From positions 1,860,001 through 1,924,000 of the forward strand of contig NZ_JACHBQ010000001.1 of NCBI RefSeq assembly GCF_014200405.1: 64,000 nucleotides of DNA, written 5' to 3'. The translations under genes were made by a program, and so were the position numbers. Shown piece by piece: positions 1-64,000 of the stretch. The notes under the pieces were generated by a model. That model was given only the letters and a program-made list of their open reading frames with translations, was not told the DNA's origin and did no database searches. Source of the stretch: Cryobacterium roopkundense (lineage in GTDB: Bacteria > Actinomycetota > Actinomycetes > Actinomycetales > Microbacteriaceae). The stretch's first letter is position 1, and each line of letters begins with the position of its first letter.

Positions 1-869
1 TGCGTATTTTTCGCTCCGGAGCCGTCGTCGCACTGCAGACCCCGGCGACCCTTCCGGTGGCACCGGGCACGATCACCGAGGTCGAGACTGTCGCCGAGGA
101 CGGCACACGAGTGCGCGCCTGGCTGCTGCTGCCGGAGGGGGCGTCGGCCGAGCAGCCGGCGCCGCTGCTGCTGTGGATTCACGGCGGGCCGCTGAACAGC
201 TGGAACGCCTGGAGCTGGCGCTGGAGCCCGCTGCTTGCTGTGGCGCGCGGCTACGCCGTGCTGCTGCCCGACCCGGCGCTGTCCACCGGCTACGGGCTCG
301 ACTTCATTGCGCGGGGCTGGGACTCCTGGGGGGCCAAGCCCTACACCGACCTGCTGGCCATAACGGATGCCGCGGAGGCCCGGGCCGACATCGACGAGAG
401 CAAGACTGCCGCGATGGGCGGCTCCTTCGGTGGATACATGGCCAACTGGGTAGCCGGCCACACCGACAGGTTTCAGGCGATCATCAGCCACGCGAGCCTG
501 TGGGCCCTCGACCAGTTCAACGGCACGACCGATAACTCGCAGTATTGGCAGAGCATCTTCTCGGCGCAGGGAATGATCGACAGCTCCCCGCACCACAGCG
601 TGCGGGACATCGTGACACCGATGCTCGTGATCCACGGCGACCACGACTACAGGGTGCCAATCGGGGAGAGCCTGCGCCTGTGGTCGGAGCTGGCCGAGCA
701 CCACGCCCAGCCTGACGGGACCACGCAGCACAAGTTCCTCTATTTTCCCGATGAGAACCACTGGGTGTTGGGACCCCAGCACGCCGTGGTCTGGTACGAG
801 ACGGTGTTTGCGTTCCTCGACCAGCACGTGCACGGCGCAGAATGGAAACGGCCGGAGCTGCTCGGCTAG
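1..869 (+). CDS. S9-family prolyl oligopeptidase / acylaminoacyl peptidase, C-terminal part
   Basis: The reading frame is already open at the first base, so this is the 3' part of a longer gene and the GTG at 57 is probably internal. The visible part is an alpha/beta-hydrolase catalytic domain: the nucleophile elbow GGSFGGY with its serine, an acid region GDHDYRVP and the histidine region DENHW, in the order typical of S9 peptidases. S9 proteins carry an N-terminal beta-propeller of about 400 residues, which would lie upstream of the window. It should cleave short peptides or acyl-peptides in the cytoplasm. It is convergent with the ABC permease gene, with a 16-bp gap and no clear terminator. 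Confidence 0.9.
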   Translation, partial: RIFRSGAVVALQTPATLPVAPGTITEVETVAEDGTRVRAWLLLPEGASAEQPAPLLLWIHGGPLNSWNAWSWRWSPLLAVARGYAVLLPDPALSTGYGLDFIARGWDSWGAKPYTDLLAITDAAEARADIDESKTAAMGGSFGGYMANWVAGHTDRFQAIISHASLWALDQFNGTTDNSQYWQSIFSAQGMIDSSPHHSVRDIVTPMLVIHGDHDYRVPIGESLRLWSELAEHHAQPDGTTQHKFLYFPDENHWVLGPQHAVVWYETVFAFLDQHVHGAEWKRPELLG

Positions 870-885
870 GGGCAGGGGACGGCCG

Positions 886-1755
886 TCAGGAGAGGATGTC
901 CTTCGTGCTGAAGCGGCCGTAGGCCAGTGCTCCGAAGACCAGAATATACGCACCCTGCAGGAGCGCGTTCGACGCGAACGACGACAGGTCGAGGGGTTGG
1001 CGCAACAGGTCGGCGAAGCCGAGCCAGTAGTGGCTGAACAGATACGGGTGCAGCCAGGAGAGTTGTGGCAGCACGTCCAGGATCTGCGCGACGACCGACA
1101 CCACGACAGTGGCGGCCATGGCACCGACCGGCACGTCGGTGAGGGTTGAGATGAAGAGTCCGATGGCCGCCAGTCCCAGTAGGGACAACGTCACGTAGCC
1201 CGCGATCAGGAGCGATCTCAGCACGGACTCCATGACGGTGATGGTGTCACCGGACAGCAGGGTGACCGGGCCGATCGGGAACAGCGCCGCGCCGATCAGT
1301 GCGCCGGCGAGGGTGAGGGTGAGGGTGGCCACGAGGCAGAAGACGGCCGCGCCGACGTATTTCACCAAGAGCAGCCGCACGCGACCGGCGGGTGCCACGA
1401 GCAGGTAGCGGAGCGTTCCGAGGCCCGCTTCACCGGCGATGGTGTCGCCGGCCACGACTCCGATCGTAAGCGGCAGGAACAACGGGATAGCCACGACCAT
1501 GGCTGTGAATCCGACGAAAAGCCCGTTCTGCGTCACCCGGTCGAGAAAGGGCGGGCCTTCCCCCGGCGAGAGGGGGTCCGAGGACAGTTTGACCGCGACG
1601 GCAAGCAGGATGGGGATCAGCGCAACGGCCACGAGCATCGCCCAGGTGCGGCGGCGGCGAAACAGCACCGAGAGCTCGGAGCCGAGCAGTGCCCAGCCTG
1701 CCGATCGCCGTCCGGCGCGCACCCCAGCCGGTTCCATCACGTCACTGGACGACAT
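886..1755 (-). CDS. ABC-2 type transporter permease
   Basis: A membrane protein of about 289 residues with some six hydrophobic segments (first at about residues 40-58) and a basic N-terminal region (RRRR) before it, the usual layout of ABC-2 permeases. The ATG at 1755 is preferred over an in-frame TTG one codon upstream. Its start overlaps the end of the ATP-binding gene by 14 bp, so the two are translationally coupled and form one exporter. The substrate cannot be told from sequence; drug, bacteriocin or sodium export are known roles of the family. Confidence 0.88.
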   Translation of the reverse strand: MSSSDVMEPAGVRAGRRSAGWALLGSELSVLFRRRRTWAMLVAVALIPILLAVAVKLSSDPLSPGEGPPFLDRVTQNGLFVGFTAMVVAIPLFLPLTIGVVAGDTIAGEAGLGTLRYLLVAPAGRVRLLLVKYVGAAVFCLVATLTLTLAGALIGAALFPIGPVTLLSGDTITVMESVLRSLLIAGYVTLSLLGLAAIGLFISTLTDVPVGAMAATVVVSVVAQILDVLPQLSWLHPYLFSHYWLGFADLLRQPLDLSSFASNALLQGAYILVFGALAYGRFSTKDILS

Positions 1756-2740
1756 CAAAACCTTCTCCGGTCAGCGCAACGAAACGTTCCTCGAGGCTCG
1801 GCTCTTCGACAGCGAGTCCACGGATTCGTACCCCTGCGGACACGAGGGCCGTCACAACGGCGTCGGGTGTACGGTGCTCTCCGGGGAACGGCGCTTCGAT
1901 CCAGGGGTCCTGGCCCGGGACATCCGTTTGCGTGGGTGCCAGCCCCAGGTGCACGAGCACTCTGCTGGCCGCATCGGGGTCGGGTGTACGCAGGCGCAAC
2001 CGGGGTTCGCTCCCCCTGCCAAGGTCGGCGAGCGTGCCCTGGGCCACCAGGGTGCCGGCGCTCATGACGGCGGCGTGGGTACACATCTGCTCCACCTCGG
2101 CCAGCAGGTGACTCGATACGAAAACCGTCGTGCCCTCGGCGGCGAGGGAACGGATGAGGCTGCGCACCTCGCGGGTTCCCTGCGGGTCAAGCCCATTGGT
2201 CGGCTCGTCGAGCACCAGCAGGTCACGGTGCACCAGCAGGGCATTGGCGATGCCCAGCCGCTGCTTCATGCCGAGAGAATATGCGTGCGCCTTCTTCTTC
2301 GCGGCGTGGCTGAGGCCCACTCGCTCGAGGGCCTGATCGACGCGGGCGCTGCGTGTGTGGGACGGCGCGAAGCGGTCGGCGGTGTCCAGGCGACTGAGGT
2401 TTGCGGCGCCGGACAGGAACGGGTAGAACGCCGGTCCCTCCACGAGTGCGCCAACTCGCGGCAGCACGTCGTGCAGGCGTGCGGGCATGCTTTCTCCCAA
2501 TACGCTGATCTGACCGCTGGTAGCAGCGGTCAGGCCGAGGAGCATGCGGATGCTGGTGGTCTTGCCGGAGCCGTTCGGTCCGAGAAAACCAAAGACGGCG
2601 CCGCGCGGAACGGCCAGGTCTATGCCGTTGACGGCTGTCTGTCGAGCGAAACGCTTCGTGAGCCCTCTGGTCTCGATCGCCAGATCGAGACTAGAGCCTG
2701 GCACCACTGACTCGCCCGATGTCGCGTCGGCGACCGTCAC
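1742..2740 (-). CDS. ABC transporter ATP-binding protein
   Basis: A 332-residue nucleotide-binding subunit. Walker A is GPNGSGKTT (about residue 54), the signature region reads YSLGMKQRLGIA, and Walker B is LLVLDEPTNGLDP, followed by the switch histidine region SSHLL. The C-terminal 100 residues form the accessory domain usual in drug or bacteriocin exporters. The GTG start overlaps the stop of the upstream LolA-like gene (GTGA), and its 3' end overlaps the permease, giving a three-gene operon. It powers the partner permease at the cytoplasmic membrane. Confidence 0.93.
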   Translation of the reverse strand: MTVADATSGESVVPGSSLDLAIETRGLTKRFARQTAVNGIDLAVPRGAVFGFLGPNGSGKTTSIRMLLGLTAATSGQISVLGESMPARLHDVLPRVGALVEGPAFYPFLSGAANLSRLDTADRFAPSHTRSARVDQALERVGLSHAAKKKAHAYSLGMKQRLGIANALLVHRDLLVLDEPTNGLDPQGTREVRSLIRSLAAEGTTVFVSSHLLAEVEQMCTHAAVMSAGTLVAQGTLADLGRGSEPRLRLRTPDPDAASRVLVHLGLAPTQTDVPGQDPWIEAPFPGEHRTPDAVVTALVSAGVRIRGLAVEEPSLEERFVALTGEGFDVVQ

Positions 2741-3882
2741 TGAACCGCGGCGGCGGCTTGCAAGCGCTCGAGCGGCACGGAGCCGACGAACACACGCCCG
2801 TCGGTGGCGAGGAAGACATTGACGAGTGACGTGGAGAGAGCGCGCCCGCCGGTGACCTCGGTGGTCAGTTGGGCCAGGAGCGGGTTGGCGGACAGCTCGG
2901 CAGGAACCGAGGACGCCGCGATTTCTGCCACGGCATCCCAGCCGGAGCCGGCGATCACGGGCAGGTCACTTGTCGGCTCGACCGGAGCAGCATCTGACTG
3001 GGGGGCCTCAGACTTCATCTTCTCCATGTCGGCTGCGGTGGGAACGGGGACCTCGGTCACCGTGGCGCCGGCCGGAGGGGTGAAATCGAACCGATCGGCG
3101 GATGGCACGGACAGATCGAGGCTCGTGAAGCCCAGCTGGAATGCCGGGGCCTTCTGACCAACGGCCGCGACGGTGACGCGCAGGGGCAGGCCGGTTTCAG
3201 AGTCCACCGCGATGGTCACAGACTCGACCAGCGTGTCGGAGGTATTGGGGTTGAGTACGAGTTCATACACCGTTCGTCCGGCGACGGTGCCGTCGTTACC
3301 GACCGACACGGCCGTTGTCGGGTTGATCTCGGTCAGGAAGTGCTCGGCGATCTGTGCGGGTGTCGCGAGACCGGTCGGGGCTTGGGCCTCACGCGCCGCA
3401 GCCTTGTCTTTCCACGATGACTTCAGCTCGGCTGGAATGGCCAGATGGGAGACCTCGTTGGTCTGCGAATCGTAGGTCCAGGCATCCGTGCCGTTCACGA
3501 TGAGGTCGCGTTCGTCCATCTTGTCGAGAATTTGCACGCGCGTTCTGTCTGCACCGTCCACGTACACGCGTGCTTCATGTGAGCCGGTAAGAAACTCCAG
3601 CGCGGAGGTGACGGCCCCCGCGCCTGCTGCTTCGGGCAGTGATCCGGACATTCCGGCGCCGAGATCAACATCGGGAAGCCCGATGTCTGAGGACTGCTCC
3701 AACGCGCCCGAGAACGCCGTGACCGTGCTGTCGTTGACCATCAGCAGGATCTGCTCGGCGGTCTTGTCTGGCAGGTCAATGGCCGCTCCAGCCTGCAGAG
3801 GCACGGCGATAACGCCGACCGCGATGACTGCGGGAACAACAATGGCAGGAAGCCACTTCACCGAGGTGCGCGGCACGATCAA
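2737..3882 (-). CDS. LolA-like / DUF2092-type secreted or membrane-anchored protein
   Basis: A 381-residue protein with an N-terminal signal or anchor segment (about residues 9-32, ending QAGAA). The body resembles the LolA / MucB-RseB-like fold used by actinobacterial lipoprotein-carrier homologues: conserved DAWTYDSQTNEV at about residue 132 and ETGLPLRV later, where a beta-sandwich would bind a lipid or peptide. No ATG is available; the start is TTG at 3882 or GTG at 3876. It is the first gene of an operon with the ABC exporter (4-bp overlap), so it may help that transporter outside the membrane. That role is an inference from context. Confidence 0.75.
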   Translation of the reverse strand: MIVPRTSVKWLPAIVVPAVIAVGVIAVPLQAGAAIDLPDKTAEQILLMVNDSTVTAFSGALEQSSDIGLPDVDLGAGMSGSLPEAAGAGAVTSALEFLTGSHEARVYVDGADRTRVQILDKMDERDLIVNGTDAWTYDSQTNEVSHLAIPAELKSSWKDKAAAREAQAPTGLATPAQIAEHFLTEINPTTAVSVGNDGTVAGRTVYELVLNPNTSDTLVESVTIAVDSETGLPLRVTVAAVGQKAPAFQLGFTSLDLSVPSADRFDFTPPAGATVTEVPVPTAADMEKMKSEAPQSDAAPVEPTSDLPVIAGSGWDAVAEIAASSVPAELSANPLLAQLTTEVTGGRALSTSLVNVFLATDGRVFVGSVPLERLQAAAAVQ

Positions 3883-3964
3883 CGATCCATTTCGCGAGGA
3901 TTCATGCCCGTGACTCTACGCCGAGTGGCTGAGAATTGCCTCTCCGGCGTCCTGCGCGCCACGC

Positions 3965-4912
3965 TCAGCCGGCGCGGGTTGCGAGGGCCGTGCGAGCGCG
4001 GTGCATCGAGGATTCAAGACCCCAGGTGGCGCAGAGCCGATCGAGTTCGGCCGCCTGTGCGGGGGTACTGGCGCGGATGCGTGCGTCGAATTCGGGCATT
4101 GCGAGGGTACGCACGACATTCACGACCGCCGGAGCGACGGTCAGGTAGTCGGCGGCGGCCCGGACTTTGGCGCGCGCGGACGCCGCCATGTCGGAGGCCG
4201 GATCTGCGGCGGCTGCCACGATTGAATCGAGGTTGCCATACCGGGAAAGCAAGGCCACGGCGGTCTTCTCCCCCACGCCCGCCACTCCGGGCAGGCCGTC
4301 AGAAGCGTCTCCGCGCATCGCCGCGAAGTCTGCGTATTGGGTGGGGGCGACTCCGTACTTGGTCTCGAGGGCGGCATCCGTCAGAATTTCGAGGCGTGAC
4401 ATGCCGCGACCGGTATAGATCACGCGCACCTCGCGCGAGTCGTCGATGAGCTGGAAGAGATCGCGGTCGCCCGTGACGACATCCACAGGCATCACGGCGT
4501 TCGAGGCCAGCGATCCCAGCACGTCGTCTGCTTCATGGTGCGCCGCGCCGATCACGGGTATTCCGAGGGCGCCGAGCACCTCGCGGATGACTGCTACCTG
4601 CGGTGTGAGTAGGTCGGGCACGTCTTCGATTGAGGGGTCAGCGTCGGTCGGCGCCGCCTGGGCGACGCGGTGGCTCTTGTAGGTGGGAATGAGGTCCACG
4701 CGCCACTGCGGGCGCCAGTCGTCGTCCCAACAGGCCACGATCTCGGTCGGTTTGAACTCGCTCGCGAGCCTCGCGATCATGTCGAGCAGGCCTCGAACGG
4801 CGTTCACCGGCATGCCGTTGGGGGCCCTCATGGTGTCGGGCACCCCGTAAAACGCGCGGAAATACAGGCCAGCGGTGTCGAGGAGCATGCGGCGCTCCGG
4901 CAGATCCGTCAC
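3965..4912 (-). CDS. 5'-3' exonuclease (Pol I N-terminal / FEN-like nuclease)
   Basis: A 315-residue stand-alone 5' nuclease. Acidic metal-binding clusters are visible: MLLDTAGLYFRAF, ACWDDDWRPQ, HEADDVLGSLA, VTGDRDLFQL and a helix-hairpin-helix region around DGLPGVAGVGEKTA. These follow the order of DNA polymerase I 5'-nuclease domains. The GTG at 4912 is chosen because it lies just after the stop of the upstream nucleotidyltransferase gene and before the first conserved strand. The longer ATG start at 4987 would add 25 unlikely residues. It probably removes RNA primers or flaps. It is a separate gene from polA, as is common in actinobacteria. Confidence 0.92.
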   Translation of the reverse strand: MTDLPERRMLLDTAGLYFRAFYGVPDTMRAPNGMPVNAVRGLLDMIARLASEFKPTEIVACWDDDWRPQWRVDLIPTYKSHRVAQAAPTDADPSIEDVPDLLTPQVAVIREVLGALGIPVIGAAHHEADDVLGSLASNAVMPVDVVTGDRDLFQLIDDSREVRVIYTGRGMSRLEILTDAALETKYGVAPTQYADFAAMRGDASDGLPGVAGVGEKTAVALLSRYGNLDSIVAAAADPASDMAASARAKVRAAADYLTVAPAVVNVVRTLAMPEFDARIRASTPAQAAELDRLCATWGLESSMHRARTALATRAG

Positions 4913-4916
4913 GGCG

Positions 4917-5618
4917 CTATGCCCGTGTTCCGCGGACGAAGCCGTCCTGGAGGTATCCGCCGGCCTCATCCAAGACCTCCCGAGCAAGCAGCGTCAGGTC
5001 GTCTCTCGTTCGACCAGTATTCGAAGCCCATACGGCCAGCCTGTCCGCGAGGTCGTCTTCGCACAGGCGTAAACGTCGAACGATCCATTTGCCGCCGCCA
5101 AGCCAATGGTCACGGGTGAGCATCAGCAAATCTGCGGCCTCCCGAAACACATCGGCACTGAGCATGAAGATCTCCGCACTGTCCTCGCTTCCGGACAGGT
5201 CATCCACGAGAGCGCTCAGGCCGTACCGGCGGAGTTCGCGCTCGTTTGCGGAGAGGGGCAGCGGCCCCCGCCGCATGCGGTCCCGAGCGTCTCGTTGCCA
5301 TTCCAGGCCGCGTCCATCGACGTCGGTCAGCAAAGCTCCGTGAGCGCAGAGATCCGCTATGACCGGATGGCGGGCATCGCCCTCCCTCTTGTACCAATAG
5401 CGCAGGCTGGACGGAGTGTGAACGAAAGCTTCCACCAGCCACCCACGAAATGTCGTGGTCTCTGCATAGTTGGCATGGCCATCCGCATACAACACGGCGA
5501 TGTCCAGATCCGATGTCGACGTTAATCGACCCGACGCCGCGCTTCCGCCGAGAATGGACGCCGTGGCTTCCGGATGCATCGTGTTCACGAAGGCACGGGC
5601 AGTGTCGTAGACAGTCAT
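4917..5618 (-). CDS. nucleotidyltransferase-domain protein
   Basis: A 233-residue protein starting at the ATG of MTVYDTARAF. The segment GGSAASG followed by TSDLDIAVL is the GS-x(n)-DxD signature of the Pol-beta nucleotidyltransferase superfamily, seen in aminoglycoside adenylyltransferases and MNT toxin-antitoxin antidotes. The C-terminal half is helical and has no motif I recognise. The gene lies 4 bp upstream of the exonuclease start, so they are likely co-transcribed. Substrate unknown: small-molecule or protein nucleotidylation are both possible. The upstream extension in the same frame lacks conservation cues and was not used. Confidence 0.75.
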   Translation of the reverse strand: MTVYDTARAFVNTMHPEATASILGGSAASGRLTSTSDLDIAVLYADGHANYAETTTFRGWLVEAFVHTPSSLRYWYKREGDARHPVIADLCAHGALLTDVDGRGLEWQRDARDRMRRGPLPLSANERELRRYGLSALVDDLSGSEDSAEIFMLSADVFREAADLLMLTRDHWLGGGKWIVRRLRLCEDDLADRLAVWASNTGRTRDDLTLLAREVLDEAGGYLQDGFVRGTRA

Positions 5619-5685
5619 AGAGCCATGCTGGCACACGCATCCGCGTCCCGGAGTGCAGGCGGCGTCGCGGGTGTTCCGCCGACCT

Positions 5686-6216
5686 TCAGGCGACCCGGTA
5701 CTTGTAGCCGATGTGCGACCCGATGAAACCCAGACGCGTGTAGAACCGGTGCGCGTCATGTCGTGCCGCGTCGGAGCTGAGCTGAATCAGGTGCGTATCG
5801 AGGTCGGCGGACGCGTTATCTCTCACCCAGCGCAGCATGGCTCCTCCGATGCCGTTCGAGCGCTGATCGCTTCGCACCCGCACCGCTTCGATCTGGAGAC
5901 GTGTCGACCCACGCCGCGCCATTCCCGGGATGCGCGTGAGCTGCATCGTGCCAACCAGGGAGTTGGAATCATCGACGACAACAAGGAGTGCATTTCCTGC
6001 ATCCGCGGTAACGGCACGGAACGCGGTGAGATAGGCAGGCCGGTCCTCAGCGGCGCCAAGATCACCCCGCGTTGCGCTGATCGAATCGTCGGCCAGCAAC
6101 TGCATGAGGGCGTCGAGATCACCCTCAACGGCGTCACGAAGCGTGACAAGGCCGGTGGCGACCCCGAGTGACACGGGCAACGCTAAATCTTGAAGCATTC
6201 GACCAGTCTGGTGCAT
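5686..6216 (-). CDS. GNAT-family N-acetyltransferase
   Basis: A protein of about 176 residues with the GNAT fold: VTLRDAVEGDLDALMQLL at the N-terminus, the acetyl-CoA loop region IEAVRVRSDQRSNGIGGAML (R-x-x-G-I-G) and a C-terminal FYTRLGFIGSHIGYK strand typical of the family. An internal ATG at 6198 is an alternative start giving 170 residues. No ribosome binding site is clear for either. Substrate unknown. Confidence 0.87.
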   Translation of the reverse strand: MHQTGRMLQDLALPVSLGVATGLVTLRDAVEGDLDALMQLLADDSISATRGDLGAAEDRPAYLTAFRAVTADAGNALLVVVDDSNSLVGTMQLTRIPGMARRGSTRLQIEAVRVRSDQRSNGIGGAMLRWVRDNASADLDTHLIQLSSDAARHDAHRFYTRLGFIGSHIGYKYRVA

Positions 6217-6232
6217 GACGCGACAGCAGACG

Positions 6233-6610
6233 TTAGGAGCCGCTCGGAGCCTCGTCCGTGATGCCGATGAACTGGCTGCCGATTCCGTCGCACTCGGTTC
6301 GTCCGAAACCGGCGGCTGGCTCGGGCACCTCGTCGAACCCGTGGTTCGAACAGCTGATGTAGGTGAACACCGGCCACCACTTCTTGGGGCGCACGGCCTC
6401 GGTGTAACCACACACGTCGCAGGTGAGCTGGACCCAGACAGGCTTCTTGCCCGTGCGGTTGGCCCGCGACTGTATGAGCCAGGCCGGGGGGTCTTCCTCC
6501 AGCTTGGCGAGCTGCGCCTCGCCCATGCGCGACGGAATGCCGTGACGTGCCGCCATCTCGAGCGGGATATCCAGGCGCAGGGCGACTTCTCTTCTCGTAA
6601 TCATCTTCAT
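6233..6610 (-). CDS. conserved hypothetical protein with zinc-ribbon-like C-terminus (DUF5997-like N-terminus)
   Basis: A 125-residue cytoplasmic protein beginning MKMITRREVAL. The first 50 residues look like a small helical domain (REVALRLDIPLEMAARHGIP, then EEDPPAWLIQSR) of the kind I associate with actinobacterial DUF5997; that link is tentative. The second half contains CDVCG, a later CSNHG and FGRTECDG, which could bind one zinc ion. It ends 17 bp before the GNAT gene, so the two may be co-transcribed. No function is assigned. Confidence 0.65.
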   Translation of the reverse strand: MKMITRREVALRLDIPLEMAARHGIPSRMGEAQLAKLEEDPPAWLIQSRANRTGKKPVWVQLTCDVCGYTEAVRPKKWWPVFTYISCSNHGFDEVPEPAAGFGRTECDGIGSQFIGITDEAPSGS

Positions 6611-6713
6611 CAAGAATAGGCGGTGACGAGCCACGCTGCGCCGCCGGCTTGACGCGCCCTGCACCGTGCACCGTGCGCCACGCTGGCCTCCGCTTGTGTT
6701 TGAAGGAGTCCGC

Positions 6714-7517
6714 ATGACGAGCACACCGCCCCCGCCCCGGGGAAGCGCACGCATGTCACGCGGACTCACGATCACGCTCATCATCGGGCTCGTGCTGGTG
6801 GGCCTTGTGCTCATTGCTGGGGCACTCGTGCAGACAGGACTCCTGACGGGAAGCCCGATTGCCATCGACAAGGACGCTCCGGCCGGAACCAGCGTCGTCA
6901 TGACGATTCCGAACGCCGCAGTCACCCTCGTGCCCAGCTCTGACAGCCGCGTTCACGTGGCCGGGCGAGGGTCGCACTTCGGCTCCGAGCCCACTGCCAC
7001 TTTGTCGACTGAATCAGGCGCGACGACGATTTCCGGCGGCTGCCCCGACGGTTTTTTCGTGCGCTGCTCCCTCCGGCTCAACGTAGCGGTTCCCGCCTCC
7101 GTCAGTGTGGACGTCGACGGGCGCAATGGAAGCATCACTGCGACCAGCTTGATCGGGAATCATCGCCTGCACACCACGAACGGTGCCATCGAGGTCACGG
7201 AGACCCGAGGCCCCCTGCGTCTCTCGAGCACCAACGGCGCCGTGAGAGTGATGGAGTCCCATTCCAACCGCGTGACCGCCAGCACAACGAACGTAGCCGT
7301 GCAGCTCGACTTCACGTCGGCACCCACAACGGTCGAGGCTCTGAGCACCAATGGTGCCGTCCCTGTGCGCGTACCCAACACGGGAGTCGCCCACTGCGTG
7401 GATCCCCGAACCACGAACGGCAAGGTCGAGACGGCGACGGTACCCAGCGACCGCACCGCCACCCGCACGATCACGGCCGAGACCACCAACGGCAGCGTGA
7501 CCATCGCGGCCCAGTAA
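6714..7517 (+). CDS. DUF4097-type repeat membrane protein
   Basis: A 267-residue protein with one transmembrane helix near the N-terminus (about residues 18-40), then an extracytoplasmic beta-rich domain. The domain has a recurring TTNGAI / STNGAV / TTNGKV / TTNGSV motif every 17-25 residues, as in the right-handed parallel beta-helix of DUF4097 adhesin-like proteins. A very good ribosome binding site (GAAGGAG) ends 7 bp before the ATG at 6714, which fixes the start against an upstream GTG at 6666. It probably sits on the cell surface. Function unknown. Confidence 0.82.
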   Translation: MTSTPPPPRGSARMSRGLTITLIIGLVLVGLVLIAGALVQTGLLTGSPIAIDKDAPAGTSVVMTIPNAAVTLVPSSDSRVHVAGRGSHFGSEPTATLSTESGATTISGGCPDGFFVRCSLRLNVAVPASVSVDVDGRNGSITATSLIGNHRLHTTNGAIEVTETRGPLRLSSTNGAVRVMESHSNRVTASTTNVAVQLDFTSAPTTVEALSTNGAVPVRVPNTGVAHCVDPRTTNGKVETATVPSDRTATRTITAETTNGSVTIAAQ

Positions 7518-7538
7518 ACCACCGGTTCTGCCCTGGTC

Positions 7539-8862
7539 TAGAACGGGCCGGGTTCGCCGGGGTTGGGCTTGGGTGTGTTAAACCAGTTGAACGGGGTCGG
7601 TGCGCCGGGTTGATCCGGTGCGTCGGTGGTGGGTCGTGGCAGGGGTGTGACGAGGCGGGTGGCGGGGTCAGTGGCGTAGTGCTTGCCGGCCGGTGATGTC
7701 CAGTGCATCACCCCGTCGGGAGTCTGCTTGACGGTCCGGGCGGTGTTGCGTTTGAGGGCGTGGTCTGCTCGGCAGAGGTGCGCGAGGTTGACGTTGCCCG
7801 TGGGGCCGCCGAACTGCCGGTCGATGGTGTGGTCGATGTCGCAGAACCTCGCCGCTTTGTTGCACCCGGGAACCCGGCACGTGGCGTCTCGGATTTGCAG
7901 GTACTTTGTCAGCGCTCGTGGAACCTTGAACTGCTCGGCGCTGACGGACAGCGCGATTCCGGTATGGGGTGTACGAGGATGCGGGTGAAACTCGTCGCGG
8001 TTCCGGCGAGGCGCCGCGCGGTCTCCGGGTCGATCGGCCCGTACCCTTCGAGTTCGCCGGGCTCCTCGCTCTTGCCCATCAGCGTCAGCACCGGGACGGT
8101 GATGTTCACCGTGGCACGCAGACCGGCACCGAGGCCGGTCTCTGTGACCCCGGTCAGGAGCAGGTCCGTCGCGACATCGGTTCGCAGCTGGGCCAGCGTG
8201 CGGGTCTCGTCGATGTCTTGCAGGTTCGTGGCCGCGTCGCTGACTCGGTTGAACACCGCCTGCAGGTCATCGGAGGCGGCGGAGATCCACAGCGTAGACA
8301 TGCCGTCGATGCCGGGGAACAGCTGCACGCGCCGGTCGGTGAGGCACTTGGTGCGCCGGATCGCGATGGACTCCGGGTGCAGGCGTTCCCGCACCTTGCG
8401 GGCCATGATGTCGAACTGCGCCACCGTGAGGGTCTTCGCGAACGGCAGCAGCGCCGCCTCGAAGTCCGGCTGCGACAGTACCGGGATCGACGCGACGTGG
8501 TCGATCATGCGCTGCGCGTGCCGCTGACTGATCTCGCCGTTGAGCAGAGCCGTGCGGGTGAGGGGCAGAGCCTGCGCGAGGCACTGGCTATCCCGAATAA
8601 GTCCCTGCGCGGTGCCCTGCGGGATTCGCAACGCACACGCCAACTCCAGGACGAACCCCCGCTCGGCCGCATACTCGCCGTCCCAGCCGTCCTTGCTGGC
8701 CTTCCCGGTCTCCGCCACGGCCAGGGCCCGCGTATACGCGTCATCGATGGCATCCGCCCTGCCCGCCTGAGCGAAGCAGATCAGCCTCTCGAAATACAGC
8801 ACCCGGTCAATATCCAGAACCGGCGTGTGCTCCTGTTCGTCGAACAGCGCCCCAGGAGGCAC
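7539..8862 (-). pseudogene. DUF222 / HNH endonuclease (REP13E12-like), frameshifted
   Basis: The DUF222 part is intact in one frame and ends in nonsense after RILVHP. A one-base gain in the G run at 7966-7969 would continue the frame as TGIALSVSAEQF and on through a full HNH domain (PGCNKAARFCDIDHT, then NLAHLCRADHALK) to a TAG at 7539-7541. The lost base therefore separates the DUF222 module from its nuclease. A second lesion near the 5' end is possible: a DUF222-like leader (ANAVDEPDEVFFSGSDQ) is readable in another frame up to about 8954. The family is a repeated, poorly understood actinobacterial one. An intact relative lies at 28627. Confidence 0.85.
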
Positions 8863-9055
8863 CGCCTCCAGGAATCCCCCTTCGTCAGATCACGTTGGTC
8901 CGACCCCGAAAAGAACACCTCATCAGGCTCATCCACCGCATTCGCCTCCCTCACACCCACCTCAGCGAGCCCCTGACTACCCCTACCGAGCGGAGCAGGC
9001 CTCTGGCACCTCCGAATGTTTCATACCACCATTTTACCTCTAATAGAAGATATAT

Positions 9056-9147
9056 CCCCCTTACGATTTCAGTGAGATGCCCATATCTAAGTGGCGCATG
9101 ACCGTCTGCAATGGAGCAATCGCTATCTCACTGAAATCGTAAAGGGG
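9056..9147. repeat. 92-bp inverted-repeat element (MITE-like)
   Basis: Arms at 9056-9078 and 9125-9147 are complementary over 23 positions with one mismatch (arm core TTACGATTTCAGTGAGAT), around a 46-bp centre with no coding content. The size and the terminal position of the arms resemble a miniature inverted-repeat transposable element. No target duplication is visible. A structured RNA or regulatory hairpin between the pseudogene and the HAD gene is the alternative. Confidence 0.5.
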
Positions 9148-9160
9148 ACGTACATGCGAA

Positions 9161-9183
9161 TCACGCGCGCGCGGGGCGCGTGA
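9161..9183. promoter_or_regulatory. perfect 8-bp inverted repeat upstream of the HAD gene
   Basis: TCACGCGC at 9161-9168 and GCGCGTGA at 9176-9183 form a perfect dyad ending 12 bp before the ATG at 9195. It could be an operator or a hairpin limiting ribosome access. The downstream gene is disrupted, so the site may no longer matter. Confidence 0.4.
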
Positions 9184-9431
9184 AATAATGAGCCATGCCT
9201 ACTACCGCATCCCCGCTTGGACTCCTGCTCGACGTTGACGGCCCGATCGCCAGCCCGATCACCCGCACGATCGCGACTCCGAGCATCCTGACCGACCTCG
9301 TGACGCTGGCGGGCGCCAACGTACCCATCGCATTCATCACGGGCCGGTCCCTACGTGTCAGGGTTGGGTGAGGCCAGTACCTCAGAGCAAGTTCGCCGTT
9401 TGACGTAGGGCGAGAATCAGGAATCATCACC

Positions 9432-9866
9432 ATGTCCAGTCCGTCTTTGAGCGCAGTGCGCGACGATAGTCATATGAGTAGTCCCGGACCCCGAGCTGGT
9501 GGTCCGACCTCGAGAAGGTCGTTCACCCCAGCGCAGAAGCTTGCGTACCTCGCCGCGTATGACACGGCCATCAAGAACAACGAGGGCGGCACTTATCTGC
9601 GCACCGAAGGGCTCTACTCCTCGCAGATCACCGAATGGCGAAAACTGCGTGACGCGGGTGTCCTCGCGGGGAAGAAGCCCGGTGAGAAGATTGGCCGGTT
9701 AACTCCGGAGCAAGCCGAAATCGCCCGGCTACGTCGCCAGTTGAGCAAGACCGAGCAGCGGTTGGAAACGACGGGGGTGGCGTTGGAGATCATGTCAAAA
9801 ATGCACGAGCTACTCGAAAGTCTTTCGAAGAGCTCGCGGGACGAAACACCGTGCGCGTTGCCGTAA
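9432..9866 (+). CDS. IS3-family transposase OrfA (helix-turn-helix)
   Basis: A 144-residue protein. Residues 30-80 form the InsE-like helix-turn-helix (FTPAQKLAYLAAYD, then GLYSSQITEWRKLR), and residues 95-130 a leucine-zipper-like coiled coil (AEIARLRRQLSKTEQRLE). It binds the element's ends. The frame ends 16 bp inside OrfB, which lies in the -1 frame. An A5 run at 9797-9801 (TCA AAA ATG) upstream of the overlap could support -1 slippage to make an OrfAB fusion. That last point is inferred. Confidence 0.9.
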   Translation: MSSPSLSAVRDDSHMSSPGPRAGGPTSRRSFTPAQKLAYLAAYDTAIKNNEGGTYLRTEGLYSSQITEWRKLRDAGVLAGKKPGEKIGRLTPEQAEIARLRRQLSKTEQRLETTGVALEIMSKMHELLESLSKSSRDETPCALP

Positions 9867-10873
9867 TGACCGCGTACCGCGAACTGGCCAGCCGAGGAAT
9901 CAACACTCGCGTCGCGGCCGACCTGGTCGGGATCCCTCGAGCGACAGCCACAAGGAAACGACGCATTCCCGTCCGTGGCCCGGCCCCGGTTCCGGCGAAC
10001 AAGATCGGCGACGAAGGCCGCCGCGAGATCCTCGACGTCGTCAATTCACAGCCGTTCGTGGACCTGCCGCCGATCCAGATCTACGCCCAACTGCTCGACG
10101 CGGACACGTACTTGTGCTCCATATCAACGATGTATCGGGTGTTGAACGAGAACCAGCAGGTCAAGGACCGCCGCCGACAGGCACGCCACCCGGCCCGGGC
10201 GATCCCGGAACTGACGGCGACGGGACCCGGCCAGGTACTCAGCTGGGATATTACGAAACTCGCCGGCCCGATCAAGGGCAAGTACTTCGATGCTTACGTG
10301 ATGATCGATATTTACTCCCGCTACATCGTCGGCGCCTATGTTCACGCGTCGGAATCCGGCGAGCTGGCGGTGGAGATGATGAAGGAGATCTTCGGCATTC
10401 ACGGCGTCCCTCAGGTCGTTCACGCCGACCGCGGCACGTCGATGACGTCCAAGACCGTCGCGGCGCTGTTGTCTGACTTGGAGGTCACCAAATCGCACTC
10501 GAGGCCTCGGGTGAGTAACGATAATCCCTACAGCGAGGCCTGGTTCAAGACCCTGAAGTTCGCTCCGACGTTCCCCGAACGCTTCGGCTCCCTTGCCGAC
10601 GCGAAGACGTTCATGGCCTCGTTCGTCGACGGCTACAACCACGAGCATCGCCATTCCGGGATCGGCCTCAACACGCCAGCAGACGTTCATTACGGCCTCG
10701 CCGAGGCGAAGGCCATCGAACGGGCAGCGACGCTGGACGCGGCACGCGCACGCTTCCCAGAGCGATTCAGCACCAACAAGGCGCCGCAGATCCTGTCCAT
10801 TCCCAAGACGGCATGGATCAATAAACCAGCCCCCAAACCTATCGAGAATGAAGGGCTCGAACTAGCCGCCTAA
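9851..10873 (+). CDS. IS3-family transposase OrfB (DDE integrase core)
   Basis: A 340-residue rve-type integrase. The DDE residues are in SWDITKL, HADRGTSM and SEAWFKTLK, followed by the YNHEHRHSGIGLNTPADVHYG segment conserved in IS3-family OrfB. The frame is open well upstream of the GTG at 9851, as expected when the protein is normally made as an OrfAB fusion by -1 frameshifting. No lesion is visible, so the element may still be active. Confidence 0.95.
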   Translation: MRVAVMTAYRELASRGINTRVAADLVGIPRATATRKRRIPVRGPAPVPANKIGDEGRREILDVVNSQPFVDLPPIQIYAQLLDADTYLCSISTMYRVLNENQQVKDRRRQARHPARAIPELTATGPGQVLSWDITKLAGPIKGKYFDAYVMIDIYSRYIVGAYVHASESGELAVEMMKEIFGIHGVPQVVHADRGTSMTSKTVAALLSDLEVTKSHSRPRVSNDNPYSEAWFKTLKFAPTFPERFGSLADAKTFMASFVDGYNHEHRHSGIGLNTPADVHYGLAEAKAIERAATLDAARARFPERFSTNKAPQILSIPKTAWINKPAPKPIENEGLELAA

Positions 10874-11716
10874 ACTCCCACTGGCCTCATCCACCTTGAC
10901 AAATTCCGGGTCGGCAGCATTCATCAGGGAACAGGTTGTCGCACCGCTCCTCGCAGAGGGCCTGCCAGAAAGCTTCCGCATGTACGGGGTGTGCGAGAAA
11001 GGCGCCGTGTGGTTTGCCATCGGCGCACAGGGAATGGGCGAGATCGCGGTGGACGAGAGCGTCGCGCTCCCGCAAACTGTCGTCGACGCGCTGCGTCTCC
11101 TCGTGCACGAGGATTTCGCCGACACGATGTTCTTCGACGAGACCAAGCAGGCCATGGTGTCGGTGGAACAGCGAACGGATGTCGACAGCGAGGCGTATAA
11201 GGCCTGCCAGCCGGCGTTCAACCAGGCTGCTTTTGCCATCCTGGAGCGGCACGGCCTCGGCGTGCGGTTCGAAGACCAGGTTGCGCCGAACGCGGCCGGT
11301 GAGGTGCCGTTTCGCCTCGACGCCACCATCATCTCAACCGACATCGAATCGGTCACCCTCGATAAGAACCACGCGGCCGAACGCGCCCTTGCCTTCTTCG
11401 CGGAAGGCGGTCCGCTCCCCCACCTGTGGCGCTCCGTCGGCGACTCCCGCAGCGACTACCGCATGGCGGACCACCTGCACGAGGCGGGCTACGACGTGTC
11501 CCACGTGGATGTTCGGCCGCTCGACGGAATCCTCGATCGCCCCTACCCGGTGATCGTGATGGGCGAGCAGATCCACGACGAAGCCGGCGCGAGCTTTCTT
11601 GACCATTGGGTGGAGAAGCTGGGTCTGAGGTAGGAGCAGGTGCGCCCGAGACCGCTGGGCCCTGCAATGAGCAGAAAAGAATAGGGAATCTCAGAGATTC
11701 GACTGGTGCGAGGAGT

Positions 11717-11768
11717 GTGGCGATCGCTCCTTCGTCGCGCCTCCATCAGCGCTTGGATCGAGCTTGTC
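11717..11768 (+). repeat. left half of an interspersed repeat interrupted by the IS110 element
   Basis: The stretch with CTCCTTCGTCGCGCCTC and then GCTTGGATCGAGCTTGTC is a diverged copy of the repeat seen at 19649, 28482, 30197 and 48564. It stops after GTC. The missing continuation GAGATC resumes at 13074, on the other side of the element. An uninterrupted relative of this joint (the complement of GATCTCGACAAGCTCGATC) is present near 14132. Confidence 0.75.
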
Positions 11769-11784
11769 AGTGATGATGGTTGCA

Positions 11785-11955
11785 GGGGGTTGGCCCGGTC
11801 TGACTCGGAGCTTGTCTGACGCTTCGGTTGTCTTTGTCTCGATGCGTCGACCGGTGTCCAGCCCCCGCACGCATTGTCGTGTTCGGGAGCACCACCATGA
11901 CTTAATAGGAGCTTGACTCCAGCCTCTTCACTGACTTGTCTGACGGTGCCCCTGA
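11785..11955 (+). ncRNA. candidate IS110 bridge RNA
   Basis: Two stem-loops lie in series in the leader. The first is closed by GGGGGTTGG and CCGGT (11785-11799) pairing with ACCGG and CCAGCCCCC (11850-11866). Its loop holds GAGCTTGTC (11808-11816), identical to the left target flank, and TCTCGA (11837-11842), complementary to the right flank TCGAGA. The second is closed by GGGAGCACC (11885-11893) and GGTGCCCC (11945-11952). Its loop holds ATAGGAGC (11905-11912), identical to the element's right end, and TCACTGA (11928-11934), complementary to its left end TCAGTGA. This target-loop then donor-loop order is that of known IS110 bridge RNAs. Ends are approximate. Confidence 0.75.
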
Positions 11956-11989
11956 ACACTGACCCTCAAACAGAAGGGCTGTATTCAGC

Positions 11990-13057
11990 ATGACCTATTC
12001 CCGCAAGGATCTGATCCTCGGCGTCGATACGCACAAAGATTTTCATCACGCGGCGGTGATCAACCACGTCGGAAAATCGATCGCCGACCGGAAGTTCGAC
12101 GCCACCTCCGCCGGGTACTCCGACCTCATCGCCTGGGCGACCGGCGTCGGCCGGATCGGCCGCGCCGGCATTGAAGGGACCGGGTCCTACGGCGCCGGCC
12201 TCACCCGCGAACTCACCCGCCGTGGCATCCCCGTCATCGACGTAATCGCGCCGGATAAGCAGCTGCGACGGCTGCGCGGCAAGACCGACCAGATCGACGC
12301 TTACAACGCGGCCCGCGCCGTCCTCAACGAGCTCGCCACGGCCGTCCCGAAGACCCAGGACGGCTTCGTGGAGGCCCTGCGAGTGCTGCGCACCTCCCGT
12401 CGCTTGCTAGTCAAACAGCGCACCGAGAGCATGAATCAGTTGCAATGCCTGATCGTCAGCGCGCCCGCAGACCTGCGCGTGAGCCTCGCGAAGCTCAAGG
12501 CGAAGAACCTGGCTCTGCGCTGCTCAAAGATCCCCGTGCGCAAGGCGGACGACCTCGTCATGACCGAAACAAAGAATGTCCTCCGCTCCCTCGGCAAACG
12601 CTATTTGGAGTTGCTCACAGAAGCCGACCGGCTGATGAAACGCCTCGGCGCCATCGTAAAAGAGCACGCCCCGGAACTGCTCGCCGTGCACGGCGTTGGG
12701 CCGGACGTCGCCGCGACAATGCTGATCGTCGCCGGCGAAAACGTCGACCGCCTCAACAGCGAATCCGCCTTCGCACACCTGATCGGTACTGCCCCGATCC
12801 AAGCCTCATCCGGGAAGACCAACCGACACCGATTGAACCGTGGCGGCCATCGCCAAGGCAACTCAGCGGCCTACCGAATCGTCATGGTCAGGATGAAATC
12901 CCACGAGAAAACCCGCGACTACGTCGTCAAGGCCCTCGCCCGAGGAAAGACCAAACGAGAGGCCATGCGCCTCCTCAAACGCTACGTCGCCCGAGAGATA
13001 TTCCAAATCCTCATCACCATCAGAGAACGCCACCAACAAGCCGCAATCTCAGCTTGA
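11990..13057 (+). CDS. IS110-family transposase (DEDD recombinase)
   Basis: A 355-residue recombinase. The N-terminal RuvC-like DEDD residues are D13 (GVDTHKD), E62 (GIEGTGSYG), D100 and D103 (KTDQIDAYNAARA). A coiled-coil stretch follows (about 130-230), then the Transposase_20 domain with HGVGPDVAATML and the PIQASSGKT segment, whose serine (S273 or S274) should be the second catalytic nucleophile. Length and order are normal for the family, and no frameshift is seen. It would act as a dimer of dimers with the leader RNA to recombine donor and target DNA. Confidence 0.95.
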   Translation: MTYSRKDLILGVDTHKDFHHAAVINHVGKSIADRKFDATSAGYSDLIAWATGVGRIGRAGIEGTGSYGAGLTRELTRRGIPVIDVIAPDKQLRRLRGKTDQIDAYNAARAVLNELATAVPKTQDGFVEALRVLRTSRRLLVKQRTESMNQLQCLIVSAPADLRVSLAKLKAKNLALRCSKIPVRKADDLVMTETKNVLRSLGKRYLELLTEADRLMKRLGAIVKEHAPELLAVHGVGPDVAATMLIVAGENVDRLNSESAFAHLIGTAPIQASSGKTNRHRLNRGGHRQGNSAAYRIVMVRMKSHEKTRDYVVKALARGKTKREAMRLLKRYVAREIFQILITIRERHQQAAISA

Positions 13058-13087
13058 CATCTATAGGAGCATCGAGATCGGGAGTGG

Positions 13088-14026
13088 CTAGCTGGCCACG
13101 AAGCGGATGCCGTTTTGCAGGGTACTGCGCAGTTCGAAGACCTTCTCAAAGCTACCGCGGTCCATTCCCGGGAAACCGTCACGCAGGAGCCCGTTGAGGC
13201 GTGACCTCGGCACGACGATGACCATGGGGTGTCGCCCGCGTTTGGGCACCGTGGGCGTGCCGTCGACAGCACCGTCGGGGACCACGACGATGAGGCCCGT
13301 GAATCGAACGCGAACGAGGCGGGTGAATGCCTTCGCGCTCACCTGGAAGCTGTGAACCGGGTCGTCGTCCTCTGGTACCTCGTCTCCAACGAGCTCCCCA
13401 CGGCGCAGCTGCACGGTGCCACCCCAGTCCTCGGACAGGATGGCAAATAGTCCGGCCGGGCCGAGCACGACGTGGTCGAGCTTGTCGCTGCCATTTCCGG
13501 AATCCACGTCATGCCACGCGGTGAAGCCGATGCCGAGACCGGACACGAGGTGGGCCGTCGCCTCCTCGGCCAGCGCCTTCGCGAGGGTGTGACGGATGCC
13601 GCGGGGTGCCGACCGCACGAGTGACGGCAGATACGGGTCGTCGACGACGGTCCCTCTGCCAGCCCATTCCCGAATCAGGGTGAGGTAGCGCTGCCGCACC
13701 TGGCCGCCAGGGTGACCGTGCATGCGGGTCTTGAGGCCGGTCGGTGACGAACGGGATGACGACCCGGGCGTCGACGACGCACGGAAGGCATCCGTCGTGG
13801 GCTCGGGGTCGCCGAAGCGCGTGCGATCGTAGGCCGCCCGGCCTTCCGGAGTGCCCACCCGTTCCCAGGCAATCTGCACGGCGTGGAATTGAGCTGCGCT
13901 GCCGCCCACGTCGGGGTGCGTCTTGCGCAATTTCAGCCGGTACGCACGCCGGAGATCCTCGTCGCTCGCTTGGGCGGACACCCCCAGCACCTCATACGGT
14001 GTGGACGCGGCAGGGCTCTCGTGCAT
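13088..14026 (-). CDS. J-domain protein with nuclease-related (NERD-like) C-terminal domain
   Basis: A 312-residue protein. Residues 10-70 form a J-domain with the HPD tripeptide at 37-39 (KTHPDVGG), which stimulates Hsp70 ATPase. After a low-complexity linker, residues 150-300 include DHVVLGPAGLFAIL and a following basic-acidic strand, similar in pattern to NERD domains (D-x-h-h-h-G-P-x-G-h-F). That assignment is moderate. There are no Cys-rich or C-terminal DnaJ domains, so it is not a general DnaJ. The IS110 element ends just beyond its stop codon and does not disrupt it. Confidence 0.78.
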   Translation of the reverse strand: MHESPAASTPYEVLGVSAQASDEDLRRAYRLKLRKTHPDVGGSAAQFHAVQIAWERVGTPEGRAAYDRTRFGDPEPTTDAFRASSTPGSSSRSSPTGLKTRMHGHPGGQVRQRYLTLIREWAGRGTVVDDPYLPSLVRSAPRGIRHTLAKALAEEATAHLVSGLGIGFTAWHDVDSGNGSDKLDHVVLGPAGLFAILSEDWGGTVQLRRGELVGDEVPEDDDPVHSFQVSAKAFTRLVRVRFTGLIVVVPDGAVDGTPTVPKRGRHPMVIVVPRSRLNGLLRDGFPGMDRGSFEKVFELRSTLQNGIRFVAS

Positions 14027-14110
14027 CCGGGGAGGTACCTTTCGTGCTGTCTGAAAAACTGTGAGTCAGTATATGAACATACCGGGCGTGGCTGAAATCT
14101 CGCCGAGGGC

Positions 14111-14158
14111 GGGGTCTCGCCCCGTTGTCGGGATCTCGACAAGCTCGATCAACGGAGA
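14111..14158. repeat. diverged copy of the interspersed palindromic repeat
   Basis: GGGGTCTCGCCCCGTTGTCG is followed by GGATCTCGACAAGCTCGATC. On the complementary strand this gives GATCGAGCTTGTCGAGATC, the uninterrupted form of the site occupied by the IS110 element. It lies between the J-domain gene and the DUF1345 gene, which are transcribed away from it. Confidence 0.65.
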
Positions 14159-14185
14159 CGGCGCCCTCTGTGCGACGATCAGCTC

Positions 14186-14839
14186 GTGAAGAAACCTGAA
14201 CAGTTGCGCCACATGCATCGATACAGCACACGCCTGATCGCAATGCTCGTCGTGGGAGTCAGCGCGGCCCTCGTGACCGGATTGCTTGACGCCTGGCTAT
14301 TCTCGCTCATCATCGGCTGGGCTGCCGCCTGCGTGACCTACATCGCGTGGGTCTGGCTGGCCGTCAGCCAAATGGATGCCACGCAAACCGCCAGTCACGC
14401 AACGCGCGAAGATCCCTCCCGCCGCGCGTCCGAGCTGCTGGTTTTGCTCGCCAGTCTCGCGAGCCTAGGCGCCATCGGATTCCTGCTTACGGCGGCTTCT
14501 ACATCCACCCTGTCTGAACGGGGCGGTTTGGCCGCCATCGCCGTGGCGAGCGTCGCCCTGTCCTGGGCGCTTATCCATACGCTCTATACGTTGAGATACG
14601 CCTCGCTCTACTATCGAGACGCCGACGGCGGCATCGATTTCAATCAAGCGGATGCGCCGAGCTACGGAGACTTTGCCTATCTCGCCTTCACGATCGGAAT
14701 GACCTACCAGGTCTCGGACACGTCCATTCTGACGCACTCGATACGCATGACGACGCTGCGCCATGCGCTGCTGTCGTTTCCGTTCGGCGCGGGAATACTG
14801 GCGGCGCTGATCAACCTCGTGGCAGGGCTGTCGCCCTGA
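14186..14839 (+). CDS. DUF1345 family membrane protein
   Basis: A 217-residue protein with about five transmembrane helices. Toward the C-terminus it has the family hallmark YGDFAYLAFTIGMTYQVSDT, followed by a RHALLSF helix start. The start is a GTG (MKKPEQLRHMH). The family is widespread and uncharacterised; the hallmark segment resembles ion-channel pore regions, which has led to the suggestion that it is a channel, unproven. It is convergent with the small membrane protein downstream. Confidence 0.88.
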   Translation: MKKPEQLRHMHRYSTRLIAMLVVGVSAALVTGLLDAWLFSLIIGWAAACVTYIAWVWLAVSQMDATQTASHATREDPSRRASELLVLLASLASLGAIGFLLTAASTSTLSERGGLAAIAVASVALSWALIHTLYTLRYASLYYRDADGGIDFNQADAPSYGDFAYLAFTIGMTYQVSDTSILTHSIRMTTLRHALLSFPFGAGILAALINLVAGLSP

Positions 14840-14861
14840 GCCACGGGACTCGCGGAACCGG

Positions 14862-15026
14862 TTAGTTGCGCAGCCAGTGGAACGGGATTGCGAGCGACAC
14901 ACAGATGGCGACGATCCCGGCGATGAAGATCGGACCCTGCAGGGCCGTTACCGTGAAGGCGAGCCCGAAGAGCCAGAAGCCCAGGATGAAAACCGCCAGC
15001 GCGATAATAAAGGCGACGACATTCAT
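14862..15026 (-). CDS. small membrane protein, 54 residues
   Basis: A short gene encoding two hydrophobic helices (about residues 3-22 and 28-47) with a C-terminal HWLRN. The ATG at 15026 is supported by a GAGAGGA ribosome binding site 7 bp upstream; the longer in-frame start at 15071 is not. It resembles small actinobacterial membrane proteins with no known function. It is read in the same direction as the DUF6328 gene 63 bp upstream and may share its transcript. Confidence 0.75.
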   Translation of the reverse strand: MNVVAFIIALAVFILGFWLFGLAFTVTALQGPIFIAGIVAICVSLAIPFHWLRN

Positions 15027-15089
15027 GTGGTGATCCTCTCGATGTGGTGACCGCCGAAATTCTCGGGCCACCTCATTCGAGCGTACCGG

Positions 15090-15587
15090 TCAGGGCCGAT
15101 CGAGCTTAACCAAACGGGGCAAGACGAGCCATATCAGTACCGTGGTGAGCAAAATCAATGCGCCCGCCACAATTCCGGCCGCTCGACCGACGACGACATC
15201 GAAGATGAGCAGGACCGCTCCGGTAAGAACCACGGAGAGCCCGATCAGCGTCGCACGCAACATAATGCTGCCGATCGCCACGATCTGGGCCATGGCGTGA
15301 CGGTGGAACAGGTGCCGGTGAAGGCTGACCGGACCGAGGCCGAGCGCGGTCGTGGCCACCGCCGTGAAGATCAACGCGAGATAGACGGTGAGTTGGTAGG
15401 AGTCCAGAGATTGGAACCGAGTTTGAAACGCGGCGGCCAGCAGAAAACCCGTGATGATCTGAGTACCGGTCTGGGTGACCCGCAGCTCCTGCAGGATCGA
15501 GTTCCAATTGCGATCCAGGCGCTCAGTCGTCGTTTCATGCCGGGCATTATTCTGCTCTCCGGGTGCCGGATGATCCGGGTAAACCAT
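15090..15587 (-). CDS. DUF6328 family membrane protein
   Basis: A 165-residue protein with a hydrophilic N-terminus (TTERLDRNWNSILQELRVTQTG) and four predicted transmembrane helices. The segment TGTQIITGFLLAAAFQTRF and the later SLHRHLFHRH are the features I recognise from DUF6328 proteins. Some databases call these sodium:proton antiporters without direct evidence. The start codon lies 9 bp from the stop of the SRAP gene, so the two are probably one transcript. Confidence 0.83.
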   Translation of the reverse strand: MVYPDHPAPGEQNNARHETTTERLDRNWNSILQELRVTQTGTQIITGFLLAAAFQTRFQSLDSYQLTVYLALIFTAVATTALGLGPVSLHRHLFHRHAMAQIVAIGSIMLRATLIGLSVVLTGAVLLIFDVVVGRAAGIVAGALILLTTVLIWLVLPRLVKLDRP

Positions 15588-15596
15588 GATCGTGCT

Positions 15597-16322
15597 CTAC
15601 ATCGTGTCGCTGCGGGCGGAATCGCCGGCAACCGGCTCGATGAGCTCCGGCCCATTGCCAACGATCGGCGCGACCTCGTAAAAGCGCAGGGTCTCGGCCT
15701 GGGAACGCGAAGCTGCAACGGCCGCATCGACGAAGGCCTGGTCGCCGACGGTGTGCGGGTCAAGCCATTGGTCCCAGGTCTCCTCGGGAAGTGCCACGGG
15801 AATACGGTCGTGGATGGCGGCGAGCGGCCCCTGGGCATCCGCTGTCAGGATGGTCGCCGAGAGTACCCAGCGGGCGGGGTCATCCTCGGCCAGGGCCGGA
15901 TTGCGCCACCAGGAGTAGAGGCCCGCGAAGGCGAGCGGCATGCCATCGTCGGAGTGCACGAAGTAGGGAGTCTTCTTCGCGCCCACGGTGTGCCACTCGT
16001 AGTAGCCCGTGGCCGGTACGAGCGCCCGACGCGACGCGACCGACTTCTTGAAGGTGGGTTTCTCCGCGGCCGACTCCGAACGCGCGTTGAACGTAGGGAA
16101 TGACGACGCCATCTCGGTGGCGAAGGAGGGAATAAGCGACCACCGCGCCGACTCAAGCCGACGCACGGCGGGCTCCTGCTTGGCTGACTCAAGCACAATG
16201 GGAATCTGCTCGGTCGGTTTGATGTTCCAGGAGGGCTCGGGCAGGTTGCTCCCCTCGTGCTCTACTTCGAACATGGCGGCGAGATCGGACGCCGTATCGG
16301 TAATGATGTATCGACCACACAT
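15597..16322 (-). CDS. SOS response-associated peptidase (SRAP, YedK/HMCES)
   Basis: A 241-residue protein. The mature N-terminus is MCGRYIIT; Cys2 is the residue that crosslinks to abasic sites in single-stranded DNA in this family. The conserved WNIKPTEQIPIV, NARSES, CxGYYEW-like ATGYYEW, and C-terminal IHDRIPVALPEETWDQWLD segments are all present, including the active-site glutamate and histidine. It shields abasic sites during replication. The start is set by the invariant MCGRY; the longer frame start at 16361 is wrong. Confidence 0.95.
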   Translation of the reverse strand: MCGRYIITDTASDLAAMFEVEHEGSNLPEPSWNIKPTEQIPIVLESAKQEPAVRRLESARWSLIPSFATEMASSFPTFNARSESAAEKPTFKKSVASRRALVPATGYYEWHTVGAKKTPYFVHSDDGMPLAFAGLYSWWRNPALAEDDPARWVLSATILTADAQGPLAAIHDRIPVALPEETWDQWLDPHTVGDQAFVDAAVAASRSQAETLRFYEVAPIVGNGPELIEPVAGDSARSDTM

Positions 16323-16386
16323 AGAGGTCAGATTACTCCAGCCGCGTGAGCGTGCGCCCAAGGCGACTTCGGCTAGCGTCGATTCA

Positions 16387-17238
16387 ATGGATGACCGATT
16401 CAGCGACGACCGCTACAGCGCAGATGTACTCTCCCCCGGCTGGCAGAAGGTGGGGCGCATCGTCATCCCGACGCAGGAAGCCAGCAGGGACCTCGTCGTA
16501 GAAGAGGTCGCCACCGGGTTCTGCGGTGCCGTGATGCGCGTCGAGAAGAACATCGTCACTCTCGAAGACCGCCACGGCAAACTCCGGCTCTTTCCGCTCG
16601 GCAGCGGGTTTCTGCTGGACGGCAAGCCCGTCACCCTGATCGCCCCGACCATGGCGGCGGCCCTCGGACGTGCTCGAACCGCCTCGGGATCGATGGCCGT
16701 AGCGGATGCCCCGGCCCGCGTCGCCAGGGCTAGCCGGATTTTCGTCGAGGGCCGGCACGACGCCGAACTCGTGGAGAAGGTCTGGGGCGCAGACCTGCGC
16801 ATCGAGGGCGTTGTTGTGGAGTATCTCGAGGGTATCGACCACCTCGAGGAGATCCTTCGGGAGTTCAAGCCAACAGCCGCGCGCAAGGTGGGCGTTCTCG
16901 TGGATCACCTGGTGCCAGGCTCCAAGGAGAGCCGCATTGCAGAGGCCGTGGCGCACGGGCCGCACGGGCGCACTGTTCTCGTGGTGGGCCATCCCTATGT
17001 CGATGTGTGGCAGGCCGTGAAGCCAGCCCGGGTGGGACTGAAATCGTGGCCGCAGATTCCGCGCAGCATCGAGTGGAAGCACGGCATCTGCGACGCGCTC
17101 GGTTGGCCCCACGAGGAGCAAGCCGACATCGCTCGCGCGTGGCAGCGCATCCTCGGGCAGGTACGCACCTATGCAGACCTGGAACCACAGCTCCTCGGAC
17201 GCGTCGAACAGCTCATCGACTTCGTCACAGTGGAATGA
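16387..17238 (+). CDS. DUF3097 family protein
   Basis: A 283-residue actinobacterial protein of the DUF3097 type. It contains a TOPRIM-like segment: IFVEGRHDAELVEKVWG at about residue 118 (E and D positions), then VGVLVDHLVPGSKESRI and VLVVGHPYVDVWQAVKP. These acidic residues could bind metal, as in TOPRIM nucleases and primases. The family is conserved and usually single copy; the role is not established. The gene is divergent from the SRAP gene, with 64 bp between the starts. Confidence 0.88.
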   Translation: MDDRFSDDRYSADVLSPGWQKVGRIVIPTQEASRDLVVEEVATGFCGAVMRVEKNIVTLEDRHGKLRLFPLGSGFLLDGKPVTLIAPTMAAALGRARTASGSMAVADAPARVARASRIFVEGRHDAELVEKVWGADLRIEGVVVEYLEGIDHLEEILREFKPTAARKVGVLVDHLVPGSKESRIAEAVAHGPHGRTVLVVGHPYVDVWQAVKPARVGLKSWPQIPRSIEWKHGICDALGWPHEEQADIARAWQRILGQVRTYADLEPQLLGRVEQLIDFVTVE

Positions 17239-17486
17239 CCCCGAATGGCCCTACTTAGGGGTATTCCCTCGAAAAAGTATGACGGTTTTGTTTCAAAACG
17301 CCGCCCGATTTAGTAACCATACGAACTTGTGAGCTAGTGTTGGTTCTGAAGTTGTAGTGCTTGCACGTCTTAAACGCATTGATCTCGGTTGATGCGCCAC
17401 ATTCCTTTCGGAAGCGGACGACGAATACCGCGACGAACGGCCCCGACAGTCGGGGTCGGTCTAACACTCCTGGAGGAGTTTTACAA
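17239..17486 (+). promoter_or_regulatory. leader and promoter region of the cold-shock gene
   Basis: A 248-bp region without a gene. It probably contains a long 5' untranslated leader, a usual feature of cspA-type genes. A hairpin CCCCGA-CAG-TCGGGG ends about 25 bp before the ribosome binding site GGAGGAG at 17472. A short ORF on the complementary strand ([11 protein letters not shown]) was judged a shadow. No confident -35/-10 pair was fixed. Confidence 0.55.
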
Positions 17487-17690
17487 ATGGCAACAGGTAC
17501 CGTGAAATGGTTCAACGCTGAAAAGGGCTTCGGCTTTATCGCACCCGACGACGGAAGCGCCGATGTTTTCGCGCACTACTCCGCGATCGCGTCGAACGGC
17601 TACAAGTCCCTCGATGAGAACCAGAAGGTCGAGTTCGAGGTCACCCAGGGCCCCAAGGGTCCCCAGGCCGAGAACATTCGCGCCCTCTAA
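17487..17690 (+). CDS. CspA-family cold-shock protein
   Basis: A 67-residue single cold-shock domain. RNP1 is KGFGFIAP and RNP2 is VFAHYSAI; the start [12 protein letters not shown] and end GPQAENI are typical. It binds single-stranded RNA and DNA and melts secondary structure at low temperature. A strong ribosome binding site (GGAGGAG, 8 bp upstream) supports the ATG. It is a single-gene transcript closed by the hairpin that follows. Confidence 0.97.
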
Positions 17691-17700
17691 ATAGAGCTCA

Positions 17701-17732
17701 GTAACGCCCTCGCCTCTGGCGGGGGCGTTACT
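17701..17732 (+). terminator. stem-loop terminator of the cold-shock gene
   Basis: GTAACGCCC pairs with GGGCGTTAC around a short GC-rich centre, 10 bp after the stop codon, followed by TTCGTTAA. The T-tract is weak, but the position and stem strength fit an intrinsic terminator. Confidence 0.75.
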
Positions 17733-17760
17733 TCGTTAACATGTGCAAGCGGCACAGAGA

Positions 17761-17797
17761 GAAGGGCCCGATCACGGCGATCGGGCCCTTCTTCTGC
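17761..17797. terminator. bidirectional terminator between csp and the Lrp gene
   Basis: GAAGGGCCCGATC and GATCGGGCCCTTC form a perfect 13-bp stem with a 5-bp loop, flanked by TTCT on the plus strand and TCTC on the minus strand. It lies 12 bp beyond the stop of the minus-strand Lrp gene. Confidence 0.8.
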
Positions 17798-17808
17798 GTG
17801 ACTGGCTG

Positions 17809-18288
17809 CTACTTGACGAGGTCCTGCCAGCCGTCACCGTCTACGTATTCAAATATCAGGTTCGTCTCGGTGTGAGCCACGGCCGGGTGCTCCGCGAGAT
17901 GCTCCAGTACGAAGTCACGCAGGTCAGACGCATCCGCTGCGGCCACGTGCAAGAGATAGTCATCAGCGCCTGCGGTGTGGAAGAGGCCGATCACGCCAGG
18001 CCAGTGCGGCGCCGCGTCGCGAAAGTCATCGATCTGAACCCGCGCGTGTTTAGCGAGCCGCACCGAGATGAGCGCCTGCAAAGACGCACCCAGGGCAGCA
18101 AGGTCGATATTGGCCCGGTAGCCGCGAATGTGACCGAGCTGCTGCAGCCTCCGCAGGCGCAGCGAGACGGTGGACTCCGCCACTCCGATCTCCGCAGCCA
18201 GCGCGGCGCCCGACGCGCGTGCGTTCACGGATAGTGCGCGCAGGAGCGCACGGTCGACACGGTCAAGTTCTGGCTTCTTCGATTCCAT
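17809..18288 (-). CDS. Lrp/AsnC-family transcriptional regulator
   Basis: A 159-residue regulator: N-terminal winged helix-turn-helix (LDRVDRALLRALSVNARAS, then AEIGVAESTVSLRLRRLQQLG) and C-terminal RAM ligand-binding domain (residues 70-150, with VIGLFHTAGADDYLLHV). It starts 120 bp from the divergent PLP-dependent enzyme gene. This arrangement suggests it controls that enzyme in response to an amino acid, as MdeR-type and BkdR-type Lrp proteins do. The ligand is not predictable. Confidence 0.93.
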   Translation of the reverse strand: MESKKPELDRVDRALLRALSVNARASGAALAAEIGVAESTVSLRLRRLQQLGHIRGYRANIDLAALGASLQALISVRLAKHARVQIDDFRDAAPHWPGVIGLFHTAGADDYLLHVAAADASDLRDFVLEHLAEHPAVAHTETNLIFEYVDGDGWQDLVK

Positions 18289-18407
18289 CGGCGTGCTCCC
18301 TCGTTGCCAAGCAGCTTATGCGATTTTTCTGCCACCCAGTGGCAGGGTCTGCATGCCCCCTTGTGCACATGAGCAGAATCTGTTTCTGTCAGAGGATGTT
18401 GCCAACG

Positions 18408-19613
18408 ATGCCACGCATAGAAACCCGCGCTGTCCACTCCGGAATGGACAGCGTCACGGAAAGCGGATCCCACGTACCCGTGATCGACCTGTCTACGACA
18501 AATCCCCTGACCGGAGTTGAATCCGGCGGGGATTCGTACGAGAATCTGGCCACGGGAGGCGCTCTGCAGTCGGGCGACTCTGCCGTGTACCAACGTCTCT
18601 GGCAGCCCGGAGTCGCCCGGTTCGAGAATGCCCTCTCCTCACTCGAAGGCAGTGAGGGCACTGTGGCGTTCGCCACGGGAATGGCGGCGTTGTCCGCCGT
18701 TCTGCTGGCAGCGGTGACAGCGGGAACCCCGCACGTGGTGGCTCTTCGCCCCCTCTACGGCGGCACCGACCACGTTCTCGCGACCGGTCTGCTCGGCACC
18801 ACTGTGACGTGGACCGACGTCGACGGCATCGCCGCCGCGATCCGCCCCGACACCGGACTGGTGATCTTGGAGAGCCCGGCCAATCCCACGCTCGAACTCA
18901 CCGACATCCGCTCGGTGATCGAAGCGGCCGGCACGGTGCCGGTGCTCGTGGACAATACCTTCGCCACTCCGGTCCTGCAGCGACCTCTCGAACTCGGCGC
19001 GACCCTGGTGCTGCACAGCGCCACGAAATACCTCGGCGGGCACGGCGACGCGATGGGCGGAACCGTCTCCGGGCCGATGGAGTGGATGGTGCGGCTGCGT
19101 CAGATGCGGGCGCTCACCGGCGGCCTGCTGCATCCGCTGTCTGCGTACCTGCTGCACAGGGGGCTGCGCACGCTGCCCGTGCGGGTGCGCGCCCAGCAGA
19201 CCACGGCAGGCGACATCGCGGCTCGGCTCGTGGGGCACCCCGCGCTGACACGCGTGCTCTACCCTGGGCTGCCCGGTCAGGACCCGCAGCGGCTGATCGG
19301 GCGTCAGACCGAAGGCGCCGGCTCGCTCATCGCGCTCAACTTCGCCGGCGGGTTCGACGCCGGGGTGCGGTTCACGGAAGCGTGCAGACTGATCACACAC
19401 GCGGTATCGCTCGGCGGAGTCGACTCGCTCGTGCAGCACCCGGCGTCGCTCACCCACCGTCCAGTGGAGGCCAGCGCGCGCCCGGCGGCTGGAATCGTGC
19501 GGCTGTCGATCGGGCTGGAGCACGTCGAGGACCTGATAGAGGACATCCTGACGGCCCTCGATGCCGCGCTGGGAGCGCCCACTGCGGCGGAAGCCGTGGT
19601 GCTCTCGGCGTAG
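18408..19613 (+). CDS. PLP-dependent trans-sulfuration enzyme (cystathionine/methionine gamma-lyase family)
   Basis: A 401-residue Cys/Met-metabolism PLP enzyme. The Schiff-base lysine is K207 in [12 protein letters not shown]. Other hallmarks are [41 protein letters not shown] and the C-terminal [17 protein letters not shown] and [15 protein letters not shown]. An in-frame ATG at 18396 is an alternative start. It would eliminate cystathionine, methionine or a related sulfur amino acid; the exact reaction cannot be told from motifs. It is divergent from, and probably regulated by, the Lrp protein. Confidence 0.93.
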
Positions 19614-19648
19614 TCCGTGGAGTCCGCGTTGGCGAGACCGGCTCGCGA

Positions 19649-19741
19649 GGTCTCGATCGCTCCTTCGTCGCGCCTCGACCAGCGGGACCGCCGCCACGCT
19701 CGGAGGTCTCGATCGCTCCTTCGTCGCGCCTCGACCAGCGG
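19649..19741 (+). repeat. two direct copies of a 37-bp interspersed repeat
   Basis: Copies at 19649-19685 and 19705-19741 are identical. Each reads GGTCTCGATCGCTCCTTCG then TCGCGCCTCGACCAGCGG. A 19-bp spacer separates them. They lie in the gap between the convergent PLP enzyme and helicase genes. The same unit occurs near 28482 and 30197. Partial dyad symmetry (TCGA and GCG blocks) suggests a folded transcript. Confidence 0.85.
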
Positions 19742-19783
19742 GTGCGAGTTGGAGGATCGCGGGCGTTGGCGGGACTGGCGCAG

Positions 19784-21601
19784 CTAGCTGCGGCCGAGGC
19801 GGCGGCGGAGCAGGTCGATGCGCGCCTGCAGCTGGGTGACGCTCGCCTGCGCCACGGCCGGGCCGCCGCAGAGGCGCCGCAGCTCGGAGTGGATCATGCC
19901 GTGGGGCTCCTCGGCCAGCTTGGACCACATGCCCACGAGGCTCGAGAGCAGCGTGCGCTGCTCCTTGAGCGTGCGGTACAGGGGCGGCGGGTCCTGCGGG
20001 GCGATCTCCCCCGTCACCGGATCCTTACGCTTGTCCGTGGAACGTTTTGCCTGACGGGACTGGCGCTGCCGCAGCAACTCGGACACCTGCTCGGGTTCGA
20101 GCAGGCCGGGGATACCGATGAAGTCGAATTCCTCGTCGGTGCCCGGCTCGGCCAGCTCGCCGAACTCGTCGCCGTCGAACATGACCATGTCGAACGTGGC
20201 CTGCGAATCGAGTGCCTGCCAGGTGAATTCTTCTTCACCGAGGCTATCGGAGGCCTTCTCGTCTTTGTTCGCTGCCGCGACCATGGCGTCTTCGGGGTTG
20301 TACATGCCGTCGTCGCCGTCGTCACGGTTGCTGCGGTCGAGCGCGTGGTCGCGTTCAAGCTCCATGGCGTTGGCGAGACTGAGCAGCCCGGGCACATTGG
20401 GTAGGAAGATCGACGCCGTCTCACCGCGTCGGCGGGCACGCACGAAACGGCCGATCGCCTGCGCGAAGTACAGCGGGGTAGACGCGCTCGTGGCGTACAC
20501 GCCCACCGCGAGCCGCGGCACGTCGACACCCTCGGACACCATGCGCACTGCCACCATCCAGCGCCGGTCGTTTTTCGAAAACTCGTCGATACGGTCGCTG
20601 GCCTCCTTCTCGTCGGACAGCACGATGGTGACGGGTTCACCGGCGATCTCCTCGAGAATGACGGCATAGGCGCGTGCGGTGCTCTGGTCGGTCGCGATGA
20701 CGAGGCCACCGGCATCCGGGATTCCGTGGCGCACCTCGGTGAGGCGCTGGTTGGCGGCGCGCAGTACGTCGGGGATCCACTGTCCGGTCGGTTCGAGCGC
20801 CGTGCGCCACGCCTGGCTCGTGATGTCTTTTGTGTTTCCTTCGCCGAGCTTGGCTTCCATCTCGTCGCCCGTGCGGGTACGCCACTTCATGTGGCCGGCG
20901 TAGACCATGAACATGACCGGGCGCACCACCCCGTCGGCGAGAGCCCGGCCGTACCCGTAGGCGTAGTCGCTCTGAGACATGCGGATACCGTGCTTATCGG
21001 GCAGGTAGCTCACAAAGGGGATCGGCGAGGTGTCGGAGCGAAACGGCGTTCCGGTCAGCGACAGCCGGCGCGTGGCCGGACCGAACGCCTCGCGGATGGC
21101 GTCCCCCCAGCTGAGCGCGTCGCCGCCATGGTGGATCTCGTCGAGGATCACGAGGGTGCGGCTGGATTCGGTGAGGCGCTTGTGCAGGGCCGCCCTGGCC
21201 GCCACCTGGGCATACGTCACGACGACGCCGTGGTAATGGCTGCCGTAAATGCCGTCGGCGTTCTTGAACATGGGGTCCAGGCGGATGCCCGCGCGCGCCG
21301 CGGCATCCGCCCACTGGTTCTTGAGATGCTCGGTCGGTGCCACGACCGTGATGCGGTCGATGGTGCGCCGGGAGCGCAACTCAGCGGCGAGTCGCAGCGC
21401 GAACGTGGTCTTGCCGGCTCCCGGTGTCGCGGCCGCGAGGAAATCCCGGGGCTCGTGCTGAAAGTAGGCCTCGAGGGCCTCGGCCTGCCAGGCCCGCAGC
21501 TTGCTCGCGGTGCCCCACGCGGCTCGCTCCGGAAAGGAGGGGGACAAGTGTTCGGCTGCACTCGTTCCCTGCGCGGGACCGAAAACAGATGGAGTATTCA
21601 C
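19784..21601 (-). CDS. SF2 DEAD/DEAH-box helicase
   Basis: A 605-residue helicase. Motif I is TPGAGKTT (residues 59-66), motif II DEIH (154-157), motif III SLTGTPFRSD, motif V VSEGVDVPRLAVGVYAT and motif VI QAIGRFVRARRRGE. The acidic insertion after motif VI (DRSNRDDGDDG) and the C-terminal coiled coil (QASVTQLQARIDLLRRRLG) are extra to the core. It is of the type III restriction/UvrB-like subfamily, with no nuclease partner nearby, so it more likely acts in repair or RNA work than in restriction. GTG start with GGAGAA directly upstream. Confidence 0.93.
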   Translation of the reverse strand: MNTPSVFGPAQGTSAAEHLSPSFPERAAWGTASKLRAWQAEALEAYFQHEPRDFLAAATPGAGKTTFALRLAAELRSRRTIDRITVVAPTEHLKNQWADAAARAGIRLDPMFKNADGIYGSHYHGVVVTYAQVAARAALHKRLTESSRTLVILDEIHHGGDALSWGDAIREAFGPATRRLSLTGTPFRSDTSPIPFVSYLPDKHGIRMSQSDYAYGYGRALADGVVRPVMFMVYAGHMKWRTRTGDEMEAKLGEGNTKDITSQAWRTALEPTGQWIPDVLRAANQRLTEVRHGIPDAGGLVIATDQSTARAYAVILEEIAGEPVTIVLSDEKEASDRIDEFSKNDRRWMVAVRMVSEGVDVPRLAVGVYATSASTPLYFAQAIGRFVRARRRGETASIFLPNVPGLLSLANAMELERDHALDRSNRDDGDDGMYNPEDAMVAAANKDEKASDSLGEEEFTWQALDSQATFDMVMFDGDEFGELAEPGTDEEFDFIGIPGLLEPEQVSELLRQRQSRQAKRSTDKRKDPVTGEIAPQDPPPLYRTLKEQRTLLSSLVGMWSKLAEEPHGMIHSELRRLCGGPAVAQASVTQLQARIDLLRRRLGRS

Positions 21602-21657
21602 TTCTCCTCAAGATACCAAGTTGTGCCGCGCCCCGTGTGTACCGACAGAATGAAATC

Positions 21658-22440
21658 ATGACGAAGCAACAGCATCCGTGGTCCCGCTACGTGGCCCTCG
21701 GAGATTCCTTTACGGAAGGCATCGGCGATCCCGAGCCCACAAGTCCCGGTGGCAGCCGGGGTTGGTCCGATCGAGTGGCCGAAGTGCTCAGCGAAGGCAC
21801 TGAGGATTTCGCCTACGCGAACCTGGCCGTGCGCGGAAAATTGATTCGACAAATTTCCCACGAACAGATCGAACCCGCCCTCGGGCTGCGTCCGGACCTG
21901 ATCACGTTCTCGGCGGGCGGCAACGACGTGCTGCGCCCCGGCACGGACCCCGACGAGATCGCCGCCCGCTGCGAGGAAGCGATCGGTCGGCTCAGCCGGG
22001 ATGGCGCGACCATCGTGCTGTTCACCGGGGCAGACGTTGGCTTCTCCCCGGTGTTCCGCGGTATCCGGGGCAAGGTCGCCATCTACAACGAGAACCTGCG
22101 GGCAGTGGCGGCGAAGTACGACTGCATCGTGTCCGACATGTGGTCATTGACCGAGATCCAGGACCCCCGGCTGTGGGCTCCCGACCGTTTGCACCTCAAC
22201 TCGCTCGGACACCACACCGTGGCACGGATGGTGCTCGCTTCGCTCAACGTGGCCAACAACCTCGAGCCGCAGCAGCCGGAGCCGATGCCCGGCAGCACGT
22301 GGCGCCAGGCGCGCACCGAAGACCTCGCGTGGGCGCGCACCTACCTCGTGCCGTGGGTGCTGCGGCGAATCCGCCACCAGTCCTCGGGCGACCACATCTC
22401 CGCCAAGCGTCCGGTCGCGGGGCCCTTCTTCACGGAATAG
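21658..22440 (+). CDS. SGNH/GDSL hydrolase
   Basis: A 260-residue esterase-type protein. Block I is ALGDSFTEGIGD with Ser17, block III SAGGNDVLRP gives the oxyanion asparagine, and block V DRLHLNSLGHHTVA gives the Asp/His pair. There is no signal peptide, so it is cytoplasmic, in contrast with many secreted GDSL lipases. It is divergent from the helicase with 56 bp between the starts. It is convergent with the siderophore operon, separated by 8 bp. Confidence 0.93.
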   Translation: MTKQQHPWSRYVALGDSFTEGIGDPEPTSPGGSRGWSDRVAEVLSEGTEDFAYANLAVRGKLIRQISHEQIEPALGLRPDLITFSAGGNDVLRPGTDPDEIAARCEEAIGRLSRDGATIVLFTGADVGFSPVFRGIRGKVAIYNENLRAVAAKYDCIVSDMWSLTEIQDPRLWAPDRLHLNSLGHHTVARMVLASLNVANNLEPQQPEPMPGSTWRQARTEDLAWARTYLVPWVLRRIRHQSSGDHISAKRPVAGPFFTE

Positions 22441-22448
22441 CCGCGCGG

Positions 22449-24773
22449 TCAGCCCCGCCGGTATCGCGCGATCGGGTTGTCCAGGTTTCCCGCCATTTGC
22501 AGACTTGCCGACGGATCGGCGAGGTCAAGCATCTGGCGGTTGTTGCGCAGCTGGAGCCGGTTGAGGCACGAGCGCGGAAACTCGTCGGCAAACAGGTCGT
22601 GCCGGGCGAAAGCCTCCGCGAGGTGGGGCGCCGCGTGCTGGTACCGCGTGACGGTGTCGGCCACGAGTGACCAAAACTCCTCTTCGGGAAACAGGCCGTC
22701 TTCGGCGAGCGCGTCGGCGAGGAACCTGAAGAAGCAGTCGAAGACGTCGGTGAAGATCGCCAACACCTGCTCTTCGGCGGGAACCGCGGCACGGATGCGG
22801 TCCACATCCGGGGGAAGCGGCATCCGCTCCCCCATCACGACGATCTCCTCGGCGATGTCCTTCATCAGCATGCGCACGGGTACGCCGTTATGGAGCACGA
22901 GGATCACGTTCTCCCCGTGCGGCATGAACGCGAGCTCGTAGGCGTACAGGCAGTGCACGAGGGGCACGAGGTAAGCGCGCAGGTAGGCCCGCAGCCAGTC
23001 GGCGGGCGCGATCCCGGATGTGGCGATGAGGGCAGCGACGAACGAAAGACCGTTGGCGTCACGGTGCAGGAGAGAAGCCATCGTGGCGACGCGCTCACCC
23101 GCCTCGAGCTGCGGAAGCGGACTTTCCCGCCAGAGAGCGGAGAGCATCTTGCCGTAGGGCGACCCGGGCGGGCCCGCCGCTTCGTAGTAGCCGTTGTGAT
23201 AGCCGATAGCCGCTACTTCGCGCAGGATGTCGAACCGCGCCGCCTGCAACTGCGGGTCGTCGGCGACGAGCCCCTGCAGCCAGTCGTTGATCGCCGGCGT
23301 GTTCCGCATGTACTGCGGTGACAGCCCGCGCATGAACCCCATGTTGAGCACCGACAGCGCGGTCTTCACGTAGCAGCGCTCCGGGGCATCGAGGTTGAAG
23401 AAGGTGCGGATGGACTGCTGCGCCTGGTACGTGTCCTCTCCGACACCGAGATACACGATGTGCTGCCGCGCAACGTCCGCCGCGTAGGTGATGGCGACCT
23501 TGTTGTCCCACTGCCACGGGTGAAGCGGCATGAGGAGGTAATCCGCGTCGTCAAGCCCCAGGGTTGCCAGCCGCTCCCTGAAGAGGTCGAGCGTGCGCTC
23601 GCCGAGTTCGCCGCGCAGGTGCGTGTCGTAGTCGAGGGAATCGATCGACGAGAACACGGCCTTCCTGCGCAGCACCGCGATCCAGACCAGGTGCACGCGT
23701 GCGCCGGTCTCCGGGGCGTAGCGCCGATAGTCGTCGAGCCCGAAACCCAGGCGCCCATTGTTCGCAACGAAGCACGGGTGCCCCTCGGTCATGGAGCGTT
23801 CGATCCTCTGCCCCCACGCCGCGGCGTCGGCGTGCGCGTCTCCAGCGGCGAGCTGTCGCGAGCTCTCCCGGGAGTTCTCGAGCTTGTAGGCGCTCGCGGC
23901 GAGGGTACTGCTGATCTCCTCGAGGTAGAGCGGCAGCACGTCGTGCGCGATGGCGAGCGTGTGGCGGAACTCCAGCATGAACTCGAGAACGTCGAGCGGC
24001 AGGTCTTCGCCCTCACGTCGACGACGGATGCTGGGGGCCGAGATGCTCCAGTGGTCCAGGTGCCGCCGGGTGGCGTGAAAGAGATACTCCGTCGCTCCGT
24101 CGTCGCTGAGGAGCCGATACACGCCGGAGCCGGTCTCCTGCGGCTGGAGGAGGCGCTCGTGGGCGAACTCGGCGAGTGCCTTACGCAGCAGCTGCCGGGA
24201 GGCGAGCCGCCAATGCTCCGGGCTGAGGTGCGTCGGGACACCCGTCGTCGTGGGAGAACCGCCGGCGAGGAAGCTCTCCCTCGTGCACAGGCTCAGCCGG
24301 GCGGTTTTGCCCGGCAGGGGCACATCGGCCTGCGGCCTGAAGCCGACGGCCGCATTGAGCGCCAGAATCTTCTCGTTGCGCGCATCGGGTTCGACCACGA
24401 CCCGGCCCACCGCCGGATCTGTGAACAGGAACACCATCACGGCCCGCATCACGGCGAGCGTGAAGCCGTGCACTGGCGTGTCGCTCGGGGCGACGAGCAG
24501 GTGCATGCCCGCGTCGCCCACTGAGCGCACATAGTGCTCCCCCACGGGTTCGTGCACGGGGTCGTACCGTTCCATCAGGAAGGCGGGGTTGCCGTCCTGG
24601 CAGCCGAGGAAGGCCTCTCTATGAGCGCTCTGAGAAATCTCGGTGAGCATGGTGCGCACGTCGGCGAGGCTCGCCGTGAGCATGCCCCAGTATCGTGCGC
24701 GGGGCTCCACCAGCCAGCCGTGCAGCAGCTCGGTGTCGGTGTCGGGGTCAACGGGACGGAAGGTGAAGGTCAT
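22449..24773 (-). CDS. fused acyltransferase-NIS synthetase (DesC-DesD type), siderophore biosynthesis
   Basis: A 774-residue two-domain protein. Residues 1-170 are a GNAT-like acyltransferase as in DesC/IucB ([30 protein letters not shown]). Residues 200-770 are an IucA/IucC NIS synthetase with a FhuF-like C-terminal domain ([61 protein letters not shown]). In desferrioxamine synthesis DesC acylates N-hydroxycadaverine and DesD joins and cyclises the units. Here both steps sit in one chain. The start at 24773 overlaps the stop of the monooxygenase gene by 4 bp, and the longer upstream frame is a shadow. The gene is last in the iron-regulated operon. Confidence 0.9.
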
Positions 24774-26116
24774 GCGTGAGCTCCCAGGAGGTCGGGGTGT
24801 GCGGTGACAGGCGCTGCGGCATCCGCTTCGGGGGCGCCGAACTGTTGGAAGGCGATGCGGGTCTCCACCGGATACGGTTCTCTGCCGAGCATGTCGCGGA
24901 TGATGCAGGAGTTGCGGTACGCCCCCATGCCGAGATCGGGAGCCACGAGGCCGTGGGTGTGCAGCTCGGCGTTCTGCACGTAGATCGCCCCGGCATCGCC
25001 CCCGTTCCCCGCGTCGATGCGGTAGTCGGCGCCCGTGTCGAACCGGCCGCGGGCATCCCGCCGCACGTGCAGCCCGGCGAGGAACTCCGGCTCCGACGCT
25101 GAATACCCTGTCGCGAGCACGAGCCCGCTCGTCTCGAGCGTGAACTCTCGGTCCTGTTCCTGCTGGCGGAACCGCAACGCGTAGGCTGAGCCCTTCCACT
25201 CCGCCGATTCCAGGGCCGAGTTCGTCAACAGCTGTGTGGCGACAGGCCCCTCGAGGCTCTTCACGTACAGCAGGTCGTAGATCTCGTTGATCAGGTCTTC
25301 GTTGATGCCCTTGTACAGGTTCTTCTGCTGGGCGATCAGCTCGTCGCGCGTCTCGGTCGGCAGGGCCTGGAAATAGGCGCTGTACTCGGGCGAGGTCATC
25401 TCGAGCGTGAGCTTGGCGTACTCCAGCGGGAAGAACCTGCCCGAGCGGGTCACCCAGTTAAGCGAGTACCCGTGCGCGTCGATGTTCTGCAGCAGGTCGA
25501 AGTAGATCTCGGCGGCACTCTGGCCGCTGCCGACGATGGTGATGCTCGGCATCCGCTGCAGGTCAGCCTTGCGGGCCAGGTACTCGGCGTTGTGAAACAC
25601 GGGGCCGGCCAGCCCTGCGCAGCTCGTGGGGATGGTGGGAGCCGTACCCGTGCCGAGCACCAGGCGGCGGGCGCGGAAGGTCTCTCCCCCGGCGAGGCGC
25701 ACCCGGTACATGCCGTCGGTGTCGACCTCGACGGTCTCGACGGTGGCGCCGAACCGGAGGCTCGACAGACGGTCGGCCACCCACTGGCAGTACCGGTTGT
25801 ACTCCGAGCGAATCGGATTAAAGTTCTCCCGGATGTAGAAGGAGTAGATGCGGCCTACCTGCTTGAGGTAGTTCAGGAACGAGAACGGCGAGGTGGGGTC
25901 GGCCATGGTCACGAGGTCGGCCATGAAAGGCACCTGCAGGGTGCTGCTCTCGAGCATCATGCCGGGGTGCCAGTCGAACCGGGCAGACCGCTCGAGGAAG
26001 AGGCCGTTGAGCTCGGCGAGGGGTTCGGTGAGAGCCGCCAGGCCGAGGTTGAATGGGCCGATGCCGATGGCGACGAAGTCGTAGGTCACGTGGTCGTCAC
26101 CCCGGCGCTCAGACAT
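24770..26116 (-). CDS. desB: lysine/ornithine/cadaverine N-hydroxylase (DesB type)
   Basis: A 448-residue flavin monooxygenase. The FAD motif is GIGPFN (residues 18-23), DWHPGMMLE follows, the NADPH-binding site is [11 protein letters not shown] near residue 200 and the ATGY motif is at [10 protein letters not shown]. It hydroxylates the terminal amine of cadaverine (or lysine) with NADPH and oxygen, giving the hydroxylamine needed for hydroxamate iron ligands. It overlaps both neighbours, by 8 bp with the decarboxylase and 4 bp with the synthetase, so the three are strictly coupled. Confidence 0.93.
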
Positions 26117-27650
26117 GAGCCTGCTCCAGCTCGGACTGCATAAACCGGCTGCCCTGCCAACGGATGAGATCGAAGATCACTCGAAGGTCGCCCGGCGTCG
26201 TGTCCGCGTTCAGCAGCGTGACCTTGAGGTAGTGCTCCCCGTTCACCGTGGTGCCGGCGATCACGGCCTCGCCCGAATCGAAGATCGCCCGTCGCACCGC
26301 GAGGTTCATGCGGTCGATCAGGTCGTTTCGCGCCTCCGGCTGTTCCGGCAGGCCGGCGGGCACGTAGCGGAACACGAGGGTGCTCAGCACGGGCTCGACG
26401 ACCACCTCGAAGTCGTCGGCGGCGCTCAGCTCCTGCCAGGTCGCCCGGGTGAGGTCGATGACAGTGTCGAGAAGGTCGCCGATGCCGTCGGCGCCCATCG
26501 TGCGCAGGGTGAGCCAGAGCTTGAGGGCATCGAAGCGGCGCGTGGTCTGGATGCTCTTGTCCACCTGGTTGGGCACCCTCAGGGAGGCGCTGCGGGGGTT
26601 GAGGTAGTCGGAGTGGTGCGTCACGTGGGAGAACATTGCGCCGTCGCGCAGCAGCAGGGCGCTCGAGCTCACCGGCTGGAAGAACGTCTTGTGGTAGTCC
26701 ACGGTCACGGAGTCGGCTTTGTCGATCCCGTCGAGCAGGCCGCGGTGTCGGTGCGAGGTGAGGAGTCCCCCGCCGTAGGCCGCGTCCACGTGCAGCCACA
26801 CGTCGTTCTCGCGGCAGGTGAGGGCGATGCGTTCGAGGGGGTCGACGCTGCCGAAGTCTGTCGTGCCGGCCGTGGCCACGACGGCCATCGGGATGTTGCC
26901 GCTCGCCAGGCAATCGGCAATGGCGGCGCGCAACGCGTGAACGTTCATGCGCCTGTCCGCGTCGACGGGCACTGAGACGACGGCCTCGTAGCCCAGCCCG
27001 AGCGTCGCCGCGGAGGTTCGAATGCTGAAGTGGCTCACGGCGGAACTGAAGATGCGCAGTCGGGAGAGCGTGTCGGGGAGGCGCACGTCGGCATCCGCTC
27101 CCTCGATCTGCAGTCTTTCGTGCACGCGGTTGCGGGCGATGAGCAGGGCCTGCAGGTTGGACTGGCTGCCACCGCTCGTGAAGATGCCGTCGGCCGCCGG
27201 GCCGAGACCGATGCGGTCGGCGGTCCACTGGATGAGGTGGCGCTCCATGAGCGTGGCGCCGACGCTCTGGTCCCAGGTATCCATGGAGGAGTTGACGGCC
27301 GAGAGGATGGCCTCGCCCACCAGGGCGGGAATGACGACAGGGCAGTTGAGATGGGCCGCGTACTTCACGTCGTGAAAGTACACGGCGTCGCGCAGGTACA
27401 GGCGCTCGACCTCCTCGAGGGCCGCGGCCGGGTCGGCCAAGGGCGCATCGAGGTCGACCGCGCCCACGCTCGCCTGCAGCGCCTGCGGGGTGATCCCTGT
27501 GAAGGGCCGAACTGTGCGACCGAGCTGGGCGCGCACGGCCGCGACTCCGGCGAGAACCTCACGCTCATACCTGTCCCTGTTTCGAGCGTTGAAGAGGTGT
27601 TTCGTGATCGTGGCGGCCCTGGACGGGTCGATTTCGTGCGCAACGGACAC
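26109..27650 (-). CDS. desA: PLP-dependent lysine/diaminobutyrate decarboxylase (DesA type)
   Basis: A 513-residue group II decarboxylase. PLP lysine K321 is in DYHKTFFQP, the ring-binding HVDAAYGGG is at 287-295 and the [13 protein letters not shown] loop is at about 157-169. DesA decarboxylates lysine to cadaverine, the first step of desferrioxamine synthesis. The start is GTG at 27650 with GGAGAA five bases upstream. An iron box lies 52 bp before the start, so transcription should rise on iron starvation. No export or uptake genes are adjacent. Confidence 0.9.
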
Positions 27651-27702
27651 AGAGTTCTCCTTCGTGTGGATGGGCGACGAAACGCACCATCCCGCTAATA
27701 AG

Positions 27703-27721
27703 TTAGGACAGGCTTACCTTA
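27703..27721 (-). promoter_or_regulatory. iron box (DtxR/IdeR/DmdR operator)
   Basis: TTAGGACAGGCTTACCTTA matches the actinobacterial iron box (TTAGGTTAGGCTAACCTAA) at 15 of 19 positions, with the half-sites preserved. It sits just upstream of the DesA start codon, where Fe(II)-bound DtxR/IdeR would block the promoter of the siderophore operon. Confidence 0.85.
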
Positions 27722-27856
27722 CTTATCTCCCCGAGTGGGCGTCAAATTGAGCGGTCACGCTCACCGCCGCCAGAGCCAGAAGAAGCTCCGACCGCCGCGG
27801 CATCCCCGCGCTGCGATCGCGTGCACCTGTGCACGAGCTCAGTAGGATTACCTGTC

Positions 27857-28321
27857 ATGGTGCCATCCGTCGAACTCAAAATGCTGACCGCCAACGACCG
27901 TGAACTCATTGAGTACGCGCGACAGGTTATTGATGCGAACACGGACGCAGGTCCCGACGAAGATGGTGCGCACACCATGGGCGCCGCGGTGCGCGACGCC
28001 GACGGCCGCATGTTCGCCGGCGTCAATCTCTACCACTTCACGGGCGGTCCCTGCGCCGAGCTGGTTGCGCTGGGCACCGCACGGTCGAACGGTGCACGGA
28101 ACATCACAACCATTGTCGCGGTGGGCAATCACGGCCGCGGTGTGGTCGGGCCGTGCGGGCGCGACAGGCAAGTACTCTTCGACTACCATCCCGGAATCCG
28201 GGTGCTGCTCCCCACGGCGGCGGGCCTGCGCGCGGCGACCATTGAGGCGCTCATGCCCTTCGCTGCCACGTGGACGATTGAAAACGGCACCCAGGAATTC
28301 GATGAAGCACGCTTCGCATAA
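27857..28321 (+). CDS. cytidine deaminase-like protein, blasticidin-S-deaminase subtype
   Basis: A 154-residue zinc-deaminase-fold protein. FTGGPCAELVALGTA supplies the first cysteine (C66) and catalytic glutamate (E68). VAVGNHGRGVVGPCGRDRQVL supplies C100. The pattern follows blasticidin-S deaminase closely. The third zinc ligand, normally the second cysteine of PCGxCRQ, is aspartate here (D103), checked in the DNA as CGC GAC AGG. Either zinc is held by Cys2Asp or activity is altered. It is divergent from the siderophore operon but has no evident link to it. Confidence 0.85.
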   Translation: MVPSVELKMLTANDRELIEYARQVIDANTDAGPDEDGAHTMGAAVRDADGRMFAGVNLYHFTGGPCAELVALGTARSNGARNITTIVAVGNHGRGVVGPCGRDRQVLFDYHPGIRVLLPTAAGLRAATIEALMPFAATWTIENGTQEFDEARFA

Positions 28322-28378
28322 GTAATCAACCCCATCCCGGCTCGCGACGACCAACACCGGGCCCTCCCGCCGGCCCAC

Positions 28379-28518
28379 CCTCGCGCCTCGACCCTCCGCC
28401 GGTCGAGGCGCGAGGTACGAGCGATCGAGGCCACGCGAGACGCTCCTCAGACCCTAGTGCGGTCCGAGGGTCGGGTCGCGGGGTCTCGATCGCTCCTTCG
28501 TCGCGCCTCGACCAGCGG
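28379..28518. repeat. perfect hairpin plus inverted pair of interspersed repeats
   Basis: CCTCGCGCCTCGACC (28379-28393) and GGTCGAGGCGCGAGG (28401-28415) form a perfect 15-bp stem with a 7-base loop. The right arm begins a repeat copy on the minus strand (28396-28432), and a plus-strand copy follows at 28482-28518. The inverted pair fills most of the 305-bp gap between the deaminase and the DUF222 gene. The stem may also end deaminase transcription, although there is no T-run. Confidence 0.8.
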
Positions 28519-28626
28519 AAAAGGTTCTCCTCCACAGGTGAGAATCTTTGGGAGTTTTTCACAGAATGCCCCGATCAGGGCTGTTTAGGGCCCGTGAATG
28601 TCGGTGGTCGCTGGGAAAGTTAAGCC

Positions 28627-30054
28627 ATGACCACTTCAACGGACCTTCTCGTGGAGAGTACGGCGGCACTCGCCGATACGTACTCTCACTCCTTGGGCGG
28701 TGGAGTCTGTTCGGAGGAGGAACCCAACGCAGGGTTGGACCTGCAGCGGATGACCGACGGGGGTTTGTTGGCCGTGTTGAACTCGAATTTCGAGGTGGTG
28801 AGACAGGCGCAGGCCCTTTTGGTTCGAGCAGCGGGTGAGCTGGACGACCGCTTCGACCACGACTCGGGCATCGCCGCCAGAACCGGGAACCGAAACGCCG
28901 CCGCCGCCCTCACCGATATCGGTCACATCTCGATGGCTGAGGCCGGGCGGTTGGTGAGGGTGGGGAAGGCGACGAAGCCCCGGATGAGCCTGATCGGTGA
29001 GCACCTGCCACCGGAGTACGCGGAGGTCGCCCGGGCAGTCAATGCCGGGGAGCTCACCGTGGATTCGGCGCTGTACATCACGGCGAACCTCGAGCAGGCC
29101 GCCCCTCGGGCCACGACCGAAGACCTCGACGCGGCGGAGAAAGAGCTGGTGGAGTTCGCGGTAACCAACCCGGTCGACTCGGTGCGGAAGCTGTCGATTC
29201 GCTACCGGGACGCCCTCGACGTGGACGGGGTGGAACCCCGTGAAGAGGTACTCGTGTCGCGGCGGGGGTTGAAGCGGATGGTGCTGCCCAACGGCATGAA
29301 ACGCTACGTGCTCGACGCCGACCCGGTGTCAGCGGCGTACCTGGACACCGCGATCGACGGGATGACCAGCGCGGAACTGCGCAAACCCCGGTTTGAAGCC
29401 AAGGAAGATCCTGACGGGTGTGGTGACAACCACGACATCATCGGCGACGGCCGCACGATGCCGCAACTGAACTTCGATGCCTTCATCGACATCGTGCGTC
29501 ACGCCCTCTCCTGCAAAGCGGGACTCGGGGCTCTCGATCACACGACGATCATCGTGAGGATGAGTCTCGAATCCCTGCAATCAGGGCTCGGTGAAGCCCA
29601 ACTCGACGGGATCGAGCAGCCAATCTCCGCCGGAACGGCCCGAAGGATGGCGGCGGAGGCGTGTTTGATCCCGATGGTCCTCGGTGGCAAGAGCGAGGTG
29701 CTCGACTTCGGCCTCCGAAAACGGCTCTTTACGACGGCGCAGAAGCTCGCGGCCATCGAGAGGGACGGCGGGTGCGCCACGGCGGGCTGTAACAGGCCTC
29801 CGAGCTATGCGGAGGGTCATCACATTCGTTGGTACAAAGCGCATGACGGACCCACGAACCAAGCCAACTGCGTGATGCTCTGTAGTGCGTGCCATCATCG
29901 GATCCACCGCGAAGGCTGGGACGTGGTGGTCAGAGACAACGTGGTGTACTTCATCCCACCGGCCAGTGTCGATCCGAGGAGAACTCCGCGACGAGGCGGC
30001 CGACCACCGGTCCCGACACCGAAAGGACACGACGGACCCCACTACAAGCGGTGA
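28627..30054 (+). CDS. DUF222 / HNH endonuclease domain protein (REP13E12-like), intact
   Basis: A 475-residue protein. The N-terminal DUF222 region (about residues 30-330) is helical and includes AAALTDIGHISMAEAGRL and RRGLKRMVLPNGMKRYVLDADP. The C-terminal HNH domain has GGCATAGCNRPPSYAEGHHI then NCVMLCSACHHRIHREGW, with the paired cysteines and histidines complete. Such proteins are repeated in Microbacteriaceae and mycobacterial genomes and flanked by repeats, as here. Mobility or genome defence has been proposed, not shown. It differs from the frameshifted relative at 7539 in sequence, so they are not recent duplicates. Confidence 0.92.
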   Translation: MTTSTDLLVESTAALADTYSHSLGGGVCSEEEPNAGLDLQRMTDGGLLAVLNSNFEVVRQAQALLVRAAGELDDRFDHDSGIAARTGNRNAAAALTDIGHISMAEAGRLVRVGKATKPRMSLIGEHLPPEYAEVARAVNAGELTVDSALYITANLEQAAPRATTEDLDAAEKELVEFAVTNPVDSVRKLSIRYRDALDVDGVEPREEVLVSRRGLKRMVLPNGMKRYVLDADPVSAAYLDTAIDGMTSAELRKPRFEAKEDPDGCGDNHDIIGDGRTMPQLNFDAFIDIVRHALSCKAGLGALDHTTIIVRMSLESLQSGLGEAQLDGIEQPISAGTARRMAAEACLIPMVLGGKSEVLDFGLRKRLFTTAQKLAAIERDGGCATAGCNRPPSYAEGHHIRWYKAHDGPTNQANCVMLCSACHHRIHREGWDVVVRDNVVYFIPPASVDPRRTPRRGGRPPVPTPKGHDGPHYKR

Positions 30055-30196
30055 GGGCCCGACCAGCGGCGAGGCAGGGTCTGGTAGCAAAGAGACACCT
30101 GCGCTAGCTCTCCCTTTCCGTTGGTCGAGCAGCGGGCCCGCTTTTGGCCCGCGCCCGCCGAGACCTCGTGAACTGGTCTCGCAAGTCACCTCACGA

Positions 30197-30233
30197 GGTC
30201 TCGATCGCTCCTTCGTCGCGCCTCGACCAGCGG
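30197..30233 (+). repeat. 37-bp interspersed repeat copy with short tail repeats
   Basis: This is the same unit as at 19649 (GGTCTCGATCGCTCCTTCG and on). It is followed by two shortened reiterations of its last part, ACTCGACCAGCG at about 30239 and 30257, showing local slippage. It lies between the stop of the DUF222 gene and the membrane pseudogene, a 259-bp stretch with no gene. Confidence 0.85.
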
Positions 30234-30313
30234 GACGGACTCGACCAGCGGGAGGGACTCGACCAGCGTGGAGCGCGACGCGCCAGAACAGCCGATCATT
30301 CGTACCTGGGCTG

Positions 30314-30876
30314 CTAGGCCTCGCGGGGCCGCAGGTCGACGAGGGTGCGCACGGCGCTGACGAATGTAACCCCGAGGAGCACGAGGCCCGAGCCCACGCC
30401 GGAGATGAGAGCCACGGCATCCGCTTGATGAGTGGCAAAGCCGACCCCCAGTCCCGCGAGGCCCAACGCTGTCATGGCGACGCCGATCAGCAGGACGGCC
30501 GCGTTGTCACGCATCCACCACTGCGCGAGGGCGACAAAGTGAACCCCGACAACGAGGGCGATCCAGCCGAGCACTGCGGCGGGTTCCAGCAGGCGGATGA
30601 TCGCGAGTCCTCCGAAGAGGGCGAGCGCCTCAAGCGCCACAACAATCAGAAAGAGCGTGTTAAATCTCGTCGGGTCGGGAGTCAGGGAACCGCTCCGGAG
30701 GGCACGCTGGGTGAGATAGAACCCGGCTGCGATGACCAGCGCCATCGCGGCTGCCGCCACGATTGCCCCAGGCGCCAAACTAGGGCCAACGGGCTGACAT
30801 TGATGACGATGAAGACCACGCCGAAGGACGCACCGATCACATCGCCAACGTGAGTTCCCTGCGACCATGCTCTCAT
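30314..30876 (-). pseudogene. membrane protein gene, frameshifted
   Basis: The 5' part reads MRAWSQGTHVGDVIGASFGV then VFIVINVSPL in one frame. The rest reads APGAIVAAAAMALVIAAGF then LTQRALR in another, through five membrane helices to the stop. The two fit as one six-helix protein if the frame shifts near 30770-30785. There the minus strand carries TTGG twice, 11 bp apart, so a small duplication may be the cause. Function unknown. If the shift is a sequencing error, the gene is intact, about 185 residues long. Confidence 0.65.
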
Positions 30877-30954
30877 CGACACGATGTGCCTTTCGTCGAG
30901 TGCGCCTGACGGCGCCCTCCAAGCCTGCCTCATTCGCCTGCACGGCGGGAAGTA

Positions 30955-32184
30955 TTAGCCGGCGGCGAGCTCGCCGGGGTGCGTGAAGCGCCAGCCGGCA
31001 CCGGGGTCGGTCACGGGCCCATCGAGCACGAGCGGCACGGTGACGTCCTTGTCGCCCACGGAGAAGTCCACGTCGCCCACTGAGTCTCCCGCTGCGCCAA
31101 TCTGGATACTCTTGGCCGTGATCGTGCCGGCAATCGGAGTGTCCGACCAGACGAGAGCGGAAGCCTGCTCCAGTGCCACGGCGTTAGTCGTCTGACCCCA
31201 GGGGGTCGTGTAGCTGCCGTAGACGGCGCCCTTCTCGGCAAGGGTGACGTTCTGGAAACCCGGCGTGACGCTCTCGATCAGGGCCGCGATGGACTCGTTC
31301 AGTTCGGAGTGCGTGTCACCGCCGAGGAGAACGCCCACCACGGTGACGGTTTCATCACCCACCTTCAGATCGGTGGAGAAGAGCAGGCACGCACCGGCAA
31401 CATCCGTCGTGCCGGTCTTGATGCCGTCGACACCGCCGGTGCCGAGAAGCTTGTTGGTGTTCGTGATCCGGCCGATCGTGGGCAGCACGGCCGTGGGAAG
31501 AGACACGATCTCGGCAAGGGCGGGGTTTCCCACCACGAGTTTGGCCAGCTCAACGAGGTTCGCGGGGCTGCTCACGCTCTGCGACGAGATTCCGCTCGTG
31601 TCTGCCACCACAGTGTCGGTGAGGCCCTGGGCCGTCAGCCACGCATTCGCGGCGTCAAGGTACTCGCTTTCGGAGCCGTAGGCCCAGACCGCGAGCGAGG
31701 CGGCGTAGTTATTGGCCGACGGCAGCAGCATGGCTTCAAAGGCCTCCCGCTGGGTCAGCACCATGCCTGAGACGACGGGCGCGACCGATCCGTTCTCGGC
31801 GAGGGATTCGTAGTACAACGCGATGTCGGCGTCGGTGAAGGTGATATCGGGACCGTCCTCGTCGGCGCCGAGCGGCTTGGCGTCAAGAACCACGAGGGCC
31901 GTCACCATCTTGGCGATGCTCGCGATGGGAACGGACGCCTGATCGCCGTTGCTCGCGAGGACGCCCGGGAAGCCCACTGCCCCGATCGCACCGGCACCGA
32001 AGCCCGGCCACTGGGGGGCTGCCGCCGGCTGGGTGAGCGCCGCTGGTTCGGTGACTTCGGCCGCGGAAGCCGGCACTGGAGCCAGTCCGGTGGCGGCGAG
32101 GTAGCCGAACCCCATCAGGGCTACGAGCACGATTCCAAAGACGGCGAGGCGCCTCCGGCGGTAGATCACACGGCGGGTCGGCAT
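30955..32184 (-). CDS. D-alanyl-D-alanine carboxypeptidase (DacA/PBP5-like)
   Basis: A 409-residue penicillin-binding protein with an N-terminal membrane anchor (residues 13-33). The serine acyl-enzyme motifs are SIAK (89-92), SAN (156-158) and KTG (256-258), in the normal order. It trims the terminal D-alanine of peptidoglycan peptides outside the cell. The C-terminal beta domain lacks a second anchor. The gene starts 47 bp downstream of the stop of the RNA methyltransferase gene. Confidence 0.93.
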   Translation of the reverse strand: MPTRRVIYRRRRLAVFGIVLVALMGFGYLAATGLAPVPASAAEVTEPAALTQPAAAPQWPGFGAGAIGAVGFPGVLASNGDQASVPIASIAKMVTALVVLDAKPLGADEDGPDITFTDADIALYYESLAENGSVAPVVSGMVLTQREAFEAMLLPSANNYAASLAVWAYGSESEYLDAANAWLTAQGLTDTVVADTSGISSQSVSSPANLVELAKLVVGNPALAEIVSLPTAVLPTIGRITNTNKLLGTGGVDGIKTGTTDVAGACLLFSTDLKVGDETVTVVGVLLGGDTHSELNESIAALIESVTPGFQNVTLAEKGAVYGSYTTPWGQTTNAVALEQASALVWSDTPIAGTITAKSIQIGAAGDSVGDVDFSVGDKDVTVPLVLDGPVTDPGAGWRFTHPGELAAG

Positions 32185-32230
32185 TCGTCAATCCTATAGA
32201 CGCGGGCGGCCCACGGGGCGCCGACGAGCG

Positions 32231-33034
32231 TTACGGGCGCAGAGCGTACAGGGCTACAGCACTCGCCGAGGCGACATTGAGGGAATCGACCCCGTGCAGC
32301 ATGGGGATGGTCACCACGGTGTCCGCCGCCGCGAGGGCGTGGGTGCTGAGTCCGTCCCCCTCGGCGCCGAGCACGAGTGCGACGCGCTCCGGCGGGTCGA
32401 CGGCGAAACGATCGAGTGACACCGCCTCGTCGCTGAGGGCGAGGGCAGCAAGATGGAAGCCCGCGGCGTGCAGGAGCGGCGCGGCCTCGTGCCACTCGGG
32501 CAGGCGCGTCCACGGCACCTGCAGGACTGTCCCCATGCTCACCCGCACGCTGCGGCGATAAAGAGGGTCGGCGCACCTGGGGGTGATGAGCACGGCGTCG
32601 GCGCCGAGCCCGGCCACCGAGCGAAAGATTGCCCCGACGTTCGTGTGGTCGACGATGTCCTCGAGGATCACGATGCGGCGCGCATTTGTGATGATGTCGG
32701 CGACCGACGCCAGCGCCGGGCGGTGCATCGCTGCAAGGGCGCCCCGGTGCAGGTTGTACCCGGTGAGTTTTTCCAGAACTTTGGCGGCCCCCACGTAAAC
32801 CGGCACGTCCGGCCAGGCCTCCAACAGCCGCTCCGCGTCGGGAAGCCACTGTTCCTGCACCAGCAAGGATCTTGGACGATGGCCGGCCGCGATCGCCCGC
32901 CCGATCACCTTGGGTGACTCGGCGATGTAGAGACCGCCCGCTGGCTCGGAGACCCGCCGAAGGGCGACATCCGTCAGACGTGAATAGTCACTGAGGTCGG
33001 GCAGATCGAGGTCGGTGATGGGGATGATCTGCAC
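32231..33034 (-). CDS. TrmH/SpoU-family RNA 2'-O-methyltransferase
   Basis: A 267-residue SPOUT methyltransferase. An N-terminal substrate-binding part precedes the knot: motif 1 DIVDHTNVGAIFRSVAGLGADA (only the central NVGAIFR is diagnostic), motif 2 LVLGAEGDGLS and motif 3 IPMLHGVDSLNVASASAVALY. It would methylate a ribose 2'-OH in rRNA or tRNA using S-adenosylmethionine; the target base is not predictable. Start GTG. It is divergent from the sirtuin gene. Confidence 0.92.
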   Translation of the reverse strand: MQIIPITDLDLPDLSDYSRLTDVALRRVSEPAGGLYIAESPKVIGRAIAAGHRPRSLLVQEQWLPDAERLLEAWPDVPVYVGAAKVLEKLTGYNLHRGALAAMHRPALASVADIITNARRIVILEDIVDHTNVGAIFRSVAGLGADAVLITPRCADPLYRRSVRVSMGTVLQVPWTRLPEWHEAAPLLHAAGFHLAALALSDEAVSLDRFAVDPPERVALVLGAEGDGLSTHALAAADTVVTIPMLHGVDSLNVASASAVALYALRP

Positions 33035-33158
33035 GAGTGGAACGCCTTTCGAGGGGTGGTTGAGTCCAGCCTGACAGGTCAGGATTCAAATACCGAAAAC
33101 AGACGAGTTTAGAATCGACATGAGGGCCCTGCACAGTGCCCGCAAGGATGGAGCAATC

Positions 33159-34079
33159 ATGTCGGCCGATCTGCTCCCGCCCGCCACGACCCTGGCCGGC
33201 GAGACCCGCGACGTGAGCGACGACGTTCTGCTGTCCGTCGGCGATCTCGCGGATGCCGTCGTGGCCAACGACCAACTCGACGCCGTGGCCGCGATACTGC
33301 GAAATAAGCAGACCGTGGTGCTCACGGGAGCCGGTCTCAGCACCGATTCCGGAATCCCCGATTACCGGGGCGAAGGCGCACCGGTACGCAACCCCATGAC
33401 ATTTCAGACCTTCGCGAGCAACGAACGCGCCCGCAAGCGCTACTGGGCAGGCAGCCACCTGGGCTGGCGCCATTTTCGCGCCGCTCAGCCTAATCTCGGC
33501 CATGACTCGCTCGTGCTTCTGGAACAGTCGGGCATCGTCTCCGGCATCATCACCCAAAACGTCGACGGGCTCCATACCAGGGCCGGCTCCCGCCATGTCG
33601 TCGAGTTGCACGGCTCGATGGACCGGGTCATCTGCCTTGTCTGCGGGCAGGCCTTCGGACGCGACAGCGTGGCGGCCCGGCTCGAGGAAGCCAACCCGCT
33701 TCTCAACACGCCCGAGGCCGTGCGCCTTGCCCCGGACGGGGATGCCGACGTCGACGACATCGACGGCTTCAGCATTCCGGCGTGCACAGTCTGCGGCGGG
33801 ATGCTGAAACCGAATGTGGTGTTCTTCGGTGAATTCGTGCCCGCCGAACGGTTCGCGGCCGCCCAGTCGCTCGTGCAGGGCGCCGACGCCCTCATCATCG
33901 CCGGCTCGTCGCTCGCGGTGAACTCCGGCATCCGCTTGCTCGAGCAGGCGCGCCGCCGCAAACTTCCCATCATCGTGATCAACCGCGGAGCGACCAAGGG
34001 CGACGGCCGCGCGGTGCTCAAGCTCGACGCGGGAACCTCGGAGACCCTGGCCGGGCTCGCCGACAGGCTGTGCCCATGA
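33159..34079 (+). CDS. Sir2-family NAD-dependent protein deacylase
   Basis: A 306-residue sirtuin of the SIRT4-like class. NAD-binding GAGLSTDSGIPDYRG, the catalytic TQNVDGLHTRAGS with HGS histidine region, and the zinc cysteines CLVC and CTVC are all visible. GSSLAVNSG and NRGAT complete the Rossmann part. The ATG at 33159 follows a GGATGGAG ribosome binding site; an ATG 13 codons upstream is possible. It removes acetyl or other acyl groups from lysines. It overlaps the phosphatase gene by 4 bp (ATGA). Confidence 0.93.
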   Translation: MSADLLPPATTLAGETRDVSDDVLLSVGDLADAVVANDQLDAVAAILRNKQTVVLTGAGLSTDSGIPDYRGEGAPVRNPMTFQTFASNERARKRYWAGSHLGWRHFRAAQPNLGHDSLVLLEQSGIVSGIITQNVDGLHTRAGSRHVVELHGSMDRVICLVCGQAFGRDSVAARLEEANPLLNTPEAVRLAPDGDADVDDIDGFSIPACTVCGGMLKPNVVFFGEFVPAERFAAAQSLVQGADALIIAGSSLAVNSGIRLLEQARRRKLPIIVINRGATKGDGRAVLKLDAGTSETLAGLADRLCP

Positions 34080-34702
34080 TGTCACCGTCCGCGCGGCATC
34101 CGGCGACCACCCTGTCGATCGTGCGACACGGGCAGACCGAGTGGAACCGGCAGCAGCGCATTCAGGGCAGCACTGACATCCCCCTGAACTCGATCGGGCG
34201 CGCCCAGGCCGCCGAGACCGGGGTGAGGTTGCGCGAGCGCGAGTGGGATCTCGTCGTCAGCAGCCCGCTCGTGCGTGCCGAGGAGACGGCTCGCATCATC
34301 GCTGGTGAGCTCGGCCTGCCGCGGCCACGGGTTGACGACGGCTTCACCGAACGCCACCACGGAGACATGGAAGGACTCACCTTCGCCGAGCGACAGAAAC
34401 GCTTTCCCGACGGAGTGTCTGTTCCCGGGCTTGAGACGCGCCAACAGGTGCTCGATCGAGTGCTTCCGGCGTTGGCCCGGCTCGCGGAGGGCTCCGAGGG
34501 ACAGTCCATCCTGGTGATCAGCCACGGCGGAATCATCGGAACGCTGCTGAGGCATTTCACGTCAGGTGAGCGCCCGAGGCACAACGAAATCATCGCCAAT
34601 GGTTCGGTGCACGACTTCGCCTTTCGCAACGGGCGCCTCGAACTGACCTACTTCGAGGCGACCCTGCGTGCGGTCAACGAGTCTTTTGACGTTCTCCGGT
34701 AG
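34076..34702 (+). CDS. histidine phosphatase family protein
   Basis: A 208-residue phosphoglycerate-mutase-like phosphatase. The catalytic RHG is in LSIVRHGQTEWN, the second arginine in SSPLVRAEETA, the glutamate in DGFTERHHGDMEGL and the second histidine in VISHGGIIGTLL. It hydrolyses a small phosphorylated metabolite in the cytoplasm. Translation is coupled to the sirtuin. Its last 29 bp overlap the 3' end of the convergent glycosyltransferase gene, so no separate terminator is possible between them. Confidence 0.93.
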   Translation: MMSPSARHPATTLSIVRHGQTEWNRQQRIQGSTDIPLNSIGRAQAAETGVRLREREWDLVVSSPLVRAEETARIIAGELGLPRPRVDDGFTERHHGDMEGLTFAERQKRFPDGVSVPGLETRQQVLDRVLPALARLAEGSEGQSILVISHGGIIGTLLRHFTSGERPRHNEIIANGSVHDFAFRNGRLELTYFEATLRAVNESFDVLR

Positions 34703-35765
34703 CACTGGCCTGTTCGGTCAGGGCGGCGAGAAGCCTCTCCGCTGACAAGTGCCAGGTGAAGCGGCCAGCCGCCGCAACGGAACGAGCGGAACGAGCGGCC
34801 CACTCCCCCGGCTCTGCCAGCCGTCGCACCGCCTCGACGAATGCGCCGGGGGCCGTCGGCTCGACGTACACGGCCGCGTCGCCGCCGATCTCGCGAAAGA
34901 TCGGAATATCGCTGACGACGATCGGGATACCCACGCTCATCGCCTCCACGAGCGGAATGCCGAATCCCTCGTCGAGCGAGGCCGTCACCAGGGCAGTCGC
35001 CGATCGCAGCACGGCACCGTACTCCTCGTCGGTCACGCCATTATGAAAGATCAGCCGCGCCTGGGGCGCGAGGGTGCGCAGCCGGGCCTGTTCAGACTCC
35101 GACACTCGACTCATCAGGTGCAGTTCGTGTTCAGGAAGCTCGGCCACCGCCCGCACGAGAGTGTCGACATTCTTGTACGGCATAAAGGACCCCATGTACA
35201 CCAGGCGCCCGGTTTCGGGAGTCCGACGGCGCACGGGCGGATCGCCCGCAGCATCCGGCGCATTGGGAACAACGATGACGGGTCGCGTCGTGAGGTGATG
35301 CGCGGCCATGAGCGCCCCCGTGGTCTCGGAAACCGTCACCACGGCATCGGCGCGGTTCAGCAGCATCCGTTGCGGCCACCACGACAGGTGATAGAGGCGC
35401 CACAGCAGTCGGATCGCCCCAGGAAACTCGCGCGGGGGCGTGCGATTGCGGTAGTAGATCAGGTCGTGCACTGTGAGCAACAAGCGATAGTTGCGGCCCC
35501 ACGAGCCCATGGTCTGCATGGGGCTGAAGACGACGTCGGGGTTGAGTCTGTTCACCTGCATGGCGACAAATGGTTCACGGATGCTCGTTGGCGCGCTCAC
35601 GAGCTGCCACGGCAGGGTGGGCAGCAGGTCGAGTTGGCGGTGGTCGCTGATCAACATGGTGAGCGGATGCAGCTTGGCCAGCTCGGTCACGAGCCCGGCC
35701 GTGTAGCGGCTGATACCGTCGTGCCGGTCGGTGCGGGTGTACCGGCAGTCGAACACGATCTTCAT
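34674..35765 (-). CDS. glycosyltransferase family 4 protein
   Basis: A 363-residue GT-B enzyme. The N-terminal acceptor domain has DGISRYTAGLVTEL. The nucleotide-sugar domain has VYMGSFMPYKNVDTLVRA, the SLDEGFGIPLVEAMSVGIPIV donor motif (E-x7-E type) and DIPIFREIGG. It probably adds mannose or a similar sugar to a surface glycan or lipid. The ATG overlaps the stop of the upstream alpha/beta hydrolase gene (ATGA), so they are co-translated. Confidence 0.92.
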   Translation of the reverse strand: MKIVFDCRYTRTDRHDGISRYTAGLVTELAKLHPLTMLISDHRQLDLLPTLPWQLVSAPTSIREPFVAMQVNRLNPDVVFSPMQTMGSWGRNYRLLLTVHDLIYYRNRTPPREFPGAIRLLWRLYHLSWWPQRMLLNRADAVVTVSETTGALMAAHHLTTRPVIVVPNAPDAAGDPPVRRRTPETGRLVYMGSFMPYKNVDTLVRAVAELPEHELHLMSRVSESEQARLRTLAPQARLIFHNGVTDEEYGAVLRSATALVTASLDEGFGIPLVEAMSVGIPIVVSDIPIFREIGGDAAVYVEPTAPGAFVEAVRRLAEPGEWAARSARSVAAAGRFTWHLSAERLLAALTEQASATGERQKTR

Positions 35766-36661
35766 GCGGACTCCGGGAGCGAGAGAAAGCGACGCAGCTC
35801 CGCCGCAGCCGGTGCGGGCATTTCGTAGTGGATCAGGTGCCCCACGTCGTGGACGACCGCGAGCGTTGCCCGCGGAAAGAGCGTCTGCAAGCGGTGCTGG
35901 GCCGGCAGAGGGGTGATGTCGTCTTTGTCCGCTGCGATGAGCAGGGTGCGCTCAGGAATGTTCGCGGCGAATTCGCTGACGTCATGCCCGACGGATGCCG
36001 TGAAGGCGTCCAGAACCACGGTACGGTCGGCGAACGCCGAGAAGTACCGGTCGTGCTGGTTGTGGATCCAGCGCCGGAGTTGTGGCTCGTGGGTCTTGGT
36101 CATCGTCACACTCATGATGCGCACGATGACCCTGTTGCGCAGCAGGGCGAACCCCAGCCGTTCCGGCAGCGTCGCCGCCGCCCAGTAGTAGAACACCGCG
36201 AGCCGTGTCAGGACCCCGCGCGGCCCCGACAGCGCCGGCGCTGCGATGGGGTTGACGAGTACAACGTCGTCGGCGCGCAGCCCGCCGGCCAGAGCGGCCG
36301 ACGCCACGATGGACCCAAAGGAGTGCCCCAGAATGACCAACCGGCCCGTGGGCGCGAGAACGCGAACGAATTCACGCAGCCACAGAGCATATCCGTCGAG
36401 GTCGTGACGGATGCCGACGAGCGGCTGGGACGCCCCAAACCCGGGCAAATCCGGCGACACGATTCGAGCCCCGGACAGGTGCGCCACGACCGGTTCGAGG
36501 CCGTGGTGGTCCCCGCGAAAGCCATGCACCATCACGATGGTCGTGGCCGAATCTAGATCGCCGTAATCCCACAGAGCCGTCGTGCTCCCGCACACGCTGA
36601 GCGTACGAGCCGTCACGGGGATCCGGTCGAGCAGGTCGGCGTAGGGCGAAGGAACGATCAT
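35762..36661 (-). CDS. alpha/beta-fold hydrolase
   Basis: A 299-residue serine hydrolase. VMVHGFRGDHHGLEPVVAHL is the oxyanion strand, LGHSFGSIVA the nucleophile elbow, ADKDDITP the acid region and HDVGHLIHYE the catalytic histidine. GTG at 36706 would add 15 residues, and a weak AGG lies before it. The ATG at 36661 is preferred by start-codon type and the pattern of the family. Substrate unknown. It is first in a pair with the glycosyltransferase and divergent from treS. Confidence 0.9.
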   Translation of the reverse strand: MIVPSPYADLLDRIPVTARTLSVCGSTTALWDYGDLDSATTIVMVHGFRGDHHGLEPVVAHLSGARIVSPDLPGFGASQPLVGIRHDLDGYALWLREFVRVLAPTGRLVILGHSFGSIVASAALAGGLRADDVVLVNPIAAPALSGPRGVLTRLAVFYYWAAATLPERLGFALLRNRVIVRIMSVTMTKTHEPQLRRWIHNQHDRYFSAFADRTVVLDAFTASVGHDVSEFAANIPERTLLIAADKDDITPLPAQHRLQTLFPRATLAVVHDVGHLIHYEMPAPAAAELRRFLSLPESA

Positions 36662-36776
36662 CCGTGAAAGTTTATCCGGCCACTTGCGGTTCGTCTGGAC
36701 AGACACCGAGTACCTGGTTCTAGACTCGGACTATTAACCGCTTTCACGGCGCCCGCCGTGGGCCGGGAGGAACTCC

Positions 36777-38474
36777 GTGAGCTTTACCGCACCGATCCAG
36801 CTGCCGGGGCTGACTCTGAATCCGCTCTGGTACCGCCGCTCAGTTTTCTACGAGGTGATGGTGCGGTCATTCGTTGACAGCAACGGGGACGGCTCAGGAG
36901 ACCTGGCTGGGCTGGTTTCCAAGCTGGACTACCTGCAGTGGCTCGGAATCGACGCGATCTGGATCCCGCCATTCTTCACGTCGCCCTTACGTGACGGCGG
37001 CTACGACGTGGCCGACTACCGAACGATCCTGCCCGAGTTCGGCACGCTCGAGGAATTCAAGGACCTCGTGACGAAGGCTCACGAGCGCAACATGCGTGTC
37101 GTGATCGATCTTCCCCTGAATCACACCTCTGACCAGCACGATTGGTTCCAGCAGTCGAGGGAGGATCCCGAGGGCCCCTTCGGCGACTTCTACGTGTGGA
37201 GCGACACCGACGACAGGTACGCCAACATTCGCATCATCTTCACCGACACTGAGGAGTCGAACTGGGCTTTCGACCCGGTGCGGCGCCAATTCTTCTTCCA
37301 CAGGTTCTTCTCGCACCAGCCCGACCTCAATTTCGAGAATCCAGCCGTGCACGAGGCCATCTTTGAGGTCGTCAGATTCTGGCTCGACCTCGGGGTCGAC
37401 GGTTTTCGGCTGGACGCCATTCCGTATCTCTATGAGTCCGACGAAGGAAACGGCGAGGGCGAACCGCCCACGCACGAATTCATTCGGCGCCTGCGCGCCA
37501 TGGTCGACAGGGACTACCCCGGCCGCGTCATGATCGCAGAAGCCAACCAGTGGCCGCGTGAGGTCGCCGCGTTCTTCGGCACCGAGGAAGAACCGGAATG
37601 CCATATGGCCTTCGATTTTCCCGTGATGCCTCGGATCTTTTACTCCCTGCGGTCGCAGCAGGCCAACGAACTCGTGCGCGTGCTCTCGGAGACCACGGAC
37701 ATTCCTGAAGGCTCCGGCTGGGGCGTCTTCCTGCGAAACCACGACGAGCTCACCCTCGAAATGGTGAGCGAGGAATACCGCCAGGCCATGTACGGCTGGT
37801 ACGCGTACGACCCTAGGATGCGCGCGAACATCGGCATCCGTCGTCGTCTCGCTCCCCTGCTCGATAACTCCCGCTCCGAACTCGAACTGGCCCACGCCCT
37901 GCTGTTCGCCCTGCCCGGCAGCCCGTTTCTCTATTACGGCGACGAGATCGGTATGGGCGACAACATCTGGCTGCCCGACCGCGACAGCTCCCGCACGCCC
38001 ATGCAGTGGACGCCCGACCGCAACGCCGGCTTCTCCGATGCCGACCCTGGCAAGCTCTACCTGCCGGTCGTGCAGTCACTCGTCTACAACTACACACAGA
38101 CCAATGTCGAGACGCACCTCGCGCAATCCGGTTCCCTCCTGCACTGGATTCGCAACGTGATTCACGTGCGCAAGAGCCACCCGACTTTCGGCCTCGGCGC
38201 CATCAACGTACTCACGACGAACCACGAATCGGTCCTCGCCTTCACGCGAACCTATACCGGGTCGGGCAAAATGTTCGGCGACCAGCCAGAGACAGTACTC
38301 TGCGTCTTCAGTTTCTCGCACAACCCCGTGGCATTCCAGATCACCGAGCCTGAAATGAAGGGCACGCGCCTGTACGACCTGTTCGGCGGAGCCGTCTTTC
38401 CGACCTTCGATGAGGACGGCGGCCTCACCCTAACACTCGGCGCGCAAAGCTTCTACTGGCTGCACTGCGGTTAG
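36777..38474 (+). CDS. treS: trehalose synthase (maltose alpha-D-glucosyltransferase)
   Basis: A 565-residue GH13 enzyme that interconverts maltose and trehalose. The catalytic nucleophile is D213 (DGFRLDAIP), the acid/base E255 (MIAEANQW) and the third carboxylate D323 (LRNHDELT). The start YRRSVFYEVMVRSFVDSNGDG and the core IRRRLAPLLDNSRSE are typical of TreS and separate it from other GH13 enzymes. Start GTG with GGGAGGA seven bases upstream. No maltokinase domain is fused, and no pep2 gene follows: the stop codon lies inside the first unit of a long tandem array. Confidence 0.96.
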   Translation: MSFTAPIQLPGLTLNPLWYRRSVFYEVMVRSFVDSNGDGSGDLAGLVSKLDYLQWLGIDAIWIPPFFTSPLRDGGYDVADYRTILPEFGTLEEFKDLVTKAHERNMRVVIDLPLNHTSDQHDWFQQSREDPEGPFGDFYVWSDTDDRYANIRIIFTDTEESNWAFDPVRRQFFFHRFFSHQPDLNFENPAVHEAIFEVVRFWLDLGVDGFRLDAIPYLYESDEGNGEGEPPTHEFIRRLRAMVDRDYPGRVMIAEANQWPREVAAFFGTEEEPECHMAFDFPVMPRIFYSLRSQQANELVRVLSETTDIPEGSGWGVFLRNHDELTLEMVSEEYRQAMYGWYAYDPRMRANIGIRRRLAPLLDNSRSELELAHALLFALPGSPFLYYGDEIGMGDNIWLPDRDSSRTPMQWTPDRNAGFSDADPGKLYLPVVQSLVYNYTQTNVETHLAQSGSLLHWIRNVIHVRKSHPTFGLGAINVLTTNHESVLAFTRTYTGSGKMFGDQPETVLCVFSFSHNPVAFQITEPEMKGTRLYDLFGGAVFPTFDEDGGLTLTLGAQSFYWLHCG

Positions 38475-39137
38475 CTGTACTGAGCGGTTAGCTGTACTGA
38501 GCCGTTAGCTGTACTGAGCGGTTAGCTGTACTGAGCGGTTAGCTGTACTGAGCGGTTAGCTGTACTGAGCGGTTAGCTGTACTGAGCGGTTAGCTGTACT
38601 GAGCGGTTAGCTGTACTGAGCCGTTAGCTGTACTGAGCCGTTAGCTGTACTGAGCGGTTAGCTGTACTGAGCGGTTAGCTGTACTGAGCGGTTAGCTGTA
38701 CTGAGCCGTTAGCTGTACTGAGCCGTTAGCTGTACTGAGCCGTTAGCTGTACTGAGCCGTTAGCTGTACTGAGCCGTTAGCTGTACTGAGCCGTTAGCTG
38801 TACTGAGCCGTTAGCTGTACTGAGCCGTTAGCTGTACTGAGCCGTTAGCTGTACTGAGCCGTTAGCTGTACTGAGCCGTTAGCTGTACTGAGCCGTTAGC
38901 TGTACTGAGCCGTTAGCTGTACTGAGCCGTTAGCTGTACTGAGCCGTTAGCTGTACTGAGCCGTTAGCTGTACTGAGCGGTTAGCTGTACTGAGCGGTTA
39001 GCTGTACTGAGCGGTTAGCTGTACTGAGCCGTTAGCTGTACTGAGCGGTTAGCTGTACTGAGCCGTTAGCTGTACTGAGCCGTTAGCTGTACTGAGCCGT
39101 TAGCTGTACTGAGCCGTTAGCTGTACTGAGCCGTTAG
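38470..39137 (+). repeat. 17-bp tandem repeat array, 39 copies
   Basis: The unit GTTAGCTGTACTGAGCS (S = G or C) repeats without interruption for 39 full copies plus GTTAG. The only variation is the last base: 14 copies end in G and 25 in C. The order runs from the treS end as G C G6 C2 G3 C16 G3 C G C5. The first unit supplies the treS stop codon (GGT TAG). The units contain TAG and TGA in shifting frames, so the plus strand does not code. This is a minisatellite, not CRISPR: there are no spacers. Confidence 0.98.
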
Positions 39138-39198
39138 AACACAGACTCGCCGGCCTTCTCCCTGGGGAACGAGCGAAGGTCGGCGTCCACTCCGAGGT

Positions 39199-39432
39199 TC
39201 AGCCGACTTCTATGAGCGTGCGCTCGATGCTTGCCAGACGCGTGTCCATGGCGTCAAGACGCGAGAGCAATTGTGCGTTGAGAGCGGCGCTCGCGGCCAG
39301 GGCGTCCCGAAGCTCGACGCCACCCGAAGCATCCGCTTGCCGGCGTCGAAGTTTGAAGTACTGGTCGAAGATGGAGTAGGTGATACCGCCGATGATCGCG
39401 ACGATGGGAATCCAGTACACCGATAGTTCCAT
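39199..39432 (-). CDS. small membrane protein with coiled coil
   Basis: A 77-residue protein: one N-terminal membrane helix (about residues 5-22, WIPIVAIIGGITYSIF), a basic stretch KLRRRQ, then a coiled coil with heptads ALAASAALNAQLLSRLDAMD to the end. It lies 9 bp downstream of a small winged-helix regulator gene and is likely co-transcribed with it. This regulator plus membrane-protein pair is seen in other actinobacteria; I cannot name a function. Confidence 0.75.
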   Translation of the reverse strand: MELSVYWIPIVAIIGGITYSIFDQYFKLRRRQADASGGVELRDALAASAALNAQLLSRLDAMDTRLASIERTLIEVG

Positions 39433-39441
39433 GAGTGATCC

Positions 39442-39747
39442 TTAATCGTGTCCGGCACCGGCAGCGCCGACAGCCTGGGTTATGGTTTCGATGTTCAGCG
39501 TGAGGTGGAACGGCACGAGCGAGACGTGCTTGAGGGCCGTGCCCTCGGAGGAAAGCTCCAAGGATGTGGTGACAAACCCGCTCGCCTCAAGCTTGGCCAG
39601 ATGCATGTAGAGCAGCGCCCGGGACATGCCGACCCTACGCGCCAGTTCGCTGACGTGCACTCGGCCGCTCGTCAGCTCCGACAGGATCGTCATACGTTGC
39701 GGGCTCGCGATCGCAGCGAGAGTCGCACTCAGCTGTTCAACATTCAC
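39442..39747 (-). CDS. ArsR/PadR-like winged-helix regulator
   Basis: A 101-residue transcription factor. A helix-turn-helix spans residues 10-65 (LAAIASPQRMTILSELTSG, then VSELARRVGMSRALLYMHLAKL), followed by the wing SLELSSEGTALKHVS. There are no metal-binding cysteines. The GTG at 39747 is chosen because AGGAG lies 8 bp upstream; the ATG at 39798 would start inside the operator. A near-perfect dyad sits just upstream of its start, suggesting autoregulation. Confidence 0.85.
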   Translation of the reverse strand: MNVEQLSATLAAIASPQRMTILSELTSGRVHVSELARRVGMSRALLYMHLAKLEASGFVTTSLELSSEGTALKHVSLVPFHLTLNIETITQAVGAAGAGHD

Positions 39748-39764
39748 AACATTTCTCCTGACAG

Positions 39765-39784
39765 GTGTAACTATATTATTACAC
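39765..39784. promoter_or_regulatory. palindromic operator upstream of the winged-helix regulator
   Basis: GTGTAA-CTATATTA-TTACAC is a perfect 6-bp dyad with an AT-rich 8-bp centre, 18 bp before the regulator's GTG. Its AT-rich centre overlaps a plausible -10 region. This is the usual place and shape for an autoregulatory site of a dimeric winged-helix protein. Confidence 0.65.
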
Positions 39785-39807
39785 CCTGCAGAAAGCAACG
39801 CAAGCGA

Positions 39808-40323
39808 CTAGCCGGCTCGGGGTCCGTCGCTGAGATTCAAGCGGGCGACGAGGAGGTCCGCGGGGGTCTCGGGGTCGGGTAAGGAAATGGCGAACTGGTT
39901 ACCGCTGGTCAACTGCACGACGAGTCCGGGTCCCGTGCCCAAAATAAGCGCCGATCGTCCAGGCATGATGCGATAGCCCCAACCTCCCCACTGCATCGGT
40001 ACCAGATCGTCAGCGAATACCGACTCGATGGCCTTTAGAGGAATCGCTTTGATGCGGATGCCCAGCCACGACACCACGCGCAGCCCACGTTCGTCGACGG
40101 TGACGTGAATCCGCACGAAGGCCAGAACGAAGACCAGCACGGCAGTGAGGATAACTACGGTCGACACGATCGCAACGGCTGAGCTGCCGGTGCGGATGGG
40201 TTCGTCCCATATGGGGATCAGGGTGACGGCTCCCGCGGCGACTATGACGAACGCTGCGACGCCCACAAACAGCCGACTAGTGATGGTGACCGCCCAGGGT
40301 CCGACCACGGCCGGGTCACTCAT
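39808..40323 (-). CDS. membrane protein with PH-like domain
   Basis: A 171-residue protein with two membrane helices (about residues 18-36 and 47-68), then a beta-rich cytoplasmic domain. The segment VTVDERGLRVVSWLGIRIKAIPL and the following YRIMPGRSALIL fit bacterial PH/DUF3093-like domains. It overlaps the stop of the upstream lipoprotein gene by 8 bp, so the two are one unit. Function unknown. Confidence 0.7.
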   Translation of the reverse strand: MSDPAVVGPWAVTITSRLFVGVAAFVIVAAGAVTLIPIWDEPIRTGSSAVAIVSTVVILTAVLVFVLAFVRIHVTVDERGLRVVSWLGIRIKAIPLKAIESVFADDLVPMQWGGWGYRIMPGRSALILGTGPGLVVQLTSGNQFAISLPDPETPADLLVARLNLSDGPRAG

Positions 40324-41014
40324 CGGGCGGGCAGTGTTCTTCGATCGCGGGATCTACTTCCAAGCTCATCTCGTTGGCGAATGCGCTAGGGAACCAATTT
40401 TGTCTGGGCCAATTCTCAACGAAAAACTCCCTCGACGGCGCCGGCTCGTTCACGATACCGAACGACGCGTAGCACGGCACGAGAAACTTCGTCAGGTAGT
40501 CGTAGACATACCCTAGCTGCGCCGCGGACATGGCAGACATGGGTTTCACCGGATGCTGGGCGTGGCAGATAAAGTTGCCCACGGCCTGCGCCTCGGTGGC
40601 GACGCTCGACCCGATGGAGGTCACCGGACCGTTCAGATCCGGACTGCTGCGGCCTTCGTCGATGGGCACCCCGTTGGCTTCGAAGCACTCTCGAAGCACC
40701 GAAACCGTGGTGTCCTTGTCGATGAACCCGACGAAGGTCGCCTCGGGGCGCACCGCATCCGGGTACGTACCGACGACAAGCGCCCAGCTCGCCTCGAGGT
40801 CTGCGACACGCATTTCCTCGATGCGCTCAGGCGTCAGCGGCTCCGGCGGCGGCGACGGGCCAAGGTCGGGCATCGGGAACGCCGTTGTTGTGCTCGTGGC
40901 TGCAGACCCGGCGCTATCGTGCGCCGGCACGGAAGCGCACCCAGACGCCAGAACTACCAGCCCAGCGGTGAACGCCCCGACGAGAATTGCCTGTGATCGT
41001 GCGCGTAATGTCAT
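40316..41014 (-). CDS. hypothetical lipoprotein
   Basis: A 232-residue protein with a lipoprotein signal: hydrophobic stretch ending LASGCAS, with the acylated cysteine at about residue 26. A Pro/Thr-rich linker follows, then a domain with four cysteines (ECFEANG, FICHAQH, VPCYASF, EEHCPPD) that could form two disulfides outside the cell. No family is recognised. The longer frame start at 41398 is a shadow of the nuclease gene opposite. The protein and its partner may form a small envelope module. Confidence 0.75.
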   Translation of the reverse strand: MTLRARSQAILVGAFTAGLVVLASGCASVPAHDSAGSAATSTTTAFPMPDLGPSPPPEPLTPERIEEMRVADLEASWALVVGTYPDAVRPEATFVGFIDKDTTVSVLRECFEANGVPIDEGRSSPDLNGPVTSIGSSVATEAQAVGNFICHAQHPVKPMSAMSAAQLGYVYDYLTKFLVPCYASFGIVNEPAPSREFFVENWPRQNWFPSAFANEMSLEVDPAIEEHCPPDE

Positions 41015-41099
41015 AGTTACCCCCACGGGGAGGTTAGCAGCACCGCCGTGCCGGGCGTCATGCACGGGCGGTGTCGGGGGTCGGCCGTAGGGTGGGGGT

Positions 41100-41786
41100 A
41101 TGAGCAATTGGAGCGATCGACTCGCCGTTTTTGATTTGGAAACCACCGGCATCGAGGTGGAGACCTGCCGCATCGTGTCGGCTACCGTCGCGGTGCTCAA
41201 TGCGGAGGGTGAGGTCGAGCAGAGAATCGATTGGCTCCTCGACCCTGGAATCGAGATTCCGGAGGGTGCCACGCACGTGCACGGCATCACCACAGAGCAC
41301 GCAGCCCTCAACGGACAGAGCGCGGCGGAGGGCGTGGCTGAGATCGTCACGGCCCTGCGCGCCCACCTCGCCGAGGGACTTCCCGTCGTGGCGTACAACG
41401 CCCCCTACGACCTAACGCTGCTCAATCGCGAGGCCCGGCGCTACGGAATCGCCCCGCTGATTTCTCCCCGGCCCGTGATCGATCCGCTCGTGATCGACAA
41501 GGGCGTCGACAAGTACCGCAAGGGCAAGCGCACTCTCGCGATCACGTCTGCCTTCTACGGCGTGACCCTCGACGACGCTCACGACGCGGGAGCGGATGCC
41601 ATAGCTGCCGGCCGGGTAGCCCAGGCGATCCACCGGGCGCACTCAAGCGCTCTCCCCACCACGCTCGAGGACCTGCACGCCGCGCAGGTGACCTGGTACC
41701 GCCAGCAGGCCGAAAGCTTTCAGGACTACATGCGCCGCGGCAGGGACCCCGAGTTCGTGGCCGACGTGCTCTGGCCGGAACGCTAG
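41100..41786 (+). CDS. 3'-5' exonuclease, DNA polymerase III epsilon-like (DEDDh)
   Basis: A 228-residue DEDDh exonuclease. Exo I is FDLETTGIE (D and E), Exo II VAYNAPYDLTLLNREA (D), and Exo III HDAGADAIA (H and D). It is shorter than DnaQ proofreading fusions and stands alone, as in the many actinobacterial paralogues that act in repair or RNA turnover. It is divergent from the lipoprotein gene and ends in the terminator shared with rpmE2. Confidence 0.9.
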   Translation: MSNWSDRLAVFDLETTGIEVETCRIVSATVAVLNAEGEVEQRIDWLLDPGIEIPEGATHVHGITTEHAALNGQSAAEGVAEIVTALRAHLAEGLPVVAYNAPYDLTLLNREARRYGIAPLISPRPVIDPLVIDKGVDKYRKGKRTLAITSAFYGVTLDDAHDAGADAIAAGRVAQAIHRAHSSALPTTLEDLHAAQVTWYRQQAESFQDYMRRGRDPEFVADVLWPER

Positions 41787-41817
41787 ACCGAACGACGACA
41801 CAAAAGGCGACCAACAC

Positions 41818-41849
41818 AAAAGCGACCAGCACTGTGCTGGTCGCTTTTT
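41818..41849. terminator. bidirectional intrinsic terminator
   Basis: AGCGACCAGC and GCTGGTCGCT form a 10-bp stem (extendable to 12), flanked by A's on the left and TTTTT on the right. It ends the exonuclease gene on the plus strand and rpmE2 on the minus strand. Confidence 0.93.
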
Positions 41850-41868
41850 GTCGTGCTGGGGGCAGGTG

Positions 41869-42120
41869 TTATTTGCCGAAGCCCTTGTAGCGGGAGTTGA
41901 ACTTCTCCACGCGTCCGGCGGAGTCCATGATGCGCTGCTTGCCCGTGTAGAACGGGTGCGACTCGGAGGAGATTTCCACGTCGATGACCGGGTAGGTCGT
42001 GCCGTCTTCCCACTCGATGGTCTTCTTGCTGGAGACCGTTGAGCGGGTGAGGAACTTGGCGCCGGATGCGAGGTCGCGGAACACGACTGCTTCGTAAACG
42101 GGGTGGATGTCAGACTTCAT
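41869..42120 (-). CDS. rpmE2: 50S ribosomal protein L31 type B
   Basis: An 83-residue type B L31 ([40 protein letters not shown]) with no zinc-binding CxxC. Type B paralogues replace zinc-dependent L31 when zinc is scarce and are often under Zur control. The upstream stretch has no clear Zur box that I can read. The long upstream extension of the frame is not conserved. Confidence 0.96.
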
Positions 42121-42279
42121 GATTTCCTTATCGCACGTCAGGTGAACAGACTTGTAACTGGTCACAGTGCTATCTAGTTGGTGATGTGTACAAAACTGGC
42201 AGGCCAGATGGCCCTTGAAAACTTTAGCAGATGCCACGCAAGAGCGGGCGATCGTGCCGGCTGAATAGCGCTCAAGATG

Positions 42280-43062
42280 CTAAATCGCCCGGGCCGTGTA
42301 GCGGCCCTCTGCCTCCTGAAGGTCGATCGTGAGGTCGAATGTGGTGCTGAGCGCCTCGGCGGTCAGAGCCTCTGCGATCGGGCCGGCAGCCACGACAGTT
42401 CCGTTCTTGATGAGCAGAACGTGGGTGAACCCGAGCGGAATCTCTTCCACGTGGTGCGTGACCATGATGATGGCCGGGGAGTGCGGCTCCTTGGCGTAGC
42501 CGCTCAGCAGCTGGAGCAGTGCCTCCCGTGCGCCCAGATCGAGGCTCGCAGCAGGCTCGTCGAGAAGCAGAATTTCCGGATCGGTCATCACCGCTCGCGC
42601 GATCTGCACCCGCTTCTGCTCTCCGTCGCTCAGAGTGCCGAACTTGCGCTGAGCCAGATGATCGAGCTTCCACTCAACGAGAACGCGCTGCGCGCGGCGT
42701 TCGTCGATGTCTTCGTACTCTTCGTTCCAGCGGCCGGTGACCGAGTATGCGGCCGTCATGACGACATCGAGCACCTTTTCGCCAGCCGGCACACGGCGCG
42801 CCATCGCCGTGGAGGCGAATCCGATCCGGGGACGCAACTCAAACAGGTCCGTGCCGCCGAGCGGCTCCTCGAGCACTTCGGCTGTGCCGCTGGACGGGTG
42901 GATGATTGCGGCGGCGATCTGCAGGAGGGTGGTCTTTCCCGCACCATTGGGTCCGAGAATCACCCAGCGCTGATCGTCATCGACACTCCACTTCACTGAG
43001 TCGAGGATGGTTGTGCCAGCCCGGACGACGGATACGTCGGTGAATTGAAGAACGTTGACCAT
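42280..43062 (-). CDS. ABC transporter ATP-binding protein
   Basis: A 260-residue ATPase. Walker A GPNGAGKTTLL, signature LSDGEQKRVQIARAV, Walker B ILLLDEPAASLD and switch THH. No permease or binding protein is adjacent. The ModF/YlmA-like subfamily (ATPases without membrane partners) shows a similar start (ILDSVKWSVDDDQRWVILGP), so it may not be a transporter. It is followed by a 72-bp run to its neighbours without features. Confidence 0.9.
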   Translation of the reverse strand: MVNVLQFTDVSVVRAGTTILDSVKWSVDDDQRWVILGPNGAGKTTLLQIAAAIIHPSSGTAEVLEEPLGGTDLFELRPRIGFASTAMARRVPAGEKVLDVVMTAAYSVTGRWNEEYEDIDERRAQRVLVEWKLDHLAQRKFGTLSDGEQKRVQIARAVMTDPEILLLDEPAASLDLGAREALLQLLSGYAKEPHSPAIIMVTHHVEEIPLGFTHVLLIKNGTVVAAGPIAEALTAEALSTTFDLTIDLQEAEGRYTARAI

Positions 43063-43123
43063 TAGGCCATGTTATCGGGCGCCGCCCGGTCGCCGAGCAC
43101 GTCCGCGGCTCGGCGACCCTCGG

Positions 43124-44305
43124 TTACAGCAGTGAGGCGTATATCTCCCGGGTACGGGTGGCGATCTGTGCCCAGCCGAACTCACGCTCGGCCCGGAGCC
43201 GCCCTTGGCGGCCCATCTCTGCCGCCCGAACCGGGTCACTGACCACCTCGGTCAGAGTGCGCGCGAGATCCGCCACAAAGGCGTCAGGGTCGAGGGGCGT
43301 GCCTGTGCCGTCCGTCATCTGTTCGATGGGAACGAGGCGACCCGTCTCACCGTCAGCGACGACCTCGGGGATACCCCCCGTTGCCGTGCCCACGACAGCC
43401 AGGCCGCAGGCCATCGCCTCAAGGTTGACGATGCCGAGGGGTTCGTAAATCGACGGGCACACGAAGACGGTTCCCTGGGTGAGTACGGCCGAGAGCTCGT
43501 GCTGCGAGAGCAGGCGGTTGATCCACACCACTCCCGAGCGCTCCTTCTGCAGCGCTTCAACGCCCGCGGTCACCTCGGCCAGGATGCCCGGAGTATCCGG
43601 CGCCCCGGCGCACAGCACGAGCTGAACATCCGCAGGCAAGCCGGCGGCCGCCCGCAGCAGGTACGGGAGCCCCTTCTGACGGGTGATGCGACCCACGAAT
43701 ACCACGGACGGACCATCGGGATCGATCCCCAGGGATCGCACGAAGTCGAGATCTGCTGTGGGCTTCCAGCGCTCCAGGTCGATCCCGTTGTAGACCACGT
43801 GCACGCGAGCCTCATCGAGGGCAGGGTAGCTGCGCAGAATGTCGCGGCGCATTCCCCCGCTCACCGCGATCACAGCATCTGCTGCCTCAAAGGCGGTTTT
43901 TTCGATCCAGCTCGACACGCGATAACCGCCGCCCAGTTGTTCGGCCTTCCAGGGGCGGAGCGGCTCGAGGCTATGGGCGGTGACCACGTGAGGGACTCCG
44001 TGAAGTAGCTTGGCGAAGTGTCCCGCGCCATTGGCATACCAGGTGTGGGAGTGCACCAGATCGGCGCCTGAGACGTCCTGAGCCATCTGCAGGTCCACTC
44101 CCAGGGTGGCCAGCGTGGGGTTTGCCTCCGTCAGGGTGGACGGCACGGCGTATGCATGCGTATCGACATCCGTTCGCGGTCCACCGAAGCACCGCACCGT
44201 CACGTCGATGTCCTCTCGGAGCGCTCGCACGAGCTCCGTGACATGCACGCCTGCCCCGCCATAGATCTCGGGCGGGTATTCCTTGGTCAATAGATCCACT
44301 CGCAT
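43124..44305 (-). CDS. glgA: glycogen synthase, actinobacterial GT4 type
   Basis: A 393-residue GT4 enzyme with the starch-synthase-like start TKEYPPEIYGGAGVHVTELV, VFVGRITRQKGLPYLL and CPSIYEPLGIVNLEAMACG. In actinobacteria this enzyme (GlgA/GlgM) uses ADP-glucose, partly to build maltose-1-phosphate. It is divergent from glgC with 82 bp between the starts, which keeps donor synthesis and use under one control region. Confidence 0.94.
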   Translation of the reverse strand: MRVDLLTKEYPPEIYGGAGVHVTELVRALREDIDVTVRCFGGPRTDVDTHAYAVPSTLTEANPTLATLGVDLQMAQDVSGADLVHSHTWYANGAGHFAKLLHGVPHVVTAHSLEPLRPWKAEQLGGGYRVSSWIEKTAFEAADAVIAVSGGMRRDILRSYPALDEARVHVVYNGIDLERWKPTADLDFVRSLGIDPDGPSVVFVGRITRQKGLPYLLRAAAGLPADVQLVLCAGAPDTPGILAEVTAGVEALQKERSGVVWINRLLSQHELSAVLTQGTVFVCPSIYEPLGIVNLEAMACGLAVVGTATGGIPEVVADGETGRLVPIEQMTDGTGTPLDPDAFVADLARTLTEVVSDPVRAAEMGRQGRLRAEREFGWAQIATRTREIYASLL

Positions 44306-44387
44306 GCAGCAAAGCTAGCGCAGCCCGGGGCGTCACACTTGCACATGTGGCGCACGGACACAGGGCGTGGTGCCCTACTCTGTACAC

Positions 44388-45632
44388 ATGAAGGCCAAGA
44401 AGATCTTTGGAATAGTTCTCGCTGGTGGTGAGGGAAAGCGGCTGATGCCGCTGACCGAGGACCGCGCCAAGCCCGCCGTGCCTTTTGGCGGCCACTACCG
44501 TCTCATTGATTTTGCGCTGTCGAACCTGATCAATTCCGGGCTGACCCAGGTGGTTGTTCTCACCCAGTACAAGTCCCACAGTCTTGACCGGCACGTGTCC
44601 CAGACCTGGCACGTATCGGGCGGGCTCTCGAATTCGTACATCGCGTCGGTGCCTGCCCAGCAGCGCCTCGGTAAGCGCTGGTTCAGCGGTTCGGCCGATG
44701 CCATCCTGCAGAGCCTCAACCTGATTCACGATGAGAAGCCCGACATCGTTGTCGTCGTAGGTGCGGACCACGTGTACCGCATGGACTTCAGTCAGATGAT
44801 CGACGCTCACATTGCGTCAGGAGCGCAGGCCACCGTCGCTGCAATTCGCCAGCCCATCGGCCTGGCGGACCAGTTCGGCGTGATCGAGGTCGACGCTGCC
44901 ACACCCGACCGCATCTCCGAGTTCCGGGAAAAGCCCAAGAATGCCGTGGGACTTGCCGACGCTCCCCACGAGGTGTTCGCGTCCATGGGCAATTACGTCT
45001 TCAACACCGATGCGCTCATCGAAGCGGTACTCCGCGACGGAGAGCGCACGGACTCGAGCCACGACATGGGAGGGGACATCATTCCCGATTTCGTGGCCCG
45101 CGGCGAGGCCGGCGTCTACGATCTCCAGCGCAACGACGTGCCAGGGTCTACCGATCGGGACCGCTACTACTGGCGGGACGTGGGAACCATTGACTCGTTC
45201 TTCGAGGCGCATCAGGACCTGATCTCCGCCCTGCCCGTTTTCAACCTGTACAACCAGGAATGGCCGATCTTCAGCCAGCAGCTCAACTCCCCACCCGCGA
45301 AGTTCGTGCGCGACGCACGCGGTGCCCTCGGTACCATGATCGACTCCATAGTGTCCCTCGGCTGCGTCATTTCGGGTGCGCACATTGAGCGCAGCGTCCT
45401 CGGACCTTGGACGGTGATCGGCTCCGGTTCCGAAGTCGTGGACTCCATCGTCTTCGACAGAGTGCAAATTCTGGCGGGTGCCGTCGTGCACCGCGCTGTG
45501 CTCGACAAAGAGGTCGTCGTCGAGGCAGGCGCCACGATCGGCGTCGACAGGGCTCGCGACCTCGCGCGCGGCTTCAGCGTCACCGAATCGGGAATCACCG
45601 TGGTGGGCAAGGGCGTACGCGTACAACCGTGA
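44388..45632 (+). CDS. glgC: glucose-1-phosphate adenylyltransferase
   Basis: A 414-residue enzyme making ADP-glucose from ATP and glucose 1-phosphate. The N-terminal [28 protein letters not shown], the regulatory lysine region and [13 protein letters not shown] are all present, with the left-handed beta-helix at the C-terminus ([20 protein letters not shown]). The ATG at 44388 is the natural start ([14 protein letters not shown]). Its stop overlaps the serB start (GTGA). Confidence 0.97.
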
Positions 45633-46276
45633 CAACCGCAACACGCTTTCTCGTCGTTCTTGACGTGGACTCCACGCTGATCCAAGATGAGGTCATCGAG
45701 CTGCTCGCCGACGCGGCAGGTTCTCGCGAACTCGTTGCCGACGTCACCGAGCGCGCCATGCTCGGTGAACTGGATTTTTCGGAGAGCTTGCGGGCGCGGG
45801 TGGAGACCCTACAGGGTCTCCCCGAGAGTGTCTTCGCCGACGTCGGCCGCCTCATCCGGCCGACGGACGGCGTGACTGAGCTCATCGCCGGCCTGCATTC
45901 CCACGGATGCCGGGTGGCCGCGGTGTCCGGCGGGTTCCACGAGCTGCTCGATCCCCTCGCGGCGCGCCTTCACCTCGATCATTGGCGCGCGAATCGACTC
46001 GAAGTCGTAGGCGGGCTGCTCACCGGCCGCGTGACCGGCGCCGTCATCGACGCCGAGGCGAAGGCCTCCGCTCTGCGGGAGTGGGCCACCCTCGAGGGCG
46101 TGCCCCTCACCCGCACCGTCGCTATCGGCGATGGAGCGAACGACCTCCGTATGATGGCCGTCGCCGGCCTCTCCATCGCCTTCAACGCCAAGCCCCGCGT
46201 GCGGGCCGCCGCCGACCTCGCCATCGACAGCTGCGACCTCAGCCAGGTGCTGCCCGTATTGGGCCTGCGCGGCTGA
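45629..46276 (+). CDS. serB: phosphoserine phosphatase
   Basis: A 215-residue HAD phosphatase. Motif [11 protein letters not shown], motif II SGGFHEL, lysine region [12 protein letters not shown] and motif [11 protein letters not shown] are all intact. It catalyses the last step of serine synthesis. The ACT domain found in longer SerB enzymes is absent. The GTG start overlaps the glgC stop by 4 bp, an odd pairing of serine and glycogen genes. Confidence 0.93.
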
Positions 46277-46304
46277 GGCCTCGCTGGCTGAGAACTACTG
46301 GGGG

Positions 46305-47015
46305 CTAGTGCCCCATGCCCAGGCCGCCATCAACGGGAATCACGGCACCCGAGATGTACCCCGCGTCGTCTCCTGCCAGCCACGTCACGACTCGAGCGAC
46401 CTCGGTCGGGGTGGCGAACCGACCCGCCGGAATCGACTTCTTGTAGTCGGCCTGGGTCGCCGCCGGGAGTTCTGCCGTCATATCTGTCTCGATGAACCCC
46501 GGAGCTACGACGTTCGCCGTGATGCCCCGCGAACCCAGCTCCCGTGTGACCGAACGGGCGAGACCCACCAGGCCGCTCTTTGAGGCCGAGTAGTTCACCT
46601 GTCCGGCGGATCCGTACAGTCCCACGACACTGGAAATCAGCACGATGCGACCGAATTTCGACTTCAACATGCCCTTGGATGCGCGCTTGACTACACGGAA
46701 GGCACCGCTGAGATTGGTATCGATCACCGACGTGAAATCATCGTCGGACATTCGCATGAGCAGCATGTCCCTGGTGATGCCGGCATTGGCCACGACAACC
46801 TCGACCGCGCCGAGGGCAGCCTCGATCTCCGAGAAGGCGGCGTCGATGGAGGCCGCATCCGTCACATCTGCACGAACCGTCAGGCTGCCTTCTGGCCCCT
46901 GCCCCGAACGCGAGGTCACCGCGACTCGGTGGCCCTGCGCGAGAAATTCCTCCGCGATGGCGAAACCAATGCCGCGGTTGCCCCCGGTGACGAGAACAGT
47001 TCGTGTCATAGTCAT
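46305..47015 (-). CDS. fabG: 3-oxoacyl-ACP reductase
   Basis: A 236-residue short-chain dehydrogenase. NADP site TGGNRGIGFAIAEE, NAG motif VVANAGITRD, active site S/YSASK (SVVGLYGSAGQVNYSASK) and the FabG C-terminus YISGAVIPVDGGLGMGH. It reduces 3-oxoacyl-ACP in fatty acid or mycolate-type synthesis. AAGGA seven bases upstream supports ATG 47015; an in-frame ATG two codons later also exists. Its end is convergent with serB, 28 bp apart. Confidence 0.93.
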   Translation of the reverse strand: MTMTRTVLVTGGNRGIGFAIAEEFLAQGHRVAVTSRSGQGPEGSLTVRADVTDAASIDAAFSEIEAALGAVEVVVANAGITRDMLLMRMSDDDFTSVIDTNLSGAFRVVKRASKGMLKSKFGRIVLISSVVGLYGSAGQVNYSASKSGLVGLARSVTRELGSRGITANVVAPGFIETDMTAELPAATQADYKKSIPAGRFATPTEVARVVTWLAGDDAGYISGAVIPVDGGLGMGH

Positions 47016-47149
47016 GCAATTTCCTTCTCTGCTGGCGAGGCAATAGTTTCACCCGTTGATTCACAGCTTAAGGCGTCCCCGTAGTCACGTAGTGAGACGT
47101 AAACTAGACGTAGCGGACAGTCACCCGCTGTAGCGGAGCGCATCCCGAC

Positions 47150-47446
47150 ATGAAGCAGCAGTCGATCACCTCACTTCCCGTCTCCCCCGAGGCGGAACGT
47201 CGCAGCCGAATGATCAAATACTCGGTGGCCATGGGAATCCGGGTGATCTGTATCGTGCTCATGCTGTTCGTGCATGGTTGGTGGTTGCTTTTGTGTGCCA
47301 TCGGGGCCATTGCTCTTCCCTACTTTGCCGTGATCGTCGCGAACGTGCACTCGTCGCCGAACGGAGCCCCGGTTCTGCGGCCCGGTGGGCTCGAAATCTA
47401 CCGCGGCGACCCATCAGCGCATGAGCGCACCCCGGACGCTCAGTGA
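47150..47446 (+). CDS. DUF3099 domain-containing membrane protein
   Basis: A 98-residue protein with two membrane helices (about residues 27-42 and 44-66) preceded by ITSLPVSPEAERRSRMIKY, the family's N-terminal signature. It is typical of actinobacteria, often beside fabG and SURF1 genes, as here. Function unknown. It overlaps the next small gene by 4 bp. Confidence 0.88.
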   Translation: MKQQSITSLPVSPEAERRSRMIKYSVAMGIRVICIVLMLFVHGWWLLLCAIGAIALPYFAVIVANVHSSPNGAPVLRPGGLEIYRGDPSAHERTPDAQ

Positions 47447-47670
47447 TCGGACTGGGTGCCCCGCTCGAGTCCGCGACGTGTTCGCGTGCCGGGTGTCGCT
47501 CCGCTGCGCTGTGGCGCCTCGACTGGCGCAACCCGCGCATCCACAGCGAGGACAGAGTTAAGACGTGGCTCGCCTGTGACGATCATGTGGAGTATCTGCG
47601 TGAGTTCTTGACCACACGGGACTTCCCGCTCGCTGTACGCCCCCTCACCGAAACGGATGATCCCGCATGA
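47443..47670 (+). CDS. small cysteine-containing conserved protein
   Basis: A 75-residue protein starting GTG, overlapping both neighbours by 4 bp. Cysteines at positions 13, 18 and 45 with His48 (CSRAGC ... CDDH) suggest a small zinc-binding fold, and tryptophans (LWRLDWRNPR, TWLACDDH) are conserved in similar actinobacterial proteins. Database names for these relatives are unreliable. The position before the SURF1 gene suggests a link with cytochrome oxidase assembly, which is an inference. Confidence 0.7.
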   Translation: MIGLGAPLESATCSRAGCRSAALWRLDWRNPRIHSEDRVKTWLACDDHVEYLREFLTTRDFPLAVRPLTETDDPA

Positions 47671-48512
47671 ACGGCTGGAAATTCGCGTTCACCCGGCGCT
47701 GGGCAGGCTATCTGGCCCTGACGATGCTGTTCGCCGCCGTGTGCGCCGGACTCGGCGTCTGGCAGCTGGCGCGACGCGACGAAGCGCTCTCCGAGTTGTC
47801 GAAGATCGACGCGAACTTTGATTCGTCCCCGATCCCTATCGCCGAGGCCCTACCCAGCCTCGACGCCTTCGCCGAGTCCCAGAAGTGGCTCCCGGTCACT
47901 ATGACGGGCACGTACCTCGTGGAGGACGAACTCCTCGTGCGCAACCGCCCGCTCAACATCCGCCCCGGGTTTGAGGTGCTCACTCCCCTGCGCCTGGCCG
48001 ATGGCACCGTCTTCGTTGTGGATCGTGGCTGGCTCCCGACCGGGGACCGGCAAGATGCACCGGATGTCGTGCCCGCCCCGCCGACGGGTCAGGTCACCGT
48101 CGTCGTGCGACTGAAGGCCGGTGAGCCCACCCTCAACAACCGAACTGCGAGCGGCAACCAGATTGCCACGATCAACCTGACGGATGTTGCCGGTCGCCTG
48201 GACACTCCCACCTACACCGGTGCCTACGGCCTCTTGGACTCGGAAAACCCTGCTCCCCTGGAGGATCGCCCCACCGCTGTCGTCAAACCGGTCAGGGACG
48301 AAGGTCCCCACCTGTCGTACGCGTTCCAGTGGTTCGTCTTCGGGCTGCTGGCCTTCGTCGGGCTGGGCTGGGCCCTGCGGGAAGAATACCGCTCGGTGAA
48401 CGCCGAAGACCCCGCCGAACGCGAACGTGCCGACGAGCGGGCACGTCGCCGGGCTGCCAAGCCGCGCAACGACGCCGAGATCGAAGACGAGCTCCTCGAC
48501 CGCCAGACGTAG
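47667..48512 (+). CDS. SURF1-family cytochrome oxidase biogenesis protein
   Basis: A 281-residue membrane protein with two helices, near residues 12-32 and 225-245. FTRRWAGYLALTMLFAAVCAGLGVWQ is a typical SURF1 start (only part quoted as diagnostic: GVWQLARRDE). The periplasmic domain has RPGFEVLTPLRLADG and VDRGWLP. SURF1 supports insertion of heme a into aa3 oxidase. This fits ctaA and ctaB later in the window. The C-terminal tail is highly charged. Confidence 0.9.
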   Translation: MNGWKFAFTRRWAGYLALTMLFAAVCAGLGVWQLARRDEALSELSKIDANFDSSPIPIAEALPSLDAFAESQKWLPVTMTGTYLVEDELLVRNRPLNIRPGFEVLTPLRLADGTVFVVDRGWLPTGDRQDAPDVVPAPPTGQVTVVVRLKAGEPTLNNRTASGNQIATINLTDVAGRLDTPTYTGAYGLLDSENPAPLEDRPTAVVKPVRDEGPHLSYAFQWFVFGLLAFVGLGWALREEYRSVNAEDPAERERADERARRRAAKPRNDAEIEDELLDRQT

Positions 48513-48563
48513 CCCGCGCGCAACCGCGTCAAGAGATCGTCTCGCGGGGTCTCGACACGCTCG

Positions 48564-48707
48564 CTGGCGCTCCCTGCTCGACCAGCGCTTGGATCGAGCG
48601 TGTCGAGATCACTGGGGATGCTCGCCCTTCCGCTGGTCGAGCAGCTGGCGCTCACTGCTTGACCAGCGCTTGGATCGAGCTCGTCGGGGTCACTGGGGAT
48701 GCTCGCC
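48564..48707 (+). repeat. two direct copies of a 63-bp variant of the interspersed repeat
   Basis: Copies at 48564-48626 and 48645-48707 share CTGGCGCTC, GACCAGCGCTTGGATCGAGC and CACTGGGGATGCTCGCC with few changes. An 81-bp period separates them. They carry the CAGCGCTTGGATCGAGC part that forms the IS110 insertion site elsewhere. They fill the 248-bp gap between SURF1 and the ABC-F gene. Confidence 0.8.
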
Positions 48708-48760
48708 TCGTTGAGAGTGCGCGGCAGCGAGATGAGTCTCGCCAGGGCGCGCTCCGGCCG

Positions 48761-50359
48761 CTAGGAGAGCTCGATCAGATCGAGGTAGTCCTTGTTCCAG
48801 TGGTCTTCGGTGCCCTCGGGCATGATGAGCACGCGCTCGGGGTTGAGCGCCTGCACGGCGCCTTCATCGTGGCTGACCAGCACGACGGCGCCGGCGTAGT
48901 GTGCCAGGGCGTCGAGGATCTCCTCACGGCTCGCGGGGTCGAGGTTGTTAGTGGGCTCATCGAGAAGCAGCACGTTGGCGCCGGAGACCACGATCATGGC
49001 CAGCGCCAGACGGGTCTTCTCGCCGCCCGACAACACTCCGGCCGGCTTGTTTGAGTCGTCACCGGTGAACAGGAACGAGCCGAGAACTCGACGTGCTTCC
49101 ATTTCGGTGATACTAGGCGACGACGACACCATGTTCTCGAGCACGGAGCGTTTCACGTCGATGGTTTCGTGCTCCTGCGCGTAATACCCGATGCGCAGCC
49201 CATGCCCTGGTTCGATGGTCCCGGTGTCCGGAATATCCACACCCGCGAGCATGCGCAGCAGGGTGGTCTTGCCGGCACCGTTGAGGCCGAGGATGACAAC
49301 CTTGGACCCGCGGTCGATCGCGAGGTCGACGGCGGTGAAGATTTCGAGTGAACCGTAACTCTTCGACAGGTCGCGGGCCATGAGCGGGGTACGCCCACAC
49401 GGCGAGGGCTCGGGGAAACGCAATTTGGCGACGCGTTCCACGGCACGCACGGCGTCCAGCCCCGAGAGGAGCTTCTCTGCCCGTGCGACCATCTGGTGTG
49501 CAGCAGCTGCCTTACTCGCCTTGGCGCCGAACTTGGCGGCCTGCAGCTGAAGCGTCGATGCCTTCTTCTCGGCGTTGGAGCGTTCCTTCTTGCGGCGATC
49601 GGCGTCGGCCGTGCGCTGCAGCAGGTAGTTCTTCCAGTTCATGTTGTAGATGTCGATCATCATGCGGTTGGCGTCGAGGTAGAAAACCCGGTTGACGGTC
49701 TCGCCGACCAACTCGATGTCGTGGCTGATGATGATGCAGCCGCCCTTGTAGTTCTTCACGAATTCCCGCAGCCACGCCACTGAATCCGCGTCGAGGTGGT
49801 TGGTGGGCTCGTCGAGAATCATCATTTCAGCGGCGGAAAAGAGAATCCGGGCCAGCTCGATGCGGCGCCGCTGGCCACCCGAGAGGGTGCTCAGCGGCTG
49901 GTCGAGAATGTGGTCGGGAAGTTTCAGGTTGCTCGCAATGGATGCAGCCTCAGCCTCTGCCGAGTAGCCGCCGAGGCCGTTGAATTCGTCGGTCAGCCGA
50001 CCGTACTTCTTCATGGCCGCGGCGCTCACCTTGGGGTCGGCGCTGGCCATGGCAAGGCTGGACTCCTGCATGCCGAGGGCGATAGTTCCGAGACCGCGTG
50101 CGTCGAGAATTCGAGTGCGCGCCAGCATGCTGGGATCGCCGGCCCGGGGGTCCTGAGGCAGATAGCCGATCTCGCCGGAATGGCTGATCGACCCCTTGGT
50201 GGGATTGGTTTCGCCGGCCAGGGTCTTCGTCAGCGTGGTCTTTCCGGCGCCGTTGCGCCCGACGAGACCGATCTTGTCGCCGTGGGCGACACGGAAGTTC
50301 ACGCCCTCCATGAGCACGCGAGCTCCAACGCGAATTTCGAGATCTTGCACGTTGAGCAC
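48761..50359 (-). CDS. ABC-F family ATPase
   Basis: A 532-residue protein with two ABC domains and no membrane part. First Walker A is GRNGAGKTTL, signature LSGGQRRRIELARIL, Walker B MMILDEPTNHLD. Second Walker A is GLNGAGKTTLL, signature LSGGEKTRLALAMI, Walker B LLLDEPTNNLDP. The linker (about residues 245-310) is rich in Lys/Ala, the ribosome-interacting motif of ABC-F proteins. It probably acts on stalled ribosomes in translation; antibiotic protection is possible, not shown. Confidence 0.94.
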   Translation of the reverse strand: MLNVQDLEIRVGARVLMEGVNFRVAHGDKIGLVGRNGAGKTTLTKTLAGETNPTKGSISHSGEIGYLPQDPRAGDPSMLARTRILDARGLGTIALGMQESSLAMASADPKVSAAAMKKYGRLTDEFNGLGGYSAEAEAASIASNLKLPDHILDQPLSTLSGGQRRRIELARILFSAAEMMILDEPTNHLDADSVAWLREFVKNYKGGCIIISHDIELVGETVNRVFYLDANRMMIDIYNMNWKNYLLQRTADADRRKKERSNAEKKASTLQLQAAKFGAKASKAAAAHQMVARAEKLLSGLDAVRAVERVAKLRFPEPSPCGRTPLMARDLSKSYGSLEIFTAVDLAIDRGSKVVILGLNGAGKTTLLRMLAGVDIPDTGTIEPGHGLRIGYYAQEHETIDVKRSVLENMVSSSPSITEMEARRVLGSFLFTGDDSNKPAGVLSGGEKTRLALAMIVVSGANVLLLDEPTNNLDPASREEILDALAHYAGAVVLVSHDEGAVQALNPERVLIMPEGTEDHWNKDYLDLIELS

Positions 50360-50455
50360 AGCAATAGTCCGTTCAGGGGGGTGGTGGGAGTGTGTGGATC
50401 AAGTGGTCCAACTAACCAGTATATTTGCCTTCCACGCCGCCGCGCGTCCACTCCT

Positions 50456-51079
50456 CTACAGGAGGGCCCCGTGCAACGTCTTTTCCAGCCATTCCCGGTA
50501 GGCGGAGACGGACCAGCCCACCTCCAAAACGAGGGTCCGAAACGCCTGCGGATGCCCAATGGCCCAGATGGCCGCAGCGCTCTCGTGGTCGCTCAGCCCC
50601 GCCCGCAATCCCCGACGAACGCGCAACGCCGCCGCGACCTCGCTATAGCCGAGCAGCCGCGTGACGTCCTGCCGGCGGGCGAACTTCGCTACGTCAGGGT
50701 CGACGACGGCGGCCTCGTTCACAACACGCAGAACTCCCGCGGTGCGCTCGTTGACGACCGAGCACCACGCGGCCAGAATTCGGATGATTTCAGACGCGTT
50801 CCGGGCGCCGTCAATCTTGTCGCGCATGGACGCGGAAACCAGGTCAGGAGCATCGGACTGCGCGGCGACACGTTCCAGAATGGCGGCCAGAATCTCTGCC
50901 TTGGACCCGACTGAGTTGTAGATCGTCTGCACGGCGACGCCGGCCTCGGCCGCGATGTCTGCAATCGAGGTGGCGACATATCCGTTGTGCACCATCAAGC
51001 GACCGGCGGCCGAGACGATCTCTGTTCGCGTGGCATCCGCTTGCAGGGCCCGACGGGTGGGAACCTGATTATCATTCAT
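50456..51079 (-). CDS. TetR/AcrR-family transcriptional regulator
   Basis: A 207-residue regulator. The helix-turn-helix is TRTEIVSAAGRLMVHNGYV then TSIADIAAEAGVAVQTIYNS (residues 17-60). The C-terminal ligand domain has no close relative I recognise. It lies upstream of the ABC-F gene, 96 bp apart, so it may control that gene as well as itself. The 120 bp between this gene and the SUF terminator hold a direct repeat that could be its operator. Confidence 0.92.
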   Translation of the reverse strand: MNDNQVPTRRALQADATRTEIVSAAGRLMVHNGYVATSIADIAAEAGVAVQTIYNSVGSKAEILAAILERVAAQSDAPDLVSASMRDKIDGARNASEIIRILAAWCSVVNERTAGVLRVVNEAAVVDPDVAKFARRQDVTRLLGYSEVAAALRVRRGLRAGLSDHESAAAIWAIGHPQAFRTLVLEVGWSVSAYREWLEKTLHGALL

Positions 51080-51110
51080 GTCGCTAGAGTAGCATTCCAG
51101 TCGTTAGAAT
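51080..51110. promoter_or_regulatory. direct repeat next to the TetR start
   Basis: GTCGCTAGAGT at 51080 and GTCGTTAGAAT at 51100 are near-identical with a 20-bp period, two turns of the helix. Between them lies a CATTC...GAATG dyad (51093-51111). The location right before the TetR start codon suits an autoregulatory operator. Confidence 0.45.
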
Positions 51111-51152
51111 GAACTTATAGTACAGTCCCAGCCCGGGTCCGAGCGTCCTTAA

Positions 51153-51185
51153 GAGACAAAACCCCGTTTGCCAGGCAAACGGGGT
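51153..51185 (-). terminator. intrinsic terminator of the suf operon
   Basis: On the minus strand ACCCCGTTTG and CAAACGGGGT form a perfect stem with a 5-base loop, followed by TTTTGTCTC. It lies about 20 bp after the stop codon of the last suf gene, so transcription of the whole operon should end here. Confidence 0.93.
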
Positions 51186-51204
51186 CGTCCATCAGGAACT
51201 CTGA

Positions 51205-51534
51205 CTACATCGAGAAGCCGAGGGCGCGCATCATGTCGCGTCCGTCATCGGTGATCTTGTCCGGGCCCCACGGCGGCATCCAGACCCAGTTGATGCGGAA
51301 CTGGTCCACAACACCGTCGAGCGCCTCCGCCGTCTGCTCCTCGAGCACATCGGTCAAGGGGCAACCCGCCGACGTCAGGGTCATGTGGATGATGAGGGCG
51401 TCATTTTCGTCGTCCCAGCCCAGGTCGTAGATCAGTCCAAGATCCACGACGTTGATGCCGAGTTCCGGGTCCATGACGTCTTTGAGCGCCTCTTCGATTT
51501 CATCGAAGCGTGCCGGGCTGAGTGTCGAAACCAT
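51205..51534 (-). CDS. sufT: Fe-S cluster assembly factor, SufT/MIP18 (DUF59) family
   Basis: A 109-residue DUF59 protein. DVMDPELGINVVDLGLIYDLGW and MTLTSAGCPLTDVLEEQTAEAL include the conserved DPE and the reactive cysteine of TSAGCP. SufT helps maturation of Fe-S proteins in concert with SufBCD. It begins 4 bp after the sufC stop and is last in the operon. Confidence 0.94.
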   Translation of the reverse strand: MVSTLSPARFDEIEEALKDVMDPELGINVVDLGLIYDLGWDDENDALIIHMTLTSAGCPLTDVLEEQTAEALDGVVDQFRINWVWMPPWGPDKITDDGRDMMRALGFSM

Positions 51535-51538
51535 GCGT

Positions 51539-52303
51539 CTAGCCTACGTTCGAAGGCGTGAGAAAGCGATCGTAGCCTTCGTCCTCGAGACGGTCGGCGA
51601 GCTCCGGGCCGCCCTGTTCGGCGATACGGCCGTTGACGAACACGTGCACGAAGTCGGGCTTTATGTAACGCAGGATCCGGGTGTAGTGCGTGATGAGCAG
51701 CAGGCCAAGGCCCGTGTTCTCCTTGGCGCGGTTGACACCTTCGGAAACGATTTTCAGCGCGTCCACGTCGAGGCCTGAGTCGGTCTCGTCGAGGACGGCG
51801 AACTTGGGCTTCAGGAGTTCAAGCTGCAGAATCTCGTTGCGCTTCTTCTCGCCACCGGAGAAGCCCTCGTTGACGTTGCGCTCCGCGAAGGACTTGTCCA
51901 TGCGAAGAGCGGCCATGGATTCGCGAACGTCCTTGATCCACTTGCGGATGGGCGGTGCCTCGCCCTCGATGGCCGTCTTGGCCGTGCGGAGGAAGTTGGT
52001 GACCGTGACGCCGGGAATCTCCACGGGGTACTGCATGGCGAGGAACAGGCCGGCACGAGCGCGCTCGTCGACGGTCATCGTGAGCACATCGGCACCGTCA
52101 AGGAGGATGGAACCGCTCTCGACCTTGTACTTGGGGTGCCCGGCGATTGTGTACGCGAGGGTGGACTTGCCGGATCCGTTCGGACCCATGATGGCGTGAA
52201 TCTCGCCCTCGTTGATCACGAGGTCGACTCCGCGCAGAATCTGCGTAACGCCCTGGTCGGTCTGGACGCTGACGTGCAGGTCTTTGATCTCAAGAACTGA
52301 CAT
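51539..52303 (-). CDS. sufC: Fe-S cluster assembly ATPase SufC
   Basis: A 254-residue ATPase. Walker [12 protein letters not shown], signature [14 protein letters not shown], Walker [12 protein letters not shown] with the SufC-specific [11 protein letters not shown]. The ATG of [11 protein letters not shown] is chosen over the longer frame start at 52351. It energises the SufBCD scaffold in the cytoplasm. Confidence 0.97.
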
Positions 52304-52369
52304 GTGTGTAAGGTTCGCTTTCTGGTGTGAAGCTGAAAAGGAAAAGGGCACGGGGCCCGATTGTGAGGT

Positions 52370-52696
52370 CTAGACGGCCACGATGACGGAGGGGTCGATG
52401 TAGATGTCGCCGTCGATCAGGTCAACCTGATAAACGGGAACCGGCTCGTAGGCGGGAAGCGTGAGCGGCTTACCGGTTCGGAGCGAGAACATGGACCCGT
52501 GGGCCCAGCACTCCAGGGTCTCGCCCTCAACGAAACCCTCCGACAAGGAAATATCTCCGTGTGTGCAGGTGTCGCCGATGGCGAACACCCCGCCGTTCGC
52601 GTCGCGAACGAGTGCGATGGCGACACCGTCGATGTCGACCTTCACGGCCTGGTTGGGCTCCAGCTCGTCAAACGCACAAATCTTCGTGGCAGCCAT
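52370..52696 (-). CDS. Rieske-type ferredoxin in suf operon
   Basis: A 108-residue Rieske [2Fe-2S] protein. The cluster ligands are CTHGD (Cys and His) and CWAHG (Cys and His), 17 residues apart. It resembles the ferredoxin component of non-heme oxygenases, but no oxygenase is nearby. Genes of this kind are regularly embedded between sufD and sufC in actinobacteria. It probably carries electrons for, or is a client of, cluster assembly. Confidence 0.94.
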   Translation of the reverse strand: MAATKICAFDELEPNQAVKVDIDGVAIALVRDANGGVFAIGDTCTHGDISLSEGFVEGETLECWAHGSMFSLRTGKPLTLPAYEPVPVYQVDLIDGDIYIDPSVIVAV

Positions 52697-52698
52697 GA

Positions 52699-53913
52699 TT
52701 ACTTTCCGTCCGTGCTGAGGAGTTCGGCCTCGATGGCCAGCAGCAGCCGCTGCTCAAGTTCCGGGGCGCCGATGCGCGCAACGATGTCCGTGAGAAATCC
52801 ACGCACGACGAGTCGACGAGCCTCTTCCTCCGTGATGCCGCGTGACTGCAGGTAGAACAACTGCTCGTCATCGAACCGACCGGTCGCACTCGCGTGACCG
52901 GCCCCGACGATGTCACCGGTTTCGATCTCGAGGTTAGGAACCGAATCGGCGCGGGTGCCCTCGGTGAGAACCAGGTTGCGGTTCTGCTCGTAGCTGTCGG
53001 TTCCGGCGCCCTTGCTGCCGATCAGCACATCGCCGATCCAGACTGTGTGCGCACCGGTACCCTGCAGCGCTCCCTTGTAGTTGACGCGGCTGCGGCTGCG
53101 TGGCGCGTCGTGAAAGACGTACACCTGCTGCTCAAGGTGTTGCCCGGCGTCTGCGAAGTACAGGCCGAGCGCGTCGATGTCTGATCCGCTGCCGGCGAGG
53201 TGGATCGACGGGTTCACCCGCACGATTCGCCCTCCCAGCGAGACGACGACGTGCTTGAGGCGGGCGTCGCGGCCGACGGAGGCGAAGTGGTTGCTGAGGT
53301 GCACAGCCTCGTCATCCCATTCCTGAACGGTGACGACAGTGAGGTTCGCCGATTCACCGAGGATGATTTCGACGTTCTCGGTGAGACGAGCCTCTCCGGA
53401 GTTCTGCAGGATCACCGTGGCTTGGCTGAAGGGCTTGGCCTCGATGATGACGTGCGCGCCGCGCGGGCCGTTTCCGAGTGCGGAGCGGGTGACCGTGATC
53501 TCCTTGGGCTCCTCACCGGTGACGGTTACGGCGAGGGCCTTCTCGAAACTCGTCCAGGCGTTCGCCGAGGCGCGTTCCTCCGGCGAACCGGCCGAACCGA
53601 TTCGGCTGTCGTCGCGATCGACCCAGTCGACGGTGACGTCGGCGTGTTCCGTGGACTCGACGGCGTACGACGAACCGTCTAGCCCCTCGGCAAGGAGGTC
53701 GGCGAACTTCGTGATCGGAATGTACTTCCAGACCGCTTCGCGACCGGTGACGGCCTCGAAGTCTGCCACGTCTGTGCTCTTGAATCGGGCGGAACGGGTC
53801 TGAACCGGAACGTAGCCGAAGCGTCCATCCGGGTTCTTGACGGCCGGTTCCGGTGTGGCTGCTGTGGGCATGGCTGTTGAAGCGCCTTGGGTTGGCGCGA
53901 TAGCTGCGGACAT
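52699..53913 (-). CDS. sufD: Fe-S cluster assembly protein SufD
   Basis: A 404-residue protein with a long beta-helix body and the C-terminal GAGHASATGRFDDEQLFYLQSRGITEEEARRL (central GRFDDEQLFYL diagnostic), which pairs with SufB. N-terminal residues 1-25 are Ala/Pro-rich. It directly abuts sufB (no gap) and precedes the Rieske gene by 2 bp. Confidence 0.95.
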   Translation of the reverse strand: MSAAIAPTQGASTAMPTAATPEPAVKNPDGRFGYVPVQTRSARFKSTDVADFEAVTGREAVWKYIPITKFADLLAEGLDGSSYAVESTEHADVTVDWVDRDDSRIGSAGSPEERASANAWTSFEKALAVTVTGEEPKEITVTRSALGNGPRGAHVIIEAKPFSQATVILQNSGEARLTENVEIILGESANLTVVTVQEWDDEAVHLSNHFASVGRDARLKHVVVSLGGRIVRVNPSIHLAGSGSDIDALGLYFADAGQHLEQQVYVFHDAPRSRSRVNYKGALQGTGAHTVWIGDVLIGSKGAGTDSYEQNRNLVLTEGTRADSVPNLEIETGDIVGAGHASATGRFDDEQLFYLQSRGITEEEARRLVVRGFLTDIVARIGAPELEQRLLLAIEAELLSTDGK

Positions 53914-55332
53914 TTAGCCGACAGATCCTTCCATGCCCATTTCAATGAGCTTGTTGAGTTCGAGGGCGTACTCCATTGGGAGCTCCCGGGCAATGGGTTC
54001 GATGAAGCCGCGCACGATCATGGCCATGGCCTCGTCTTCGGGCATACCGCGGCTCATCAGGTAGAACAGCTGCTCTTCGCTGACTCGCGACACTGTCGCC
54101 TCGTGGCCCAGCTGGACGTCGTCGACACGGATGTCGATGGAGGGGTACGTGTCGGAACGTGACTTCGTGTCGACGAGGAGCGCGTCGCACCGAACCGTGT
54201 TGGCCGAGTGGTGCGCGGTAGCGTCCATTCGAACCTCGCCGCGGTATCCGCTGCGTCCGCCGCCGCGAGCGATGGACTTGGAGACGATCGACGACTGGGT
54301 GTACGGGGCCATGTGGATCATCTTGGCGCCGGCGTCCTGGTGCTGGCCGGGGCCTGCGAAGGCCACCGACAGTGTTTCACCCTTGGCGTGCTCGCCCATC
54401 AGGTAGATGGACGGGTACTTCATGGTGACCTTGGAGCCGATGTTGCCATCGATCCACTCCATCGTCGCGCCTTCACCGGCGGTTGCCCGCTTGGTGACGA
54501 GGTTGTAGACGTTGTTGGACCAGTTCTGAATGGTCGTGTAGCGAACGCGCGCGTTCTTCTTCACGACGATCTCGACCACGGCGGAGTGCAGGGAGTCTGA
54601 GGAATAGATCGGGGCGGTGCAGCCCTCGATGTAGTGCACGTAGCTGCCCTCGTCGGCGATGATCAGCGTGCGCTCAAACTGGCCCATATTCTCAGTGTTG
54701 ATGCGGAAGTAGGCCTGTAGCGGGATTTCGACGTGCACCCCTGGTGGCACATAGACGAAGGATCCGCCGGACCAGACCGCAGTGTTCAGCGCCGCGAATT
54801 TGTTGTCACCGGACGGGATGATCGTGCCGAAATACTCTTCGAAGAACTCCGGGTGTTCCTTGAGCGCCGTGTCGGTGTCCATGAAGATAACGCCCTGAGC
54901 TTCGAGCTCCTCGTTGATCTGGTGGTAAACGACTTCGGATTCGTACTGGGCAGCCACACCCGACACGAGGCGCTGACGCTCCGCCTCGGGGATTCCCAGC
55001 TTCTCATAGGTGTTCTTGATGTCGTCGGGCAGGTCTTCCCACGTTTGCGCCTGCTTCTCCGTGGAACGCACGAAGTACTTGATGTTGTCGAAGTCGATGC
55101 CCGACAGATCCGCTCCCCAGGTGGGCATGGGCTTGCGCTCGAACAGCTGCAGGGCCTTCAGGCGTCGCTGCAGCATCCAGTCCGGTTCGGACTTCAAATT
55201 GGAGATATCCGTGACGACCTCGGGGGAAACCCCTCGTCGGGCGGATGCCCCGGCCTTATCCGAGTCGGCCCATCCAAATTCGTAGGTACCCAACCCCTCG
55301 AGATCGGGGCGGTCTAGCAGAACATCCGACAT
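53914..55332 (-). CDS. sufB: Fe-S cluster assembly protein SufB
   Basis: A 472-residue scaffold subunit. [42 protein letters not shown] and the C-terminal [21 protein letters not shown] are typical; no intein is present, in contrast with some mycobacteria. The ATG at 55332 is preferred to 55356. It is the first gene of the operon. The usual sufR repressor is not next to it; ctaA lies on the other side, divergent, with 254 bp of shared upstream DNA. Confidence 0.97.
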
Positions 55333-55586
55333 ACTTACCTCTTTCCTACCCACCACAACCCGGATATCAGTCCGGTCATTCCCCCGCTAGGCGGAATGGA
55401 TGCGTGGACAGCTACATTGCGAACCTAGAATATTCACGGACCACGTTTTTTTCGTGAGCGGCCAATTGGCATGCACGACAAAACCGTGGAGACCCCGATT
55501 CTACAGGCTGCGCGTGTGGATTGTCGTGCTTGCCGGGGTATTCACATGCGCACATCTCGCGAAACGCACAACAGAAAGCTGAACCG

Positions 55587-56531
55587 GTGAGTCGGATATC
55601 TTCATGGTTGCCCTCGGTCGTCGACGGGCGTATCCGCGTCATTGCGTGGATCTATCTGTGGGCCCAGATCCTGCTCGTGGGAACTGGCGGGCTTGTGCGC
55701 CTGACGAGTTCAGGCCTAGGCTGCCCGACGTGGCCCAAGTGCACGGCCGATTCCCTGGTGAACACTCCCGAGATGGGGATCCACGGAGTTATCGAGTTCG
55801 GTAACCGTTTATTGGGCATCGCCCTGGGCGTCGTGGCCATCGTCGCATTTGTCGCGGTTGTGCGTCTTCGTCGGGATCGACCTGACCTCTTCCGGCTGAC
55901 CCTGCTCGCTGGTCTCGGGATTCCGGCCCAGGCCGTGATCGGCGGTGTCAGCGTGCTCACGCAGCTTAACCCGTACGTTGTCGGCATACACTTCGTGATC
56001 TCGGTGGCCCTGGTGGGCCTGTGCACGGCCTTCCTCTACAGGGTCTACACGGGGAACGGCGCCCGCGTGCTCGTCGTGCCCCGCGGTTTCGCCGCGCTGG
56101 CGCACGTGACCAGTTTTGTGGTGCTTGTGACGATCCTGGTGGGAATCCTGACGACAGGGTCGGGACCGCACGCCGGTGACGCCGACGCGCCACGAAACGG
56201 TCTCGACTCCGAGTTCCTGCAGCATGTGCACAGCTGGCCTGCCTACCTGACTGTGATCCTGACACTCGCGCTGGTCGTTGTCGCGGTGCGCCGCCGACTC
56301 CACGTCGCGCGCTGGGTTGCCGTGCTCCTCGGCGTCGAGATCATTCAGGTCATTGTCGGCCTCGTGCAGTCCCACCTCGGCCTTCCCGCCCTCCTGGTGG
56401 GCATCCATATGGTTCTCGCCTGTGTTCTCGCCGCTGCCATGACCGCCGTCCTATTGGACATGAAGCAGGTCGTCGCCTCCCGGCCCGTCGAGGTTTCTCC
56501 GTCGCGAAATTCAACGTCGATCCCCGGCTAA
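55587..56531 (+). CDS. ctaA: heme A synthase (COX15/CtaA)
   Basis: A 314-residue, eight-helix membrane protein. TGGLVRLTSSGLGCPTWPKC includes the paired cysteine loop, and conserved histidines lie in GIHGVIEFGNR, VVGIHFVISV, FLQHVHSW and LVGIHMVLA. It oxidises heme O to heme A. The GTG at 55587 is the likely start; the upstream ATG at 55521 adds unconserved sequence. Confidence 0.93.
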   Translation: MSRISSWLPSVVDGRIRVIAWIYLWAQILLVGTGGLVRLTSSGLGCPTWPKCTADSLVNTPEMGIHGVIEFGNRLLGIALGVVAIVAFVAVVRLRRDRPDLFRLTLLAGLGIPAQAVIGGVSVLTQLNPYVVGIHFVISVALVGLCTAFLYRVYTGNGARVLVVPRGFAALAHVTSFVVLVTILVGILTTGSGPHAGDADAPRNGLDSEFLQHVHSWPAYLTVILTLALVVVAVRRRLHVARWVAVLLGVEIIQVIVGLVQSHLGLPALLVGIHMVLACVLAAAMTAVLLDMKQVVASRPVEVSPSRNSTSIPG

Positions 56532-56606
56532 CCTGCCGAAAAAGTTTGGCTGAAATTCTCCGCGAAAAGCCGAACGGCATCCGCTGTCCCGGTGTATTCT
56601 CCATGC

Positions 56607-57194
56607 ATGCATCTCGTCGAGAGGGCCGTTTGGGAACCGCCAGACGATGAAGCTCGTCTGGTGGAATTCGGACCGCCCATATTTGGGTTCGTGCCGCAAC
56701 CTCGTTTGCAGGAGCGTGGGTGGAGTTGGTGCACGTCACACGGCGTCACCCTCGAAGCCGAGGCGCACTATTGGCTGGCCGATCGAACCGGTAATTTCTG
56801 GTTCGAGGATTCCCCGGGTGGCCCCGTAGGCATCGCCGAACTGCGCGGCTTCGTCTTCACCGATCGCCCAGGGTCAACGAATCGGGGCGGTGATCCGATT
56901 CGCGACGCCCTTAATCAGCACCTGCAGTACGTGGTGATGAACTATACGAAAAACCCGCACGAATTCGGATCCAAGGAATGGGCCGATCTGCACACGCGTC
57001 AACAGCATCAGGTGGAACAGTCCCTGGCCCAGAAGGCAGACCTGCCCGTTGACCACAAACTCTACCCGGCCATCGCCGTGACCGTTGCGGAGTTCCGGGC
57101 CACGACAGCCGCAATCAGTGGCCGCGTCGTGACAGTCGTCATCCACGAGTCCGACAACGACAAGATCGAGCCGGTGCTGACCAGGCGCCTGTGA
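56607..57194 (+). CDS. hypothetical protein
   Basis: A 195-residue soluble protein with a Trp-rich first half (ERGWSWCTSHGV, HYWLADRTGNFWFED) and a helical second half with HEFGSKEWADLHTRQQHQVEQ. No signal peptide or motif is recognised. It is 75 bp downstream of ctaA and may share its transcript. It could be a lineage-specific protein; function unknown. Confidence 0.65.
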   Translation: MHLVERAVWEPPDDEARLVEFGPPIFGFVPQPRLQERGWSWCTSHGVTLEAEAHYWLADRTGNFWFEDSPGGPVGIAELRGFVFTDRPGSTNRGGDPIRDALNQHLQYVVMNYTKNPHEFGSKEWADLHTRQQHQVEQSLAQKADLPVDHKLYPAIAVTVAEFRATTAAISGRVVTVVIHESDNDKIEPVLTRRL

Positions 57195-57221
57195 CCGCCC
57201 TCGCCTGGCGAGCGGCGCCCG

Positions 57222-57275
57222 CTACTCAGGGTCGGCTGGCTACTCAGGGTCGGCTGGCTACTCAGGATCGGAGAT
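57222..57275 (+). repeat. three 18-bp tandem units at the 3' end of the betaine-binding protein gene
   Basis: CTACTCAGGGTCGGCTGG occurs twice exactly (57222-57239, 57240-57257). The third, diverged unit (57258-57275) is the last five codons and TAG of the minus-strand substrate-binding protein gene. The array thus extends outward from the gene's stop codon, as the treS array does. Confidence 0.9.
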
Positions 57276-58277
57276 GAAGCCCTCACTCTTCATCCATTCG
57301 AAGGCCACCTCGGCCGGCTCCTGCCCGTCGACGTCCACCTTGCGGTTCAGGTCGCGCAGAACCGCATCGGTGAGGCTGGGAGAAATTTGGGCGAAGATGT
57401 CCTCAAGCTGAGGGTATTCCTTCAACGATTCCGTGAAGAACACCGGGGCGACGTTATAGGCCGGAAAAAAGCCAAGGTCGTCTTCGAGCACGGCCAGGTC
57501 CAGGGCATCGATGCGGCCATCGGTCGTGAAAACCTCGCCGAAGTTGCAGGCGCCGGTGTCCGTCGCACTGTAGATTGCCCCCGTGTCGTAGATACCCACA
57601 TTGCCGTCGGGAACACCGTCGGCAGTTCCCCTGGCGAGCCCATAGTGCTCGAGCATGGGATTCAACCCGTCGGGGCGGGAGTTGAACTCGGCCTCAACAC
57701 AAAACGTGCGCTCCTCAACGGGCAGCGTGGCGAGCTGAGACATGGAGGTGATGCCGCCGAGCTCGGTCACAGCTTCTGAGCGAACGGCCATGGCGTACGT
57801 GTTGTTCATCGGCGCCGGAGCACCCCACGTGACGCCGTTCTCGATGTCGATGTCGTACACGGCCTGCCACTGCTCTTGCTGGTTCGAAATCGTCTCCGTC
57901 TGGCCGAGGTACGTGAGCCAGGCCGTACCGGTGTATTCCCAGAGAATGTCTGCCTGGCCGGACAGAATCAGCTCGCGCGCCGGCTGACTCCCGGGCACGT
58001 TGCTGAGGTCGGTGACGGCGAAACCGGCAGCCGAGGCGGCGATCACGGCAATCTTGCCCAGAATGAGCTGCTCCGTGTAGTTCTTGCTTGTCACGGTGAG
58101 ATCGGCGCCGTCGAGCCCGTCGATAGGCGTGATCGAGCCCGGACCGACGTCGGGCACGTACGACGTGGCCGGCTGCAGGCCGCATCCGGACAGCGCCAGG
58201 CCGGTGGCCGTCAGCGCGGCAGCGGCGAGGGAGAGGCGACGGACACGCGCGCCCGGTCGCAGAAGGTCGGCGAACAT
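57258..58277 (-). CDS. glycine betaine/choline ABC transporter substrate-binding protein (OpuCC/ProX type)
   Basis: A 339-residue lipoprotein with the lipobox LSGCG near residue 31. The binding domain opens with LTVTSKNYTEQLILGKI and has DILWEYTGTAWLTYLG, both typical of OpuAC/ProX-type quaternary-amine binders, with aromatic residues for the betaine cage. It sits outside the membrane and passes the osmolyte to the two permeases. It is the last gene of the operon and directly abuts the second permease gene. Confidence 0.93.
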   Translation of the reverse strand: MFADLLRPGARVRRLSLAAAALTATGLALSGCGLQPATSYVPDVGPGSITPIDGLDGADLTVTSKNYTEQLILGKIAVIAASAAGFAVTDLSNVPGSQPARELILSGQADILWEYTGTAWLTYLGQTETISNQQEQWQAVYDIDIENGVTWGAPAPMNNTYAMAVRSEAVTELGGITSMSQLATLPVEERTFCVEAEFNSRPDGLNPMLEHYGLARGTADGVPDGNVGIYDTGAIYSATDTGACNFGEVFTTDGRIDALDLAVLEDDLGFFPAYNVAPVFFTESLKEYPQLEDIFAQISPSLTDAVLRDLNRKVDVDGQEPAEVAFEWMKSEGFISDPE

Positions 58278-59066
58278 CTAAATTCCTTTCGGACGTGCGA
58301 CATGCTCAACAACGCGACCGACCCAGTCGATCAGCAGCGCCAGCAGGGCCACGAGCACGGAACCAGTGACGAGCACCGAGGTGAGCTTGAGGTTCACTCC
58401 CGTGGTGATGAGAATGCCGAGGCCGCCGCCGTTGATGAAGGTGGCCAAAGCCGCGGTTCCCACCAGCAGCACCAGAGCCGTTCGAATGCCCGCGAGCATG
58501 ACCGGCACGGCGAGGGGCAACTCGACCTTGAGAAGTACCGCCGAGGCGCTCATGCCCATGCCGCGACCCGCCTCGACCAGGCGAGCGTCCACCTGCTGCA
58601 GTCCCACCATAGTGTTGCGCAGCACCGGCAGTACGGCGTACAGAACGAGCGAGACCGTCGCGGCCCAGAAGCCAAAGCCCAGCCAGAACGCCAGAAGGAC
58701 GACAACGCCCAGCGCCGGAGCGGCCTGACCGAAATTTGCGACCACAAGCACGGGGCCGGTGAGAAATCGCAGGGGCCGGCGGGTCAGGAGAATTCCCACG
58801 GGTATCGCCACCACGAGCACGATCAGGGCAGCCAGCAGCGTGAGCTGCAGGTGCTCCACGGTGTATCCCCACAGTGCTGCGGGGGCGAGGGTATTGAGCT
58901 CGACTGCCGAGAGGTCGGCCGTGAGCAACCACGCGACCAGGGCAGCCAGACCGACAACAATTCCGACGAGCTGGTAGACGAGTCCCCGCCAGGACAACCA
59001 CACCAGTTGTGCCGGAGAAACCACGCCGGGATCGGACTCGTCCGTCAGCGCGGGAGCCGCACTCAC
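58278..59066 (-). CDS. OpuC-type ABC transporter permease, second copy
   Basis: A 262-residue permease with about six helices. The EAA-like loop is DARLVEAGRGMGMSASAVLLKVELP and the helix GIRTALVLLVGTAALATFI is typical of OpuCB/D. Start GTG, overlapping the ATPase stop by 4 bp. It pairs with the permease at 60303 as a heterodimer, as in OpuC systems. Confidence 0.92.
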   Translation of the reverse strand: MSAAPALTDESDPGVVSPAQLVWLSWRGLVYQLVGIVVGLAALVAWLLTADLSAVELNTLAPAALWGYTVEHLQLTLLAALIVLVVAIPVGILLTRRPLRFLTGPVLVVANFGQAAPALGVVVLLAFWLGFGFWAATVSLVLYAVLPVLRNTMVGLQQVDARLVEAGRGMGMSASAVLLKVELPLAVPVMLAGIRTALVLLVGTAALATFINGGGLGILITTGVNLKLTSVLVTGSVLVALLALLIDWVGRVVEHVARPKGI

Positions 59067-60310
59067 GGCTGACCCGGTTCCTCGGCCACAATCGGCGACG
59101 GGAAGACGCCGGTGTTGAGTCCGACCGGAGCATCCGCCGACACCTCGGCGGCGGCGCCCTGCGCTTTGGTGATCGCCTCCATGATGGTGTTGACGTCGAT
59201 CACGCCCTTGAACATGTCCCGCCTACCGGTGACCAGGGCTGCTCCCGCACTTGAAACAAGCATGGTGTCGAGAGCGTCGTTGAGCGTCGCGCGGTGGCCG
59301 ACAACGGGGAGTTTCGGGTCCGGAGAGCTGTCGATGGTGTCGAGTCGAGCCAGCTGACGGCGGGAGAGCCACTGAATGGGCCGCTGGCGATCGTCGACGA
59401 TGACGGCGTGACCGTGCCCGGCCGTCGTGACGCGGGACAACACTGCCGCGGCCTTCTCGCCCGGTTTGCCGACCACAGCTTCCGCCAGTCCGACCTCCGC
59501 CACCCTGGTCAGAGTGAGTTGCTTCAGACCGGCACCCGAGCCTATAAAATTCTCCACGAATTCGTTGGCCGGGTCGCCCAAAATCCGCTCGGGGGTGTCG
59601 TACTGCACGAGCTGGGCACCCTCGTTGAAAATGGCGATCCAGTCGCCGAGCTTGACGGCCTCGTCAAAGTCGTGAGTCACACACACGATGGTCTTCTGGA
59701 GCTCCTCCTGGATGCTGAGCAGCTCGTCCTGCAGACGCAACCGCGTGATCGGGTCCACTGCGCCGAAGGGTTCGTCCATGAGAAGAACCGGCGGGTCGGC
59801 GGCAAGCGCCCTGGCGACGCCCACGCGCTGCTGCTGGCCGCCGGAAAGTTCCTTGGGGTATCGATTGCGGTAGAGCGCGGGATCCAGAGAAACAAGTTCC
59901 AGGAGTTCGTCGACACGCGCCGCGATGCGCGCCCTGTCCCAACCGAGCATCTTGGGAACGATTCCGATATTGGTCGCCACGGTCATGTGGGGAAACAGAC
60001 CGCCCGCCTGGATGACATAGCCGATGCCTCGGCGGAGTTCGTCACCGTTCATGTCTGTCACGTCGTCTCCGTCGACGACGATTCGGCCCTCTGACGGTTC
60101 GATCAACCGATTGATCATCTTGAGCGTCGTGGTCTTCCCGCATCCGGAGGGTCCGACGAGCATCACGATCTTTCCCGCAGGGATCTCCATCGTGAGGCCA
60201 TCGACCGCCGGCTTGAGCTGTCCGGGGAAACGCTTGGTGACGTGGTCGAGCAGAATGCTCGCGCCGGTGACTTCCACGGGGAGCACGGTTTCGTTCACTG
60301 GTTCAAACAC
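59063..60310 (-). CDS. glycine betaine ABC transporter ATP-binding protein with CBS domains
   Basis: A 415-residue ATPase. Walker A GPSGCGKTTTLK, signature LSGGQQQRVGVARAL, Walker B LLMDEPFGAVDP. The C-terminal part (about residues 270-390) holds two CBS-like units (ATLNDALDTMLVSSAGAALV), the sensors of ionic strength in OpuA/OpuC transporters. GTG at 60310 overlaps the stop of the first permease by 8 bp. The longer frame start is a shadow. Confidence 0.94.
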   Translation of the reverse strand: MFEPVNETVLPVEVTGASILLDHVTKRFPGQLKPAVDGLTMEIPAGKIVMLVGPSGCGKTTTLKMINRLIEPSEGRIVVDGDDVTDMNGDELRRGIGYVIQAGGLFPHMTVATNIGIVPKMLGWDRARIAARVDELLELVSLDPALYRNRYPKELSGGQQQRVGVARALAADPPVLLMDEPFGAVDPITRLRLQDELLSIQEELQKTIVCVTHDFDEAVKLGDWIAIFNEGAQLVQYDTPERILGDPANEFVENFIGSGAGLKQLTLTRVAEVGLAEAVVGKPGEKAAAVLSRVTTAGHGHAVIVDDRQRPIQWLSRRQLARLDTIDSSPDPKLPVVGHRATLNDALDTMLVSSAGAALVTGRRDMFKGVIDVNTIMEAITKAQGAAAEVSADAPVGLNTGVFPSPIVAEEPGQP

Positions 60311-60956
60311 GGATACCTCGCGGAGTAGTGAGTCGACCGAGGCCGACAATGAGAAGGTCAAGAAGAAGAGCGAGCACGACGACGCCGATAACGCCCGTCC
60401 AGACGGACTCGAGGGAATTGGCACCCCCGAGACGGGACAGCCCCGAGAAGATGAAGCCCCCGAGCCCGGGGCCGAGGGAGTACGCGGCCACCGCAGCGAT
60501 TCCCATCACCATCTGGGCCGAGACCCGGATACCGTTCAGGATGACGGGCCACGCAATGGGAAGTTCAACCTGCACCAGGGTACGGAAACGGCTCATCCCG
60601 ATGCCGCGCGCCGACTCCACGATCGACGGCGCAACCCCGGACAGGCCGACCACGGCGTTTCGCAGGATCGGCAGGCTCGCGAAGAACGTCACGACGATGA
60701 CCGCCGGCGCAACCCCGAACCCGATCGGCGCAATCAGCAGCCCGATGAACGCGAAAGACGGAATCGTGAGCCCGATGGCCGACACCGAGTTGGCTACCGA
60801 CGTGAATGCGGTGCTCCGATACACGAGAGCTGCCACGAGAACGGCGATCACAGTCGCCAGAATCAGGCACTGCACCACCAGACTGAAGTGCTGCCAGCTG
60901 GAGAACAGGATCTGATCGAACCTGTCCCCGATGTAATCCAACACGTTCACACCCAT
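60303..60956 (-). CDS. OpuC-type ABC transporter permease, first copy
   Basis: A 217-residue permease with about five or six helices and the coupling loop PSIVESARGIGMSRFRTLVQVELP. It is the first gene of a four-gene betaine or choline importer. A palindrome lies about 70 bp upstream of its ATG, in the promoter region. Confidence 0.92.
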   Translation of the reverse strand: MGVNVLDYIGDRFDQILFSSWQHFSLVVQCLILATVIAVLVAALVYRSTAFTSVANSVSAIGLTIPSFAFIGLLIAPIGFGVAPAVIVVTFFASLPILRNAVVGLSGVAPSIVESARGIGMSRFRTLVQVELPIAWPVILNGIRVSAQMVMGIAAVAAYSLGPGLGGFIFSGLSRLGGANSLESVWTGVIGVVVLALLLDLLIVGLGRLTTPRGIRV

Positions 60957-61026
60957 TTCGCTTCGATGACAGATACGCCACCGTCACGTCAGCTGCAGCG
61001 AGGGCTCAATCTCACTCTATACGCTC

Positions 61027-61040
61027 CCCCAGATCTGGGG
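61027..61040. promoter_or_regulatory. perfect 14-bp palindrome upstream of the betaine transporter operon
   Basis: CCCCAGATCTGGGG is a perfect dyad 70 bp before the first permease start codon. It lies next to TTGTCA on the minus strand, a possible -35, and 7 bp before TATAGA, a possible -10. This is a fitting operator position for a dimeric repressor. The spacing between the two promoter boxes (21 bp) is long, so the promoter is not sure. Confidence 0.5.
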
Positions 61041-61113
61041 CTTGACAATTCCCTCAGGTTTGGTACGAGGCCTTCCTCAAGAAAGGCAGAGGATCCTGAA
61101 CGGGCAACAGTTC

Positions 61114-62031
61114 CTAAAAAGGCAGCAGCGGATCGATGCCGACTGCCACGAACAGAAGGGTGAGATAGGCGATGGATCCGTGGAAGACCCGCATCGGCGA
61201 CACGTGCTCGTGACGGATCGCGAGGTTGTAGAGGCGGTGGGTCTCGTAGATGAACCAGCCACCGGTCACGAGGGCCACAAAGGTGTACGTGAGCCCCATG
61301 CCCGCAATCGGAATCAGCAGCAGGGAACACGCCACGGTTGCCCACGCGTACAGAATGACCTGCAGCCCCACCTGCGCGCGACCGCGCACGACGGCGAGCA
61401 TCGGCACGCCGGCGGCCTGGTAGTCGGCGCGGTACTTCATTGACAGCGGCCAGTAGTGCGGCGGCGTCCACAGGAAGATGATCATGAACAGGATTACAGG
61501 GGGCCACGACAGGTCGCCGGTGACGGCGGCCCAGCCGATCAGAACGGGCATGCAGCCGGCGATGCCGCCCCACACGATGTTCTGCGGCGTGCGCCGCTTG
61601 AGGATCATCGTGTAGAACACTACGTAAAGCAGGATGGCCCCGAAAGACAGCGCCGCGGCGAGCACGTTCGTGAAGATAGCAAGCCACGCGATCGATGCGA
61701 CCCCGAGGGCGTAAGCAAAGACGAGCGCCTCGCGGTCGCTTAGTTCCCCGGTGACGAGAGGGCGGTTCTGCGTGCGGTGCATGACCCGATCAATGTCGCG
61801 ATCGAGGTAACAGTTGAATGCCCCGGCGGATCCCGCGCTCAGCGCGCCACCGATCAACGTCGCCAGGACCAGCCACAGGTTCGGGATGCCCCGCTCCGCC
61901 AACAGCATGGTCGGTGCCGTCACGACCAGAAGCAACTCAACGACCCGCGGTTTAGTCAGCGAGAGATAGGCCTTGAGCGTGCGCTTCAGCGTACGCGGAG
62001 TTGTTTCCATGGTCTGAAGGGCGACGTCCAT
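61114..62031 (-). CDS. ctaB: heme O synthase (protoheme IX farnesyltransferase, CtaB)
   Basis: A 305-residue UbiA-family membrane prenyltransferase with about nine helices. The first Asp-rich motif is [12 protein letters not shown]; the second region is [27 protein letters not shown] is the typical start after a basic N-terminus. It adds the farnesyl group to heme B. ATG 62031 or 62010 are both possible starts. The gene is read away from tkt. Confidence 0.94.
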
Positions 62032-62090
62032 TAATCCTCGAATGCTAGGCAGTACCACCAATCTTAGGTCACCGGACGATCCTTGCCTGC

Positions 62091-62111
62091 AAATGACATG
62101 TCACGTCATTT
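62091..62111. promoter_or_regulatory. inverted repeat between ctaB and tkt
   Basis: AAATGAC and GTCATTT form a perfect 7-bp dyad with a 7-bp centre in the 326-bp divergent region, 60 bp before ctaB and 247 bp before tkt. A TATACT at 62136 could be a -10 for tkt. The rest of the region holds no gene or clear signal that I can see. Confidence 0.4.
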
Positions 62112-62357
62112 CGAACGTGCCGAGGCATTCGTCCGTATACTGATAGTGCTCCCCACAGTGAAACAGTAGTTCGGTGAGCCCCCGGGTGGGAGATGGCCGC
62201 GTGTAGCAGGCCAACTCGCTGGGGGTGACATTTCGCATTCGGTTCCGCGACAGACATACGCAACGCCGCGGTGCGAGACGGTTTGCCGACAATTGCACAA
62301 CTATTAAAGGATGGGTTGAGCTCAACCCGCCTTCGCTTCAATGAAGGGTTACGTGAC

Positions 62358-64000
62358 GTGGCAGCTTTCCAATGGGATTCCGTTGACGATCAGGCGGTTA
62401 ATACCGCGCGAATTCTTGCGGCGGATGCCGTGGAGAAGGTTGGGAACGGGCACCCCGGTACGGCCATGAGCCTCGCGCCCGCCGCCTACCTGCTCTTCCA
62501 GAAGGTGATGCGTCGCGATCCGGCCGACAACGATTGGCTTGGCCGGGACCGCTTTGTTCTCTCGGTGGGCCACAGCTCTTTGACCCAGTACATCCAGCTG
62601 TACCTCGGCGGCTACGGCCTCGAACTGGATGATCTCAAGGCCTTGCGCACCTGGGGATCCAGGACTCCTGGCCACCCGGAGTTCGGTCACACCGCCGGCG
62701 TTGAAATCACCACGGGACCGCTCGGCCAGGGGCTCGCCTCCGCCGTGGGCTTCGCCTACGCGTCACGCTTCGAGCGCGGATTGTTCGACCCTGACGCAGC
62801 CGTCGGCACGAGCCCCTTTGATCACTTCGTGTACGTGATTGCCGGCGACGGGGACCTGCAGGAGGGCATCACCTCGGAGGCATCTTCCCTCGCCGGACAC
62901 CAGCAGCTCGGCAACCTGATTGCCATCTACGACAGCAACCAGATCTCAATCGAAGACGACACCAACATCGCCTTCACCGAGGACGTCGCCGCACGCTACG
63001 GCTCCTACAACTGGCACGTGCAGACGGTCGACTGGAAGAAGACCGGCGAATACGTTGAAGACGTCGCTGCCCTCAACGATGCCATTACGGCCGCGCAGGG
63101 TGTCACCGACAAGCCGTCCCTGATCATCCTCAAGACGATCATCGGCTGGCCGAGTCCCAATAAGCAGAACTCCGGCAAAATCCATGGTTCAGCGCTCGGG
63201 GCCGAAGAGCTCGCCGGCGTGAAGACGGTGCTCGGCTTCGACCCGGAGAAGACCTTCGATGTGTCCCCCGACGTCATCGCACACACCCGCCTTGCTCTCG
63301 AGCGTGGAGCTCAGCAGCACGCTGACTGGACCGTTCAGTTCGACGTGTGGGCCGCGGAGAACCCGGAACGCAAGGTCCTGCTGGACCGTATCCTCACCGG
63401 TGACCTTCCCGATGGCGTCGAAGAGGCACTCCCCGTCTTCCCGGCCGGAACGGCCGTGTCGACGCGTGCAGCGTCCGGCAAGGTGCTGGGCGCCCTCGGC
63501 CCGGTCATTCCGGAATTGTGGGGAGGCTCGGCCGACCTCGCCGAGTCGAACAACACCACGATCGCCGGTGCCGCGTCGTTCGTCCCCAGTGAGCACTCGA
63601 CGGCGGCCTGGACCGGCAACAAGTACGGTCGCGTCCTCCACTTCGGCATTCGCGAACACGCGATGGCGGCGATCCTCAACGGCATCGTGTTGCACGGCAA
63701 CACGCGGGCCTTCGGCGGAACGTTCCTGATCTTCAGCGACTATATGCGCCCGGCGGTGCGACTCGCAGCGCTCATGAAGGTTCCGTCGATCTTCGTCTGG
63801 ACCCACGACTCGGTGGCTCTCGGCGAGGACGGTCCCACCCACCAGCCGATCGAACAGCTCGCCACCCTGCGCGCCATTCCGGGCCTCGACGTGGTTCGCC
63901 CCGGAGACGCGACCGAAACCGCCTGGGCCTGGAAGACGATCCTCGAGCGTCGCCAGGGTCCGGCCGGAATCGCCCTGACCCGTCAGAACATTCCGGTGTT
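62358..64000 (+). CDS. tkt: transketolase, 5' part (continues beyond the window)
   Basis: The open frame starts GTG at 62358 ([15 protein letters not shown]) with GAAGGG nine bases upstream and runs off the window. The thiamine diphosphate motif is [13 protein letters not shown] with DSNQIS, the first histidine is in [13 protein letters not shown], and later [14 protein letters not shown] and [20 protein letters not shown] give the second catalytic half. About 548 of the usual 690-700 residues are visible. It moves two-carbon units in the pentose phosphate pathway. Confidence 0.96.

Follow-up and report, generated by a model that had tools for sequence, protein, structure and literature searches.

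A predicted bridge RNA in the leader of an IS110-group insertion sequence of Cryobacterium matches the REP palindrome at its insertion site

Results

An IS110-family element present in five copies

The window analysed here, a 64,000-nucleotide stretch (G000:C1:1860001-1924000, G000 being the element's own genome of 4.53 Mb), carries an insertion sequence (IS) of the IS110 family, set within a repetitive extragenic palindrome (REP). Five full copies, labelled L001-L005, occupy five different chromosomal places in this genome, and comparison of the copies showed that their flanks diverge once outside the REP. The features of the window copy are as follows.

11760..11766, + strand: left target half (REP), GAGCTTG; also present in REPs of this genome that lack the element, one such site matching the joined flanks over 28 nt
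11767..11768, + strand: left core dinucleotide TC, common to both junctions and the empty site GAGCTTG-TC-GAGA
11767..13071, + strand: IS110-family element, 1305 bp with one TC core copy counted, delimited from the five copies (97-100% identical)
11772..11777, + strand: -10-like GATGAT (4/6), part of a promoter-like pair complete only in the predicted excised circle
11779..11872, + strand: target-binding stem-loop of the predicted bridge RNA, from folding and compensatory stem changes, with a probable 5' end at ~11784
11808..11816, + strand: left target guide (LTG), GAGCTTGTC; includes the core and equals the left flank, 11760-11768
11837..11842, + strand: right target guide (RTG), TCTCGA; includes the core and is complementary to 13072-13077
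11879..11959, + strand: predicted donor-binding stem-loop, from folding, with closing GAC/GTC in 17/17 leaders and a covarying inner hairpin
11905..11912, + strand: left donor guide (LDG), ATAGGAGC; equals the element right end, 13063-13070
11928..11934, + strand: right donor guide (RDG), TCACTGA; includes the core and is complementary to the left end, 11767-11773
11990..13057, + strand: IS110-family recombinase gene, 355 aa; DEDD residues D13, E62, D100 and D103, SSG loop with S273/S274
13054..13059, + strand: -35-like TTGACA, overlapping the recombinase stop codon
13063..13071, + strand: element right end ATAGGAGCA (left donor half), from the five-copy boundaries and the right ends of relatives
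13072..13077, + strand: right core TC and right target half GAGA (REP), from copy flanks and unoccupied sites

In profile searches the recombinase matched NF033542 (E 3.3e-47) as well as PF01548 and PF02371, and its best solved relative by sequence was IS621 (chain 8wt6, E 1.1e-9). The DEDD and serine positions were assigned by eye on an alignment to that chain, whose catalytic residues are given as D11, E60, D102, D105 and S241 in the available text of PMC11208158; the transposase serine lies within SSG at 273-275. A DEDD RuvC-like PF01548 domain together with PF02371 and a conserved serine is what marks the IS110 family, to which the predicted protein belongs.

The non-coding ends are unequal, the left extending 221 nt past the core (11769-11989) and the right only 14 nt (13058-13071). 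A long left end, a short right end and a predicted RNA 5' of the gene point to the IS110 group. In the IS1111 group the RNA lies downstream of the gene, as against upstream in the IS110 group. Immediately ahead of the recombinase start codon, at 11962-11989, a small CCCT/AGGG hairpin might mask the ribosome-binding sequence.

Guide segments and fold of the leader

An earlier note on this DNA had read the leader as a complete bridge RNA, with four guide segments ordered target loop then donor loop. The positions given there proved exact to the base, and each segment occurs once only in the leader. Identity of the LTG and complementarity of the RTG to the target top strand, together with the match of LDG and RDG to the joined element ends, are the pattern to be expected of a bridge RNA encoded in the left end (LE). 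All four guides in order were found in 0 of 50,000 dinucleotide-preserving shuffles of 11774-11989, and three or more together in one, a count made post hoc on segments that the earlier reader had chosen; independent tests come from the sister copies and the relatives described below. Single guides arose by shuffling 128 (LTG), 3606 (RTG), 22 (LDG) and 2172 (RDG) times in 50,000.

The two serial stem-loops of the earlier note also stood up to folding. A stable fold of this form was obtained, with z = -3.62 for 11767-11989 and -3.92 for 11779-11960, and none of 200 shuffles of either stretch was as stable as the native leader. An alignment (A1) was made of 17 of 21 leaders, leaving out L064, L068, L091 and L098, which have a longer target loop. 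The target-loop stems show compensatory changes in this alignment, and for the whole structure 90.0% of cells are paired, with a covariation of 0.352 versus 0.161 when shuffled and ≤0.114 when slid. Both loops follow a common plan, GAC - left guide - short hairpin - right guide - GTC. GAC and GTC are invariant in all 17 leaders; invariant pairs by themselves are no evidence of covariation. The single-sequence minimum free energy (MFE) fold puts LTG and RTG into separate hairpin loops, whereas the alignment backs an internal-loop form of the target loop. Folding and alignment together thus predict two serial structured loops with the target loop first, as in LE-encoded bridge RNAs. Rfam 15 had no family at gathering score in the whole window, and gave only two chance-level matches (E 1.4 and 3.5) on 11740-12000.

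The target is a REP palindrome

All five copies have TCGAGC(T/C)TG on the left and GAGA on the right with the TC core between them. The case that the earlier note held would count against it, the same guides beside unrelated flanks, was looked for here, and 5/5 copies carried the predicted target halves. Further out, the bases on the two sides match as arms (GA..TC, GG..CC, TG..CA), which is what the splitting of a single palindrome would produce. Rejoined, the flanks of the five copies are identical to an unoccupied site over 28, 29, 28, 24 and 25 nt, in a comparison that used 30 of the 90 near-match places, those with loci. These 90 places are the unoccupied sites of the own genome within two mismatches of the target, nine of them exact, versus 12 for the reversed control; the sites make up a repeat family. 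Of the 57 genomes of the genus, own genome among them, 46 have exact sites, and the control had a single match in all 57 together. At the 36 sites of the own genome with at most one mismatch, a hand count of the variable position gave T 20, C 11, G 4 and A 1. In the nearest relatives (L114-L116) the sequences on either side are both retained, and a motif search detected no such REP between them; the empty site is therefore shown from other REPs of the genome.

Guide and target alleles agree in five genomes of the genus

In the own genome the guide of L001-L003 is GAGCTTGTC and their sites have T; the guide of L004-L005 is GAGCCTGTC and their sites have C. Twenty leader-match places were found in all, of which 18 were read; L131 and L006 were left unread, and one of those read, L127, gave no allele because its match lacked the first 48 query bases. 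L006 (G000:C1:2354379-2354412) is a 34-bp, 88% match to the target loop with GTGATGATGG nearby; by eye the surrounding sequence seems unrelated, and the match is probably due to chance. The other 17 copies came from five genomes (own included): five in G000, six in G019, three in G024, two in G031 and one in G052. In G019, the leader copies on contigs C3, C27, C28 and C41 lie within ~40 bases of contig ends, as expected where assembly breaks at repeated IS copies.

The sister-genome comparison that the earlier note had proposed came out in favor of co-variation: the variable LTG base equalled the flank base in 17/17 leader copies (10 T, 7 C), with none mismatched at that base; the copies being near-identical, their guides are not independent, yet beyond the REP their flanks are different. 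Copies of almost the same element, some with a T guide and some with a C guide, thus coexist, each only at REPs with its own base. G024 has two copies with C guide and C flank and one with T and T. On a leader tree built with the guide base masked, three label changes were needed, two of them forced by starred branches. We suggest, tentatively, that the genus may re-aim its bridge RNA by single-base changes within genomes, guide and REP alleles coevolving. Should the agreement persist with more copies, the alleles of guide and REP would be sorting against each other.

Guides follow flanks in relatives with other targets

Homologues were present, at the cut-offs used, in 21 of 199 genomes and in 31 of 396 genomes of the order (own in both). 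We processed 62 loci (own copies included), 47 with an anchored leader and 15 without a readable one; 41 loci, of 21 guide types, had a readable right flank. Two duplicates had been removed: L047, whose best match was copy L041, and L071, which repeats the element of L051. A contig scan of 10 loci gave only one close relative, L077, and this coincides with L050; the others, L078-L086, had 21-30% identity and were set aside.

With the RTG taken from leader anchors alone, the 41 elements matched their own right flank at 4.26 of the 6 nt after the core, versus 1.91 for the flanks of others (0/100,000 permutations), the signal covering the first five bases after the core. Because the anchors misplace some LTGs (e.g. 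L049, L052, L091), the LTG test scanned the whole loop and scored the best ungapped place anywhere in it; L068 likewise had its left end misplaced by anchor reading. The LTG score was 6.0 of 7 for self and 4.8 for cross comparisons (36 loci, 21 types; 0/100,000 permutations); since related guide types are not fully independent, the permutation count should not be taken as an exact probability. The covariation of guides with flanks sought by the earlier note therefore held overall in the relatives, but the right guide fitted poorly in some: L052 (1/6), L057 and L093 (2 each), L087 and L103 (3 each).

Relatives L053-L056 and L070 aim at ACCTTGAC/AAATTC, the right flank of L053 reading AACTTC. 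The window itself holds an uninterrupted target of L053-L055 and L070, at 10892-10907 (CACCTTGACAAATTCC), directly behind an IS3-like transposase gene, so that elements of this IS110 type seem to go in where another insertion sequence ends. The left flank of these four, but not that of L056, resembles the end of that gene. The IS3-like element occupies 9432-10908 of the window (ORFs 9432-9866 and 9851-10873); its gene scored 153.9 bits against NF033516, below the cut-off of 160, and had an rve domain match. In L053-L056, L066 and others the left junction core is AC and the right TC, suggesting that donor and target have to agree only in the C.

These homologues bear on whether the recombinase protein alone might recognise the REP, the leader matches being a by-product, for example of GAGCYTG inherited as the element's left end. 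All flanks of the REP-inserted copies share TCGAGCYTG (in a few TTGAGCYTG), being REPs, so that divergence of the flanks does not by itself locate the left boundary, a point in favor of this explanation. However, unoccupied GGTCGAGCYTGTCGAGACC sites hold GAGCYTG without the element; the other-target homologues L053-L055 and L070, compared with their uninterrupted target, have the boundary at the homologous place; and the guides follow the flanks across different targets. Recognition by protein alone is accordingly very improbable.

Donor guides and the predicted circle junction

The six positions of the RDG against the left end were paired in 17/17 leaders (102 cells, 100%), and five of the six show double changes; the left ends of relatives were located via the RDG match, a selection bias on the 17/17 from which the flanking columns and the five-copy boundaries are free. 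RNAalifold run on the alignment also paired the element left end with the RDG, a donor-guide signal. The variable middle dinucleotide of the LDG agreed with the element right end in all 41 anchor-found elements, on anchors that allow only TAG[GA][AG]GC on both sides.

The weak point that the earlier note had named is real: the left donor guide ends at the core, reading GGAGC-T-TG against the right end GGAGC-A-TC, while LTG, RTG and RDG include TC. On our reading of the anchored leaders, the second core base is unmatched by the LDG in every element with a readable right end. Stopping at the core hence looks like a family trait rather than a flaw of this copy. A core included in all four guides is stated for IS621, and was not encountered in the available text as a defining trait of the family.

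Joined, the right end (RE) and LE read TTGACA-N17-GATGAT, promoter-like by sequence, with an exact -35 and a -10 of only 4/6. With TC set as the core of every junction and the best of spacings 16-18 reported, TTGAC[AG] was present in 34/34 elements, own copies among them, and in 30 of these it was exactly TTGACA; spacing was 17 in 28 and 18 in six. The -10 half was weak, with 1 to 4 of six letters among the 34. A start ~7 nt past the -10, near 11784, would give an RNA of ~175 nt and would leave no room for a 5' stem-loop ahead of the target loop.

Discussion

We consider it highly probable that this is an IS110-group IS whose leader encodes a bridge RNA targeting a REP palindrome, inserted at a TC core. 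The guides and their order, the target, the core, the interruption of the REP and the covariation can all be read directly in the DNA.

Still less probable than recognition by protein alone is that the leader structure serves as a cis-regulatory 5' UTR and not as a guide RNA: the hairpin just upstream of the start codon does pair part of an AGAAGGG Shine-Dalgarno-like stretch (alignment columns 209-222), and regulation by small RNAs and 5' UTR structure is reported for ISPpu9 in the available text of PMC8450116, but such a role leaves the covariation and four segments matching outside DNA or element ends unexplained, and the 5' UTR and guide roles are not mutually exclusive.

If the bridge RNA acts as that of IS621 does, the element would leave scarlessly as a circle, joining right-end TTGACA to left-end GATGAT as a promoter from which ~175 nt of leader would be transcribed. 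In complex with the recombinase, the first loop of this RNA would pair with both strands of the REP-type palindrome GAGCYTG-TC-GAGA, and the second with the joined element ends, ATAGGAGCA-TC-AGTGA. The DEDD/serine recombinase would then exchange strands at the TC core, and the circle would go into the REP. Transcription, RNA-protein complex, circle and strand exchange are each drawn here by analogy with IS621.

For bridge-RNA targeting in an actinobacterium the element provides a clean natural experiment. Near-identical copies within one genome, a single guide base apart, lie at matching REPs, which allows the strictness of guide-target pairing, and its evolution, to be measured. With their TC core, this element and its relatives may also serve as programmable recombinases.

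Literature searches, with most subscription papers and preprints outside their reach, found no paper on Cryobacterium and IS110; two papers matching on insertion sequences named the genus once each, and no title on the genus was among the matches listed for bridge RNA, bridge recombinase, or IS110 with REP.

In IS621 an LE-encoded RNA, 5' of the gene for a DEDD/serine recombinase, has a target loop followed by a donor loop (Durrant et al. 2024, PMC11208160). The 5' guide of each loop directs 8-9 nt to the bottom strand and the 3' guide 4-7 nt to the top (PMC11208160, PMC11208158); the target is a REP, and a promoter spans the RE-LE junction (PMC11208160). According to the same source, 85.7% of IS110-group elements have a predicted bridge RNA, for the most part encoded in the LE. 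Our element resembles IS621 in loop order, guide lengths and REP target, and may share its junction promoter (PMC11208160; Hiraizumi et al. 2024, PMC11208158), although its recombinase is only distantly related (E 1.1e-9). Its core is TC and that of IS621 CT. The consensus of 103 orthologues has a 5' stem-loop before the target loop (PMC11208160), whereas the transcript predicted here would start with the target stem and leave no space for such a stem-loop. All four IS621 guides are reported to include the core (PMC11208160); the left donor guide here leaves the second core base unmatched. Most insertions of IS621 are at ATCAGGCCTAC, while its loop encodes ATCGGGCCTAC (PMC11208160), so it tolerates a one-base mismatch. 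Guide and site would match more strictly here (17/17 at the variable LTG base) than in IS621, whose main natural site is one base off.

The seekRNA of ISEc21 (Siddiquee et al. 2024, PMC11187229) likewise comes from an upstream non-coding region and has short matches to both target strands, in a different element with a different target. Insertion in REPs is shared with ISPpu9 (PMC8450116) and the elements of PMC1525189, which differ in host and in REP. Closer at hand, a sister IS110 lineage of the same genome (L044-L048, ~40% amino acid identity) has leader guides that match its flanks (GGTCTC / TCGAGAC) and a REP-type target, with different guides and a different REP arm or type. It has five copies; in one, L048, the left flank is GTCTC and the right end was not found, and one gene of this lineage ends ~220 bp from copy L003. 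The present element would be a new and well supported example, in an actinobacterium, of a kind of element and a mechanism already known from IS621.
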